A stretch of DNA of 52,068 bases from Acidobacteriota bacterium (GTDB taxonomy: Bacteria; Acidobacteriota; Blastocatellia; UBA7656). Positions within the stretch are counted from its first letter, which is position 1. Each line of letters opens with the position of its first letter. The notes beneath the pieces are model-generated. The model searched no databases. It saw only the letters and a list, made by a program, of their open reading frames with translations, and had not been told where the DNA came from. The translations under genes and the position numbers were made by a program. The stretch lies in the NCBI GenBank assembly GCA_016201275.1, contig JACQDB010000140.1:1-52068 (forward strand), in the 5' to 3' direction. Below are positions 1 to 52,068 of the stretch, in pieces.

Positions 1-66
1 ATCATGACTGACACCATCGAGATGTTCGGCGAGATTAGTACAGGTGTAGTTGTTGGGTGTACATAA
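1..66 (+). CDS. Possible 3' end of a gene cut by the window edge
   Basis: Frame 1 is open from the first base to a TAA at 64-66, giving 21 residues. It lies upstream of and convergent with atpC. Nothing in the short peptide identifies a family. It may be the tail of a gene starting outside the window or chance. Confidence 0.2.
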   Translation: MMTDTIEMFGEISTGVVVGCT

Positions 67-161
67 CAAATATTCGATATATTGTTGCTTCGTCATCATT
101 CTTTGATGATACTATTTCTGACCTCAAGCGAAAGTCCTAAGAGTAAAAAATCAACGCGGCG

Positions 162-569
162 TTACTTGTTATTTTCGGCCAACTGCGCTTCGAGGTTGGC
201 GCGGTCGAGTCCGGCCATCACTTCTTTGATGTCTAGCTCGGAATCCGACATGGCTTTTTGATAGAGCTTTTCGGCTTCGGCTTTCTTGGCAAGGGCGCTC
301 GTCAGGTCTAAATCTTCGGGGCGATTGGCGCGGTCGGCAAGCACGGTGACGCGCTTGGGACTGACCTCGACGAAGCCATCGCTGATGACCATCTCGCCTT
401 TTTCGTCGCCGATGTGATAAGTGAGCAAGCCTGCGGGTTTGAGTTTCGAGACCAGCTCCGTATGCCCCGGCAAAATTCCGAGTTCGCCGTCAAACCCCGG
501 CACTTCGACGCTGTCCACATCGGCTTCAAAAACTTTGCGCTCCGGCGTTACTACTTCCAGGTGTATCAT
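162..569 (-). CDS. atpC: F1Fo ATP synthase epsilon subunit
   Basis: 135 residues, normal length for the epsilon subunit of the F1 sector. Epsilon couples rotation of the gamma shaft to the catalytic head and restrains ATP hydrolysis. The N-terminal beta-sandwich carries the family signature around residues 20-45 (VDSVEVPGFDGELGILPGHT). A short helical tail follows from about residue 88. The ATG at 567-569 fits the family start. It lies downstream of atpD on the same strand, the usual atp operon order, separated by a 122-base spacer that contains an inverted pair of heptamer repeats. The TAA stop is at 162-164. Identification is by family signature and gene order. Confidence 0.95.
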   Translation of the reverse strand: MIHLEVVTPERKVFEADVDSVEVPGFDGELGILPGHTELVSKLKPAGLLTYHIGDEKGEMVISDGFVEVSPKRVTVLADRANRPEDLDLTSALAKKAEAEKLYQKAMSDSELDIKEVMAGLDRANLEAQLAENNK

Positions 570-691
570 TTTGCTTTCGCCTTTCTTTCAGTGCTGAGGA
601 CTGAGGACGGCGTGCTGAGTCGTAAGTAGAACAACAGTAGAACACACTTGCGTCTCTTGACTATGACCCACGCAGTCCTCAGCACTCAGCA
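570..691 (-). repeat. Inverted heptamer arrays in the atpD-atpC spacer
   Basis: Read on the minus strand, the atpD stop TAG is the first triplet of a period-7 array (unit GTGCTGA/GGACTGA, 669-691). A second array of the same unit in opposite orientation lies at 589-623. AGTGCTGAGGACTG at 590-603 is perfectly complementary to 673-686, so the transcript can form a 14-bp stem between the two genes. No U-run follows, so it is not a normal terminator. Confidence 0.7.
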
Positions 692-2230
<1,539 letters not shown>

Positions 2231-2392
2231 TCATGTGCGGTTCAAAGTCAGAGAAAATAGCACAAAAAGCGCGCTATTGGCTAGGTTGATTTCGATAATC
2301 CTTCGGGCTTGTGACTTGCGCTTGTGATTGAGAGGCGCGACAAAAACCGCTATGCTTTGCCGAGTTATCTTGGCCGTGGGAGAAATCGTTTG

Positions 2393-3979
2393 ATGAAAAA
2401 ATCTTTGCTGTGCATGGCGCTGGTGCTGACCGCCTTGGCTTTCATCAGCGCCGCAAACTCTGAAACCAGTACCGAAGAAACGGTGTTGCTCGCCAACGCC
2501 AAAGCCAACACCCCGTTGCGCTTTGAAGTGACGGTTGCCGCAGGCTTGCTCGAACCCGCGCAAAACGGCAGACTCTTTGTCTTGGTAAGCCGTCGCGCCG
2601 TTGGGGAACCGCGCCTCGCTGTTGGCGACACCGGGTTGGACGCGCCGCCCCTATTCGCAAAAGACGTGAACCACTTTTCAACCAACAGCACTGCGGTAAT
2701 TGATGAAACCGCCAGCGCCTTTCCGCTTAAAAATTTGTCACAACTGGAAGCGGGCGACTATTTCATTCAAGCATTGTTCGATTTCAACATAGACGTGAAA
2801 TCAATAAACGCCGAAGGCAATCTCTACAGCACGGTGCAAAAAGCGCACCTCGATCCGCACCAGGGCGGCACTATCAAACTGTCGCTGACGCAAAAAGTGC
2901 CGCCTGAAAAATTGCCTGCCGATAGCGAGTCGGTCAAATTCGTAAAACTCAAATCGCCACGATTGAGCAAGTTTCATGGCAGGGATATTTATCTACGTGC
3001 CGGCCTCATTCTGCCGAAAGATTTTGCTAAAGATTCGTCGCGCCACTATCCGCTGCGGGTTTACATAGGCGGCTACGGTTCGCGCTATACCGGCGCGCAG
3101 CGAATGTTCGAGTCCGCCGAATTCAAAAGCGCCTGGGCTGCCGATGATGCGCCGCGCATGATAGTTTTGCACCTTGATGGGGATGGGCCATACGGCGATT
3201 GTTATCAAGTGAACTCCGACAACAACGGCCCCTATGGCGATGCCATCACGCAGGAATTGATCCCTTACATTGAACAAAAATTTCGCGGCATCGGTGCGCC
3301 GTATGCGCGGGTCGTTGACGGCGGTTCGACGGGCGGTTGGGTGTCTTTGGCGTTGCAGGTTTTTTATCCTGATTTTTTCAACGGCACCTGGTCATACTGC
3401 CCGGATGGGGTGGATTTTCGCGGCTTTCAATTGATCAATATTTATCAGGATAAAAATGCTTACGTGAATCAATATGGCTTCGAGCGCCCCAGCGAACGCG
3501 ACACCAACGGCGAAGTGCGCTTCACGATTCGCCACGAATGTCAGTTGGAAAACGTCTTGGGCGCGGGTGACAGTTGGGCGATGTCGGGCGAACAATGGGG
3601 CGCGTGGAATGCCGTCTATGGGCCACGCGGCGCAGACGGTCGCCCGAAACCTTTGTGGAATCCGCAGACCGGCGTGATAGATAAAACGGTGATCGAGCAT
3701 TGGCAGAAGTACGATTTGCGTTTGGTGATGCAGGCGAATTGGCCGCAGCTTGCGCCGAAGCTCAAAGGCAAACTGCACATCTGGGTAGGTGATGCCGACA
3801 ATTATTTTTTGAACAACGCTGTGCATCTGCTGGATGAATTTTTATCGAAGGCCAATCCCGCCGCCGAGGCGGAAATTTTTTATGGCGCAGGTCAAGGGCA
3901 TTGCTGGCTGGGATTGACGCAGCGACAGATGATGGAGGAAATGGCGGCGGCTATCGAAATAGCCAAGCCGAAATCGTGA
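2393..3979 (+). CDS. Secreted alpha/beta-hydrolase esterase (putative esterase/CE1-like)
   Basis: About 528 residues starting at the ATG at 2393, which gives a clear signal peptide (MKKSLLCMALVLTALAFISA, ending near residue 21). Upstream in-frame codons were rejected because they would bury it. The N-terminal half (to about residue 180) is a beta-rich region of unknown role. The C-terminal half resembles the putative esterase (esterase D / CE1) fold: the nucleophile elbow is GGSTGG around residue 315, an acidic candidate lies in GDADNYF, and the histidine is in GQGHCW near the C-terminus. It probably acts on ester-linked carbohydrates or xenobiotics outside the cytoplasm; the substrate is unknown. 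It is divergent from atpD. Confidence 0.75.
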   Translation: MKKSLLCMALVLTALAFISAANSETSTEETVLLANAKANTPLRFEVTVAAGLLEPAQNGRLFVLVSRRAVGEPRLAVGDTGLDAPPLFAKDVNHFSTNSTAVIDETASAFPLKNLSQLEAGDYFIQALFDFNIDVKSINAEGNLYSTVQKAHLDPHQGGTIKLSLTQKVPPEKLPADSESVKFVKLKSPRLSKFHGRDIYLRAGLILPKDFAKDSSRHYPLRVYIGGYGSRYTGAQRMFESAEFKSAWAADDAPRMIVLHLDGDGPYGDCYQVNSDNNGPYGDAITQELIPYIEQKFRGIGAPYARVVDGGSTGGWVSLALQVFYPDFFNGTWSYCPDGVDFRGFQLINIYQDKNAYVNQYGFERPSERDTNGEVRFTIRHECQLENVLGAGDSWAMSGEQWGAWNAVYGPRGADGRPKPLWNPQTGVIDKTVIEHWQKYDLRLVMQANWPQLAPKLKGKLHIWVGDADNYFLNNAVHLLDEFLSKANPAAEAEIFYGAGQGHCWLGLTQRQMMEEMAAAIEIAKPKS

Positions 3980-4139
3980 TGCTCAAATAATTGGGAGTGA
4001 GGCTATGAAATTACAGGCTTCAACTTATTGGATTACCAGACCAGCAAGCTGAAGCTGGTACGCTGAATCTTTCCTCTATCCCTTTTGACGTGGTTTGATT
4101 TAGCGAATCTCTGCAAAGTAAAATCACCCTGATTTTTCG

Positions 4140-4577
4140 TTATTCACGATTCACTGTTGTGCCTTCGAGTTCGCTGATGAGTGAGCGCAGGGCATCCGGC
4201 ACGCGTGTGGATTTCAATGTTTTGGAATCAATGCAGACATAGAGCGAAGTAGCGGCGTTGAGTAAACGGTCTTCGCCTTGCAGGTAAATCTCGAATCTGA
4301 AAAGCAGACTGCTGTTGCCGATCTTCGCCACGCGCACATAGATTTCGAGAATGTCATCGAAGCGCGCCGGGGCTTTGAAATCAATTTCGGTGCGCGCCAA
4401 CACCGTGTCGGCATTCATTTCCAGCATCTTCTGATAGGTCAATCCTAGCTCGCGGAAATACTCCGTCCACGCCACATCGTAATAGGTCAGATAATTGCCA
4501 TTGAAGACGATGCCCTGTAAATCGGTGTCAGCGAAACGCACCCGTATGTCGTGATGAAACTTAAACTCGCTTTTCAT
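4140..4577 (-). CDS. Acyl-CoA thioesterase of the 4HBT (YbgC-like) hotdog family
   Basis: 145 residues, slightly longer than the usual 130-140. The hotdog catalytic segment is near residues 15-35: RFADTDLQGIVFNGNYL, with the expected Asp-x-x-Gly-x-x-x-x-x-Asn pattern. Such enzymes hydrolyse short-chain acyl-CoA or 4-hydroxybenzoyl-CoA type thioesters in the cytoplasm. The last seven residues (GTTVNRE) look added by a heptamer repeat: the same seven residues, from nearly the same DNA, also occur at the end of the unrelated PaaK-like gene at 40 kb. The TAA stop lies inside the repeat. It has no obvious operon partner; the next minus-strand gene upstream starts at 5676. Confidence 0.85.
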   Translation of the reverse strand: MKSEFKFHHDIRVRFADTDLQGIVFNGNYLTYYDVAWTEYFRELGLTYQKMLEMNADTVLARTEIDFKAPARFDDILEIYVRVAKIGNSSLLFRFEIYLQGEDRLLNAATSLYVCIDSKTLKSTRVPDALRSLISELEGTTVNRE

Positions 4578-4692
4578 AAGCGCCTATGATGCCTCAAACC
4601 AAACCAGGAATCAATTTCAGGAATTTCAAAGCTCGGTGCTGAGTCTTGAAAGGCATCTTGATTGAGCAAGACCAGACGCACCGCCCTAAACA

Positions 4693-5676
4693 TCATTCTT
4701 CATCGGTCTGCCAGGCATCGCCCCAAGCGCTTTTGCGGGCGCGGCGAAAAGCTTCTTTGTTGGATTTGGTAATGGTGGTGCGTTCGAGGCCGTCTCTGGC
4801 GCAGAGTTCAAGATTGATGTGGCCTTTGAAAATTTTGGGATGACGGACGATGCGCGCTTCAGTCGCGTTCACGGCATCAAGCTTGGTGCCGATGAAGTAA
4901 GAGAACTTCTCGTCTTCGTAAGCCGAGGTTGCGGCTTTGGCGCGACGATGAAAGGCGGCGCGTTCGACTCTGGCGGAGAAGTGGCACCAGTCGCGCCCTT
5001 GCATAGGGCACGGCAAAGCGTGCGGACAGGGCGCGACGACTTGCGCGCCTTGTTGGATTAACTCGGTTCTCGCTTGCATCACATTGGCATAGCCTTGCGT
5101 TGTGCCGGGTTCGATAATCACCAATGTTTTCGCGGTTATTTGCCAGGCTCGCTTGATGACGCTGAGTTGCGCCGGTGGCTTCAACTCGCCCAGCGCATAC
5201 GCCATCACGACGACATCGTGCGGTTCAACTGCAAACGCCGATTCCACATTGCCGTGCTGCCAATCTGCCGTTTGCATTGCCGCGACAGCAGATTTTTCTG
5301 CCAGTTGTTTGCCCATTTGAATCAAATTTCTATCGCGCTCAATGAGAGTAATTTTTGCCAACTCATCAAAGACCTCGGCTGCCGCCCACATTGCCGCGCC
5401 TTGCCCCGCGCCTAAATCAAGGAGGCTTGCGAAGCCCGCTTCGGGCATACGCTGGTGCAATTCAGACAACACCGAATGCGCCGCCGCAAAGGTTGCCGGA
5501 AGCCGCGTCGCCAAGTACGCCTGCGCGTGGGTCGCGGTCGCTATCGCCCTGTTGCGCGGCGCTTCATTGGCGCGATAGTGAATAGACAACTCCGCCGCCG
5601 CTTGCGCCAAAGCGTCTGGCTTGACGCTTGCCAGTTCTTCTTCGATAGCTGCTCTGAGATGAAAAGGGAGTTGCAT
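4693..5676 (-). CDS. Rsm22-like SAM-dependent methyltransferase (small ribosomal subunit)
   Basis: 327 residues from the ATG at 5674-5676. A longer frame reaching 5775 overlaps tRNA-Arg and was rejected. The SAM-binding motif is LLDLGAGQGAAMWAA around residue 90. A cysteine cluster CPHALPCPMQGRDWCHFSAR near residue 230 matches the metal-binding segment typical of Rsm22-family proteins. Members are linked to mitochondrial and bacterial small-subunit ribosome methylation; the target here is not known. tRNA-Arg lies directly upstream on the same strand, so the two may share a transcript. No strong Shine-Dalgarno is visible. Confidence 0.8.
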   Translation of the reverse strand: MQLPFHLRAAIEEELASVKPDALAQAAAELSIHYRANEAPRNRAIATATHAQAYLATRLPATFAAAHSVLSELHQRMPEAGFASLLDLGAGQGAAMWAAAEVFDELAKITLIERDRNLIQMGKQLAEKSAVAAMQTADWQHGNVESAFAVEPHDVVVMAYALGELKPPAQLSVIKRAWQITAKTLVIIEPGTTQGYANVMQARTELIQQGAQVVAPCPHALPCPMQGRDWCHFSARVERAAFHRRAKAATSAYEDEKFSYFIGTKLDAVNATEARIVRHPKIFKGHINLELCARDGLERTTITKSNKEAFRRARKSAWGDAWQTDEE

Positions 5677-5716
5677 AGAGGTGTTTGACTTCGTTTTAGA
5701 CTGATGAAAAAGTAAG

Positions 5717-5790
5717 TGCGCCCGGAGAGGCTTGAACTCCCAACCCCCAGATCCGAAGTCTGGTGCTCTATCCAATTGAGCTACGGGCGC
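5717..5790 (-). tRNA. tRNA-Arg (anticodon TCG)
   Basis: The minus strand folds as a cloverleaf. The acceptor arms GCGCCCG and CGGGCGC pair fully, the anticodon arm is CCAGA-CTTCGGA-TCTGG with TCG in the loop, and the T-arm loop is TTCAAGC. The discriminator base is A. The 3' CCA is not encoded. Confidence 0.95.
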
Positions 5791-5888
5791 ACATTCAAGT
5801 TGGCCTTAGCTTATCGTCAGATTCGCGCCACTGTCAAACATTCTTTATCGGCGCTATGCCAGCAAAAGGCCTGTCAAAAAATTATCAT

Positions 5889-8093
5889 TTACAAATTCTG
5901 CAAGATGAAGTCGGTCATCATAGTACGCATATGTTTGACCAGCAACGGATCAGCCACGCCGTGCCGCGATTTCGGATACAGCATCAATTGAAACGGCTTG
6001 TCCGCCTTCTGCAATTCGTAAGCGAGTTGAATGGTGTTCTGCATATGCACGTTGTCATCAATCATGCCGTGAACTAAAAGCAGCTTGCCGCTTAACTCTT
6101 TGGCCGCCGCCAGCACCGAACTTTTGCTATAACCTTCGGGGTTGTGCTGCGGCGTTCCCATATACCGCTCGGTGTAAATCGTATCGTACAAGCGCCAATC
6201 GGTGACGCTGCCTCCGGCAATGCCGAGCTTGAAACTCTTGCTGTGCGTCAAGGCATAAGAGGTCATAAAGCCGCCGAAACTCCAACCCGATAAGCCTATG
6301 CGCGAAGCGTCAACAAAAGGTTGGCTCTTCAAATAATTCAAGCCATCTTCCAGATCGCGCAATTCCAGTTCGCCGAAATTATGATAGACCGGCCACACCG
6401 ATTCGGCCCCCTTGGCGCTCGCCGTGCGATTGTCGCAGACCCATATCAGATAGCCTTTTTGCGCCAGCATCTCGTACCACATAAAGGTGACGCCGCCCCA
6501 AGCGTTGCGAACCTGCGGCGCTTGCGGGCCGCTGTAGGTGAAACTCATCACTGGATATTTTTTCGCCGGGTCAAAATTCACAGGCTTAATCATCAGCGCT
6601 TCCATGATGAAGCCGTCGCGGGTTTTCACTTGCAGCAATTCCGGCTTGCTCAATTTATATTGCTGCAAGACCGCGACGCGATTTTCATCAAGGCTGCGAA
6701 CCACAGCGCCATCGGCTTTGTGCAGGCGCACCTGTGTAGGCGTGTTGAGATCGCTCCAACGGTCTATGAAATGTGTGAACGTCGGATTGAAGCGGCTGAG
6801 GTGCGTGCCGTCAGTTGCGGTGAGTCTGGTCAATCCCGTGCCGTCGAGCTTGATGCGATACGTATCAAGGCCGATGTAGCTGTGTTGGGTGGCGCTGAAA
6901 TAGGCATAGCCGTTCGCTTCATCCACGCCGTGCAGCGTGCGTATGTCCCATTTGCCAGCGGTGATTTGTTTGAGCAATTTGCCATCGGCGGCATAGTGAT
7001 AGAGGTGCAGCCAGCCGCTGCGCTCGCTCATCAACAAGAAACTGCCGTCTTTCAACCACACCGGCTCTTCGACTTTTTCGACATTCACCCAAGTCTTCGA
7101 GGTCTCGTTCACGAGGGTTGCGGAGTGACCGGTCAGCGGGTCTGCGGTGTTCAAATCGAGCCAGGTTTGCTCACGATTTTGAATTTCGTAAAAAACTTTC
7201 TTTCCGTCCGGCGTCCAGCCTACGCGCACGATGAGCGGCTCGACATTGCCGTACTTGAAAATATCTACCCAGGTGGTCGCGCCGCCTGCGGCTTTTACTA
7301 CGCCGAGTTTAATCGTTGGATTGGCGTCACCGGCCTGTGGATAAGGCGTGGTTTCAACAGCCTGAAAATGCGGTATGTGGTCAACGATGGTGAACTCGTT
7401 TACCGGCGTGTCGTTGATTTGCAGATAGACGAGACGTGTGGAATCGGGACTCCACCAGTAGCCTTTGAAATTGCCGCGCCCGTACAACTCTTCCTGATAG
7501 ACCCAGTTCAAACGCCCGTTGAAAATTTTGCCGTTGCCATCGTTGGTCAAGGCGCGTTCGCGTTGCGTACTGAGGTCAACAACATAGAGGTTGTTGCTGC
7601 GCGCAAAACTCACCATGCGCCCGTCTGGACTGAACTCTTCGCCTTCTTCGACTTCGGGAGTGTTGGTCAAGCGATAGGCTTTGTCGCTGCCGAATTCATA
7701 ATAAAACAGGTCGTTGGCGGTGTTAAGTAAGACCGCTGTTTCCGCCGCGTTCATCTGATACGCGGGGCGATGCGCCAGAGCGCGGGCATCGCTCAAACTC
7801 AAGCCAGCCAGTTGCGCGAAGGCCGCTTCCATTCTTGCCGCGTCATAAAAGGGTTTGGCATCGCCTGTCGCAGCATTGATTTTCATCAGTTGATTGAAGT
7901 CGGATTTGAATTGCAGATAGCTCGAACCGTCTTTCGTCCAGTGCAAACCAGATGGCGGATTGCCATTGAAATTGACGCTCTTGGCCGGGTCGTACAAATC
8001 GTCAAGGGTGAGCATACGCTCCTGCGCGTATGTCGCCGAAGCAAAACCGAGCAAACACAGAAGGATGGCAAGCTGTTGGATCAAACGTCGCAT
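5889..8093 (-). CDS. Secreted S9B dipeptidyl peptidase IV-like serine peptidase
   Basis: 734 residues, normal for DPP IV-type enzymes. The ATG at 8091-8093 has AGGAG just upstream and opens a signal peptide ending in SATYAQ, so the protein is exported. The N-terminal two thirds form the beta-propeller, with repeated DGR/W-SPD elements such as FSPDGRMVSF and WWSPDSTRLVYL. The C-terminal alpha/beta-hydrolase domain has the nucleophile in GLSGWSFGG (about Ser605), the acid in GMIDDN (about Asp680) and the base in SRHG (about His711). DPP IV enzymes remove N-terminal dipeptides, often Xaa-Pro, during peptide scavenging. It is monocistronic, and a second S9 enzyme lies at 44 kb. Confidence 0.92.
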   Translation of the reverse strand: MRRLIQQLAILLCLLGFASATYAQERMLTLDDLYDPAKSVNFNGNPPSGLHWTKDGSSYLQFKSDFNQLMKINAATGDAKPFYDAARMEAAFAQLAGLSLSDARALAHRPAYQMNAAETAVLLNTANDLFYYEFGSDKAYRLTNTPEVEEGEEFSPDGRMVSFARSNNLYVVDLSTQRERALTNDGNGKIFNGRLNWVYQEELYGRGNFKGYWWSPDSTRLVYLQINDTPVNEFTIVDHIPHFQAVETTPYPQAGDANPTIKLGVVKAAGGATTWVDIFKYGNVEPLIVRVGWTPDGKKVFYEIQNREQTWLDLNTADPLTGHSATLVNETSKTWVNVEKVEEPVWLKDGSFLLMSERSGWLHLYHYAADGKLLKQITAGKWDIRTLHGVDEANGYAYFSATQHSYIGLDTYRIKLDGTGLTRLTATDGTHLSRFNPTFTHFIDRWSDLNTPTQVRLHKADGAVVRSLDENRVAVLQQYKLSKPELLQVKTRDGFIMEALMIKPVNFDPAKKYPVMSFTYSGPQAPQVRNAWGGVTFMWYEMLAQKGYLIWVCDNRTASAKGAESVWPVYHNFGELELRDLEDGLNYLKSQPFVDASRIGLSGWSFGGFMTSYALTHSKSFKLGIAGGSVTDWRLYDTIYTERYMGTPQHNPEGYSKSSVLAAAKELSGKLLLVHGMIDDNVHMQNTIQLAYELQKADKPFQLMLYPKSRHGVADPLLVKHMRTMMTDFILQNL

Positions 8094-8150
8094 GAAGTTC
8101 TCCTGTCGAGGTAAGACTTTCGTAGAATTGCAGTGCCGCAATAAAGATTA

Positions 8151-8179
8151 TTTATACCGAAATATTCCAGGCCAGGAAA
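8151..8179 (-). promoter_or_regulatory. Weak candidate promoter for the DPP IV-like gene
   Basis: On the minus strand TTTCCT (8174-8179) and TATAAA (8151-8156) are 17 bases apart, about 60 bases before the start codon. The -10 box is good and the -35 box poor. Apart from this, nothing is recognised between 8094 and 8404. Confidence 0.3.
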
Positions 8180-8404
8180 GCAAATTTTCAGGACATCTCA
8201 AGATGCCGGAAAACCTGCTCTGAGCCGCCTCTTGAAATGAGTCAGGAGGATAAAAAAATGGTGGTAATCTGAGATTCTCTCGGGACAGTTGACCTAGTTC
8301 AGGCAGCAGCTTTTTCATGGCTCACCCAGGGGTTCTTCTCGCATCCTTTTACGAAGTTGAAATGGAGTATATTCCGCTGTCAAAATTGTGCTACCATCTG
8401 CCTG

Positions 8405-8668
8405 ATGATGGTGACTATTGACTTCAAACCGGAGATGGAATCCCGCCTAGCCGAGCAGGCTGCGGCTCTGGGGGTTTCTGTCGAAGTGTTCATTCAGCAA
8501 ATCATGGAAAGTATCCTTGGTGCGCCCGTACCACTTGAATCGCAACAAAGAAAACAGCGATTTCATGATTGGTTGAAAAGCCATGCCCATATCACCGCGC
8601 CGCCGCTTTCCGACGAAGCAATTAGCCGCGACAGCATTTATGGCGGAAGAGAAGACCGCCAGTTATGA
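8405..8668 (+). CDS. Small antitoxin-like protein upstream of a PIN-domain toxin
   Basis: 87 residues from the ATG at 8405 (a second ATG follows at 8408); a longer frame from 8357 is less likely. The N-terminal half predicts strand-helix-helix and resembles ribbon-helix-helix antitoxins (DFKPEMESRLAEQAAALGVS). The rest is polar with a basic stretch and an acidic end. Its stop overlaps the start of the PIN-domain toxin by four bases (ATGA), the usual arrangement of a VapBC-type operon in which the antitoxin neutralises the toxin and represses the promoter. The partner toxin is broken, so this may be an orphan antitoxin. The exact antitoxin class is not certain. Confidence 0.6.
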   Translation: MMVTIDFKPEMESRLAEQAAALGVSVEVFIQQIMESILGAPVPLESQQRKQRFHDWLKSHAHITAPPLSDEAISRDSIYGGREDRQL

Positions 8669-9110
8669 GCTATTTGCTTGATACCAATCTGCTCCTTCGC
8701 CTTGTTCAAGACACGCACCCGATGCACCGCGATGCCGCAGACGCCGTGGATCAACTTCTGGACAGGAATGAAACGCTGTATATCATTCCGCAAAATATCG
8801 TCGAGTTCTAGGCGGTAGCGACGCGCCCCGTCACCTATAACGGGCTGGGATTGACGCTGACCGAAACGGCAAAAGAGATCGCAGAATTGAAAGCCATTTT
8901 TACATTATGGTTGGATGTTCCGGCAATCCACTTTGAATGGGAAGCCTAGTCAAGGCGCATCAGGTTTCAGGCCGTCAGGTGCATGATGCCCGATTGGTTG
9001 CAGCGATGCTGGCCCACAAAATCGGCAATCTGCTGACCTTCAACAGCGCCGATTTCAAACGCTATCACGAAATTAATCTGCTTGACCCACGCCCTTTCAC
9101 CAATCCTTAA
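8665..9110 (+). pseudogene. Broken PIN-domain (VapC-like) ribonuclease toxin
   Basis: The frame starts MSYLLDTNLLLRLVQ, with the first PIN aspartate in LLDTN. It meets a TAG at 8809-8811, after VEF, where the family usually has Trp (one base change from TGG). Beyond this the frame stays recognisable to about 8946. It then needs a one-base shift to continue as VSGRQVHDARLVAAML and LLTFNSADF, the C-terminal PIN motifs with the acidic cluster, ending at TAA 9108-9110. One nonsense change plus one frameshift indicates a decayed toxin or read errors. An intact enzyme would cut RNA. Confidence 0.8.
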
Positions 9111-9263
9111 ATGATTTATCACCCTGGTCGGAGAATACGAGTTTCACCAGAACCGTTTAGAAATCCTCTTTCCTTCAAAACCGCTGAATTGGGAAATTTT
9201 TCAAGCCCGGTGAAAGCGCCGCAACGACGGCGATTAATTTTCTCTGAACCAGCCTCGGTCTGC

Positions 9264-9292
9264 TTGCGACCGCTAGGGGTGTAAGATAGAAT
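9264..9292 (+). promoter_or_regulatory. Candidate promoter for the secreted nuclease gene
   Basis: TTGCGA (9264-9269) and TAGAAT (9287-9292) are separated by exactly 17 bases, about 150 bases before the start codon. It matches four and five of six consensus bases. The remainder of 9111-9444 holds nothing else I recognise. Confidence 0.35.
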
Positions 9293-9444
9293 GCGGCGGC
9301 GCTTGAGTAGATTCCTATTCCCCTGAGCGCACTCGTTCTACTTTTACATTAACAAAGGAGTATGCCCCGATTGTTGCGTTTGCCCCCGTGTGTAGGTGTG
9401 TTCCTGAAAAGCGAGGGTGCAAGCAAAGCAGGGCTTTGCACACC

Positions 9445-12400
9445 ATGAAAAAATCATTATCTTCTAAATCCTTCCAACTAAATTTGCGCGTTGGATTGAT
9501 TGTCTCTTTGCTTCTCCCAGCCGTGGTATTCTCAGGTTTATTCATTGCCTCGCCACCCAAAGTTCAAGGGATTTCAAGCACCATTGTCATCAGTCAACTC
9601 TATGGCGGCGGCGGCAACACCGGCGCAACTTTTAGAAATGATTTCATCGAACTTTTTAATCGTGGCAACGTCGCAGTTAGTTTGAATGGATGGTCTGTGC
9701 AATATGCTTCTGCGACAGGCACAACCTGGCAAGTTACCAATTTAACCAATGTCAGCCTACAACCCGGACAATATTATTTAGTTCAAGAAGCCGCCGGAAC
9801 TGGCGGCACGACAAATCTACCCACCCCCGATGCGACTGGCACAATTGCCATGAGCGGCACTGCCGGGAAAGTGGCCTTAGTGAACACCGCTACGGCGTTG
9901 AGCGGTGCTTGCCCTACCGGCGCAAGCATCATAGATTTTGTCGGCTTTGGCACTACGGCAAATTGCTTTGAAACGGCGGTTACTCCAGCTCCCAGTAACA
10001 CCACGGCAGTGATCAGAGGTTCAAACGGCTGCACCGAAACAGATAATAACTCAACCGATTTTGCTACGGGTGCGCCGAACCCGCGCAACACGGCCAGCGC
10101 CTTCAATGTTTGCGGCGGCGGCGCACCGAATTTAACCATCAACGATGTCTCGTTAAACGAAGGCAACGCGGGAATAACGAGTTTCACCTTTACCGTCAGC
10201 TTGTCGCAACCGGCAGGCGCAGGCGGTGTGACCTTTGACATCGCAACGGCAGACAACACCGCGACTCAGCCGAGCGATTACACACAAAAGACGCTCACCT
10301 CGCAAACCATTCCTTCAGGCAGTTCAACCTATTCTTTCACCGTCTTGGTCAACGGTGATACGACGCCGGAAGCCAACGAAACTTTCTTCGTCAATGTCAC
10401 CAACGTCACAGGCGCAACCGTCACTGACGGGCAAGGACAAGGCACGATTGTTAATGACGACTCTGCACCCAATTTGTCCATCAATGATGTATCGTTGAAC
10501 GAAGGCAATGCGGGAACGACAACCTTTACTTTTACGGTGAGCCTGTCTTCGTCTGCGCCAGCCGGTGGCGTCACCTTTGACATTGCAACGGCAGACAGTA
10601 CGGCAACTCAACCAAGCGATTACACACAGAAAACTTTAACCGGACAAACCATTCCGGCAGGCAGTTCGACTTATACACTCGATGTTCTGGTCAACGGCGA
10701 CACCAACGTAGAACCGAATGAAACCTTCTTCGTCAATGTCACCAACGTCACCAATGCAGTTGTTGTGGACGGGCAAGGGCAAGGCACTATCGTCAACGAT
10801 GATGTAGCGACCACGCCGATTCACGACATACAGGGCAGCGGTTCGACTTCGCCTTTGCTTGGTCAAGTGGTCACCACCACAGGCATCGTCACGGCCTTAC
10901 GCACCAGCAGTTATTTCATACAGACGCCGGACGCCAACATTGACGCCGACCCCAACACTTCGGAAGGCATATTGGTGTTTACCGCGCCCGGAACCTTGAC
11001 CCTAGGCGCGCTCGTTCAAGTCACCGGCACGGTCGCCGAGTTTCGCAGTTCCTCTGCCAATATCAATTCCGCCACCTCTACGGAACTCACTTCGGCAACC
11101 GCTTCGGTGCTGTCAACCGGCAATCCTTTGCCGACGCCGATTACCTTGACGACCGCCGATACCAGCCCTATGGGTTCGCTTGAACAATTGGAAAAGTTTG
11201 AGGATATGCGCGTTCACATCAACTCTCTGACCGTGATTGCGCCGACCAGCGGCAACAAGAGCGAAGCGAATGCTACGGCGACCAGCAACGGCGTGTTCTT
11301 TGGTGTGATTACAGGTATCGCCAGACCGTTCCGCGAACCCGGTATCGAAGCGCCCAAGGCTTTGCCCACCGGCAGCAGCGTCACCATTCCGCCGGTGCCG
11401 CGTTTTGATGCCAACCCCGAACGCATACGCATAGACAGCGACGCGCAGACCGGCGCGACCGCCATAGATGTAACGAGCGGTGCCCTCGTTACCAATTTAA
11501 CCGGCGTGCTGGATCCGGGCGGCTTCCCCAATTACACGCTCTATCCCGATGCTTCGACTCCGCCAACCGTCAGCGGCAATGTAACCTTTACTGCTGTGCC
11601 GGTGCCAACTGCTACAGAGTTCACCGTCGCGTCATTCAACGTGGAACGCTTCTATGACAACATAGACGATGCCGGTGGCGATGTGGTGTTGACGCTGACA
11701 GCCTTTAACAATCGTTTGAATAAAGCGTCGCTGGCGATTCGCAATGTCTTGCAGACGCCCGATATTTTAGGCGTCGAAGAGATGGAAGACCTCAAGACCT
11801 TGCAAGCGCTGGCAACCAAAATCAACAACGACGCGGTTGCCGCCAGTCAACCCAATCCGATGTACGTAGCCTATTTACAAGAAGGCAACGACGTAGGTTT
11901 AATTGACGTAGGCTTTCTGGTGAAGTCTTCGCGGGTGACGGTTATTGAAGTCACGCAGTTTGGCAAGACCACGACCTACATCAACCCGAACAATGGCGCA
12001 GCGGAAACTCTCAACGACAGACCGCCGCTGATGTTGCGCGCCACCGTGCCTACGGCTTGCGCTGCACAACCGTTTGCTGTCACCGTCTTCGTCAATCATT
12101 TGCGTTCGCTCAACGGCGTGGATGATGATACGCCGGATGGCACAGGAACCGCCGGAACGCGAGTGCGCGCCAAACGTCGAGCCCAGGCGGAATTTCTTGC
12201 CGACTTGATTCAAGCACGCCAAGTGGCAGACCCAACAGAAAACATTATTTCGATTGGCGATTACAATGCCTTTCAATTCAACGACGGCTTGGGCGATTCG
12301 ATAGGCACTATCAAAGGCACGCCGACTCCCGCCAATCAAGTAGTGCTGGCGAGTTCCGATTTAGTCAATCCTGATTTAGTGGATTTGATCGAATTGATGT

Positions 12401-13893
12401 CCACTCCGGCAGATCAAAAATACTCTTTCTGTTTCGATGGCAACGCGCAGGCGCTCGATCATGAACTGGTCAATCAACCGTTGATGAATGCCTTCAGCCG
12501 TTTCGCTTATGCTCGCGTCAATGGCGATTTTCCTGAAGTCTATCGCAGCGATGCGACTCGCCCAGAACGCATTTCTGATCACGATGCAGCGGTCGCCTAT
12601 TTCACTTTGCCGACTGCGCCGCAACCGACCATCAGTTGTCCGGCGAATATCATGGTGTCCAACACCACAGATCAATGCGCCGCCGTTGTAACCTTCACGG
12701 TCAACGGCAATGATCCTTGCGGCGGCACGGTCAATATCATCGCTTCGCCGCCTTCCGGTTCCAGCTTCCCCGTAGGCACGACCACAGTGACCGCTACGGC
12801 CACCAGCAGCACCACCGGACAAAGCAACAGTTGTATGTTCACCGTCACCGTCAGCGATACACAAGCGCCGACCTTAACTTGTCCGGCAAACGTGACGACG
12901 ACCGAAAGTTCTCCAGGCTCCGGCGCTGTGGTGAACTACAGCGCGCCGACGGTGAACGACAATTGCCCCTGCAATGGCGGCGCGACAAAACCCTTCGGGC
13001 AATCGCCGCAAACGACCATCGCCTGCACGCCGGTGTGCAGCCCGGCATCCGGTTCCACCTTCACGGCTGGCACCACTACGGTCACTTGTACAGCGACCGA
13101 TGCGGCGGGCAATCAAGGTAGCTGCACGTTCACGGTGATGGTTAATGCGGCTTGTTCGCTCACTTGTCCGGCCAATATCACCAAAGTGAATGATGCGAAT
13201 CAATGCGGTGCTGTGACTACCTATGCGGCTCCGACTACAATGGGCAGTTGCGGAACCGTGACTTGTTCACCGGCTTCGGGAGCGTTCTTCTCGAAAGGTA
13301 CAACGACGGTGACTTGCACCACCGCCGCCGGGCCGAGTTGCGCCTTTACGGTGACGGTCAATGACACGCAACCGCCGGTCATCACTTGTCCGCCGAATAA
13401 AACCGCCGTCACGGCTAACCCTGCGGCGACCACCGCAGTGGTCAATTATGCCGCGCCAACCGTAAGCGATAATTGTTCGGGCGTTGGGGTCGTTTGCACG
13501 CCTGCTTCGGGAACCACCTTTCCATTAGGCACGACGACAGTGACTTGCACGGCAACCGATACCTCAGGCAACACGGCGACGTGTTCTTTTACCGTCACGG
13601 TTTTCAATCTCTGTTTGCAGGATGATGGAAATCCCCAAAACGTAGTTCTTGCCAACTCGCAAACCGGACAGTATCGCTTCTGTTGTTCCGGTTCGGTCTT
13701 CACCGGCCAAGGAACGGTGAGAGTGACGGGAGGCGTCTATACCATCGAACATAATCCGGCTGACCGCCGTGTGACGATCAAGTTATCCGCAGCGACCAAC
13801 AGCGGCACGGCTTCGCTGCAAAACCCTATAGGTGTGACTCGATGCTCGATTACCGACCGCGACATTCGCAACAATAGCTGTAGCTGTCAATAG
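9445..13893 (+). CDS. Large secreted nuclease: LTD, two Calx-beta, endonuclease/exonuclease/phosphatase, four HYR
   Basis: About 1,482 residues from the ATG at 9445, which places a signal anchor or signal peptide at residues 20-45. The order is: lamin-tail domain (about 45-190, IVISQLYGGGGNTGATFRNDFIELFN); two near-identical Calx-beta repeats (about 228-455, each with NDVSLNEGNAG and GQGTIVNDD); a beta domain; an endonuclease/exonuclease/phosphatase domain (about 730-1055) with ASFNVERFYDN, GVEEMEDL, SIGDYNAF and ISDHDAAVAYF; four HYR repeats with paired cysteines (about 1065-1390); and a Cys-rich tail. It resembles extracellular DNases, so release of phosphate or nucleotides from external DNA is likely. 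It may be surface-held through the HYR stalk. The next gene encodes another secreted protein. Confidence 0.85.
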   Translation: MKKSLSSKSFQLNLRVGLIVSLLLPAVVFSGLFIASPPKVQGISSTIVISQLYGGGGNTGATFRNDFIELFNRGNVAVSLNGWSVQYASATGTTWQVTNLTNVSLQPGQYYLVQEAAGTGGTTNLPTPDATGTIAMSGTAGKVALVNTATALSGACPTGASIIDFVGFGTTANCFETAVTPAPSNTTAVIRGSNGCTETDNNSTDFATGAPNPRNTASAFNVCGGGAPNLTINDVSLNEGNAGITSFTFTVSLSQPAGAGGVTFDIATADNTATQPSDYTQKTLTSQTIPSGSSTYSFTVLVNGDTTPEANETFFVNVTNVTGATVTDGQGQGTIVNDDSAPNLSINDVSLNEGNAGTTTFTFTVSLSSSAPAGGVTFDIATADSTATQPSDYTQKTLTGQTIPAGSSTYTLDVLVNGDTNVEPNETFFVNVTNVTNAVVVDGQGQGTIVNDDVATTPIHDIQGSGSTSPLLGQVVTTTGIVTALRTSSYFIQTPDANIDADPNTSEGILVFTAPGTLTLGALVQVTGTVAEFRSSSANINSATSTELTSATASVLSTGNPLPTPITLTTADTSPMGSLEQLEKFEDMRVHINSLTVIAPTSGNKSEANATATSNGVFFGVITGIARPFREPGIEAPKALPTGSSVTIPPVPRFDANPERIRIDSDAQTGATAIDVTSGALVTNLTGVLDPGGFPNYTLYPDASTPPTVSGNVTFTAVPVPTATEFTVASFNVERFYDNIDDAGGDVVLTLTAFNNRLNKASLAIRNVLQTPDILGVEEMEDLKTLQALATKINNDAVAASQPNPMYVAYLQEGNDVGLIDVGFLVKSSRVTVIEVTQFGKTTTYINPNNGAAETLNDRPPLMLRATVPTACAAQPFAVTVFVNHLRSLNGVDDDTPDGTGTAGTRVRAKRRAQAEFLADLIQARQVADPTENIISIGDYNAFQFNDGLGDSIGTIKGTPTPANQVVLASSDLVNPDLVDLIELMSTPADQKYSFCFDGNAQALDHELVNQPLMNAFSRFAYARVNGDFPEVYRSDATRPERISDHDAAVAYFTLPTAPQPTISCPANIMVSNTTDQCAAVVTFTVNGNDPCGGTVNIIASPPSGSSFPVGTTTVTATATSSTTGQSNSCMFTVTVSDTQAPTLTCPANVTTTESSPGSGAVVNYSAPTVNDNCPCNGGATKPFGQSPQTTIACTPVCSPASGSTFTAGTTTVTCTATDAAGNQGSCTFTVMVNAACSLTCPANITKVNDANQCGAVTTYAAPTTMGSCGTVTCSPASGAFFSKGTTTVTCTTAAGPSCAFTVTVNDTQPPVITCPPNKTAVTANPAATTAVVNYAAPTVSDNCSGVGVVCTPASGTTFPLGTTTVTCTATDTSGNTATCSFTVTVFNLCLQDDGNPQNVVLANSQTGQYRFCCSGSVFTGQGTVRVTGGVYTIEHNPADRRVTIKLSAATNSGTASLQNPIGVTRCSITDRDIRNNSCSCQ
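10120..10800 (+). repeat. Two tandem Calx-beta coding repeats
   Basis: Two copies of about 340 bases each (roughly 10120-10455 and 10460-10800) are highly alike in protein and largely alike in DNA. Both include segments such as SDYTQKTL and ETFFVNVTNVT. The similarity suggests recent duplication inside the nuclease gene. Confidence 0.7.
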
Positions 13894-13966
13894 CGCGGAG
13901 GTAGTGCGAAAGCAGTAAGGCGCGCCCGGCAACCAACTGCGCCGATTTCGCTTTGTAGCCGCGACC

Positions 13967-14062
13967 TATAGCGGTTTGCAGATGTGTGCGATTGGTTGAG
14001 AGGCGGTCGCAGACCGCCTCTCAACCAGGTGTCGTGGTCGCGGACAAATGAAATTCGCTATA
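13967..14062 (+). repeat. 96-bp hairpin element, TATAGCG family, copy 1
   Basis: The ends are TATAGCG (13967) and CGCTATA (14056-14062). The centre is a perfect palindrome at 13994-14026: GGTTGAGAGGCGGTC, three bases, then its complement. Flank words GTTTGCAGATGTGTGCGATT and GACAAATGAAATTCG recur in the copies at 25.2 kb and (inverted) 50.9 kb. It is non-coding and resembles a non-autonomous mobile repeat. Confidence 0.7.
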
Positions 14063-14077
14063 TGGTTGCGCTCAAGC

Positions 14078-14168
14078 GTGTCGCATAAAATGGGTGTTTT
14101 GTCCATATATTGTAGGTGGTGGTTTAACCATCTACAATATATGGGCGGTTGCTGGAATTCTGCGACAC
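14078..14168 (+). repeat. 91-bp nested inverted-repeat element
   Basis: The outer ends GTGTCGCA (14078-14085) and TGCGACAC (14161-14168) are perfect inverses. Inside, 14103-14120 and 14127-14144 form an 18-base stem (CCATATATTGTAGGTGGT and its near complement) with a six-base loop. It looks like a small MITE-type element. The rest of 13894-14356 is otherwise unremarkable. Confidence 0.55.
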
Positions 14169-14356
14169 CCTCTAGCGCCGTAGGAGCTACTCATCGGTTC
14201 AAGCGCTCCCACTTCCGCCTTACTTGTTTCGCCCTACCACGCCGCCACGTTTCGCGGTACTACGCAACTTTTCTCTCGCCCCCTTGAAAGCCTTGCTTGG
14301 GCTTGACCCTCATTCAACAGTTGCCAAGCAACTCGCAGTTCCTCAATAATCACGCC

Positions 14357-16255
14357 ATGCCAAATCACCCGCCGCAGCACAGGCATAACCGCATCGCGTT
14401 TCTCTCAACGATGTTGCAGCCTTGTCTAGGCAAAGGTTTTTCACGATGCACCTCGCGCCATCTTTTCTTGACGGCACTGCTATGCCTAATGGCTCTGACT
14501 CCTGCATGGCGCACGGCTTCAAGCATAGAGCGACAACCTCAGTTTCAAACTCTCTCTCCGCCTCGTGCCGACAACGAATTTTTTTGCGGCTTCAATGCGC
14601 TAGGCGCGGATGAAGAATGGAGCAAACATCAACTCCACCTGCTGCATTCGCCAGCCGAACCTACAGCCATCATCAATCACAGTTTGCCGCCGGTGAACCT
14701 CGTTGGTGACCTGGCGGTAATCGAAGACGACGGCTCCATCATCATGCCGCCCAACGACTTCGACCTGAACAAATCGTCTTTGCTGTTCACTCCCGTCGGC
14801 AATGGCTATCGCGTCAACCGCGACCCCATAGCCTTCACCAAAAACTATGGCACGCCCTTGCATACTTTTTTCGGCATAGATGATCAACCTCTGGACAACG
14901 CCAACAACGGCTATAAGGAATGGTCATTAGGTAGCGCGCCGTTCACTTTTTTCGGCACCAGCTATGAGAAAATTTTCATCGGCACTAACGGTTTTATCAC
15001 CTTCACGGGTGGCGACACGAGCGGCAGAGTTTCAGCGGCGGCGCTGGCCGCAGGGTTGCCGCGCCTCGCGCCTTTATGGGCGGATTTGGATGTCACCGCC
15101 GAGGGCAGCATCTATTACCAGCGTCTGGAAGATCGCCACGTCATCACTTGGGACAGCGCTCCACAAGCGCAGTACGCCAGCCTCAGCACCTTTCAACTGG
15201 TGCTTTTTGATGATGGCCGCTTCGCCTTTGTCTATCGCAAAGTCAAAGCGCGCAACGCGCTCACGGGCATTTCACCGGGTCGTTCCACGATCCCTTCTCA
15301 GCCTATGGATTTTTCCAACGCCCACAACGAATGGATTGCCTCATCCGCTTTCGAATCGTTCTCGAAACTGAAACGCATAGACCTCCCGGCCTTCACCAGA
15401 GCTTTTTACGCGGCGCAGCCCGACGCTTTCGACACGCTTTATTTGTGGACTGATTTCGCCTTTGATAACGGGCCGGGGTACGCCACCAGTTTCAACGTGC
15501 GAAACGACATACGGGGCATAGGGCAGAAGCTTTTTGATAGAGGCGCGATTTACGGCAGCCCGACGCGGCTTTCTTCCATTGCCCTCATCGGTGATGTCTT
15601 GGGCAGTTGGCCGGATGATCCCTATGCCAACGTCGTCGGCCTGTTTAGCGCTGTCAAAATTGTTTGTCATGAACAAGGCCACCGCTGGCTTACTTACGTG
15701 CGTTTCAAAACCAACCAAGGCGCAAGTGACGATTTGTTGGGGCGCGACTTGAGCCACTGGAGTTTTCTGATGGATTCGCGCACCACTTCGGAAGGCAATT
15801 TCTCTTCGCTGATGGAAGGCAATGCCTGGAACGCGGAAGCGGGCGGCTTGTACCGCACCATCGAAGTTTCGGCGAATTATTTTTCCGAGCTTGACCAGTA
15901 TTTGATGGGCTTGCGAAGCCCCGAAGAAGTCAACGCGGTTCATTATCTCGACGTGCCGGATGACGTGAAAGCGCGGCTGCGCTTTGGTTCACCGATGAGC
16001 AACTTCACCCTCGCTGCCGACAGCAAAACCGTGACGGTCGAGCAGATCATCGCTCAGGAAGGAGCAAGAGTTCCCGCTGCCGCAACCGCGCCGAAAGAGT
16101 TTCGCATCGCCTTTGTTTTGGTGACTGAACGGGGTGCAAGCGCGACCACGAAAACCTTGAGCAAACTGGAAGAGTATCGCGCCGCGCTGGTGCGCTATTT
16201 TTCCTTGGCGACTTCACGACGCGGCGCGCTCAACAGCGCCTTGTTTCACAATTAA
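14357..16255 (+). CDS. Secreted nidogen-like protein with an HEXXH motif
   Basis: 632 residues from the ATG at 14357; another ATG at 14411 also precedes the hydrophobic signal segment (HLFLTALLCLMALTPAW). Around residues 185-310 is a nidogen (NIDO)-like beta domain: FFGTSYEKIFIGTNGFITF, LAPLWADLDV and FQLVLFDDGRFAFVY. Residues 438-442 are HEQGH, a zinc-metalloprotease-type HEXXH, followed by acidic segments (LMEGNAWNAE) that might supply another ligand. The end is a mixed region with SELDQYLMGL. A role as an extracellular or surface protease, or a matrix protein, is plausible but unproven. It follows the secreted nuclease on the same strand. Confidence 0.6.
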   Translation: MPNHPPQHRHNRIAFLSTMLQPCLGKGFSRCTSRHLFLTALLCLMALTPAWRTASSIERQPQFQTLSPPRADNEFFCGFNALGADEEWSKHQLHLLHSPAEPTAIINHSLPPVNLVGDLAVIEDDGSIIMPPNDFDLNKSSLLFTPVGNGYRVNRDPIAFTKNYGTPLHTFFGIDDQPLDNANNGYKEWSLGSAPFTFFGTSYEKIFIGTNGFITFTGGDTSGRVSAAALAAGLPRLAPLWADLDVTAEGSIYYQRLEDRHVITWDSAPQAQYASLSTFQLVLFDDGRFAFVYRKVKARNALTGISPGRSTIPSQPMDFSNAHNEWIASSAFESFSKLKRIDLPAFTRAFYAAQPDAFDTLYLWTDFAFDNGPGYATSFNVRNDIRGIGQKLFDRGAIYGSPTRLSSIALIGDVLGSWPDDPYANVVGLFSAVKIVCHEQGHRWLTYVRFKTNQGASDDLLGRDLSHWSFLMDSRTTSEGNFSSLMEGNAWNAEAGGLYRTIEVSANYFSELDQYLMGLRSPEEVNAVHYLDVPDDVKARLRFGSPMSNFTLAADSKTVTVEQIIAQEGARVPAAATAPKEFRIAFVLVTERGASATTKTLSKLEEYRAALVRYFSLATSRRGALNSALFHN

Positions 16256-16289
16256 TCCGCGAAGTAAAAATTCTCTGAACGCAAAAAGG

Positions 16290-16326
16290 CGCAACCCGCA
16301 GAGGCTGTATGCACCTGCGGGTTGCG
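16290..16326 (+). terminator. Hairpin after the nidogen-like gene
   Basis: CGCAACCCGCAG (16290-16301) and CTGCGGGTTGCG (16315-16326) form a 12-bp perfect stem, 35 bases after the stop. There is no clear T-run, so termination is probable rather than certain. Confidence 0.5.
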
Positions 16327-16350
16327 TCTGTTCGGATGGCGCGGTCACGC

Positions 16351-16479
16351 CTAGAGCGGTTTGTGTTTGAGATTACGGAAACCTCTAACCCGTTGAGCGG
16401 CGGTCGAAGACCTTCGCACGGTCGAAGACCGCTGCTCAACGATAGGAGGTTCAGTACACCCATATGAAAACCGCTCTAG
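16351..16479 (+). repeat. 129-bp element with 12-bp terminal inverted repeats
   Basis: CTAGAGCGGTTT at 16351-16362 is exactly inverted at 16468-16479. A central stem pairs 16392-16412 with 16420-16440 (GTTGAGCGGCGGTCGAAGAC and partner, one wobble). The core resembles other hairpins in the window (GTTGAG-GCGGTC). Its right end supplies the TAG stop of the minus-strand 3D-domain gene. Confidence 0.75.
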
Positions 16480-17198
16480 GGTTTGCGGCGACCAATCACT
16501 TTCACTTTGATTTTCTGTCTGCCGAAACTTTTAGCTTCGCGGTAACTTGGTACATATATATCTATACGGTTGCCGCGAATCGCGCCGCCGGTATCGGCGA
16601 CCTTGTAAATGCCGGTGTAGCGTCCCGCCTGAATATGTACCATCGTACCCAGCGGTAAAACTTTCGGATCAGCAGCCACCAGTCCTTGCCGTACATATTC
16701 GCCGGTCGCCGTGCGGCCTTTCAAACAATAGGCGGTGGCATGAAAATCCGTCGCGTTCAACTTCTCTAGGTCTTCGCTTTTGAAGTTGTCCCAATGCTCA
16801 TTGCGCGGCGGAATCAAAATAGTTGTGGCCTCGCGTTTTTCGAGATTGCGCGCCACCGCCAATGCCGCTCGCTTTTCGTTGCGTCTAAGGTTGACGCCGA
16901 AAATGCCTTTGCCGCTGTCGGCAACAAATTGCGAATTCGACAAGCGCTTGACGGCGACGGGTTTGGCGGATTTTTGCGTGAGAGAGCTTTTTACGTTTGG
17001 CATCTCCTTAAAGATGCCTGGTAATTCCATCGCGTTATCGTTGATGGAATCAGCCTTGGTGGTTGGTATGCTTGCTTTTTTCTCTTGAGCAAACGTGGTC
17101 TGGTTTTCCAGAGTGGCGATACATCCAAATGCAAAGAGCGTCATGACGGACAAGCTGGTGAAGGCTCGGTTCATGCCGTTATTCGGTAACAAATTCAT
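16476..17198 (-). CDS. Exported 3D-domain protein (cell-wall-active type)
   Basis: 240 residues. The N-terminus (residues 10-38) holds a signal or lipoprotein-like hydrophobic stretch (TSLSVMTLFAFGCIATLENQ) with a Cys in it. A low-complexity linker follows to about residue 150. The C-terminal 3D domain (about 151-240) has FHATAYCLKG, PLGTMVHI and the aspartate-bearing VADTGGAIRGNRIDIYV. The 3D fold is shared with MltA and YuiC-type peptidoglycan lytic transglycosylases and with RlpA-like barrels, so a role in wall remodelling is likely. The stop TAG falls in the terminal repeat of the 129-bp element, so insertion may have trimmed or replaced the original end. It is divergent from the hydrolase at 17848. 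Confidence 0.8.
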   Translation of the reverse strand: MNLLPNNGMNRAFTSLSVMTLFAFGCIATLENQTTFAQEKKASIPTTKADSINDNAMELPGIFKEMPNVKSSLTQKSAKPVAVKRLSNSQFVADSGKGIFGVNLRRNEKRAALAVARNLEKREATTILIPPRNEHWDNFKSEDLEKLNATDFHATAYCLKGRTATGEYVRQGLVAADPKVLPLGTMVHIQAGRYTGIYKVADTGGAIRGNRIDIYVPSYREAKSFGRQKIKVKVIGRRKP

Positions 17199-17847
17199 TC
17201 AAACTCCTGACTAAAGATATAGCTAAGGGCTACTGATCAAATGTCAACTTAGCACCAAGGATTTTCACCTTTGGTTTTCGTATTCGATTTTCCCAGGTAC
17301 ATCAGGAAAGCTGTTTGGCGCAGGTAGCGCGCCAAACGAAGCCCCAGTATATCATGCACGATCAAGCGTTTTTGCCAATAAAATCGGGCTTTTTGCACAC
17401 TTTGGCAGCAGCCCGACCGATTACTTTCACTATATCAAAGCTTACCCGGACTTCTTGCGATTTTCTTACAACCACGCACGCCCCGTAACTGTTGACAATT
17501 TGCCGTCACTGAGGGAAACAGTGGCGCAGAAAGGGGGCGGGGGAGTGGGGGAGACGGGGAGAAAGAGAGACCGGGAGACGGGGAGAAAGGGAGACGGGGA
17601 GTGGTTGACGAATTTGATTTGAGGCGAAACTTTGCATATCGAATGCAGGGAAATGCGTATGCCGAAGACGCGGCACGATTGATGAATGACGAAGAACGAA
17701 TGCCGAAGAATAAAGCACGAAGCACGAGGAACGAAGAACGAGGACGAAGGGCTAGGGCTAGAGATTGAGGAGTGCTACTATCGTGAAGGGTTTTGCAAAA
17801 GCAACGTGCTTGCTTCATCCACCAAATTTTTGCTTCGAGGTTGAGTG
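17199..17847. repeat. 649-bp divergent spacer with two heptamer-type arrays
   Basis: No gene is seen. At 17537-17600 is a G-rich array of GGGGAGA/CGGGAGA-type units. At about 17686-17750 is a second array with period 7 built on CGAAGAA/CACGAAG-type units. Both belong to the short-repeat class found in other spacers. No inverted partner arm was found for either. Promoters for the flanking divergent genes must lie here but none is convincing. Confidence 0.6.
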
Positions 17848-18636
17848 ATGAAACGGAAGATCAACGGCATCAACATACACTATCAAGAGGAAGGCGAAGG
17901 CGAGCCTTTGATATTTATTCACGCCTTTGCGCTCAATCAAACCATGTGGCGCACCCAGGTTGCAGCTTTCAAACATCACTATCGCTGCATCACGCTTGAC
18001 CTGCGCGGCTTCGGCCATTCCGATGTACTTGACGCGCCGTCTTTGATGCATGAAATGGCGAGCGATGTGCGCGAATTAATGAAAGCTCTGATGATTGAAA
18101 AAGCCGTGTTCGTAGGGCTTTCGATGGGCGGCTATATTGCGTTGGCCTTTTATCGGAATTATCCCGAAGCGGTGCGCGCTCTGGTGCTGGCCGATACGCG
18201 AGCTACCGCCGACACCGAAGAAGCCCAAGCCAATCGTTTGCGTTCGGCAGAAAAAGCTTTGCGCCAAGGCGCTGCGGCAGTTGCCGATGAAACGACGCCG
18301 AAGTTGCTGGGCGATACCTCGCTCAACACCAGACCCGATGTGGTGAAACTTGTGCATGACATTCAATCATCGAATTCGCCCACAGGCATTGCCGCAGCGC
18401 AACGCGGCATGGCAGCGCGGGCGGATTCTACGGATTTGCTTGCACAGATCAAGGTGCCGACGCTGGTGCTTGTGGGCAGTGAAGATAAACTTACGCCGCC
18501 TGCCGAAGCCCAATTTATTCATCAAGGCATAAGCGCTTCAAAGTTAGTGGTCATCGAAAATTCCGGCCATTTATCGAATATGGAAACGCCCGATGAATTC
18601 AATCAAGCGTTGCGCGAATTTCTGGCGGCGCTTTGA
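17848..18636 (+). CDS. Alpha/beta-fold hydrolase (3-oxoadipate enol-lactonase-like)
   Basis: 262 residues from the ATG at 17848; GAGG at 17837-17840 is correctly spaced, so the GTG three bases earlier was not used. Family features: the oxyanion region IHAFALNQTMW near residue 30, the nucleophile elbow GLSMGGYIAL near residue 96, the acid in SEDKLTPP, and the histidine in NSGHLSNMETP near the end. It resembles carboxylesterases and enol-lactonases of the PcaD/BioH type. The substrate is unknown. It is followed after about 55 bases by prolyl aminopeptidase, possibly in one transcript. No signal peptide is seen, so it is cytoplasmic. Confidence 0.85.
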   Translation: MKRKINGINIHYQEEGEGEPLIFIHAFALNQTMWRTQVAAFKHHYRCITLDLRGFGHSDVLDAPSLMHEMASDVRELMKALMIEKAVFVGLSMGGYIALAFYRNYPEAVRALVLADTRATADTEEAQANRLRSAEKALRQGAAAVADETTPKLLGDTSLNTRPDVVKLVHDIQSSNSPTGIAAAQRGMAARADSTDLLAQIKVPTLVLVGSEDKLTPPAEAQFIHQGISASKLVVIENSGHLSNMETPDEFNQALREFLAAL

Positions 18637-18690
18637 TGATGAGGCTTCGTTCGTTTGATGTATGCCGGGACGGACGATAAAATTCGCCTT

Positions 18691-19638
18691 ATGAAAACAC
18701 TATATGAACCCATCGCAACTTACGACGAAGGGATGTTGGCGGTCTCTGCGTTGCACACGCTTTATTATGAACAGAGCGGCAACCCCGCAGGCAATCCTGT
18801 AGTCTTTCTACATGGCGGCCCCGGCGGCGGCACAACCCCCGATTATCGCCGCTTCTTTGACCCGTCGGCTTATCGCATCATTTTGTTTGACCAACGCGGC
18901 AGCGGCAAAAGCACGCCCTATGCTTGCCTCGAAGAAAACACGACTTGGGATTTGGTCGCCGACATTGAAAAATTGCGCGAGCATTTGGGCATAGAGCGTT
19001 GGGTGGTCTTCGGCGGTTCGTGGGGCAGCACCCTGGCGCTGGCCTATGCCGAGACGCATCCCGAACGCGTCAAGGCGATAGTTTTGCGCGGCATTTTTCT
19101 GGTTCGCAAAGCGGAAATAGATTGGTTCTATCAGGAGGGCGCAAACGCTGTGTTCCCGGATTTCTGGGAAGAGTACGAGAAGCTGATTCCCGTCGAAGAA
19201 CGCGGTGACCTGGCGCAGGCCTATTACCGCAGATTGACGAGCGACGACGAAGCCACAAGATTCGCAGCGGCCAAAGCATGGAGTATATGGGAAGGCAGCA
19301 CCTCGAAACTTTATCCCGATCAAGATTTGATAGACGATTTCGCCTCGCCCGAAAAGGCCGTAGCGCTGGCGCGCATCGAGTGTCACTACTTTTTGAACAA
19401 CTGTTTTTTTGCTTCGGAAAATTATTTGATTGATAACGTCGCAAAGATTCGTCACCTTCCGACAGTGATTGTGCAGGGGCGTTATGACATGGTTTGCCCG
19501 ATGATGAGCGCTTGGGCCTTGCACCAAGCCTTTCCCGAAGCCGAATTAGTCGTCGTGCCGGACGCTGGACATTCGGCCTTTGAAAAAGGCAACACCAGCG
19601 CTTTGGTTGATGCGACGGATAAGTTCAAAACCCTATGA
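18691..19638 (+). CDS. pip: Proline iminopeptidase (prolyl aminopeptidase, S33)
   Basis: 315 residues from the ATG at 18691, matching the family start MKTLYEPI and the usual 310-320 length. It removes N-terminal proline from peptides in the cytoplasm. The oxyanion motif is HGGPGGGTTPDYRRFFDP near residue 40, the nucleophile motif GGSWGSTLAL near residue 110, the acid in QGRYDMVCP, and the histidine in DAGHSAFEKG. It may be co-transcribed with the upstream hydrolase and may work with the DPP IV-like and leucyl aminopeptidase genes of this window in peptide use. A strong hairpin directly after the stop separates it from convergent pepA. Confidence 0.93.
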   Translation: MKTLYEPIATYDEGMLAVSALHTLYYEQSGNPAGNPVVFLHGGPGGGTTPDYRRFFDPSAYRIILFDQRGSGKSTPYACLEENTTWDLVADIEKLREHLGIERWVVFGGSWGSTLALAYAETHPERVKAIVLRGIFLVRKAEIDWFYQEGANAVFPDFWEEYEKLIPVEERGDLAQAYYRRLTSDDEATRFAAAKAWSIWEGSTSKLYPDQDLIDDFASPEKAVALARIECHYFLNNCFFASENYLIDNVAKIRHLPTVIVQGRYDMVCPMMSAWALHQAFPEAELVVVPDAGHSAFEKGNTSALVDATDKFKTL

Positions 19639-19640
19639 TT

Positions 19641-19678
19641 GCGTCTGCGGCTTAAAAAATACCAAGCCGCAGACGCAT
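19641..19678. terminator. Bidirectional hairpin between convergent pip and pepA
   Basis: TGCGTCTGCGGCTT (19641-19654) pairs perfectly with AAGCCGCAGACGCA (19665-19678). This gives a 14-bp GC-rich stem with a 10-base A-rich loop, two bases after the pip stop. T-runs are weak on both sides. Confidence 0.65.
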
Positions 19679-19740
19679 TGCTTGAGGCGTTGAAGCGAGA
19701 TCACCAAGATGCCTGATGCAGCGCGCTTCGACATCTCTTG

Positions 19741-21246
19741 CTATTTCGCCGCGTGATTGCAGACGTAATTAATTAAGGTGCGAATCGCTACGCCGGTCGG
19801 GCCTTTGGCCATATACGGCTTGCGGTCGTTTTCCCAAGCGGTTCCGGCTATGTCCAGATGCGCCCAGGTCGTCTCTTCGGCAAAGTGACGCAGGAACCAT
19901 GCCGCCGTGATTGTTCCCGCATAGCGTCCGCCTGAATTTTTAATGTCGGCAATATCGCTTTTGATCAACTCTTTGTAATCGTCATCCATAGGCAATTGCC
20001 AAAACCGTTCGCCGACCTCTTTGGCCGCCTGTCGCAACTCCGCTATAAACGCTTCATCGTTGCCCATGATCCCAACATTGAACGGCCCCAAGGCAATCGA
20101 AACCGCGCCCGTCAAAGTCGCCAGATCAATAATCTTCGTCGCCCCAAGTTTGCGCGCATAAGTGATGGCGTCGGCCAGAATCAAACGCCCTTCGGCATCG
20201 GTGTTGATGACTTCTATGGTCTTGCCGCTCATGGCGCGCAACACATCGCCGGGTTTATAAGCGCGACCCGATGGCATATTTTCCGCCGTAGGCATCACGC
20301 CTATAACATTGACGCGGGGTTTGAGTTGCGCGATGGCCTGCATCGCCGCCAGCGTTGCCGCCGCGCCCGACATATCGTACTTCATCTTCTCCATGTTTTC
20401 GGCGGGCTTGATGGATATGCCGCCGGTGTCAAAAGTGATGCCTTTGCCGACGATGGCAATTACCTCCGCGTCATTGCCCATCGGTTCCGCGCCTTCCGGT
20501 TCATAGCGCAAGACAATCATTTTTGCCGGTTCATCCGAACCGCGAGCCACGCCCAACAGCGCTCCCATGCCCAATTCTTTCATGCGCGCTTCGTCCAGCA
20601 CATCTATGTCCAGAGCGTAACGCGAGGCGACTTCTCTGGCGCGTTCGGCCAGTTCCGTAGGCGTCAGCGTCGAGCTGGGTTCATTCGATAATTCTCGCGC
20701 CAGGTTCACCGCTTCGGCGATAATGTGACCGCGTTCAACGCCACGCGCCAAGGCGTCTTCCGCGCCCTCTGCCGAAGTGACGATGATGATTTCATCTATG
20801 CGGCGCTCTTCTTTATTTTCGGTCTTGTACATATCTGGCTCAAAGAGTCCCATCAAAGCGCCTTCCACAAACGCTTGTACGCTGCGTTCCAGGTCAAGGT
20901 GCGAACGCCGCAACGTCGCCATCGAGCGCGCCCCTTTGCTTCGCAGAAAGCGCGTCGCCGTACCGGCAACTTTGCGTATGGTGTCGAAATTCATCTCTTC
21001 GCGTTTACCCGCGCCGATCAACAACAGGCGTTTGGCGCGTATGTTGCCGGGGCGATAGATGAACACCGTGTCGCCTTGTTTGCCGCGCATCTCGTCGGTC
21101 GCCAGCATCTCGCTGATGATGCCGTTGGTGCGTTCGTCCAATTCTTTCAAAGCGCCCTCGTCGGCCTTTTCACCTTCATAAATCGTGACCACCAAAGCAT
21201 CGGCTTCGACTTCATAAAATTTGGCATAATCGGCTTTGACTTCCAT
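19741..21246 (-). CDS. pepA: Leucyl aminopeptidase, M17 family
   Basis: 501 residues, typical length. It releases N-terminal amino acids from peptides, using two metal ions in a hexameric cytoplasmic enzyme. The signature NTDAEGRL is near residue 345, and the metal/active-site segment VGKGITFDTGGISIKPA near residue 265. The N-terminal macro-like domain covers about 1-165. The ATG at 21244-21246 is directly preceded by an array of ATCCGC-type heptamers that is complementary to another array just after the smpB stop. The gene is downstream of smpB on the same strand, 149 bases apart, probably in one transcript. Confidence 0.95.
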   Translation of the reverse strand: MEVKADYAKFYEVEADALVVTIYEGEKADEGALKELDERTNGIISEMLATDEMRGKQGDTVFIYRPGNIRAKRLLLIGAGKREEMNFDTIRKVAGTATRFLRSKGARSMATLRRSHLDLERSVQAFVEGALMGLFEPDMYKTENKEERRIDEIIIVTSAEGAEDALARGVERGHIIAEAVNLARELSNEPSSTLTPTELAERAREVASRYALDIDVLDEARMKELGMGALLGVARGSDEPAKMIVLRYEPEGAEPMGNDAEVIAIVGKGITFDTGGISIKPAENMEKMKYDMSGAAATLAAMQAIAQLKPRVNVIGVMPTAENMPSGRAYKPGDVLRAMSGKTIEVINTDAEGRLILADAITYARKLGATKIIDLATLTGAVSIALGPFNVGIMGNDEAFIAELRQAAKEVGERFWQLPMDDDYKELIKSDIADIKNSGGRYAGTITAAWFLRHFAEETTWAHLDIAGTAWENDRKPYMAKGPTGVAIRTLINYVCNHAAK

Positions 21247-21395
21247 AGTTCAATGGCGGATTGCGGAGAGCGGATGGCAGACTTGGTGTCGCCGAAGCGA
21301 TGTCAAAATTCCTTATCCAATTTCAGATTGCTGCTTGCCACTGGCGAAGTGAAACTCGTAGATTCAATCCGCAATTCGCAATCCGCAATCCGCAA
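21247..21395 (-). repeat. Inverted heptamer arrays filling the smpB-pepA spacer
   Basis: On the minus strand the smpB stop TGA is followed at once by TTGCGGA units (21395 down to 21365). The complementary array of ATCCGC(T/A/C) units occupies 21272 down to 21247 and ends one base before the pepA ATG. The two arms can pair across about 90 bases of spacer. Confidence 0.7.
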
Positions 21396-21854
21396 TCAAC
21401 GGCTCCTTTCTTTGATCGCCGCGCGCGCTTCGCGGTCGGCTTCGCGTTGGCGCTCGGTGGCGCGTTTATCGTAAAGTTTTTTGCCTTTGGCGACGCCGAG
21501 TTCGAGTTTGACGCGCCCGTTTTTGAAATACATTTTTGTTGGCACCAGGGTCAAGCCCTTTTCCTGTGCCTTGCTCGCCAGTCGTTCGATTTCAGTTTTG
21601 TGCAACAGCAGTTTGCGCGTGCGCGTGGGTTCGTGATTGTCGCGGTGGCCGTGTGAATACGGGCTGATGTGAGCATTCAACAACCACGCCTCGCCGTCGC
21701 GGATAATGCCGTAACTGTCTTTTAAATTGCAACGCCCTTCGCGAATGGATTTGACTTCGGTGCCGGTCAGCATCATGCCGCATTCATACGTTTCAACGAT
21801 GTGATAGTTGAAATAGGCTTCGCGATTGGTGGCCACTATTTTTTCATTAGCCAT
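21396..21854 (-). CDS. smpB: SsrA (tmRNA)-binding protein
   Basis: 152 residues from the ATG at 21852-21854; an upstream in-frame extension was rejected because family members start MANEKIVATNREA. It binds tmRNA and brings it to stalled ribosomes for trans-translation. Signatures: REAYFNYHIVETYECGMML near the start, TGTEVKSIREGRCNLKDSY around residues 31-49, the central SPYSHGHRDNHEPTRTRKLL, and a basic C-terminal tail rich in Arg and Lys. The tmRNA gene was not seen in this window. The stop TGA is directly joined to a heptamer array. Confidence 0.97.
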   Translation of the reverse strand: MANEKIVATNREAYFNYHIVETYECGMMLTGTEVKSIREGRCNLKDSYGIIRDGEAWLLNAHISPYSHGHRDNHEPTRTRKLLLHKTEIERLASKAQEKGLTLVPTKMYFKNGRVKLELGVAKGKKLYDKRATERQREADREARAAIKERSR

Positions 21855-22042
21855 AATAAAACCGAGCGAGAGCGACGATTGACTTCTGGCAAGCGCCCGC
21901 ACTCAATTGGTTAAAAAATATATCCGATGCTCTGCAAGGTGACAAGGGAAGCGCGACCAGCGGCGACCAAGGCGGCGCGGTTTGCCAAGTTGCTGTGGGT
22001 AAAAAATGGTCGCGGATTGGGCGCAGTTTGGCCTGCGACCGC

Positions 22043-22097
22043 AGCTTGGCGCAGCCAATCGCGAAGGTCGCGCCAAGCCGTCAAGCTGCGCCAAGCT
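22043..22097. repeat. Hairpin in the smpB-glycosyltransferase divergent spacer
   Basis: AGCTTGGCGCAGC (22043-22055) pairs perfectly with GCTGCGCCAAGCT (22085-22097). It lies in the 422-base gap 21855-22276, where nothing else is recognised. Confidence 0.5.
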
Positions 22098-22276
22098 TTC
22101 GCTTTTCCTGCGCCGCCGCAAGGCGGTAGGCTGACCACAAAGGCGTGAGGTCGTTTGCGCCTGCGACCAAACCCTTCCTCAACTTTTTGCACGCCTTACC
22201 CGTCACGCATGACGCGTCAGGCATCCCCTTCTCAGGTTGCTTATCACTCAAGGGCGTTCTACTATTTTCAAATTCC

Positions 22277-23287
22277 ATGAGAGAGTACCAATTAAAACCT
22301 GTAGAGCGGCAGCACAGTGCGCGACCGGAACTTTCGGTTTTTCTTCCCGTCTTCAACGAAGAGGAGAATTTGAATTTGTTGAACGCCAGACTCACAGAGG
22401 CGCTCGAACAACTGCGCCGCACTTACGAAATCATCTATGTTGACGATGGTTCTACGGATGGCAGCCTCGCCATCTTGCGCCAACTGGCGGCGGACAACGC
22501 AGGCATACGGGTCATTGCCTTGCGCCGCAACTACGGACAAACGGCGGCCATGAGCGCCGGCATAGACCACGCTCGCGGCCAGATACTGATTCCTATGGAT
22601 GCCGATTTGCAGAACGACCCTGTGGATATTGCGCGGCTGTTGAAAAAACTGAACGAAGGCTATGACGTGGTGTCGGGCTGGCGCAAAGACCGCAAAGATA
22701 AAATGATTACCCGTCGCGTTCCTTCCATGCTCGCCAATCGTTTGATCTCGGCGATCAGTGGCGTACATCTGCACGATTATGGCTGTAGTTTGAAAGCCTA
22801 TCGCCGCGAGGCTTTGGCTGACGTGCGGCTGTACGGCGAGATGCACCGCTTCATACCGATTTATGCGACCTGGGCGGGCGCGAAAGTCGCAGAGTTGCCG
22901 GTCACTCATCACCCCCGTCACGCCGGAAAATCGAAATACGGCTTGTCGCGCAGCCTCAAAGTGCTCTTCGATTTAATCACCATAAAATTCATGGCGACCT
23001 ATTGGACCAAGCCTTTGTATCTGTTCGGCGCTGCCGGATTGCTCTGTTTGGCGATTTCATTTTTCGCGCTGGTAGGAGCGCTCTATTACCGTTTTGTGCT
23101 GGATGTTCATCTCAACCGTATGCCGCTGGCGACCTTGGCGATGGTGATGTTTGGCATGGGCATACAATTTATCTTTATGGGATTGATCGCCGAAATGGTG
23201 GTTCGCACCTATCACGAATCGCAGGACAAACCGACTTATCTGGTGCGCGAAAAAATCAATCTCGAAGACGACGCAGGTGAGCCGTGA
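22277..23287 (+). CDS. Membrane family 2 glycosyltransferase (polyprenyl-phosphate sugar transferase type)
   Basis: 336 residues from the ATG at 22277; the longer upstream frame lacks family similarity. The GT-A domain covers about residues 15-240: VFLPVFNEEENL, YVDDGSTDGS, the RRNYGQTAAMSAGIDHARG region and the DXD-containing PMDADLQNDP. Two hydrophobic segments near 255-285 and 290-320 anchor it in the inner membrane. It matches the GtrB/DPM1-like group, which moves a sugar from a nucleotide donor to undecaprenyl or dolichyl phosphate. It overlaps the next glycosyltransferase by four bases (GTGA), so the two form an operon for a surface glycan or glycolipid. Confidence 0.9.
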   Translation: MREYQLKPVERQHSARPELSVFLPVFNEEENLNLLNARLTEALEQLRRTYEIIYVDDGSTDGSLAILRQLAADNAGIRVIALRRNYGQTAAMSAGIDHARGQILIPMDADLQNDPVDIARLLKKLNEGYDVVSGWRKDRKDKMITRRVPSMLANRLISAISGVHLHDYGCSLKAYRREALADVRLYGEMHRFIPIYATWAGAKVAELPVTHHPRHAGKSKYGLSRSLKVLFDLITIKFMATYWTKPLYLFGAAGLLCLAISFFALVGALYYRFVLDVHLNRMPLATLAMVMFGMGIQFIFMGLIAEMVVRTYHESQDKPTYLVREKINLEDDAGEP

Positions 23288-24069
23288 CCGGCGGCCTCAC
23301 ATCCTTTAACGGCATCCAACATTGTATGATTGCCGGAATCCACCTTGATAATTTAAGTGAAGACGAGACGCTGGCGAAAATCGGCGCGTTGATCGCGCAA
23401 GGCGGGGCGCATTATATGGCTGTGGTCAACGCCGCCAAAATTGTCAGCGCTCAAAATAATGAACAACTGTTCGGTATTTTGAACAGCGCGGATATCGTGA
23501 CAGCGGACGGAATGTCCGTGGTGTGGGCGTCGCGCTGGCTCGGCCAACCCTTGAAAGAGCGCGTCACCGGCATAGATATGTTTGAACGCTTGATTGAATA
23601 TGCGGCAGCGCATGAGTTATCGGTTTACTTTTTAGGCGCACGCGAGGCGGTGGTAAAAACGCTTGCGGAACTCTTCAGCGCACGATTTCCGCAACTGCGT
23701 CTGGCCGGATTTCATCACGGTTATTTCGACGCGCAGGAGAACGCGGAGAGGGTAGGCCAGATTCGCCAGAGCCGCGCCGATTTGCTCTTTGTGGCGATGG
23801 GTTCTCCGGCGCAGGAAAAATGGATTGCCGCGAATCTGCAAGCATCTGGAGTGAAATTTGCGCTGGGCGTGGGCGGCAGTTTCGATCACCTGGCTGGCTT
23901 TGCGCGGCGCGCCCCGCGCTGGATGCAGAGCGTCGGCTTGGAATGGCTGCATCGCCTGTGGCTTGAGCCGCGCCGATTATGGCGGCGTTATTTGATCGGC
24001 AACACGCGCTTCATCTGGCTGGTCCTCAAACAAAAACTCGGCAGCACGAAAGCCAAAGGCAAATCGTAA
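23284..24069 (+). CDS. WecG/TagA/CpsF-family glycosyltransferase
   Basis: 261 residues starting at a GTG at 23284 that overlaps the previous stop by four bases. Family features: the N-terminal GIHLDNLSEDETLAKI, the central VNAAKIVSAQNNEQL and ADGMSVVWASRWLG, and the C-terminal FVAMGSPAQEKWI and GVGGSFDHLAGFARRAPRWM followed by GLEWLHRLWLEPRR. WecG/TagA enzymes add a ManNAc-type sugar to a lipid-linked acceptor in enterobacterial common antigen, teichoic acid linkage or exopolysaccharide synthesis. Together with the upstream polyprenyl-phosphate transferase it should serve envelope polysaccharide building. The acceptor and sugar cannot be read from the sequence. Confidence 0.92.
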   Translation: MTGGLTSFNGIQHCMIAGIHLDNLSEDETLAKIGALIAQGGAHYMAVVNAAKIVSAQNNEQLFGILNSADIVTADGMSVVWASRWLGQPLKERVTGIDMFERLIEYAAAHELSVYFLGAREAVVKTLAELFSARFPQLRLAGFHHGYFDAQENAERVGQIRQSRADLLFVAMGSPAQEKWIAANLQASGVKFALGVGGSFDHLAGFARRAPRWMQSVGLEWLHRLWLEPRRLWRRYLIGNTRFIWLVLKQKLGSTKAKGKS

Positions 24070-24078
24070 AATCCCAAT

Positions 24079-24666
24079 TCAGTTTTCCGGCTCCACGTTG
24101 GGTCGCGGTTGGCTGGCGGCAAATTTTTCTATCAGCTTGTGGTAATCCGAGGCGTAAAGCAGTTTGATATTAACTTCCGGGTAGCCTTCGCGCAGTTGCC
24201 GCAGCTTGCGATTTTTCTTGGTCACCAGTGCTTGTTTCAAGGTCGTGAGTTCGATGAAGAGGTCTTGATCGGGCAGATAAAAATCGGGAGTAAACGAGCG
24301 CAGGGCTTTGCCTGTGGCGTCGCGTTCGATGACGAAACTCTTCGGCTCGTATTGCCAGCGGACGTGATAAAAATCAAGTATGCGGGCGAACTCGGCTTCC
24401 GATTCGTGAGCAAAACGAACCTCTTGCACTTGCTTGGTGCTTTCCAGGCTCGCGGACTCCGAGTGCTGGTTTTGCTCAATGGTTGCCATCAGGCGCTTTA
24501 ATTCCGGCAACAGCGAAGCGGGGATTTCGACTTTATATGCGCCGATTTTGCGAGTCGGGTCGTGATCTTTGATGACCAAAAATTGCTGCCCGTCGCGGTC
24601 GGCGATGTGCAGGTGAAGCGCTTTGTTGCCGTTGTCGGGTTGCCGATCAGCGGATTTCGTTTTCAT
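24079..24666 (-). CDS. Uncharacterised protein with a PD-(D/E)XK-like nuclease core
   Basis: 195 residues; no family name recognised with certainty. The N-terminal 75 residues are a small beta-rich segment (HIADRDGQQFLVIKDHD). Residues 85-185 show a restriction-endonuclease-like core: RILDFYHVRWQYEPKSFVI, then SFTPDFYLP (the Asp) and LFIELTTLK, where the usual E-x-K reads E-L-T-T-L-K. That motif shift leaves catalytic activity open. It resembles nuclease domains that lie beside mobile or repair genes. It is convergent with the glycosyltransferase operon, with only nine bases between stops, and starts before an 810-base gene-free stretch. Confidence 0.55.
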   Translation of the reverse strand: MKTKSADRQPDNGNKALHLHIADRDGQQFLVIKDHDPTRKIGAYKVEIPASLLPELKRLMATIEQNQHSESASLESTKQVQEVRFAHESEAEFARILDFYHVRWQYEPKSFVIERDATGKALRSFTPDFYLPDQDLFIELTTLKQALVTKKNRKLRQLREGYPEVNIKLLYASDYHKLIEKFAASQPRPNVEPEN

Positions 24667-24797
24667 ACAAATTGCTTTGTCCTTGCCGAATCCGGTTCCT
24701 GCCTGACGCCTGCATCTCGTAAGGGGTCAAGACGCCGCGTCTCCCTTCGGTCGGGTATGGAAGCCCTTGTGGTTTTCCGCCAAGCCGTCCTTCACTC

Positions 24798-24844
24798 AAA
24801 AAAAAATCCTGTTTCAGCAACTCCACAGGAATTGACAAAACAGG
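24798..24844 (-). terminator. Orphan terminator-like hairpin on the minus strand
   Basis: On the minus strand CCTGTTTT (24844-24837) and AAACAGG (24814-24808) form a stem followed by a run of nine T (24806-24798). No annotated minus-strand gene lies upstream of it, so it could end an untranslated RNA. Confidence 0.45.
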
Positions 24845-25209
24845 GGCGATGTCAAACCTGAGTCTAACCCAGAAAATTTGTTTTGTTCAAGCAGGATTCA
24901 CGATGCAGTGTTGCAGCAGAGTCCTGCAATTATCAAAGTCAAAGAAGAAACTTCAGATGAAACTGAAGCGGGAAGCTTCTCGCTTTCGAGTAGCGGTGTT
25001 CATCGGTGTTCATTGGTGCTTCCATTTCTCCTTTTCTGAAACGAAAACAGCAGGCTGGTGAGCGATGCGCGACCTTCGTGACGACTTATCGAAAAGTTGA
25101 TTTCAATCCACTGCCAAAGCTGCTATACAATGGCAAAACGATTTGGTGCGAACTTGGTCAGGATGATTCTATAGCTTTGCAGACAAACATTGTGCGGCTC
25201 TGTTACAAC

Positions 25210-25268
25210 CGTTTGCAGATGTGTGTGATTGGTGTAGAGGCGGTCGTGGGCAAATGAAATTCGCGATA
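25210..25268 (+). repeat. Degraded TATAGCG-family element, copy 2
   Basis: It shares GTTTGCAGATGTGTG-GATTGG and GAGGCGGTC with copy 1 at 13967, then jumps to GGGCAAATGAAATTCGCGATA. The second palindrome arm is missing, consistent with deletion inside the hairpin. Confidence 0.6.
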
Positions 25269-25476
25269 AAATCCGTTTCCCAACCTCGAAGAATATCATG
25301 AACACGAAGGTGCCTGAACTGTTTTTGAGTTTCGTGCTTTTCGTGATCTTGGTGATGAAGTAATCGGGTTTGCTGTTTAAGTGAAGGCTCGGAAGACGCC
25401 CTAGCCCAAACCCGCGCAGGCGTTTTTCCGGTCGCGTCAGGCCGCATCAGGGAAGGTTGGTTGAGAAAGATTTTTC

Positions 25477-26631
25477 ATGGCGAAAATCCTGTGGTTTGTG
25501 GCGGCAATCACCGCTGTTTTATGGCTGCTGTTGTTTGTTGAAATGCTGCGAGGGCATCTGGCGACAAAGTTTTTGCGCGCCGTGGAAGTGAAAACTGATG
25601 CGCCGCTGCCGAAAGTCTCGGTCATCATTCCCGCCTGCAATGAAGCGCGCAACCTTGCCGAAGCGCTGCAATCGGTTCTCCGGCAGGATTATGAAAATCT
25701 GGAATTCATCGTCATCAATGATCGCTCGACGGATCAAACCGGCGCGATTTTACAACGCATAGCGGCAAGCGATGCGCGCCTGCAGGTGGTCGAAATAACC
25801 CGTCTGCCGCAAGGCTGGCTGGGCAAAAATTACGCCCTTCATTGCGGCGCGCAACGCGCTCACGGCGACATCTTTTTATTCACCGATGCCGACATCGTGC
25901 TGCATCCTCAAGCGATCAGCAAAGCCGTTACTTTTCTCATCGAACAGCGGCGTCATCACCTCACTATGGCTCCCGAAACGCATATGCCCACGGCGTTGCT
26001 GGGCATTTTTGTCGCCGCTTTTGCTCTCTTCTTTGCGATTTATGCGCGACCCTGGAAAGCGAAAAATCCGCGCAGCCGCTATCACATAGGCATCGGCGCA
26101 TTCAATTTGGTGCGCGCCGAAGTCTATCGCGCTGTCGGCGGTCACAAGCCTTTGGCCATGCGCCCGGATGATGATTTGAAGTTGGGCAAATTGATTAAAA
26201 AGCATGGCTATCGGCAAGAGTTTCTGTTTGGCAAAGGGATGATTTCGGTCGAATGGTATGCGTCGCTGCGCGGCTTGATTCAAGGTTTGGAGAAGAACAC
26301 TTTTGCCGGATTGGAATACAGCGTGCTGGCAACCATAAGCGCAAGCGTCGGTCTTGTGGGGTTGAGTATCTGGCCGTTTGCGGCAATTTTTTTGACGACC
26401 GGCGGGACGCAACTTCTCTACTTGGCGGTGGTGCTGGTGATTCTGCTGCTCAATGTTGTGAGCGCGCAATTTCACGAAAGCAAGCGCTGGTACGCTTGCG
26501 GTTTTCCGCTGGCCGCCGCGCTGTTTGTTTTTATTTTGTGGCGCAGCATGATCGTCACGTTGCGACATCGCGGCATCAACTGGCGCGGCACGCATTACGC
26601 GCTTGATGAATTGAAAGCCAATAAAGTTTAA
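25477..26631 (+). CDS. Membrane family 2 glycosyltransferase (HpnB/CrtQ-like)
   Basis: 384 residues. An N-terminal membrane helix (residues 3-25) is followed by a GT-A domain at about 45-260: VSVIIPACNEARNLAEALQS, VINDRSTDQTG, the telling LPQGWLGKNYALHCGA, and the metal-binding LFTDADIVL. Two or three C-terminal helices follow (about 288-360). The QGWLGK-type motif is shared by hopanoid-associated HpnB and the carotenoid glycosyltransferase CrtQ, so a lipophilic terpenoid acceptor is a reasonable guess, but no hopanoid or carotenoid genes lie nearby. It stands alone, with a 119-base gap to the next gene. The start at 25477 gives the expected length. Confidence 0.75.
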   Translation: MAKILWFVAAITAVLWLLLFVEMLRGHLATKFLRAVEVKTDAPLPKVSVIIPACNEARNLAEALQSVLRQDYENLEFIVINDRSTDQTGAILQRIAASDARLQVVEITRLPQGWLGKNYALHCGAQRAHGDIFLFTDADIVLHPQAISKAVTFLIEQRRHHLTMAPETHMPTALLGIFVAAFALFFAIYARPWKAKNPRSRYHIGIGAFNLVRAEVYRAVGGHKPLAMRPDDDLKLGKLIKKHGYRQEFLFGKGMISVEWYASLRGLIQGLEKNTFAGLEYSVLATISASVGLVGLSIWPFAAIFLTTGGTQLLYLAVVLVILLLNVVSAQFHESKRWYACGFPLAAALFVFILWRSMIVTLRHRGINWRGTHYALDELKANKV

Positions 26632-26750
26632 CCCGCAAGCGCCAAGGCAACGCCAATCCGTTTACAAAGCTGAATCGAAGCAATAAAATCAACGCGCTAA
26701 TCTATCTTCAACTCATTGAGTAGAAATCATCAGAGGTCGGAGGTCAGGGA

Positions 26751-27881
26751 ATGAAAACAAAAATCAATCGCCGGGAATTTGTTCGCAACAGCGCCTTGCT
26801 GGGTGTTGCTGCCGGATTGACGCAAGCCACAGCGCTCACCCCGCTGGCGCAAAACAAAGGCTCGCGCCCCTTGGTGGTTTCAAGCGCCAACGGCTTGCGC
26901 GCTACACAACAAGCGATGGAGATGATACGCGCCGGAGCCGACACGCTTGATGCGGTCGTCGCTGGCGTCAACATCGTCGAAGAAGACCCCAAGGATATGT
27001 CCGTAGGCTACGGCGGTTTGCCCAATGAAGAAGGCGATGTCGAACTTGATGCCAGCGTTATGCACGGCCCGACCAAACGCGCCGGAGCGGTGGCTTCGCT
27101 GCGCCATATCAAAACCCCCTCGAAAGTTGCCAAGCTGGTGATGGAGCGCACCGATCATTTGCTATTGGTTGGCGAGGGCGCTTTGCGTTTCGCGATGGCG
27201 CACGGGTTCAAGAAAGAAGAATTGCTGACCGAAGAAGCCCGTCTGGTGTGGTTGCACTGGAAAGAATCCATGAGCGACCGCGATGCCTGGGGCCCCGGAC
27301 TGGCGTCGCCCGAAGGCAGTTCTACGAGTTCGTTATTCAAAGCGCGCCCCGATTTGCTTGCGCTTGCCGAGCGCTTCAGGGCGCAGCCGCCAACCGGCAC
27401 GATCAATTGTTTGGCCGTCAATGAACGCGGCGATATGAGCGGCACGACGACGACTAGCGGCCTGGCCTTCAAGATTCCCGGGCGCGTTGGCGATTCGCCG
27501 ATCATCGGCGCGGGCTTGTTTGTGGATAATGAAGTGGGCGCGGCGGGTTCGACCGGGCGCGGCGAAGAGAATTTGAAAATCTGCGGCGCGCACACCATCG
27601 TCGAGATGATGCGACAAGGAATGTCGCCTACGGATGCTTGTTTGGAAGCGTGCAAGCGCGTGGCCGGAAGTTACAATCATAACCAAGCCAAGCTGGCGAA
27701 ATTCAGCATCAACTTTTATGCTTTGAACAAAGATGGCGGGTATGGCGGCGCGGCGCTCTTCGGTTACTCGTTGCCGGAAAAAGACGGCAACCGGCGGCGT
27801 TCACAATTTGCGGTTCACGACGGCAAAGAAAATAAGCTGCACGAATTGGCCTATCTTTATGAAGCGCCAGATAAAATGTAG
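26751..27881 (+). CDS. Exported N-terminal-nucleophile hydrolase: glycosylasparaginase / asparaginase family
   Basis: 376 residues. The N-terminus NRREFVRNSALLGVAAG is a Tat-like signal (RR followed by a hydrophobic stretch), so export folded is likely. The family core includes MSVGYGGLPNEEGDVELDAS and, after the self-cleavage site, GTINCLAVNERGDMSGTTTT and GRVGDSPIIGAG. Thr217, after Gly216, is the expected new N-terminal nucleophile; classical glycosylasparaginases have Asp before it, isoaspartyl types Gly. It would split the GlcNAc-Asn link or release aspartate from small amides. The ATG at 26751 is preceded by GAGGTCG-GAGGTCA, a heptamer-like duplication that includes the likely ribosome site. 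Confidence 0.9.
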   Translation: MKTKINRREFVRNSALLGVAAGLTQATALTPLAQNKGSRPLVVSSANGLRATQQAMEMIRAGADTLDAVVAGVNIVEEDPKDMSVGYGGLPNEEGDVELDASVMHGPTKRAGAVASLRHIKTPSKVAKLVMERTDHLLLVGEGALRFAMAHGFKKEELLTEEARLVWLHWKESMSDRDAWGPGLASPEGSSTSSLFKARPDLLALAERFRAQPPTGTINCLAVNERGDMSGTTTTSGLAFKIPGRVGDSPIIGAGLFVDNEVGAAGSTGRGEENLKICGAHTIVEMMRQGMSPTDACLEACKRVAGSYNHNQAKLAKFSINFYALNKDGGYGGAALFGYSLPEKDGNRRRSQFAVHDGKENKLHELAYLYEAPDKM

Positions 27882-28086
27882 CGGTTGGCGTTTGAGACTG
27901 CTCTTCATGATTGATATAAGCAAAAGGATGTTGGCTGCAATAAAGTGCAATCTGGTACAGGCGACCTTGCGTTGGTCGTTCGTATATAGCCTTTGAAAAT
28001 CGCTCAAGTTTTGCAGGTGATTTCATCCACCATGTGCAAATTGAAATTGCTGTAGCCGCCTCTCTAGGCATACGAGATAATGAACC

Positions 28087-28641
28087 GTGAAGCCTGAAAT
28101 GAGTGCAGCGAGACGTTTAGCCGGGTTCCTCATCGGACTTTTCTTTCGCTACCTTGAGGGTCAGCAGGCAGCGCGCTACGAGGATGGCAATCCATCTCAG
28201 GAAGGTCTGCGCCTTATGGAAATCGCGTTGAGGATCAGCCTTGAAGCGTACACAAAACAGATTCGTCTATTCCGAGATCGCCGTTCGCGGAATAGTCATA
28301 AAGAGTACACCCTATCCATAACTGAACATGGAGAGGAGCAAAAATTCAGCATCCAGCCAAGTGAAGTTCAACACATTTTTGAGGCCATCAACTCGGCAAG
28401 GATATGTCCTTATCCTGCCTTTCGTGTCCCTAAGCTTGATGGCACATCCTATCAATTGATTTTTGGGGAAGCCTGGCGGCGCTATACCTATCACCTGCCG
28501 GAGCGAGCCGCCCCCGGATACGATGATCTGAACGGCATAAAAGACCTGCTGATTGATTTTGCCTATGCCTGCAAACGCAAAGCGCCAGACGCAAACTTTG
28601 AGCCGAAGCCTGCCAAGCGCATTTCAGAAAGCTTCAAATAA
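28087..28641 (+). CDS. Uncharacterised 184-residue protein
   Basis: The open frame starts at a GTG at 28087; an ATG at 28099 is an alternative. No family recognised. The first 60 residues predict amphipathic helices, and the middle is beta-rich (EYTLSITEHGEEQKFSIQPS, YQLIFGEAWRRYTYHL). There is no signal peptide; the basic tail ends with KRISESFK. It lies about 120 bases before the restriction-modification island on the same strand and may belong to the accessory region. The coding call rests on frame length and composition only. Confidence 0.55.
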   Translation: MKPEMSAARRLAGFLIGLFFRYLEGQQAARYEDGNPSQEGLRLMEIALRISLEAYTKQIRLFRDRRSRNSHKEYTLSITEHGEEQKFSIQPSEVQHIFEAINSARICPYPAFRVPKLDGTSYQLIFGEAWRRYTYHLPERAAPGYDDLNGIKDLLIDFAYACKRKAPDANFEPKPAKRISESFK

Positions 28642-28765
28642 TTGCCCGTGTGCGGTCCTCCCTCGATTTCCAAATTGAAATTATCGGAGGATTCGGCTTT
28701 CATACTGATGGTCTGTACGTGATACCGACCATCAATATTCCCAATCACAACTTAAAGCGTAGCCA

Positions 28766-29905
28766 ATGGCCATCAAAAAATCGGACCTTTACTCTTCTCT
28801 ATGGGTTTCCTGCGACGAACTGCGCGGCGGCATTCCCGCGCGCGACCTTGCCGCACTCGAAGCGTATTGGCAAATTCTCCCAGGCGTCCGCGCCGCACTC
28901 TTTCAACCCTTGCGCCCCGGCTACTTTCAACTTTCAACTCTCAACTCTCAACTCAAACCAACCATCTTCGATCACGCCGAGTTCACCGCCTTCATCACCA
29001 CGGTGACGCAACTGTTTACCGCGTGGCGCGAAGCCAATACGCCGCAACTCAAAGGCTTCGATAAAGACGGACACCCGAAGGCGCTCATCGAAAACATTGC
29101 CGAAGATTTGCTGACTACGTTCAAAGGCGCGCCGCTGCTCGATGCTTACGATGTGTATCAGCACCTGATGGATTATTGGGCTGCGACCATGCAGGACGAT
29201 TGTTATTTGATCGCCGCCGATGGCTGGCGTGATGCCGCCCAGCCCCGGTTGTTTGTTGAAGACAAGAGTAAAAAAACCAAAACCCGCCCCGATTTCGTCA
29301 GCGGCAAAAAGAGATACCAGACCGAACTGCTGCCGCCTGCGCTCATCATCGCCCGCTACTTTGCCGCCGAACAAGCGGCGCTTGAAAAGCTCGAAGCCGA
29401 TATAGCCGCGCTTGGGCAACAACTGGAAGAACTCGCCGAAGAACACAGCGGCGAAGACGGCTTGCTGGCCGACGCCCTGAACGACAGGGGCAAGCTCACG
29501 CGTGCCAGCGTCAGCGCAAGGCTGAAGCAGTTGAAAGTTGAGAGTGGAGAGTTGATAGCGGAGGAAGAAGCGGCGTTGAAGCAATGGCTGAAACTGGAAA
29601 GTGAAGAAGCCGAAGTTAGCGCCCAACTCAAAGCGGCGCAGGAAAAGTTGACCGCAGCGGTGGCGGCCAAATACCCGGCGCTGACCGCAGACGAAATCAA
29701 GCGGCTGGTGGTGGATGACAAATGGCTGGCGGCGCTTGACGCCGCCGTGCAGGGCGAACTGGAGCGCGTCTCGCAAACCCTGACCGGGCGCATCCGCGAG
29801 CTTGCCGAACGCTACGCCACGCCGCTGCCGCAATTGGTGCAAGGCGTGGCAGAATTGGAACAAACCGTCAACCGTCATCTGGAAAGGATGGGGTTCAAGC
29901 TATGA
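28766..29905 (+). CDS. hsdM: Type I restriction-modification HsdM with the methyltransferase core deleted in frame
   Basis: 379 residues; full-length members of this HsdM group are about 800. The first 22 residues (MAIKKSDLYSSLW, then DELRGG) are the normal HsdM start. Directly after comes IPARDLAALEAYWQILPGVR, normally found hundreds of residues later, and the C-terminal part is complete (YDVYQHLMDYWAATMQDDCY, VVDDKWLAALDAAVQGEL, NRHLERMGF). The SAM-binding and NPPF/Y motifs are absent. Two period-7 repeat arrays, inverted to each other, are built into the frame (28924-28958 and 29530-29564). The stop overlaps the DUF1016 start (ATGA). Methylation by this protein is not expected. Alternatives: an assembly collapse. 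Confidence 0.8.
   Translation: MAIKKSDLYSSLWVSCDELRGGIPARDLAALEAYWQILPGVRAALFQPLRPGYFQLSTLNSQLKPTIFDHAEFTAFITTVTQLFTAWREANTPQLKGFDKDGHPKALIENIAEDLLTTFKGAPLLDAYDVYQHLMDYWAATMQDDCYLIAADGWRDAAQPRLFVEDKSKKTKTRPDFVSGKKRYQTELLPPALIIARYFAAEQAALEKLEADIAALGQQLEELAEEHSGEDGLLADALNDRGKLTRASVSARLKQLKVESGELIAEEEAALKQWLKLESEEAEVSAQLKAAQEKLTAAVAAKYPALTADEIKRLVVDDKWLAALDAAVQGELERVSQTLTGRIRELAERYATPLPQLVQGVAELEQTVNRHLERMGFKL
28924..28958 (+). repeat. In-frame heptamer array inside hsdM, first arm
   Basis: Five period-7 units of CTTTCAA/CTCTCAA type, encoding part of FQLSTLNSQLK. They replace or extend a segment that is not repetitive in relatives. Confidence 0.65.
29530..29564 (+). repeat. In-frame heptamer array inside hsdM, inverted arm
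   Basis: Five period-7 units of GTTGAAA/GTTGAGA type, the reverse complement of the array at 28924-28958, encoding LKVESGELIAEE. The pair bounds about 570 bases of hsdM. Confidence 0.65.
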
Positions 29906-30261
29906 ACAAGAATGCACTCATACTGCCGGAAGATTACGCCGATTGGCTGGCAGAGCTGAAAAAACGTATTCACGGAGCGCGGCAGCGGGCCTTGCTTGCT
30001 GCCAACCACGAGCATATCCGGCTCTATCACGACATTGGCATGGACATCTTGCAGCGGCAGAGCCGTCAAGGCTGGGGCGCAAAGGTGATTAACCGGCTAT
30101 CCTCCGATCTGCGTGCCGCCTTCCCGGAGATGAAGGGCTTATCCACTCGGAATCTCAAGTATATGAAGTTTTTCGCTCAGGAATGCCCCGATTTCCAAAT
30201 TGGGCAGCAGTCTGCTGCCCAATTGCCGTGGTTCCATATTGTCATCTTGCTCGGAGGATAA
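29902..30261 (+). CDS. DUF1016 (YhcG-like) N-terminal fragment
   Basis: 119 residues; relatives are about 340-370. The DUF1016 N-terminal helical domain is complete: YADWLAELKKRIHGARQRA, NHEHIRLYHDIGMDIL, GWGAKVINRLSSDLRAAFPE and LSTRNLKYMKFFAQE. It stops shortly after QLPWFHIVIL, so the C-terminal PD-(D/E)XK nuclease domain is missing. DUF1016 genes often sit in type I restriction operons. It starts with an ATGA overlap on hsdM and ends three bases before hsdS. It reads as a remnant whose 3' part was deleted, though a short regulatory form cannot be excluded. Confidence 0.8.
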   Translation: MNKNALILPEDYADWLAELKKRIHGARQRALLAANHEHIRLYHDIGMDILQRQSRQGWGAKVINRLSSDLRAAFPEMKGLSTRNLKYMKFFAQECPDFQIGQQSAAQLPWFHIVILLGG

Positions 30262-30264
30262 AGA

Positions 30265-31443
30265 ATGAAAGCGGAAGTGAAATCCGGCTACAAGCAGACC
30301 GAGGTTGGCGTGATACCGGAGGGGTGGGAGTCCATGTCGTGCGCCGACCTGTGCATAAAGATTCAAGATGGAACGCATTTTTCGCCAACAGTTCGCGGCC
30401 ATGACTACCTTTATTTGACCTCGAAGAACATCCGTTTTGGTTTCCTTGATATTTCCACCGCAGACCGAATCGACGCCGCACAACACGAAGCTATATACAA
30501 ACGATGTGACGTGAAGCACGGGGACTTATTGCTGACTAAAGATGGCGCGAACACTGGCAATGCGGCGTTGAATACTTTGACCGAACAGTTCAGCCTCTTG
30601 TCCAGCGTCGCATTTCTCCGGTTTGACGCTAAGAAACACTCTACAGAGTATTTTCTTCAGCAATGTCTCTCTGTGCAGGGGCAGCAGCGCATGAAGGATG
30701 CAATGTCTGGAAACGCTATCACACGCTTCACACTGGAGAAGATTCGGAAGCTTCGCTTCCCAGTAGCGCCCCTCCATGAACAACGTGCGATTGCCGAGGC
30801 GTTGAGCGATGTGGATGAGTTGCTGGGCGGGCTGGAGCGGCTCATCGCCAAGAAGCGCGACCTCAAACAAGCCGCTATGCAGCAACTCCTCACCGGCAAA
30901 ACTCGCCTCCCCGGCTTCCACGGCGAGTGGGAGGTAAAGCGGCTCGATCAGTTTGCTCCTTTGCAGCGAGGCTTTGACTTACCGACCTCACAAATCAAGA
31001 GAGGAGATTATCCGGTTGTCTATTCCAACGGTATTCAGAACTACCATGCAAAATTCATGGTGAAAGCCCCAGGCGTTGTCACAGGCAGGTCAGGAACAAT
31101 CGGGAACGTCCATTTCGTCAAGCAGGATTTCTGGCCTCACAACACCGCGCTTTGGGTGACTGATTTCAAGAGCAACGACCCGAAGTTCGTTTTCTATTTT
31201 CTTACCAGTGTTGGCTTGGAAAGGTTTGGCACTGGCTCAGGTGTTCCCACGCTCAACCGAAATGACGTTCATGAATTTCGTGTGAGCGTTCCGCCTTCAC
31301 CCGTCGAACAAACCGCCATCGCCGCCGTGCTCTCCGACATGGACGCCGAACTCACGGCGTTGGAACAGCGACGCGACAAGACCCGCGCCCTCAAGCAGGC
31401 GATGATGCAGGAATTGCTCACCGGGAAGACACGATTAATATGA
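30265..31443 (+). CDS. hsdS: Type I restriction enzyme specificity subunit
   Basis: 392 residues, normal length. It recognises a bipartite DNA target through two target-recognition domains (about 10-175 and 205-375), and joins two HsdM to form the methyltransferase. Each half ends in a long spacer helix with matching sequence: AIAEALSDVDELLGGLERL with LLTGKTRLPGF, and AIAAVLSDMDAELTALEQR with LLTGKTRL. GGAGG at 30253-30257 precedes the ATG. It appears intact although its partners are not. Its stop overlaps the next start (ATGA). Confidence 0.95.
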   Translation: MKAEVKSGYKQTEVGVIPEGWESMSCADLCIKIQDGTHFSPTVRGHDYLYLTSKNIRFGFLDISTADRIDAAQHEAIYKRCDVKHGDLLLTKDGANTGNAALNTLTEQFSLLSSVAFLRFDAKKHSTEYFLQQCLSVQGQQRMKDAMSGNAITRFTLEKIRKLRFPVAPLHEQRAIAEALSDVDELLGGLERLIAKKRDLKQAAMQQLLTGKTRLPGFHGEWEVKRLDQFAPLQRGFDLPTSQIKRGDYPVVYSNGIQNYHAKFMVKAPGVVTGRSGTIGNVHFVKQDFWPHNTALWVTDFKSNDPKFVFYFLTSVGLERFGTGSGVPTLNRNDVHEFRVSVPPSPVEQTAIAAVLSDMDAELTALEQRRDKTRALKQAMMQELLTGKTRLI

Positions 31444-32792
31444 AAGAAGCTCAGAACATTGAATGGAAAGAGACGTGGCGGGACGAGTTGCTGCGCTGGG
31501 TCTGCGGTTTCGCCAATGCGGAAGGCGGGCGGCTGCACATCGGGCGCAATAACCGGGGCGAGGTGGTCGGCGTGGCGAACGCGGCGCGGCTGATGGAAGA
31601 GATTCCCAACAAGGTGCGTGACATCCTCGGCATCGTGGTGGAGGTGAACCTGCACGAGAAGAACGGCAGGGAGTGGCTGGAGATTGTCGTCGAGCCGTAT
31701 CCGTATCCCGTGAGTTACAAGGGCGAATACCATGTGCGTAGCGGCAGTACCAAACAGGAATTGAGAGGTGCGGCGCTCGACAAGTTCATCCTGCGTAAGC
31801 AAGGTCTCACCTGGGACGGTGTGCCAGTGCCGGGCGTGGCGGTGCGTGATTTATCCCGCGAGGCGCTGGCGGAATTTCGCAAGCTGGCGCGGCAGAGCCG
31901 TCGGCTGGCGGCTGGCGTGTTGCGCGAAGCGGCGGCGACGCTGCTGGACAAGTTGCACCTGATGGAAGGCGCTTATCTGAAACGCGCCGCTGTGCTGCTC
32001 TTTCACCCTGACCCGGAGCGCTTCGTCACCGGGGCGTTTGTGAAGATCGGCTATTTCCGCACGGAATCCGAGTTGCTCTATCACGATGAAATTCACGGCT
32101 CGCTGTTTCACCAGACCCGGCAGACAATGGATTTGCTGCTCACGAAATATCTGAAAGCCGCCATCCGTTACGCCGGCCTCTATCGACTGGAATCTTTGCC
32201 TGTGCCGGAAGCCGCATTGCGCGAGGCGCTGCTCAACGCGCTGATTCATCGAGATTACGCCAGCGGCGCGCCGATTCAAATCCGCGTTTATCCAGACCGA
32301 CTCAGCATCTGGAACCCGGGCGAATTGCCCGAACACTGGACGGTCGCCCGCCTGCTGAAGCCGCATCCGTCCTGCCCTTTCAATCCCGGCATCGCTAATG
32401 CGTTTTTCCGCGCCGGTGAAATTGAGGCTTGGGGGCGCGGCATACAGCGCATCACCGACGCCTGCCGCGAGGCCGGCACGCCTGCGCCAAAAATCGAGTA
32501 CGAGCCGGGAGATGTGCTGGTCGAGTTCCCCTATACACCGGAATATCTGGCAACCATCTCGGCGACGACAGAAAAAACGCGGGTAAAAACGCGGGTAAAA
32601 ACGCGGGTAAAAACGCCCGAGCACATTCTTGAGATATTGCGCCAACAACCGGCTATGACGTTGATCGAAATAGCCGCTGAAATCGGAAAATCCGTCAGCG
32701 CCGTGGAGCGCGCAGCGCAAAAACTCAGCCGCGAAGGACGGCTGCGTTATGTCGGTCCGCGTAAAGGCGGACATTGGGAGGTAATCGAATGA
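31440..32792 (+). CDS. AlbA_2 (Schlafen-type) domain protein with RecG-like HATPase region and winged helix
   Basis: 450 residues. The N-terminal AlbA_2/Schlafen-like domain is at about 5-110 ([45 protein letters not shown]). A central region follows, then the HATPase-type part (about 240-340) with [19 protein letters not shown] and [13 protein letters not shown]. The C-terminal winged helix (about 390-450) reads [19 protein letters not shown]. Such proteins are annotated as transcriptional regulators or defence accessories. Wedged between hsdS and hsdR with ATGA overlaps on both sides, it is an integral part of this operon. A 12-base tandem repeat at 32574-32615 encodes KTRV three times as a basic linker before the winged helix. 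Confidence 0.85.
32574..32615 (+). repeat. 12-bp tandem repeat coding KTRV
   Basis: AAAACGCGGGTA occurs three times in frame plus a half copy, in the linker before the winged helix of the AlbA_2 protein. Unit gain or loss would keep the frame. Confidence 0.85.
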
Positions 32793-34525
32793 CCAACTCT
32801 GCCCGCACCGAACGCCAAACGCAAAACCGCGTGATTGCTTTATTCACGGACGTCCGCCGCGCCGATGGTCTCGGCTATCATTACCTAGGCGACTGGCATC
32901 AGCGCGCTAACAATCGCCACATCGAAACTGATTTGCTGCGCGCCAATCTCCAACAACGCGGCTACAGCGACGCGCATATCGCCGCCGCTTTGCACAAACT
33001 GGAAACGGCGGCGGACGTGACCGGCCTCACGCTCTATCAAGCCAACCTGCGGACATATCAATTGCTGCGCTACGGCGTGCCGGTGCAGGTCGCCGCCGGA
33101 CAGCTCACGACACCGTGCATCTGGTGGATTGGGAACACCCGGACAACAACGACTTCGCGCTTGCCGAAGAGGTGACGCTGCGCGGCGGTTATCAGCGGCG
33201 ACCCGACCTGGTGCTGTACCTCAACGGCCTCGCCATCGCGGTGATCGAATTGAAACGCGGCTCTGTGGAAGTGGCAGACGGCGTGCGCCAACTCATCACC
33301 AATCAGGAGGAGATTTTCAATCAAGGATTTTTCACTACGGTGCAATTCGTCTTTGCCGGTAACGATTCGCAAGGCTTGCGCTATGGCACTGCGACCACGC
33401 GGGAGGAGTTCTTCGTGGAGTGGAAGTCGGCCAACACCGCCCCGCTCACCGCTGGCGCACTGCTGGACCGACCGTTGGCAGAGATGTGCGAGAAGTCGCG
33501 CCTGCTCGACCTCATACGCAACTTCATCATCTTCGACGGCGGGCGAAAGAAAGTGCCGCGCCCGCATCAATTCGTAGGGGTGAAGAAAGTGCAAGAGCGC
33601 ATCGCCAAACGCGAAGGCGGCGTCATCTGGCACACCCAAGGCAGCGGCAAAAGCATCTTGATGGTGCTGATTGCCAAATGGCTGCTCGAACACGACCCCG
33701 AAGCGCGCATACTGATTATCACCGACCGCGACGAATTGGATAAACAGATCGAAGGCGTGATGAAAAACGCTGGCGTCATCGGCGCGGAATCGCCTTCGCC
33801 ACGCATCATCTCGCGGAATGAATTTGAGCAAAAGCTGAGTGCGCCGAATCCGCGATTGCTGTGCGCTTTGATTCATAAATTCGACCTCAACCTTGAAGGC
33901 GCTGCGCCGCCGATTCACGGGCGGTTTTATGTGTTCGTGGATGAATGCCATCGCACACAAGGCGGCGACATGAACAAGCAGATGAAGCGCTGGCTGGAAC
34001 ACGCGATCTTCATAGGCTTCAACGGCACGCCGCTTTTGCGTAAAGACAAACAGACGACCCGCGCAGTCTTCGGCACTTACATACACACCTACAAATTCCA
34101 CGAAGCGGTAGAGGACAAAGTGGTGTGATCTGAAATACGAAGCCCGCGATGTGCCGCAGCGTTTGACTTCGCAAAAAGCTATTGATGCATGGTTTGAGCA
34201 AAAGACCAAAGGGCTGAACGGCTTTCAGCGCGCCGTGCTGCGTAAACGCTGGGCGACTATGGAAGAGTTGATGAGCGCAGGCGAACGCAAGCAGCGCATC
34301 ATCGCCAACATCATAGAAGACTTCCAATGCCCGACAGCGGATGAGCAGAAGGCACGGCTGGCGCTGGAATTAGACCTGACTATGCGCGAACGCGCCCCTG
34401 CTGGATGGAAAGGCGACCCTGCACGCGAGGCGCAAGTGCTGAACGCGCTGTTCCCGCTGATGCCCAAAGATCGCACGGCGACGCTGGCGATTTTCGAGAT
34501 CATCAAACATCAAGGTGGCTACTAA
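32789..34525 (+). pseudogene. hsdR: Type I restriction HsdR remnant: two frameshifts and loss of the second motor half
   Basis: The frame starts at ATG 32789, overlapping the previous stop. It is normal to [10 protein letters not shown], then loses one base near 33100 (GGACAG|CTCAC). The next frame (to 34128) carries the nuclease motif RRPDLVLYLNGLAIAVIELKRG, Walker A HTQGSGKSIL, the helicase motif VFVDECHRTQGG and FNGTPL. After DKVV a second shift (near 34126) is needed to reach DLKYEARDVPQRLTSQ. From IIANIIEDF it jumps directly to the extreme C-terminus (LALELDLTMRERAPAGWKGD, IFEIIKHQGGY). Helicase domain 2 and most of the C-terminal half, several hundred residues, are absent. The stop overlaps the next start (TAATG). 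Confidence 0.85.
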
Positions 34526-35241
34526 TGGACGAGATGATTCAGATTGGCGAACTTTCGATCAAGGTGACAAGGAAGGGCATCACGTATGTCCATCTCTCCG
34601 TGCATCCACCTGATGGCCGCGTCACCTTGGTCGCTCCGACAGCGACTCGTTTAGATGTGGCACGCGCTTATGCCATCAGTAGACTCGGCTGGATCCACGA
34701 GCAGCAGCGCAAGCTCAGAAGCCAGGCACGCGAAACGCCCCGGCAGTTTGTCACCCGCGAAAGCCATTATCTATGGGGGCGGCGCTACCTGTTGACGGTT
34801 GCCCACGCCGACGCCAGACCCGGCGTTCGCCTTGACCACCGGCGCATCATGCTCACCGTGCGCCCGGGCAGCAGTGCCGAGAAGCGCGCCGAGATTATGC
34901 ACGAGTGGCATAAGTCGTTGCTCCACGAAGTCGTGCCGAAGTTGATTACGAAGTGGGAAGCGAAACTTGATGTGCAGGTGAAGCGGTATTTTCTTCAGCG
35001 CATGAAAACCCGTTGGGGGGGCTGCAACCACCGCGCCGGTCACATCCGTCTGAATACGGAACTCGTGAAGAAACCGCAAGACCTGCTCGAATACGTCATC
35101 GTTCATGAAATGGCGCACTTATTAGAACCGACGCACAGCGAGCGCTTTATAACCCTGCTCGACCAGCATTACCCAACCTGGCGAGAAGCCCGCGCCGAAC
35201 TCAATGAGTTGCCCTTGTCAGCAGAATTTTGGAAGCCATGA
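34525..35241 (+). CDS. YgjP/SprT-like zinc metalloprotease (DUF45, M48-type)
   Basis: 238 residues from the ATG at 34525. The zinc motif is HEMAHLLEPTH near residue 195, preceded by the family segment MKTRWGGCNHRAGHIRLNTEL. The N-terminal half (about 1-120) is the usual YgjP beta-rich region. Genes of this family often follow hsdR in type I restriction operons, and a role there is not understood. It overlaps the end of hsdR by one base and looks intact. Confidence 0.92.
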   Translation: MDEMIQIGELSIKVTRKGITYVHLSVHPPDGRVTLVAPTATRLDVARAYAISRLGWIHEQQRKLRSQARETPRQFVTRESHYLWGRRYLLTVAHADARPGVRLDHRRIMLTVRPGSSAEKRAEIMHEWHKSLLHEVVPKLITKWEAKLDVQVKRYFLQRMKTRWGGCNHRAGHIRLNTELVKKPQDLLEYVIVHEMAHLLEPTHSERFITLLDQHYPTWREARAELNELPLSAEFWKP

Positions 35242-35462
35242 TTATCGCTGAAGCGCGCCTCTGCTGCGCTTGCTCTCCTACGCCTCACCTTCCAGACAAC
35301 AGCGACAAATCCCGTAGCTCAGTTCGTCACATCCCGGCTGCTTGCCATCCACTAATTCTTTGCCGTTCTCACGGAGATGATCGTCTTGCTGTTGGTTAGA
35401 GAAGGCTTTGCAGGATTTAGAAACTTCGTGACCACCACAAGCAATAACGCAAAGAGAAATGA

Positions 35463-35777
35463 GTTGCAGGCTCGAACTGGCAAAATACGGGTCTGGTTTG
35501 CTGTAGGGCTTACAGGACTTCCATTGACCCTCGCAATATCAAACGCAAACTCGACTCTATCTTGAAAAGAGCGAAGATGCGCCACTATCGCATTCACGAT
35601 CTACGTCACTTCTTCGCATCTCTATTGTTAGCGCAAGGGGTTGAATTAAAAGTTGTGAGCGAATTGCTGGGACATTCAGATATTCGTATAACTGGCGACA
35701 TTTACGCTCACGTTTTATCTTCGCGGAAAAAACAAACGATTGATTTAAGGGATAAGATTCTGACAGGCACGAATTGA
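35463..35777 (+). pseudogene. C-terminal remnant of a tyrosine recombinase (phage-type integrase)
   Basis: The frame is open from 35463 (after TGA 35460-35462) to TGA 35775-35777. It reads NTGLV, then SIDPRNIKRKLDSILKRAK and the catalytic HDLRHFFASLLLAQG, LLGHSDIRIT and the nucleophile in DIYAHV. Only the C-terminal part of the catalytic domain is left. Similar codons (RNELQA) continue upstream in another frame, so a frameshift as well as truncation is likely. It lies less than 100 bases from the 3' end of tRNA-Ala, the usual place for an integrase of a tRNA-targeting island. A matching attachment duplicate was not found by eye. Confidence 0.8.
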
Positions 35778-35815
35778 ATTTAATCCCTGTCAAAGTTCCT
35801 GTCAAACTCATCAAA

Positions 35816-35852
35816 AATAAGAAAGGCTACCAAATCGGTAGCCTTTCTTATT
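35816..35852 (-). terminator. Terminator of tRNA-Ala (works in both directions)
   Basis: A 16-bp perfect stem, AATAAGAAAGGCTACC (35816-35831) with its complement at 35837-35852, loop AAATC. On the minus strand it is followed by TTTTTGA, 12 bases after the tRNA 3' end. Confidence 0.8.
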
Positions 35853-35863
35853 GAAACGAAAAG

Positions 35864-35936
35864 TGGAGCCAAGGGGGATCGAACCCCTGACCTCATGACT
35901 GCCAGTCATGCGCTCTTCCAGCTGAGCTATGGCCCC
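35864..35936 (-). tRNA. tRNA-Ala (anticodon GGC)
   Basis: The cloverleaf is seen on the minus strand: acceptor GGGGCCA with TGGCTCC (one G-U), anticodon arm CATGA-CTGGCAG-TCATG with GGC, T-loop TTCGATC, discriminator A. Its 3' end faces the integrase remnant and the restriction island. CCA is not encoded. Confidence 0.95.
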
Positions 35937-36156
35937 TTTTAATCAAACCGTGCGTTGGTCATGAACGCCGACTCATACTAGCAAAGGCGCTTTTATTGAG
36001 TCAACCGCGATTCTCTGCGCCGCGCCCTTGAATCCATAGATTCGGTTCAGGCATAGTGCATACGTTCCTTGTGTCAGCGCGGCATCATCGCCTCTGGCAA
36101 AACGATTCACGGAAAAATAGAATCGCCGATAACCGTGCGATTCTCTGACAAGAAAT

Positions 36157-37743
36157 TTGCAGTTCGCAAAACCATTTTTACGATTCTCAAACATCGGTGT
36201 GAGACAACGCATCAGGAAAAATACGAGCGCGAAAGATCACCGCAAGACCGCAGACGCCGCCCACATCAAATATGATTTGGAGCGCTTCCTGCTCGGCGGC
36301 AGGTTTGATCTTTATGAAGACGAGCGCTTGCTTGCCACTTTGGCAAGGGAAAACTGCGCGGCGGAAATCGCTTACAATAAACTGGTTTTTTCCGGCTGGG
36401 GCGAAGGCTGGTCGCGCTCCTGGCGGGTGCTGTCTTGCGCCATAACGGATGAAACGGCGCGTCTGCATTGCACCCGGCAAATGGGATTGACACCATGCGA
36501 AATTATTTTGCGGCGCGGAGCGGCCAGCGATTCATCGCCTCTATCGCGCCGTGAATTTGCTCATCAAATCGGCGCGTTGATTGCCGCGAACCTGGCGGGC
36601 TGGCATATCGAACAGACCATTCAATCGCGGGATGATTATCGCCATCTCTCCGGCCTTCACACGCGCTTGATTATCAAAGAACGCGGCCACACTATCGCCG
36701 CCGTTGCCATCGGTCGCGGTGCCGCACAAAACCACATTGATGCGACGCTGGGCGCGGGATTGGTGTGGCGCGAAGAACTGCGCGGCAGAGGTCGCAAGGT
36801 CAGGCGACTGGCTTTGTTTGTGCCTCTTGGAAGCGCTTTGACGACGGCCTGTCGCTTGACCTGTTTGACGATGAACAACGCGCCGATAGCGCTTTATGAA
36901 GTGGACGAAACCAACAAGTGCATCAAGCCCGTGGCGGCTTTCGCGCAAGCCGATTTATCCGACAATTTGAAACGCGCTTCGCGGCGCGCCGAGTGGCCTG
37001 ATACGCTTGCGCCTGCATCGGAAGCCGCAAGGTTGCTTGATGAATTGCAAGCGCTGTTGCCGGAGACGCTAGACACGCAGCAGCGCAACGGCTGGCTCTA
37101 TCTTGCGATTCGCGGGCTGACCTTTGCGCGCCTGGCTGTGCAGAAGGCGACGCTGGAATTCGGCCTCTCGCCGCCGCGTCAAAAACTCAACGATAAAAAT
37201 CATGGCGAGTTGTTGGAATTGCTTTCGCAAATCACCCACCGCCGTCGCGCCGATAGGGAAAATCGCGGTGATGAACTGTTTCGTCTGCACGGCGAACGCT
37301 GGTTGGAATCCATCATTCGCAGGGATGTGACGCGGCTCGATCCGACGCTTGAGGCGCGCTTCGTCTATTCGCAGGTGCCAGCCTATCGCGGCGAGCAACG
37401 CTCGTTCATAGATTTGCTCACCGTCACGCGTCAAGGGCAATTGGTGGTGATGGAATTGAAAGTCAGCGAAGATGCAGAGTTTCCTTTTCAAGGATTGGAT
37501 TACTGGATTCGCATCAACTGGCATCGGCTGAGAGATGATTTTGCGCGGCGCGGTTATTTCAAAGGCTTGCCACTGACGGACGCACCGCCGTTGTTGTATC
37601 TGGTCGCGCCGCTGTTTCGCTTTCACGCCACGACGAAATTAATTGCCAGCCAAATTTCTTCGCGAGTTCCGGTGTATCGCGTAGGCCTCAACGACGACTG
37701 GCGCACGGAGTTGCGCGTCCTCTTGCACGAACGGTTAAATTGA
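36157..37743 (+). CDS. Uncharacterised protein with a C-terminal PD-(D/E)XK-like domain
   Basis: 528 residues; a GTG at 36199 is an alternative start. The N-terminal 300 residues are not recognised (YDLERFLLGGRFDLYEDERL, FSGWGEGWSRSWRVL). The C-terminal 150 residues look like a nuclease fold: GERWLESIIRRDV (Glu), RSFIDLLTVTRQGQ (Asp) and VVMELKVSED (E-x-K), then a helix with LDYWIRINWHRL. This is the D-ELK pattern of many DNA-processing enzymes. There is no signal peptide and no partner gene; it stands alone between tRNA-Ala and a repeat region. A defence or repair role is a guess. Confidence 0.65.
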   Translation: MQFAKPFLRFSNIGVRQRIRKNTSAKDHRKTADAAHIKYDLERFLLGGRFDLYEDERLLATLARENCAAEIAYNKLVFSGWGEGWSRSWRVLSCAITDETARLHCTRQMGLTPCEIILRRGAASDSSPLSRREFAHQIGALIAANLAGWHIEQTIQSRDDYRHLSGLHTRLIIKERGHTIAAVAIGRGAAQNHIDATLGAGLVWREELRGRGRKVRRLALFVPLGSALTTACRLTCLTMNNAPIALYEVDETNKCIKPVAAFAQADLSDNLKRASRRAEWPDTLAPASEAARLLDELQALLPETLDTQQRNGWLYLAIRGLTFARLAVQKATLEFGLSPPRQKLNDKNHGELLELLSQITHRRRADRENRGDELFRLHGERWLESIIRRDVTRLDPTLEARFVYSQVPAYRGEQRSFIDLLTVTRQGQLVVMELKVSEDAEFPFQGLDYWIRINWHRLRDDFARRGYFKGLPLTDAPPLLYLVAPLFRFHATTKLIASQISSRVPVYRVGLNDDWRTELRVLLHERLN

Positions 37744-38502
37744 GCGACAGGGAAGAGAGCAAAGCTTTCTTGGCGCTCTGGCAGGTTGCGTACAAACCCT
37801 CAAGATATTGTATGCGGTTGCCGTGAAGACCTCTATATATTGAGTGCCTGTAACGACCCAGCCATATTTGCCCCGCAGGGGTGTAGGAAATTAGCCAGTG
37901 CTGTAGGCACTGGAACTAAAGGCACTGGAAGCAAGTTGGGCAAACGCTGTGCGTCCTGAAAGAGTGCAAGAGAGGCGATGCCGCCAGCTTCCGGCGCTCT
38001 GGCAGAGCGCGACCATCAAGCCGCCTGCATCTTCCCGTGGCTCCACCACGGGCTAATCTCCTGTGCGCCTCTGGCGCAAAAACGAATTCCCTTGGCGCTC
38101 CCACGAGCTACGCTCTGGTGCGCCTCTGGCGCAAAAACGAATTCCCGTGGCGCTCCTACAGGCTAATTTCCTCTGCGCCTCTGGCGCAAAACTAAGAGAG
38201 GGGGAAGAAAAGATAATTCCATAATTCCCGTTGAGCAGCGGTCAGAGACCGCTGGCTAAGGGAGTTGGAAGAAAATAGAATCCCATGTTTCCGGTTGAGC
38301 AGCGGTCTCTGACCGCTGGCTTGGCTGTGCGCCGACGGCGCACCAACGAAGCGACCGGCAATTTTCAAACCGACGGAGTAGTTACGAGTGCCTTGACGCA
38401 ATCTACCAGAGCGCCTCTTTTGTTGAAGCGCGACGTTGGCAATCCTACAAACCGTAGGCAAGCAAACGGCCAGAGAAACCAAACCGCGACTCACCGCCGA
38501 TG
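37744..38502. repeat. 759-bp repeat-rich gene-free region
   Basis: No gene seen. At 38047-38196 three tandem copies of a 50-60-base unit contain GTGCGCCTCTGGCGCAAAA and GAATTCCC-TGGCGCTCC. Around 37885-37935 are copies of GGCACTGGAA. At 38230-38256 and 38294-38320 two copies of GTTGAGCAGCGGTC with inverted GACCGCTGGC form hairpins of the family core found at 16.4 and 48.0 kb. Confidence 0.65.
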
Positions 38503-40023
38503 TCATTGTAAAATCATCGAAGGCGCGGCGGGTTCGGTTGCCTCGTTTGACGGCGCGTGTTGTTCAATCTTGCCTTGCCAACCGGCGGCAGCGCGAAAGG
38601 TGAAGATGTTGGCGTCGCTGTGTAAAAGGCTCTGCCATTGGGTGCGGTTGGATTGCACGGAAATTTTATCAATCGCGAAATCTTCAAACCAGCCGCGCAT
38701 CTGGACAACGGCGTTGTTGTACAGGGAAATCCGTGCCGGATTGAAACCCATTAATCGCGTTGCTGTCCAATCCACCGCTACCGGATTGAAGCCTGCGACA
38801 ATGACGCCCGAAGCGTAAGCTTCGGGATGCAGCGGCCCTTCACCTTCGCCGCCGATGATGCCGTCAATCACCGAAAAATATTTTCGCACTGGCGTGGACT
38901 GCAATCTTCCTTCCGCATCGGCAAACAACAGTGCGTGATTTAAGTCCAGCGTCATGCGCCAGGCGGTGTCGTTGCCGTGCCAATTACCATAGGTGAATTT
39001 CGGCGTCGCTGTCGCCGTTTGAAATTTCGCCAAGGCTTTGCGAAACGCCCGCCAGGCGACGAATGGATAACGCCCGATGCGCCAGTTGCGGCCTAAAAAA
39101 ATATCCATCAAACGGCGTTCGGCGCGGTCTTGCCAAGTCGGATTTGCCATCTCGTCGCCGCCGCTGGCTGGCGCGCCGATGCGATAATGCGCCAGATGAT
39201 TTTTGTCGGTGTTGATGCCGACCATGTTTTTCAGATTCAGCGTCGTGCCGACTTTGCGATGCACTTTGAGTTTGGGAACCGAGATCACCACATCGGCTTG
39301 CAGCACCGGTTTGGCAATCAAATATTCGTGTTGATGATGGCGATGCGCGGCGATGGTGGCGCGGCGATTATAATCCGCGCCGTACAGACGCTGGCTGTCT
39401 ATGGCCTCCATGAAACTCTCTGCGCCAAGCGTTACGGCTACCGATTCGACGCCCTGTTGCGGCACACGTTCCCAGATGATGCCGTATTGATACACGGTCT
39501 GCTCTTTGCGAAAATCGTGCGTCGTCACCTTGACGCCGAGCTTGACGAAGGCTTCGCGCAAATATTTTGCAAGCCTGTCCATCCCCGAATTTTTCATCAG
39601 TGTCGGCCAGTCGCAATTCATTTGCGGCGCGTCGCCAATCATAATTTCGCCGCTGCCATCAAGCGCAATGGCGACGTAATCGGCAATGGCGCGCAGCACC
39701 GACGGATGCGTGGTGACGGCTTCCCAAGCGCCGCCGCTGGCATTGAAATGCAGCACAAAATTCGGCTTGATTAAAACTCTTTGATGCCTTGAAACCAGTT
39801 CTCCTAGCGGGTTCCAGGTCTTTGCGCCAAAATTTTCTTTGTCCAATCCAAGCAGGCGAAACGACTCGCGCACCATCGCATACGCTTGATTGGTCGGATC
39901 AACTTGCAGTTCCGCGTGCGGGTATTCAGGGAAAATTTCCGGCGGATGAAACGGCGGCTCCAGCGCATACTGCTTTGCTCCCGAAACAATGGCGACGGTT
40001 AAATTGTTTAACTGTGTTTTCAC
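38503..40023 (-). CDS. DUF362 domain protein
   Basis: 506 residues starting at a GTG at 40021-40023 that lies inside a GCGTGAA heptamer array and overlaps the upstream stop by four bases. DUF362 features: RHQRVLIKPNFVLHFNASGG near residue 80, HPSVLRAIADYVAIAL, EIMIGDAPQMNCDW, and the later LQADVVISVPKLKVHRKVG with LKNMVGI. DUF362 proteins are often linked to ferredoxin-like chemistry, but no iron-sulfur motif is visible here. It follows a PaaK-like gene, so the two probably act in one pathway. Function not assigned. Confidence 0.85.
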   Translation of the reverse strand: MKTQLNNLTVAIVSGAKQYALEPPFHPPEIFPEYPHAELQVDPTNQAYAMVRESFRLLGLDKENFGAKTWNPLGELVSRHQRVLIKPNFVLHFNASGGAWEAVTTHPSVLRAIADYVAIALDGSGEIMIGDAPQMNCDWPTLMKNSGMDRLAKYLREAFVKLGVKVTTHDFRKEQTVYQYGIIWERVPQQGVESVAVTLGAESFMEAIDSQRLYGADYNRRATIAAHRHHQHEYLIAKPVLQADVVISVPKLKVHRKVGTTLNLKNMVGINTDKNHLAHYRIGAPASGGDEMANPTWQDRAERRLMDIFLGRNWRIGRYPFVAWRAFRKALAKFQTATATPKFTYGNWHGNDTAWRMTLDLNHALLFADAEGRLQSTPVRKYFSVIDGIIGGEGEGPLHPEAYASGVIVAGFNPVAVDWTATRLMGFNPARISLYNNAVVQMRGWFEDFAIDKISVQSNRTQWQSLLHSDANIFTFRAAAGWQGKIEQHAPSNEATEPAAPSMILQ

Positions 40024-40070
40024 GCTTCACGCTTCACGCTTCGTTGTTCACGGTTCACGGTTGTGCCGAT
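40018..40070 (-). repeat. Heptamer array at the PaaK-like/DUF362 junction
   Basis: On the minus strand GTGAACC-GTGAACA then GCGTGAA repeated form a period-7 array. It encodes the PaaK-like tail and supplies both its TGA stop and the GTG start of the next gene. Confidence 0.7.
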
Positions 40071-41411
40071 TTGCGGAATCGGCAATTCCTGTATCACCAG
40101 CCGCGCTTTGCCGCTTGGTGACAGCGGTATGTCAGGCACAAAGTGCAGCGTCGTCGCCACCGTGTCGCCCATCTTTTCATTCAGCGCCGCCAGAATATTA
40201 GCACTGTCCTGCGCCGTGTAATCGTCGCGGCGTTTGATTCGCAATTCGACTTTGCCTTTTTCGCGTTGATAAAACTGCACCTGCAACACGCGGTCAAACA
40301 CGTCGGTGTGAAAATTCAAAGCGGTGGGCGAAATCAAATTATCGAGCCTGCCGATAATCATATCCTGACGGCGGCCTCTGGTCTCTTTCAACAGTTGATA
40401 ATTTCTGCCGCACGCACAACGCGCCCGTCCCAGCACCGCCCAATCATCCGTGCGATAGCGAATCAACGGCATCGCAAAATTGTCCAGCGCGCTGCCAATC
40501 AATTCGCCGGCTTCGCCTTCAACGCTTGCCAGCGAGCCGTCTTCTTTCAACACTTCGACGATGCTGTATTCCGCGAAGATGTGATAGTCGCTGCTGACTT
40601 CGCATTCGCCCGCCAGCACTACGTCTTCGCTGTGACCGTACCACGAAAACAGCCGCGCCTTGAAGACCGCTTCGACAAATTCGCGTTGCCCCGGATAGAC
40701 GGTTTCCGAGGACGCAAGAATCGCTTTGAAGGGCGGCGGCGCAAGCTTTTGACTTTGCAGCAGGCGGGCGAAATCAATCACCGCCGACGGATACGAATGC
40801 AGATATGGCAGATGCTTTTCTTGCATGACGCGCGCATATTCGGCGACGTTGGTGGCGGTCATGTGAAAATTGGAAAACACGAAAGCGCGTTCCGACGGGT
40901 CGTATTGCCAGTGCCGCGAACTTTTGATGGGCGTGCCTCTGAGCATGGCGCGACGCTCGCGGTAATCAAAACCCAGGCGTTCCCATTGAGCCACCATGAA
41001 AGCGCGTTCACGGCCTCCGGCATCGCGGGTGTTGTAAAAACCCAGCGGCACGCCCATCGTGCCGCCGGTAGTGAAATAGTGCATCTGGTGCGGACGCAGA
41101 TTTTCGGCAATCAAGTCTTTGAGATGATCGCGCACCGTCGCTTTATCGAGCAGAGGCAGGCGCTGCAAGTCCGCCAGCGAGCGCACCTGTTGTGGGTCGA
41201 AACCGACTTGGCGAAACAGGCGGCGATAATACGGCACGTTGGCGGCGCAGTGTCGGAGCATGGCGCGCAGTTTGGTGAGTTGATAATCGTAGAGGCGTTC
41301 GGCGCTCCAATATTGCGATTGACGGAGTAACTGTAGCGTCGGCGCAAAATTTTTACCGTAACAAAGGGTTGCCGGAAGCCGATAATACAACGGCCTCAAG
41401 ACCGCTTTCAT
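40020..41411 (-). CDS. PaaK/CapK-like adenylate-forming enzyme
   Basis: 463 residues from the ATG at 41409-41411; the longer frame upstream adds unrelated residues. It resembles phenylacetate-CoA ligase and capsule-type CapK proteins: YFTTGGTMGVPLGF (the nucleotide-binding loop) around residue 110, ILASSETVYPGQREFVEAVF, SWYGHSEDVVLAGECE, and LIRYRTDDWAVLGRARCACGR. It would activate a carboxylic acid as adenylate or CoA ester; the substrate is unknown. The C-terminal tail GTTVNREQRSVKREA is encoded by a period-7 array, and its first seven residues match the tail of the thioesterase at 4.1 kb. The stop overlaps the DUF362 start by GTGA. Confidence 0.85.
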   Translation of the reverse strand: MKAVLRPLYYRLPATLCYGKNFAPTLQLLRQSQYWSAERLYDYQLTKLRAMLRHCAANVPYYRRLFRQVGFDPQQVRSLADLQRLPLLDKATVRDHLKDLIAENLRPHQMHYFTTGGTMGVPLGFYNTRDAGGRERAFMVAQWERLGFDYRERRAMLRGTPIKSSRHWQYDPSERAFVFSNFHMTATNVAEYARVMQEKHLPYLHSYPSAVIDFARLLQSQKLAPPPFKAILASSETVYPGQREFVEAVFKARLFSWYGHSEDVVLAGECEVSSDYHIFAEYSIVEVLKEDGSLASVEGEAGELIGSALDNFAMPLIRYRTDDWAVLGRARCACGRNYQLLKETRGRRQDMIIGRLDNLISPTALNFHTDVFDRVLQVQFYQREKGKVELRIKRRDDYTAQDSANILAALNEKMGDTVATTLHFVPDIPLSPSGKARLVIQELPIPQIGTTVNREQRSVKREA

Positions 41412-41514
41412 TTTGCTCCTGATGCTCATTGGGAAATTCATGTATAGACAAAGACGATGGCGCTTCGACGATGGCATTCACAGTTTGCTACGGATCAAGG
41501 AACAGAAAATTTGG

Positions 41515-41610
41515 CTTTCCCGTAACTTCCGTGAAAGGTATCAAGATATTGTGCTATCTATCGCAACGGCGTACAACATCTTGGGAGCCTTCACGGAAAT
41601 TACGGGAAAG
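41515..41610. repeat. 96-bp element with 21-bp terminal inverted repeats
   Basis: CTTTCCCGTAACTTCCGTGA (from 41515) is inverted at 41590-41610 with one mismatch over 21 bases. Inner segments CAAGATATTGT and ACAACATCTTG are also near-inverse, so the whole can fold into one long hairpin. It lies in the otherwise empty gap 41412-41756. It looks like a non-autonomous mobile element. Confidence 0.65.
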
Positions 41611-41756
41611 TCGAAAAATTTTTCAAGCTCTGCGATCACAGGCAAAAACTAATTCATTCGGGTTGGCGCGCACCGTTGCCGGTCGTCCACACAAGCGTTG
41701 AAAAAGTGATCCGGTTTCGGCGCGCCTGTGTGCCATTCAGCCAAGCCGCCAAATCA

Positions 41757-42104
41757 TCATTTGGCCAGCGCCTCTTTCGCTATGGCATCATCAACTTCTA
41801 TCTCCATACGCAGCAGCGCCGAGCTATAAGTTTTGCCTTGCGCGTCGGTCTTCAAAGAAATCGTGCCGCCGCCGTCCAGACTGTTGTGCAACAGAAAATT
41901 CAAGGCTTCGAGATTCGGCACTTCAAAGCGTTCGACTGCGCCCAGGCAGATGCCTTGGAAATGTTCTTTGACGCGCTCTGCTGTCACCTGCTCGACCAGC
42001 AGCGGATAATACTCCGGCTTGAAGGCAATCAAGCCGACATTCGCCGTGTCGCCTTTATCACCCGAACGCGCATGAGCCAAGTGGATCAGTTGTATTTTTG
42101 CCAT
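41757..42104 (-). CDS. AtuA-like ferredoxin-fold protein
   Basis: 115 residues. It matches the small partner, or C-terminal part, of AtuA-family (DUF1446) proteins: LIHLAHARSGDKGDTANVGL at the start, then EALNFLLHNSLDGGGTISL. In many genomes it is fused to or follows the large AtuA protein. It lies directly downstream of the large AtuA-like gene on the same strand, with a 93-base spacer made almost entirely of inverted heptamer arrays. Biochemical role is not established; the name comes from acyclic terpene utilisation in Pseudomonas. Confidence 0.85.
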   Translation of the reverse strand: MAKIQLIHLAHARSGDKGDTANVGLIAFKPEYYPLLVEQVTAERVKEHFQGICLGAVERFEVPNLEALNFLLHNSLDGGGTISLKTDAQGKTYSSALLRMEIEVDDAIAKEALAK

Positions 42105-42197
42105 ATTCCCTCAACAAGAAGGGGAGAGGGGGAGACAGGGAGAACGGGGAGATTCAATGTCTCCCTGTCTCCCTGCCTCCCTGTCTCCCTGTCTCAG
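42105..42197 (-). repeat. Inverted G/C-rich heptamer arrays between the AtuA genes
   Basis: On the minus strand the upstream stop TAG is followed at once by CTGAGACAGGGAGACAGGG-type units (42197 down to 42157). The complementary TCTCCC units cover 42150 down to 42118. They can form a long stem in the transcript 14-20 bases before the next start. Confidence 0.75.
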
Positions 42198-43562
42198 CTA
42201 CGCTTCGACCACCGAAACTTCCGGCGCGACTTCCGCTTTGGGAATCAGCGCTGGCCAGTAGGCGATAATCTCTTCGACTTTCGGACGCCCACCCGCAAAG
42301 CCTGTGACGCTGGGTGGGCCGTTTAACACCAGCGGCGCGATCTCTCGCGTGAAGCGTTCGATCATGTGCCGATTGTCGCCGCGCACGCCTATGCGAAACT
42401 GGACTTCGGGAAGGTCTGGCAACGCCTCGCCAGCAAGCGCACCGTGACAGGCATTCGCACCGACGAATTCCGTCATCACGGTGTCGAATTTCAAGCCCAG
42501 CCGATCCAGTCGTTCGCGCAAAATTCGATCTGCCGCTTGCGCTTTTTTCAGCGCGTCCGGCCACGAATAAACCAATGTGCCGACGGCTTTCCAACCGGCG
42601 GAATAACTGATGCTGACTTTATAAAACTCGGTGGCCGGTCGGCCTTTGATGCCGGAAAAGCGCACCCGATTTTCACCGGCTTCAGCCAGTTTTATCGAAG
42701 TGAAATCGGCTATGCAATCGGGCGTGATGTACTCTTTGGGGTCGCCCATTTCGTACAGCAACTGCTCTTTGATGGATTGAAGGTTGATGCGCCCGCCAGT
42801 GCCTTCGTGTTTGGTGATGACGAAGGAGCCGTCTTCCTGGGCTTCGATAATCGGATAGCCTATGTCTGCCAGATTCGGAATCGTTTCCCAATCGAACTGG
42901 CAATTGCCGCCGGTGCATTGCGCGCCGCATTCGACCGTATGACCGGCAATGGTTCCGGCGGCGAGCCTGTCCCAATCATCCGCCGCCCATTTGAATTCGT
43001 GAATCAGCGGCCCCAGGGAAAGCCCTGTATCGGTGACGCGCCCGGCAATGACTATCAACGCGCCTTGGTCGAACGCTTCGGCAACCGGACGCCCACCGAA
43101 ATAGATATTGGCGCTCTGCACTTGCGAGCGAATTGCGGATAGCGGCTCGCCGGTCTCCAGGTTTTTCAACTCGACGCCGCGACTGAGATAATCGTCAAGG
43201 CGAGGCATGATGTCATCACCGGCAACGATGCCAATCCGGGCGCGCCCTTGAAAACCGGCCTTGCGCGCCACCTCTAAAACCGCATCGCGGCAGGCTTCAC
43301 CATTGACGCCTCCGGCATTGGCTACAACCTTGATATGGCGCTCAACCAAGTCAGGCAAAATCTCTTCAATCATTGCCACGAAGTCTCGCGCATAGCCACT
43401 GCGCGGGTCTTTGGCGCGCTGCTTCTGCATAATGGACATGGTGATTTCGGCAAGGTAATCAAGGCCCAGATAATCAATCTGGCCGCGCCGCACCTGCTCA
43501 ATCGGCGCTTGCACAGAGTCGCCCCAGAAGCCTTGCCCGTTTGCTATTCGTATGGTTCTCAT
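42198..43562 (-). CDS. AtuA-family protein (DUF1446, acyclic terpene utilisation)
   Basis: 454 residues. Family features: the start [13 protein letters not shown], then [46 protein letters not shown], and the cysteine-bearing [19 protein letters not shown]. AtuA is needed for citronellol and geranyl catabolism in Pseudomonas but its reaction is not known; homologues are widespread where no terpene pathway is evident, as here. AAAGGA before the ATG at 43560-43562 is a good ribosome site. It is flanked in the operon by a CDGSH protein upstream and the small AtuA-like gene downstream. Confidence 0.9.
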
Positions 43563-43577
43563 GCGTATCCTTTTTAG

Positions 43578-43648
43578 GAGGAGAAAGGGAGAGGGGGAGA
43601 AGTACGCTACTCCCCCTCTCCCTTTCTCCCTTTCTCCCCTTCTCCGAA
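43578..43648 (-). repeat. 20-bp perfect hairpin of heptamer arrays between the CDGSH and AtuA genes
   Basis: 43580-43599 and 43610-43629 are perfect inverses over 20 bases (GGAGAAAGGGAGAGGGGGAG and complement) with a 10-base loop. The array continues to 43648, up to the CDGSH stop codon. No T-run follows. Confidence 0.8.
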
Positions 43649-43885
43649 TCAGGATTGTGGCTTGGGCGGCAAATCACGCGCTTCGATTACCGATTGAAAG
43701 CCTTGCCGGGCGTGCGAGCCATCGCAAAACGGTTTGTTGGCGGCAAACCCGCAACGGCACAGCGAGATGGTGGTGCGTCCACCTAATCCGAATTCGTTGC
43801 CGTTGGCGTCTTTAATTGACAGGTCTTCGCAGGTGATGCGAATCGGTCCGTTATTGACGAACGTCACTTCTGCTTTATCACTCAT
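43649..43885 (-). CDS. CDGSH-type iron-sulfur protein
   Basis: 78 residues from the ATG at 43883-43885, with AAAGGAG seven bases before. The single CDGSH motif is near residue 45: [16 protein letters not shown], giving the three Cys and one His that hold a [2Fe-2S] cluster. Small bacterial members are soluble redox or cluster-transfer proteins. It is the first gene of an apparent operon with the two AtuA-family genes and is divergent from the S9 peptidase. Confidence 0.93.
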
Positions 43886-44054
43886 TCTATTTCTCCTTTT
43901 ATGAATCGTAAGTTTTCGATAACTGCCGCGCCGCACAGCGCAGTGCCTAATCTTAGCGCACGCGCAGGCTTTATAGAAAGCGCGGGGTATGCTAAAACTT
44001 TGGTTCACCTTCTTGCCAGTTGTCCGATTCACGTTCTATTTCAAGGAGACTCTT

Positions 44055-46136
44055 ATGAAACGCCTCGTTAGCTGGTTGTTCATCGCGCTGTTTACGTTTT
44101 CCTCCGTAGCGGCGCAAGCTCAACAAGTCACGCCCAAACCGTTCACGATTCATGATCTGATTAATCTTCGGCGCGTCGGCGATCCGCAACTTTCGCCAGA
44201 CGGATTATGGGTGGCCTACACCATCACCGACACCGACAAGGTTGCCAATCGGCGCACCACACAAATTTATCTGGTCGCTGTGAAAGGCGGCGAAGTTCGT
44301 CAACTCACCAAAGAAAAAACTTCGTCGAGCCAGCCGCGTTGGTCGCCCGATGGCAATCGCCTAGCGTTTATTGCGGCGCGTGACGGAGTGCCGCAAATTT
44401 GGACGATGGACATCAACGGCGAAGCGGTGAAGAAAGTGTCGAACGTAGCGCTGGGCGCGGATAATCCGCTGTGGTCGCCCGATGGCAAGCTGCTGGCGTT
44501 TACCTCTGAGGTCTATCCTGAATGCCCGGATGATGCCTGCAACAAACTGCGCGACGAGGAAGCCGCGCAAAGCAAAGTGAAAGCCAAAATTGCCGACCGG
44601 CTGCTCTTTCGCCATTGGAATGCCTGGAAAGAAGGCAAGCGCTCGCACGTCTTCATAGTGGCCAGCGAAGGCGGCACGGCGCGTGATATGACGCCCGGTG
44701 ATTTCGACGCGCCGCCGTTCAGTCTGGGCAGCCCTACCGATTACGCCTTCTCGCCGGACGCCAAAGAATTTGTCTTTGCGCGCAACACCGATAAAGACGA
44801 AGCCTTTTCCACCAACAGCGATTTATTCATCGTGCCGGTTGCAGGCGGCGAAGCCAAACGCATCACCGGCGATAATCACGGCGCAGACCTGTCGCCGCAG
44901 TATTCGCCCGATGGTCGCTTCATCGCTTATCGCTCGCAAGCCAAAGCCACCTTTGAAGCTGACCGCTGGCGTTTGCTGTTGTATGACCGGCAAACCAATC
45001 AAAGCCGCTCAATCAGCAATCAAATTGATAACAACGTCGAAGGCTTCACCTTTGCGCCCGACAACAAGAAAATTTACGCCGTGATTGCAGAACGCGGACG
45101 ACAGCCGATTTATGAAATCTCTTTAACCAGCATCGCTATCAATAAGCTGCTCAACGATGGCGTCAACGATGATTTGAAAGTCAGCAGCAACGGCAATACC
45201 TTGATCTTCACGCGCAACTCGGCGACGCACCCGGCGGAGATTTATCGCGCCAATGCCGATGGCAGCTATGTCAAAGCGTTGACTTCGACCAACGATGCGG
45301 CGATGGATTCCTTCGGCTTGCGCGCTGTGGAAGATGTGACGTGGGAAGGCGCGGGCGGTTCCAAGATTCACGGCTTCGTCGTCAAGCCTGCGAATTTCGA
45401 TCCGGCGAAAAAATATCCGCTCGTGGTGTTGATTCACGGCGGACCACAAGGCGCTTGGAGCGATGCCTGGAGTTATCGCTGGAATCCGCAACTCTTCGCG
45501 GCGGCGGGCTATGTGGTGTTGATGCCGAACCCGCGAGGCTCTACGGGGTACGGGCAACTCTTCACCGATGAAATTTCGGGCGATTGGGGTGGCAAAGTTT
45601 ATACGGATATTTTGAACGGCGTGGTGCAGGCGGCTTCGGCGCAATACATAGACAAAGAGCGCATAGGCGCGGCGGGCGGCAGTTATGGCGGCTACATGGT
45701 GAATTGGATTTTAGGTCATAACGATGACCCGCGAGTGAAATTCAAAGCGCTGGTGTCGCACGCCGGAGTTTACAATTTGACCAGTATGTACGGCGCGACC
45801 GAAGAACTGTGGTTTGCCAACTGGGAATTCAAAGGCAATCCGTGGGCAAATCCGGCGCTCTATGAAAAATGGTCGCCGCATAAATTTGCCGCCAATTTCA
45901 AAACTCCTACGCTGGTGATTCACGGCGAGTTGGATTATCGCGTGCCGGTAACCGAAGGCTTGCAATTATTCACGGCGCTGCAAACGCAGAACGTGCCCTC
46001 GCGCTTGTTATATTACCCGGACGAAGGCCACTGGATTTTGAAGCCGCAGAATTCCGAACTCTGGTACCACACCGTTTTGGCTTGGTTCGATACCTATTTG
46101 AAAGCGTCCGCGCCAACCCAGGCGAAAACGCAGTAA
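44055..46136 (+). CDS. Secreted S9C-type acylaminoacyl/dipeptidyl peptidase
   Basis: 693 residues from the ATG at 44055, with AAGGAG upstream and a signal peptide ending near AAQAQQ. The N-terminal beta-propeller (about 30-420) has repeated SPDG blades such as RWSPDGNRLAF and WSPDGKLLAF. The alpha/beta-hydrolase domain follows, with oxyanion region HGGPQGAWSDAW, nucleophile GGSYGGYM (about Ser543), acid GELDYRV (about Asp627) and DEGHW (about His659). This is the DPP5/acyl-peptide hydrolase pattern for exported peptide breakdown. It has its own upstream region, divergent from the CDGSH gene. Confidence 0.92.
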   Translation: MKRLVSWLFIALFTFSSVAAQAQQVTPKPFTIHDLINLRRVGDPQLSPDGLWVAYTITDTDKVANRRTTQIYLVAVKGGEVRQLTKEKTSSSQPRWSPDGNRLAFIAARDGVPQIWTMDINGEAVKKVSNVALGADNPLWSPDGKLLAFTSEVYPECPDDACNKLRDEEAAQSKVKAKIADRLLFRHWNAWKEGKRSHVFIVASEGGTARDMTPGDFDAPPFSLGSPTDYAFSPDAKEFVFARNTDKDEAFSTNSDLFIVPVAGGEAKRITGDNHGADLSPQYSPDGRFIAYRSQAKATFEADRWRLLLYDRQTNQSRSISNQIDNNVEGFTFAPDNKKIYAVIAERGRQPIYEISLTSIAINKLLNDGVNDDLKVSSNGNTLIFTRNSATHPAEIYRANADGSYVKALTSTNDAAMDSFGLRAVEDVTWEGAGGSKIHGFVVKPANFDPAKKYPLVVLIHGGPQGAWSDAWSYRWNPQLFAAAGYVVLMPNPRGSTGYGQLFTDEISGDWGGKVYTDILNGVVQAASAQYIDKERIGAAGGSYGGYMVNWILGHNDDPRVKFKALVSHAGVYNLTSMYGATEELWFANWEFKGNPWANPALYEKWSPHKFAANFKTPTLVIHGELDYRVPVTEGLQLFTALQTQNVPSRLLYYPDEGHWILKPQNSELWYHTVLAWFDTYLKASAPTQAKTQ

Positions 46137-46442
46137 CGATTTTTCAAGCGCCAACTTTTCCAGCATCGCTCTGCCCTCGCGTTCTCATGAACCTCTGGGA
46201 ACACCAAGATTTTTTGTGAGCCTTGGGGTTCCGGGCCTCTTGTTGGCAGAAAAAAAAATTGCGCCTTCGCGGCTCGCCACTCATTAGGGAGAACTTTACA
46301 TTAGCAGGTACGTTTCAATTGATTAATCTTTTTAATTTTTTGGCCTTCTGGTGGTTTGGTAGAATCTGAATTCTATAACTCCAAGCACTACAGAGGGTGT
46401 GCTAGAAGAAGTCATAAGCGGCAACCAAAGGAGCTAGGTCTT
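46137..46442 (+). other. Leader region of the sigma factor gene
   Basis: A 306-base gap. A hairpin GGAAC-CCAAG with CTTGG-GTTCC (46198-46232) may end the S9 transcript but has no T-run after it. Nearer the gene an AT-rich stretch holds a possible -10 TAGAAT at 46360-46365 without a good -35. AAAGGAG at 46427-46433 is the ribosome site. Confidence 0.4.
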
Positions 46443-47930
46443 ATGAAACAAGAGATGGACAGTTTGTTTGACAACGACGACGAAACCGGCGAAGCCAACG
46501 AAGTGGAGGCCAACGAAGAACTGCCGATTGCCGAACCGGGCTACGATGTGGATACTGCCGATTTGCTCAAGCTGTATCTGCGCGAAGCCGCACGCGCACC
46601 GATGCTCGATGCGACGGGCGAAATGCAATCGGCCAAGCGCATCGAGCGTGCCCGTCATCGCCTGCAACAATTCCTGTCGCGTTCGCCTCTCGCCATAGAA
46701 TATTTTGCTTACCTGCGTCAGGCGTTCCGCCACGGCGATGAGAGCGCCGCCGATTTGATTGAAGAGGTCGAAATAAAATCTGCTTCGCAAAGTCCTGCCG
46801 AAGTGGTTGACGCGGCGTTGGCCCAAATCGAAGAGGCCGCCAGAAATCTTTACAATCCGAAACGCAAGCCACTTAAACGCCTGCTCAAAAAATATCCGCA
46901 CAGCTTTGCCACGCGCCAACGCATAGCTTTGACACGCGCCCTTCGTGGGGTCACGTTCACCCCTGCAGGCGAGCGCAAATTTATACGGGTGCTAGATATT
47001 GCCGCGCAGGTCGCTAAAAATTATCCTGCGAAATCTACCGAACGGTCGGTCAAAAACGCCAAAGGCGAAATCGTTGCGCCGCGCAAAGAAGAGGGCTTTG
47101 ACATCGAAGCGACCGTGACTCGTATGTTGACCGAATCGGAAGTGACGGTTGCGGAGTTGAGTCAGTTAGCCAGAAAGGTGAATGCGGCGGCTTATGCGCT
47201 GGCTGCCGCCAAGCAAAAGATGACCGAAGCGAATCTCCGGCTGGTGATTTCCGTCGCTCGTCATTTCACCAATCGTGGCCTGCCTTTCCTGGATTTGATT
47301 CAAGAAGGCAACATCGGTTTGATGCGCGCTGTCGAGAAGTTCGATTGGCGACGTGGCTTCCGCTTCTCGACTTATGCGATGTGGTGGATTCGTCAATCTA
47401 TGGCGCGAGCGCTCGATACGCAAAGCCGCATTGTGCGCTTACCGGCTTCGGAACTGGATATGATTAACAAAGTGACGCGAGCGGCGCGTTCGATAAGCGA
47501 AGAGAAGGCTGCCGAAGTTTCCAGTGCCGAAATCGCCGACCTTCTCAACGTGCAGACCGAGCGCGTCAGCGAAGCCTTGGGCTTTTCGCAGCACATCATT
47601 CCGCTGGACATTGCCGCCAATGATAACGGCGAAGCGGCCATCGCTTTCGTGGATGATGGCGGCGCTAACAATCCGTTTCAAGCCGCGATGGCGCGGTCGC
47701 GCCGCGATGCGATTTCCCGCGCCTTGGCGCAATTGACGCCCCGTGAAGCGAAGATTTTGAAACTGCATTTTGGATTGGAAGCGGGAGTTGAACCGCGCAC
47801 CTTGGAAGAGATCGGCCAAGACCTTTCGGTGACTCGCGAGCGGGTGCGGCAAATCGAAGCCGGAGCCTTTGCCAAATTGCGCGAACTGGAAGACGGCCAA
47901 ACCCTGCGCGAATTCCTCACCGTCGCGTGA
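46443..47930 (+). CDS. RNA polymerase sigma-70 factor (RpoD/SigA-like)
   Basis: 495 residues from the ATG at 46443. It directs RNA polymerase to promoters. Region 1.2 is near residue 30 ([16 protein letters not shown]). A variable region follows. Region 2 is [20 protein letters not shown], then [18 protein letters not shown] and [17 protein letters not shown]. Region 3 and region 4 follow, with [20 protein letters not shown] as the -35-binding helix. The architecture suits a primary or group 2 factor; which of the two cannot be told. The N-terminal acidic segment ([18 protein letters not shown]) replaces a full region 1.1. Confidence 0.93.
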
Positions 47931-47966
47931 GCCTAAACAGGGAATTGCAAAATAAAAATCGGTTGC

Positions 47967-48020
47967 GTTGAGAAGCGGTTTATGACCATCGCACTTCGCG
48001 GTCATAGACCGCTTTTCAAC
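47967..48020. repeat. 21-bp stem hairpin after the sigma factor gene
   Basis: GTTGAGAAGCGGTTTATGAC (from 47967) pairs with 48000-48020 (GGTCATAGACCGCTTTTCAA and C) with two G-U pairs; loop ATCGCACTTCGC. The core matches the hairpin family at 16.4, 38.2 and 50.9 kb. It could act as a terminator but lacks a T-run. Confidence 0.7.
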
Positions 48021-48114
48021 CAAGAGGTTGGTCGTTGGTTTGGCGATTCGCTGCTACCACACCTGCAAACAGAATCACCCCCGCTTTGGTGATTCACGAT
48101 TCGGTGGTCACGAT

Positions 48115-48492
48115 TCATTGTTCAAAGATGACTTGAGCGATGGCCAGATCGCGGGAGTGGGAAAGCGACAAGTGAGCGCGGCTTGCGCCCACTTGATGAA
48201 AGCGTTCCAGCGCGTGACCGGAAAGTTGCAAAGATGGTGCGCCCACTTCGTTGTTGCAGACTTCGATCTCCTGCCAGCCTATGCCTTCAGCCCAGCCGGT
48301 TCCCAACGCTTTCATGGCGGCTTCTTTGGCAGCAAAACGCGCCGCATAACTGGCATATTTCGAGGCGCGACTTTCGCAATAAGCAATCTCGGCGGGGGTG
48401 AAAACTCGATCACGCAAGCGCATATTGTGGCGCGAAAGTTTTTCTTCGAGGCGCGAAATCTCGATGATGTCTATGCCTATGGCGATAATCAT
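48115..48492 (-). CDS. acpS: Holo-[acyl-carrier-protein] synthase
   Basis: 125 residues, normal length. It transfers 4'-phosphopantetheine from CoA to a serine of acyl carrier protein. Signatures: AIGIDIIEISRLEEKL at the start (catalytic Asp) and FAAKEAAMKALGTG around residue 60 (Glu/Lys). The ATG at 48490-48492 is accepted. The TGA stop is directly joined to ATCGTGA-type heptamer repeats (48114 down to 48091). It follows RNase Z in opposite gene order on the same strand, 41 bases apart, so may be read separately. Confidence 0.95.
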   Translation of the reverse strand: MIIAIGIDIIEISRLEEKLSRHNMRLRDRVFTPAEIAYCESRASKYASYAARFAAKEAAMKALGTGWAEGIGWQEIEVCNNEVGAPSLQLSGHALERFHQVGASRAHLSLSHSRDLAIAQVIFEQ

Positions 48493-48533
48493 GCGTTGCG
48501 TTTCCCGTTTTTCAAGTTAGCAATCTTCAGGCT

Positions 48534-49457
48534 TCACACATTCACTTCGATTAAATCCTGCGCCGTTCGGGTCTCGGAAAATATCGCCTGCGCTTCCTCC
48601 AGCAGCGGCGTCACATCAGGATAGCGGGTGCTGAAATGCGTCAACAACAAACGCTTCGCCTGGGCTTCGCGAGCAATGGTTGCCGCCTGCATTGCCGTTG
48701 AATGACCGTAATGCTGTGCCTCTTCAAAAAACTCTTCGGTGTAGGTCGCTTCGTGAATCAGCAAATCCGCATCACGCGCCAGCGTTTTTGACGCGGCACA
48801 AGGGCGGGTGTCCAGACAATAGGTCACCGATTTGCCCGGTCGTTCTGCGCCCAACACTTCCGCCGGATGCACGATGCTGCCGTCATCAAGTTGCACCTCT
48901 TTGCCGGATTGCAAGCGACTGAACAGCGGGCCTACGGGAACGCCCAGTTCACGCGCACGCTCGACATTGAAGCGTCCAGGCTTCGGCTTCTCATCCAGAC
49001 GATAGCCCAAAGCGAAAATCCGATGATCGAGTGGACAACTCGAAACCACATATTCCGCCGTTTCATAAACCTGAGTTAAAGCGTTGGGCGGCAATTCGTC
49101 TTTATCAATTTCCCGCACCTGCAAAGGATAATTGACGAAGAGAATTTTCAAGCGCGCCAGCGTGTCGAGGTATTCGCGTATGCCTATGGGGGCAATCAAA
49201 GTCAACTGACGTTCGCGCCTGTCCATGCCCATGGTCGAAAGCAAACCCGCCAAGCCATTGAAATGGTCGCCGTGCAGATGGGTGATGAAGATGGCTGCGA
49301 GCCGCGAGGGATTCAACCCGGCGCGAATGATTTGCGTTTGCGTACCTTCGCCGCAATCAAATAACAGCCAGTCGCCTTCACGCGCCACGGCAAGCGCGCT
49401 GACATTTCTGCGTAACGTAGGTTTCCCCGAACTGGTGCCAAGCGGTATCACTCTCAT
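48534..49457 (-). CDS. rnz: Ribonuclease Z
   Basis: 307 residues from the ATG at 49455-49457; an ATG at 49469 is possible. It processes tRNA 3' ends. Metal-ligand motifs of the metallo-beta-lactamase fold: THLHGDHFNGLAGLL near residue 60, LDTRPC around residue 210, the HEATY segment, and LLLTHFSTRY near the end. The long upstream in-frame extension is translated from a G/C-rich repeat array and was discarded. Divergent from the DUF1573 gene. Confidence 0.95.
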   Translation of the reverse strand: MRVIPLGTSSGKPTLRRNVSALAVAREGDWLLFDCGEGTQTQIIRAGLNPSRLAAIFITHLHGDHFNGLAGLLSTMGMDRRERQLTLIAPIGIREYLDTLARLKILFVNYPLQVREIDKDELPPNALTQVYETAEYVVSSCPLDHRIFALGYRLDEKPKPGRFNVERARELGVPVGPLFSRLQSGKEVQLDDGSIVHPAEVLGAERPGKSVTYCLDTRPCAASKTLARDADLLIHEATYTEEFFEEAQHYGHSTAMQAATIAREAQAKRLLLTHFSTRYPDVTPLLEEAQAIFSETRTAQDLIEVNV

Positions 49458-49499
49458 CGCTTTTACCATACCACAGCCGAGGCGAAAGGCTGAATGCGC

Positions 49500-49575
49500 G
49501 ACAGTGGATAAAGGGAGGGGGAGTGGGGAGAAGGGGAGATGGAGAGAACGGGAGACGGGGAGATGGGGAGAAACC
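49500..49575. repeat. Heptamer-type G-rich array in the rnz-DUF1573 divergent spacer
   Basis: Repeated GGGGAGA/CGGGAGA/TGGAGAG-type units between the two divergent starts. No complementary arm is seen in this spacer. Confidence 0.6.
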
Positions 49576-49591
49576 AAGGGGCGAAAATCGC

Positions 49592-49621
49592 AAGACAGCG
49601 GCGGCGCAAATCTGCTACACT
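49592..49621 (+). promoter_or_regulatory. Weak candidate promoter for the DUF1573 gene
   Basis: AAGACA (49592-49597) and TACACT (49616-49621), 18 bases apart, four of six matches each, 36 bases before the ATG. GGAG at 49648-49651 is the ribosome site. Confidence 0.3.
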
Positions 49622-49657
49622 TGCGGCTCACTGAAACACCACATTACGGAGATTTTT

Positions 49658-50752
49658 ATGAAACTCAGAAAATTAATTGTTCTCTTCTCTATGGTGTTGG
49701 CTGGTGCGGTCGCGACAACGGCGCAGGAAAAATCTGTGTCCAGTGGCGAACCCAAACTTGCCATTGATTCGTTCACTCACGACTTTGGAGAAGTGAAATC
49801 AGGGACGCCGCTTGAATTCACTTTCATTGTGAAGAATCAAGGCAAAGCCGACCTCTTGATTAAAAGCGTAGCCCCTGGCTGAGGCTGCACGGCAAGCGAC
49901 TTTGATAAAGTCGTGCCTCCTGGTAAGGAAGGCAAAATCACCCTCGCCGTGCCGCACACCGATGGCTATGCCGGAGAAGTTTCCAAGTCGGCGGCTGTAA
50001 CCACCAACGATGCGGCTTATCCGAATTTCAACTTGTTGTTGCGCGCCTTTTTCAAAGCGGCAAACACCGAAGCGGTGGCGGGCAATGGCAATCTGCAACC
50101 GAAAGTTTTTTCGGAGGCTGGCAAACGCATCGGCGCGTTGAGCATAGCGCCCAGCGATAGATGGATGACCAGCGCCATTCGCGGCGCTGGCGCGGCGCAG
50201 ACCATGTACCTCTACAGCCATTCGGGAAAACCCATTCATATCACCTCCCTCAACCCTGGCGGCAACGCTTTCCTCGTCAAGCTACAGCCTATCGAAGACG
50301 GCAAGCGTTATGAACTACAGGTTGCCACCGACAAGAATCTAAAGCCCGGCAAATATGAACAGACCGTGAAAGTGTTGACCGACAGCGCCGAAACTCCAGA
50401 GGTCAGCATTCCCTTGGAAGTCACAGTGTATGCACAGGTCTTTGCCATGCCAACTTCAATACTGCTGCCGACGATGCCGTTTGAAATTGATCCGTCAACG
50501 ATTAATCTTCCGGCTATCTACGTTCGCAAGATTCACGATGGCGGTTTGAAAATCAAGTCCGTGCATTCATCGCTGCCGTTTTTTCGCGTCAGTCTGATAG
50601 CGGAAACCGAAGGGCAGAACTATAAAATCCAACTCGCTTTCGATAAAACCCGTATGCAGGGCAAAGGCGAATTCAAAGGCATCATTCGCATTGAAACCAA
50701 TGACGCCGATGCGCCGGTTATCGAAATTCCCGTGCAGGGCGCGTTCAACTAA
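49658..50752 (+). CDS. Exported DUF1573 protein with an in-frame TGA at a conserved Cys position (candidate selenoprotein)
   Basis: If TGA 49880-49882 is read through, one frame runs from ATG 49658 to TAA 50750-50752, 364 residues. A signal peptide (residues 1-22, VLFSMVLAGAVATTAQ) leads to a DUF1573 domain: FTHDFGEVKSGTPLEFTFIV, then IKSVAPG-stop-GCTASDFDKVVPPG. The family motif here is CGCT, so the TGA replaces the first Cys. The rest has two more ASH/Ig-like beta regions (about 120-230 and 255-364). Frame and composition after the TGA are normal. A hairpin at 49897-49913 has the position and G-first loop asked of bacterial SECIS elements. Otherwise this is a gene broken by one base change (TGC to TGA). 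Confidence 0.75.
49883..49917 (+). promoter_or_regulatory. Candidate bacterial SECIS-like hairpin
   Basis: CGACTTT (49897-49903) pairs with AAAGTCG (49907-49913), loop GAT. The loop starts 21 bases after the TGA, with G as its first base. It matches the general bSECIS outline but the loop is short. Confidence 0.35.
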
Positions 50753-50796
50753 GCGGCGATCTCCTCGCCCGAAACGTCGTTCGGCAATTGTTGTGG

Positions 50797-50829
50797 AAAA
50801 GAGCAGGGAAGCCACTCTGCTCTTTTTTT
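50797..50829 (+). terminator. Rho-independent terminator of the DUF1573 gene
   Basis: AAAAGAGCAG (50797-50806) pairs with CTGCTCTTTT (from 50817), 10-base loop, followed by a run of seven T. 44 bases after the stop. Confidence 0.85.
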
Positions 50830-50858
50830 GTTTGGTGATGAGGCACGCTCGGTTTTGT

Positions 50859-50971
50859 TATAGCGAATTTCATTGGCCCACGACACCTGGTTGAGAGGCG
50901 GTCTGTGACCGAAGTGCGGCGGTCACAGACCGCCTCTCAACCAATCGCACACCCCTCTGCAAGCCGCTATA
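50859..50971 (-). repeat. 113-bp hairpin element, TATAGCG family, copy 3
   Basis: Ends TATAGCG (50859-50865) and CGCTATA (50965-50971). The central 22-bp perfect stem pairs 50889-50910 with 50921-50942, core GGTTGAGAGGCGGTC, loop GAAGTGCGGC. Flanks match copy 1 at 13967 in opposite orientation. Confidence 0.75.
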
Positions 50972-50982
50972 AGCCGCGCTGC

Positions 50983-51552
50983 TTAACCATAAAACCGAGC
51001 GTTATAAAATGGCGCGAAGGCGGCAATCAAGGCGATTTCAAAGGTCGTCGAACGTCGCATCAAATCTTTCGACAATACGCCCCACGCGCCTTGACGACTG
51101 CGAACGTCCAACTCTCCGGCAACTTCGTCTATGACTTCGCCGAGTTCGCGTTTTCCTTCTACGACCCGTTGCACAAGCGCATACGGCACTGCTATGGATG
51201 GCCCCGCGCCGAAATAACCGCCTTCCTCATTCATCACATACGCCCAGCCGCGCAAAAAGGTCAGCGGCTGTTGGTCAATCGTAATCGAATGAAAGCCGCC
51301 TTCCAGTCCAAGATAAAAATCGGCGGGTTGCTGAATCAATTGTTGGCGCACGGCCTCCGCACGAGACTTGGCACCACGCATCAATTCATCCTCGGTCAAC
51401 GGCATCGCCGGAGTTTCGGTCTGCACGTCGAGAGCGATGATTTCTGCTGCTGTCCACGCCGTCTCTACCTGAGCGATGCGTGCCACCGCAGCGCGAGTCG
51501 CTTCGACTTTCGCGCCGCGAGTTGAGCCAAGAGCAATAGTCAATCTTCGCAT
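50983..51552 (-). CDS. yjjX: Inosine/xanthosine triphosphatase (DUF84, YjjX-like)
   Basis: 189 residues from the ATG at 51550-51552; an upstream extension reaches into repeats and was rejected. It hydrolyses non-canonical purine nucleoside triphosphates to keep them out of nucleic acids. Family features: ALGSTRGAKVEATRAAV at the start, GAKSRAEAVRQQL near residue 80, FYLGLEGGFHSI near 97, and the later GPSIAVPYALVQRVVEG. Alone on its strand, with the 113-bp hairpin element right after its stop. Confidence 0.88.
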   Translation of the reverse strand: MRRLTIALGSTRGAKVEATRAAVARIAQVETAWTAAEIIALDVQTETPAMPLTEDELMRGAKSRAEAVRQQLIQQPADFYLGLEGGFHSITIDQQPLTFLRGWAYVMNEEGGYFGAGPSIAVPYALVQRVVEGKRELGEVIDEVAGELDVRSRQGAWGVLSKDLMRRSTTFEIALIAAFAPFYNARFYG

Positions 51553-51599
51553 AGAAATTGAATAACAGGGATGACGCAGAAATGCAAAAAGCCGGTAGT

Positions 51600-52068
51600 G
51601 TCCTAATCGTATGGTGCGGTCGGCTAGCCCGCGAAGTGGGCGCAAGTATAAAGCCACGGGCTAACGCCCGTGGACGAACGCCCAGCCGTATGGCTAGCCC
51701 GCGAAGTGGGCGCAAGCATAAAGCCACGGGCGTTAGCCCGTGGGCGCAAGCATAAAGCCACGGGCGTCAGCCCGTGGGCGCAAGCATAAAGCCACGGGCG
51801 TCAGCCCGTGGGCGAACGCCCAGCCGTATGGTTAGCCCGTGGACGAGCGCCCAGCCGTATGGCTAGCCCGCGAAGTGGGCGCAAGCATAAAGCCACGGGC
51901 GTCAGCCCGTGGACGAACGCCCACCCATATGGTTAGCCCGCGCAGCGGGTGATAGATAGTTGGCTATCACCCGCTGCGCGGGCTAGGAGGTCATCACCAC
52001 CCGCCTCCCCAGCGCTGACGCACTGGGCTTGATGCGGTCACCCGCTTGGCGGGTTAAGAGGCAATGAC
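51600..52068. repeat. Palindromic tandem-repeat block at the window end
   Basis: About 70-base units (first two start near 51622 and 51692) contain GGCTAGCCCGCGAAGTGGGC, AAGCCACGGGC with GCCCGTGG, and ACGCCCAGCCGTATG. Between 51711 and 51812 a 34-base subunit (CGCAAGCATAAAGCCACGGG...) is repeated three times. The block ends in a 22-bp perfect hairpin (51934-51955 with 51964-51985, TAGCCCGCGCAGCGGGTGAT... core). The rest to 52068 has further GC-rich palindromes. No gene seen. Confidence 0.75.

Follow-up and report, generated by a model that had tools for sequence, protein, structure and literature searches.

A probable DUF1573 selenoprotein gene with a two-hairpin RNA signal 3' of its UGA codon in a Blastocatellia genome

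The window, meaning the whole stretch of 52,068 nucleotides analysed here, is one contig (C43) of a 6.84-Mb genome from the Blastocatellia (Acidobacteriota), assembled in 162 contigs and 98.7% complete. It carries a gene for a DUF1573 protein which, by direct reading, starts at an ATG at 49658 and, after an in-frame TGA at codon 75, continues through 289 open codons to a TAA at 50750-50752. The features of the gene region are as follows:

49648-49651, + strand: GGAG, a probable ribosome binding site as judged from sequence, 6 nt 5' of the ATG.
49658-50752, + strand: predicted DUF1573 selenoprotein gene, 364 amino acids, hydrophobic N-terminus, Sec as residue 75.
49763-50020, + strand: DUF1573/HYDIN-like Ig domain, residues 36-121, by profile match and fold.
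49880-49882, + strand: TGA codon 75, very probably read as Sec, first residue of U-G-C.
50795-50828, + strand: terminator-like hairpin with a T run, in a position that fits the 3' end of the gene.

Terminator-like sites number three in the gene region against a shuffle mean of 2.3, a statistically weak excess. The gene is flanked on both sides by frames of the other strand, upstream one that we take by eye to be RNase Z-like and downstream one that we take to be NTPase-like; at a second locus (L066) the neighbours are, again by eye, presumably Lon-like and 2Fe-2S protein-like frames. The flanks thus differ between the two contexts compared, and neither gives a hint of an operon. Several repeats also occur in the window. 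A perfect 24-bp inverted repeat with an 8-nt loop (50888-50943) is a dispersed palindromic repeat, with similar arms at about 13994, 16390, 38228, 38292 and 47997, and tandem 34/70-bp units with CCACGGGC...GCCCGTGG palindromes occupy 51622-51839. A GGGGAGA purine tract in 8-bp units lies 5' of the gene (49518-49572), and tracts like it are found at 17540-17601, 42117-42195 and 43580-43645, some of them on the opposite strand.

The original prediction placed a TGA at codon 75, where the CGC motif of the family has its first Cys, giving U-G-C, and followed it with 289 further open codons of family-like protein. Direct reading bears out both statements, the motif becoming APG-U-G-C-T when the TGA is translated as a residue. 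The Pfam profile of DUF1573 (PF07610) matches the protein with 83.4 bits (gathering score 26.1) over residues 36-121, unbroken across the TGA, and therefore a single domain holds both flanks of this codon. NCBIfam NF041425, 'OS_HP2 family (seleno)protein', is also matched, narrowly, with 104.5 bits against a curated cut-off of 100; we guess that OS stands for Olavius symbiont. The open frame by itself is not decisive, because 5 of the 1942 TGA triplets in the six frames of the window are equally open, with at least 74 open codons 5' and at least 289 open codons 3'. A listing of open reading frames splits the gene at the TGA, which closes a 119-codon frame; a separate frame of 279 codons runs from a GTG at 49913.

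An alignment of homologues at codon 75, proposed with the prediction as a check, gave either TGA or Cys at this position. A homologue was present in 18 of the 39 genomes searched (own genome included), and in 15 of the 18 the motif codon of the best match was TGA, the other three having CGC. Among the 14 other relatives with TGA at this codon, six from the same family are 50-56% identical to the window protein and the others 38-48% over the matched part. Unrelated stop codons scattered through the gene in close relatives had been named as grounds against the prediction; the long orthologues (L004-L014) contain one stop apiece, always a TGA and always at the motif codon. Proteins of the Cys type (PF07610, CGC) from Bacteroidota and Acidobacteriota share the domain and the motif position with the window protein, but have a TGC or TGT codon there, and their 40 acidobacterial sites considered below do not, as a group, have selected hairpins, unlike the Sec sites.

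This distribution bears on whether the UGA could serve mainly as a selenium switch, yielding a 74-residue fragment without selenium and the full protein only in its presence. Such behaviour is inherent in any Sec gene, and the Cys-type DUF1573 proteins of related genomes could act as a backup; however, nothing supports a role for the fragment, which would amount to less than one domain given that the UGA lies inside the first. A mainly regulatory function of the codon is accordingly regarded as improbable, and incorporation of Sec into a functional full-length product as the preferred reading.

Bacterial Sec insertion relies on SelA, which forms Sec-tRNA-Sec from the selenophosphate made by SelD, and on SelB, the carrier to the ribosome. 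Absence of selA, selB, selC and selD from the genome had been put forward as evidence that would speak against the prediction; all four components are present, with scores of 66 bits for tRNA-Sec (cut-off 47, anticodon TCA), 364 bits for SelB (cut-off 242), 540 bits for SelA (cut-off 268) and 356 bits for SelD (cut-off 125). Among 14 control genomes, tRNA-Sec exceeded its cut-off in five, SelB in two, SelA in one and SelD in two. The SelD gene of the window genome (G000:C76:39650-40579, L063) itself has an in-frame TGA in an SCAGU motif and is a probable selenoprotein gene; its UGA is followed by two predicted hairpins, a single case.

In order to place the window gene in its phylum, 396 genomes were sampled, of which 189 had a DUF1573 match, only the best matches being listed. 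Thirty further loci with one TGA were recovered, 28 with the TGA at the motif Cys and two (G164 and G372) with the TGA elsewhere and CGC at the motif; in these two genomes SelB is not above the cut-off. Together with seven earlier sites, the 28 loci bring the genomes with a confirmed Sec site to at least 35 among the matches listed. SelB exceeds the cut-off (E <= 1e-75) in 34 of these 35 genomes vs 82 of the remaining 154 with a match (Fisher p = 1.5e-7, a test that ignores kinship). The sole Sec-type genome in which SelB does not exceed the cut-off (G364) consists of 820 contigs with 7% contamination.

These observations also weigh on readthrough of the UGA, or its reassignment, by another tRNA that would insert Cys or Trp rather than Sec. 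Under any such reading the frame would be just as open, and Cys is indeed the family residue. Yet TGA is an ordinary stop in the window, ending 16 of the 36 frames of at least 250 codons (shadow frames counted), the tRNA-Sec has the anticodon TCA, and the TGA falls at the motif Cys and co-occurs with SelB. Insertion of Cys or Trp is thus considered very improbable, and Sec remains the favoured residue at codon 75.

Two adjoining hairpins are predicted in the RNA 3' of the TGA:

49896-49914, + strand: SECIS hairpin 1, an 8-bp stem with loop GAU, GCGACUUU-GAU-AAAGUCGU.
49915-49933, + strand: SECIS hairpin 2, a 7-bp stem with one bulged A and loop GGUA at 49922-49925, GCCUCCU-GGUA-AGGAAGGC, the likely SelB site.

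With the T of the TGA as position 1, hairpin 1 of the window gene occupies positions 17-35 and hairpin 2 positions 36-54. The hairpin with a G-first loop that the original prediction had described 15 bases after the TGA exists and corresponds to hairpin 1, but its gap from the TGA is 13 bases and it represents only half of the signal, the adjoining hairpin 2 having gone unnoticed. Compared with dinucleotide shuffles, the 81 nt from the TGA fold with a z of -4.16 (0 of 200 shuffles as low) and the 48 nt after the TGA with a z of -2.05 (7 of 200 as low).

To compare Sec and Cys genes, 40 Cys sites were set against 60 Sec sites, all distinct, of which 59 come from Acidobacteriota and one from a member of the Syntrophobacteraceae (L088). 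From the acidobacterial loci and L088, a site was kept if it had TGA, or TGC/TGT within a CGC motif, and was unique by 60 nt; matches to other domains and CSC or CHC motifs were left out. In synonymous shuffles, hairpin 1 had a mean z of -2.41 in the Sec sites vs -0.47 in the Cys sites (Mann-Whitney p ~2e-13) and hairpin 2 of -1.67 vs -0.01 (p ~1e-10), figures to be read with the sites not being independent and with a synonymous null that takes its codons from Cys homologues and could push the Cys z toward 0. Folding of the whole region under a null weighted to each gene's own codon use pointed in the same direction, with a mean z of -1.37 for Sec vs -0.18 for Cys sites. By this measure the Sec sites are only modestly special, p <= 0.05 being reached by 24/60 of them vs 3/40 Cys sites, and the eight of them with the weakest folding range in z from -0.1 to +0.9. 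Another folding test gave z < -1.64 for 12/32 Sec, 0/17 acidobacterial Cys and 6/40 non-acidobacterial Cys sites (40 of 137 taken).

The two hairpins differ in how specific they are to Sec sites. An energy of -5 or lower was found for hairpin 1 in 55/60 Sec and 4/40 Cys sites and for hairpin 2 in 57/60 Sec and 23/40 Cys sites, the latter perhaps reflecting conserved Pro-Gly codons that favour the fold. When the loop was also required to have a G in its first two positions, the counts were 56/60 Sec and 18/40 Cys for hairpin 2, and 12/60 and 2/40 for hairpin 1. A loose stem search recovered a GG-looped second hairpin in 32/32 Sec, 9/17 acidobacterial Cys and 23/137 other Cys sites, and the first hairpin in 30/32, 4/17 and 23/137, respectively.

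Pairing is also retained as the sequence changes. The covariation score of 24 ungapped Sec sequences was 0.161 vs 0.043 for shuffled ones (0/500 as high), and slid registers reached 0.082 at best, below the true register. In these sequences 88.6% of the cells of the two helices are paired and 11.4% unpaired, and RNAalifold, unprompted, recovered both helices with 11 of their pairs. Double-sided changes, a weak measure, were seen at four pairs (16 cells) vs 2.2 in shuffled alignments (32/500 as high). In other clades hairpin 1 is coded by different residues (e.g. TAALLSAKQ, stem CUUUGCU/AGCAAAG) with the pairing kept. Spacing hardly varies: the Gly codon of the loop lies 13, 14 or 15 codons past the UGA in 1, 43 and 16 of the 60 sites. 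In one clade (L196, L200, L205 and L214) hairpin 2 is weak and the loop of hairpin 1 is GUC, so that hairpin 2 cannot be the universal SelB site.

Damage to a TGC or TGT codon, through pseudogene formation or an error of sequencing or assembly in what is one contig of a 162-contig draft, can be set aside as extremely improbable, a read error above all because the TGA is conserved (an identical codon in 14 other relatives and 28 further phylum genomes), and a damaged codon would not be expected beside Sec-specific RNA structure. The Sec insertion proposed in the original prediction is in this way strongly supported by the machinery, the conservation of the TGA, the co-occurrence with SelB and the Sec-specific RNA structure, and from these lines of sequence evidence we infer that the TGA at 49880-49882 very probably encodes Sec.

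Two individual relatives may be described here. The Syntrophobacteraceae homologue (L088:3226) has the TGA in a UGS motif without the second Cys, followed by the same second hairpin. Tandem Cys and Sec copies of DUF1573 are found at L068:3217 and L068:4409, the Cys copy having a CCTCCCGGAAAGGAGG hairpin, a SECIS-like second hairpin which may be a SECIS remnant.

The signal resembles the E. coli fdhF-type SECIS in placing a stem-loop with GGU at its apex 3' of the UGA. In fdhF this GGU lies at nt 22-24; in the window gene, unlike in fdhF, it lies at nt 43-45 with an extra hairpin between. According to the model proposed here, selenophosphate supplied by SelD would be used by SelA to form Sec-tRNA-Sec with anticodon UCA, which SelB would deliver to the ribosome while binding the RNA directly 3' of the UGA at 49880. 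SelB-type SECIS elements typically have an apical G-G-U loop, which hairpin 2 would supply; hairpin 1 would fold away about 20 extra nucleotides, bringing the SelB loop near the UGA despite a linear distance of 39 nt. Which of the hairpins SelB binds is deduced from these features, hairpin 2 being the likely site.

A scan of the gene region against Rfam returned nothing at E <= 1. The bacterial SECIS model, in the portion of its description available, prescribes a loop of 3-9 nt with a G in its first two positions, an upper stem of 4-16 bp, a distance of 16-37 nt from the UGA and a minimum free energy of at most -7.5, and a subset of elements is stated to lie outside it (PMC13188914). Hairpin 1 fits in loop, stem and spacing (21 nt) and has, taken alone, -7.3 kcal/mol (limit -7.5), and hairpin 2 fits in loop and energy (-8.7 to -11.1), with a bulged stem and a position 39 nt past the UGA (limit 37).

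The original prediction had held that DUF1573 is not a known selenoprotein family, a statement which fails: the family appears in two review tables and in NF041425. DUF1573 with motif UGC is entered in one selenoprotein table, which cites Zhang and Gladyshev 2007 and an Olavius algarvensis symbiont (PMC9312934, as far as the table itself goes), and in a second such table (PMC13188914, likewise). Nor is Sec use new in Acidobacteria in itself. Three families with four selenoproteins are recorded for the phylum in the section consulted of one survey (PMC1794560), and three known selenoprotein genes for Occallatibacter riparius in that of another source (PMC12013277). The OS_HP2 or DUF1573 'UGC' selenoprotein, taken here from its listings, has the same domain, UGC motif and Cys/Sec exchange position as the window protein; the window gene differs in coming from the Acidobacteriota and in having two further Ig-like domains. 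The literature searched, mostly papers outside subscription, yielded no report of a DUF1573 Sec family in Acidobacteriota, of a U-C class or of a bacterial SECIS with two hairpins.

The genome contains two more TGA-bearing relatives of DUF1573. The first (C19:28789-29055), a short protein of the UGC type, begins like a lipoprotein; it occurs in 5/7 genomes of the family (L002, L048, L050, L052 and L053) and scores 81.8 bits against NF041425, under the cut-off of 100. The second (G000:C73:61886-63118, L047) is a long protein with an adjacent U-C motif, in which the loop preceding the Sec is longer, and at 36 bits it stays far under the same cut-off. Its motif context is TUCSKNF in the window genome and PSUCPPADF in others, and the TGA is found in 7/7 family genomes searched (L047, L049, L051, L054, L057, L058 and L059). 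In the 396-genome sample (E <= 1e-15), full-length matches to the U-C class were restricted to three genomes of its own family; eight other matches begin at model position 112-117 and correspond to loci already found by the ordinary model. No Cys form of the class was seen in this sample at the same threshold, below which more distant relatives would fall, and a pattern scan found no relatives in viral contigs.

The sequence CCTGGTMAGG is common to all three DUF1573 Sec paralogues and occurs 12 times in the genome vs three times for the reversed control. A long-frame TGA precedes it only in the three DUF1573 genes, in each case by 39 nt, counted between the first bases of the TGA and of the motif. 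As a marker of further selenoproteins in the genome the sequence was rejected, 9 of the 12 occurrences having no fitting TGA within 60 nt. The balance tips slightly in favour of a distinct acidobacterial two-hairpin SECIS together with an undescribed, Sec-only U-C relative, the three paralogues (UGC, short lipoprotein-like UGC and U-C) sharing one RNA signal.

A signal peptide is probable by eye at residues ~1-22, and the product is probably exported. The structure model is nearly all-beta with a mean pLDDT of 81.5 and a pTM of 0.50, the latter making the domain placement uncertain. Residue 75 lies in the model between strands 66-73 and 78-82, and the product would comprise three Ig-like (HYDIN/ASH-type) domains with Sec75-Gly-Cys77 on an inter-strand turn of the first. 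For this domain the best compact fold matches were VesC (6bqm; Z 10.8, rmsd 2.2, 97 aligned) and HYDIN (2e6j; Z 8.9, rmsd 2.4, 99 aligned); the matches with the highest Z, 7ptb (Z 11.5, rmsd 10.8) and 2qsv (Z 11.3, rmsd 11.5) among them, run across several domains and superpose poorly. Fold comparison returned common Ig-like folds only (HYDIN/SPD-2/ASH, VesB/VesC, cadherins) and gave no hint of function; sequence searches of the PDB found no match by profile (E <= 0.1) or single sequence (E <= 10), and no described function of DUF1573 was found in the literature searched. The use of Sec points to reactive chemistry at the turn. Judging from the motif, the U-G-C pair could have a redox role: Sec75 and Cys77 could form a selenenylsulfide, and the protein might act outside the cytoplasm in a thiol/selenol redox reaction or in metal binding.

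Taken as a whole, the locus is best explained, with a probability of roughly 0.95, as a Blastocatellia Sec gene of the known DUF1573/OS_HP2 kind, equipped with a two-hairpin signal and encoding a probably exported Ig-like protein that could have a redox or metal-related role. What is less ordinary in this genome is the combination of the two-hairpin signal with two extra Sec paralogues, one of them a U-C variant absent from the lists; this paralogue, here found in Sec form only, is a candidate new subfamily. Sec genes of this type are easily missed, because a plain reading cuts the frame at the TGA and leaves a headless 279-codon frame. With 60 Sec sites and 40 Cys controls, the rule by which RNA directs Sec insertion becomes testable for Acidobacteriota, and the same set allows a test of whether an intervening hairpin can lengthen the reach of SelB.
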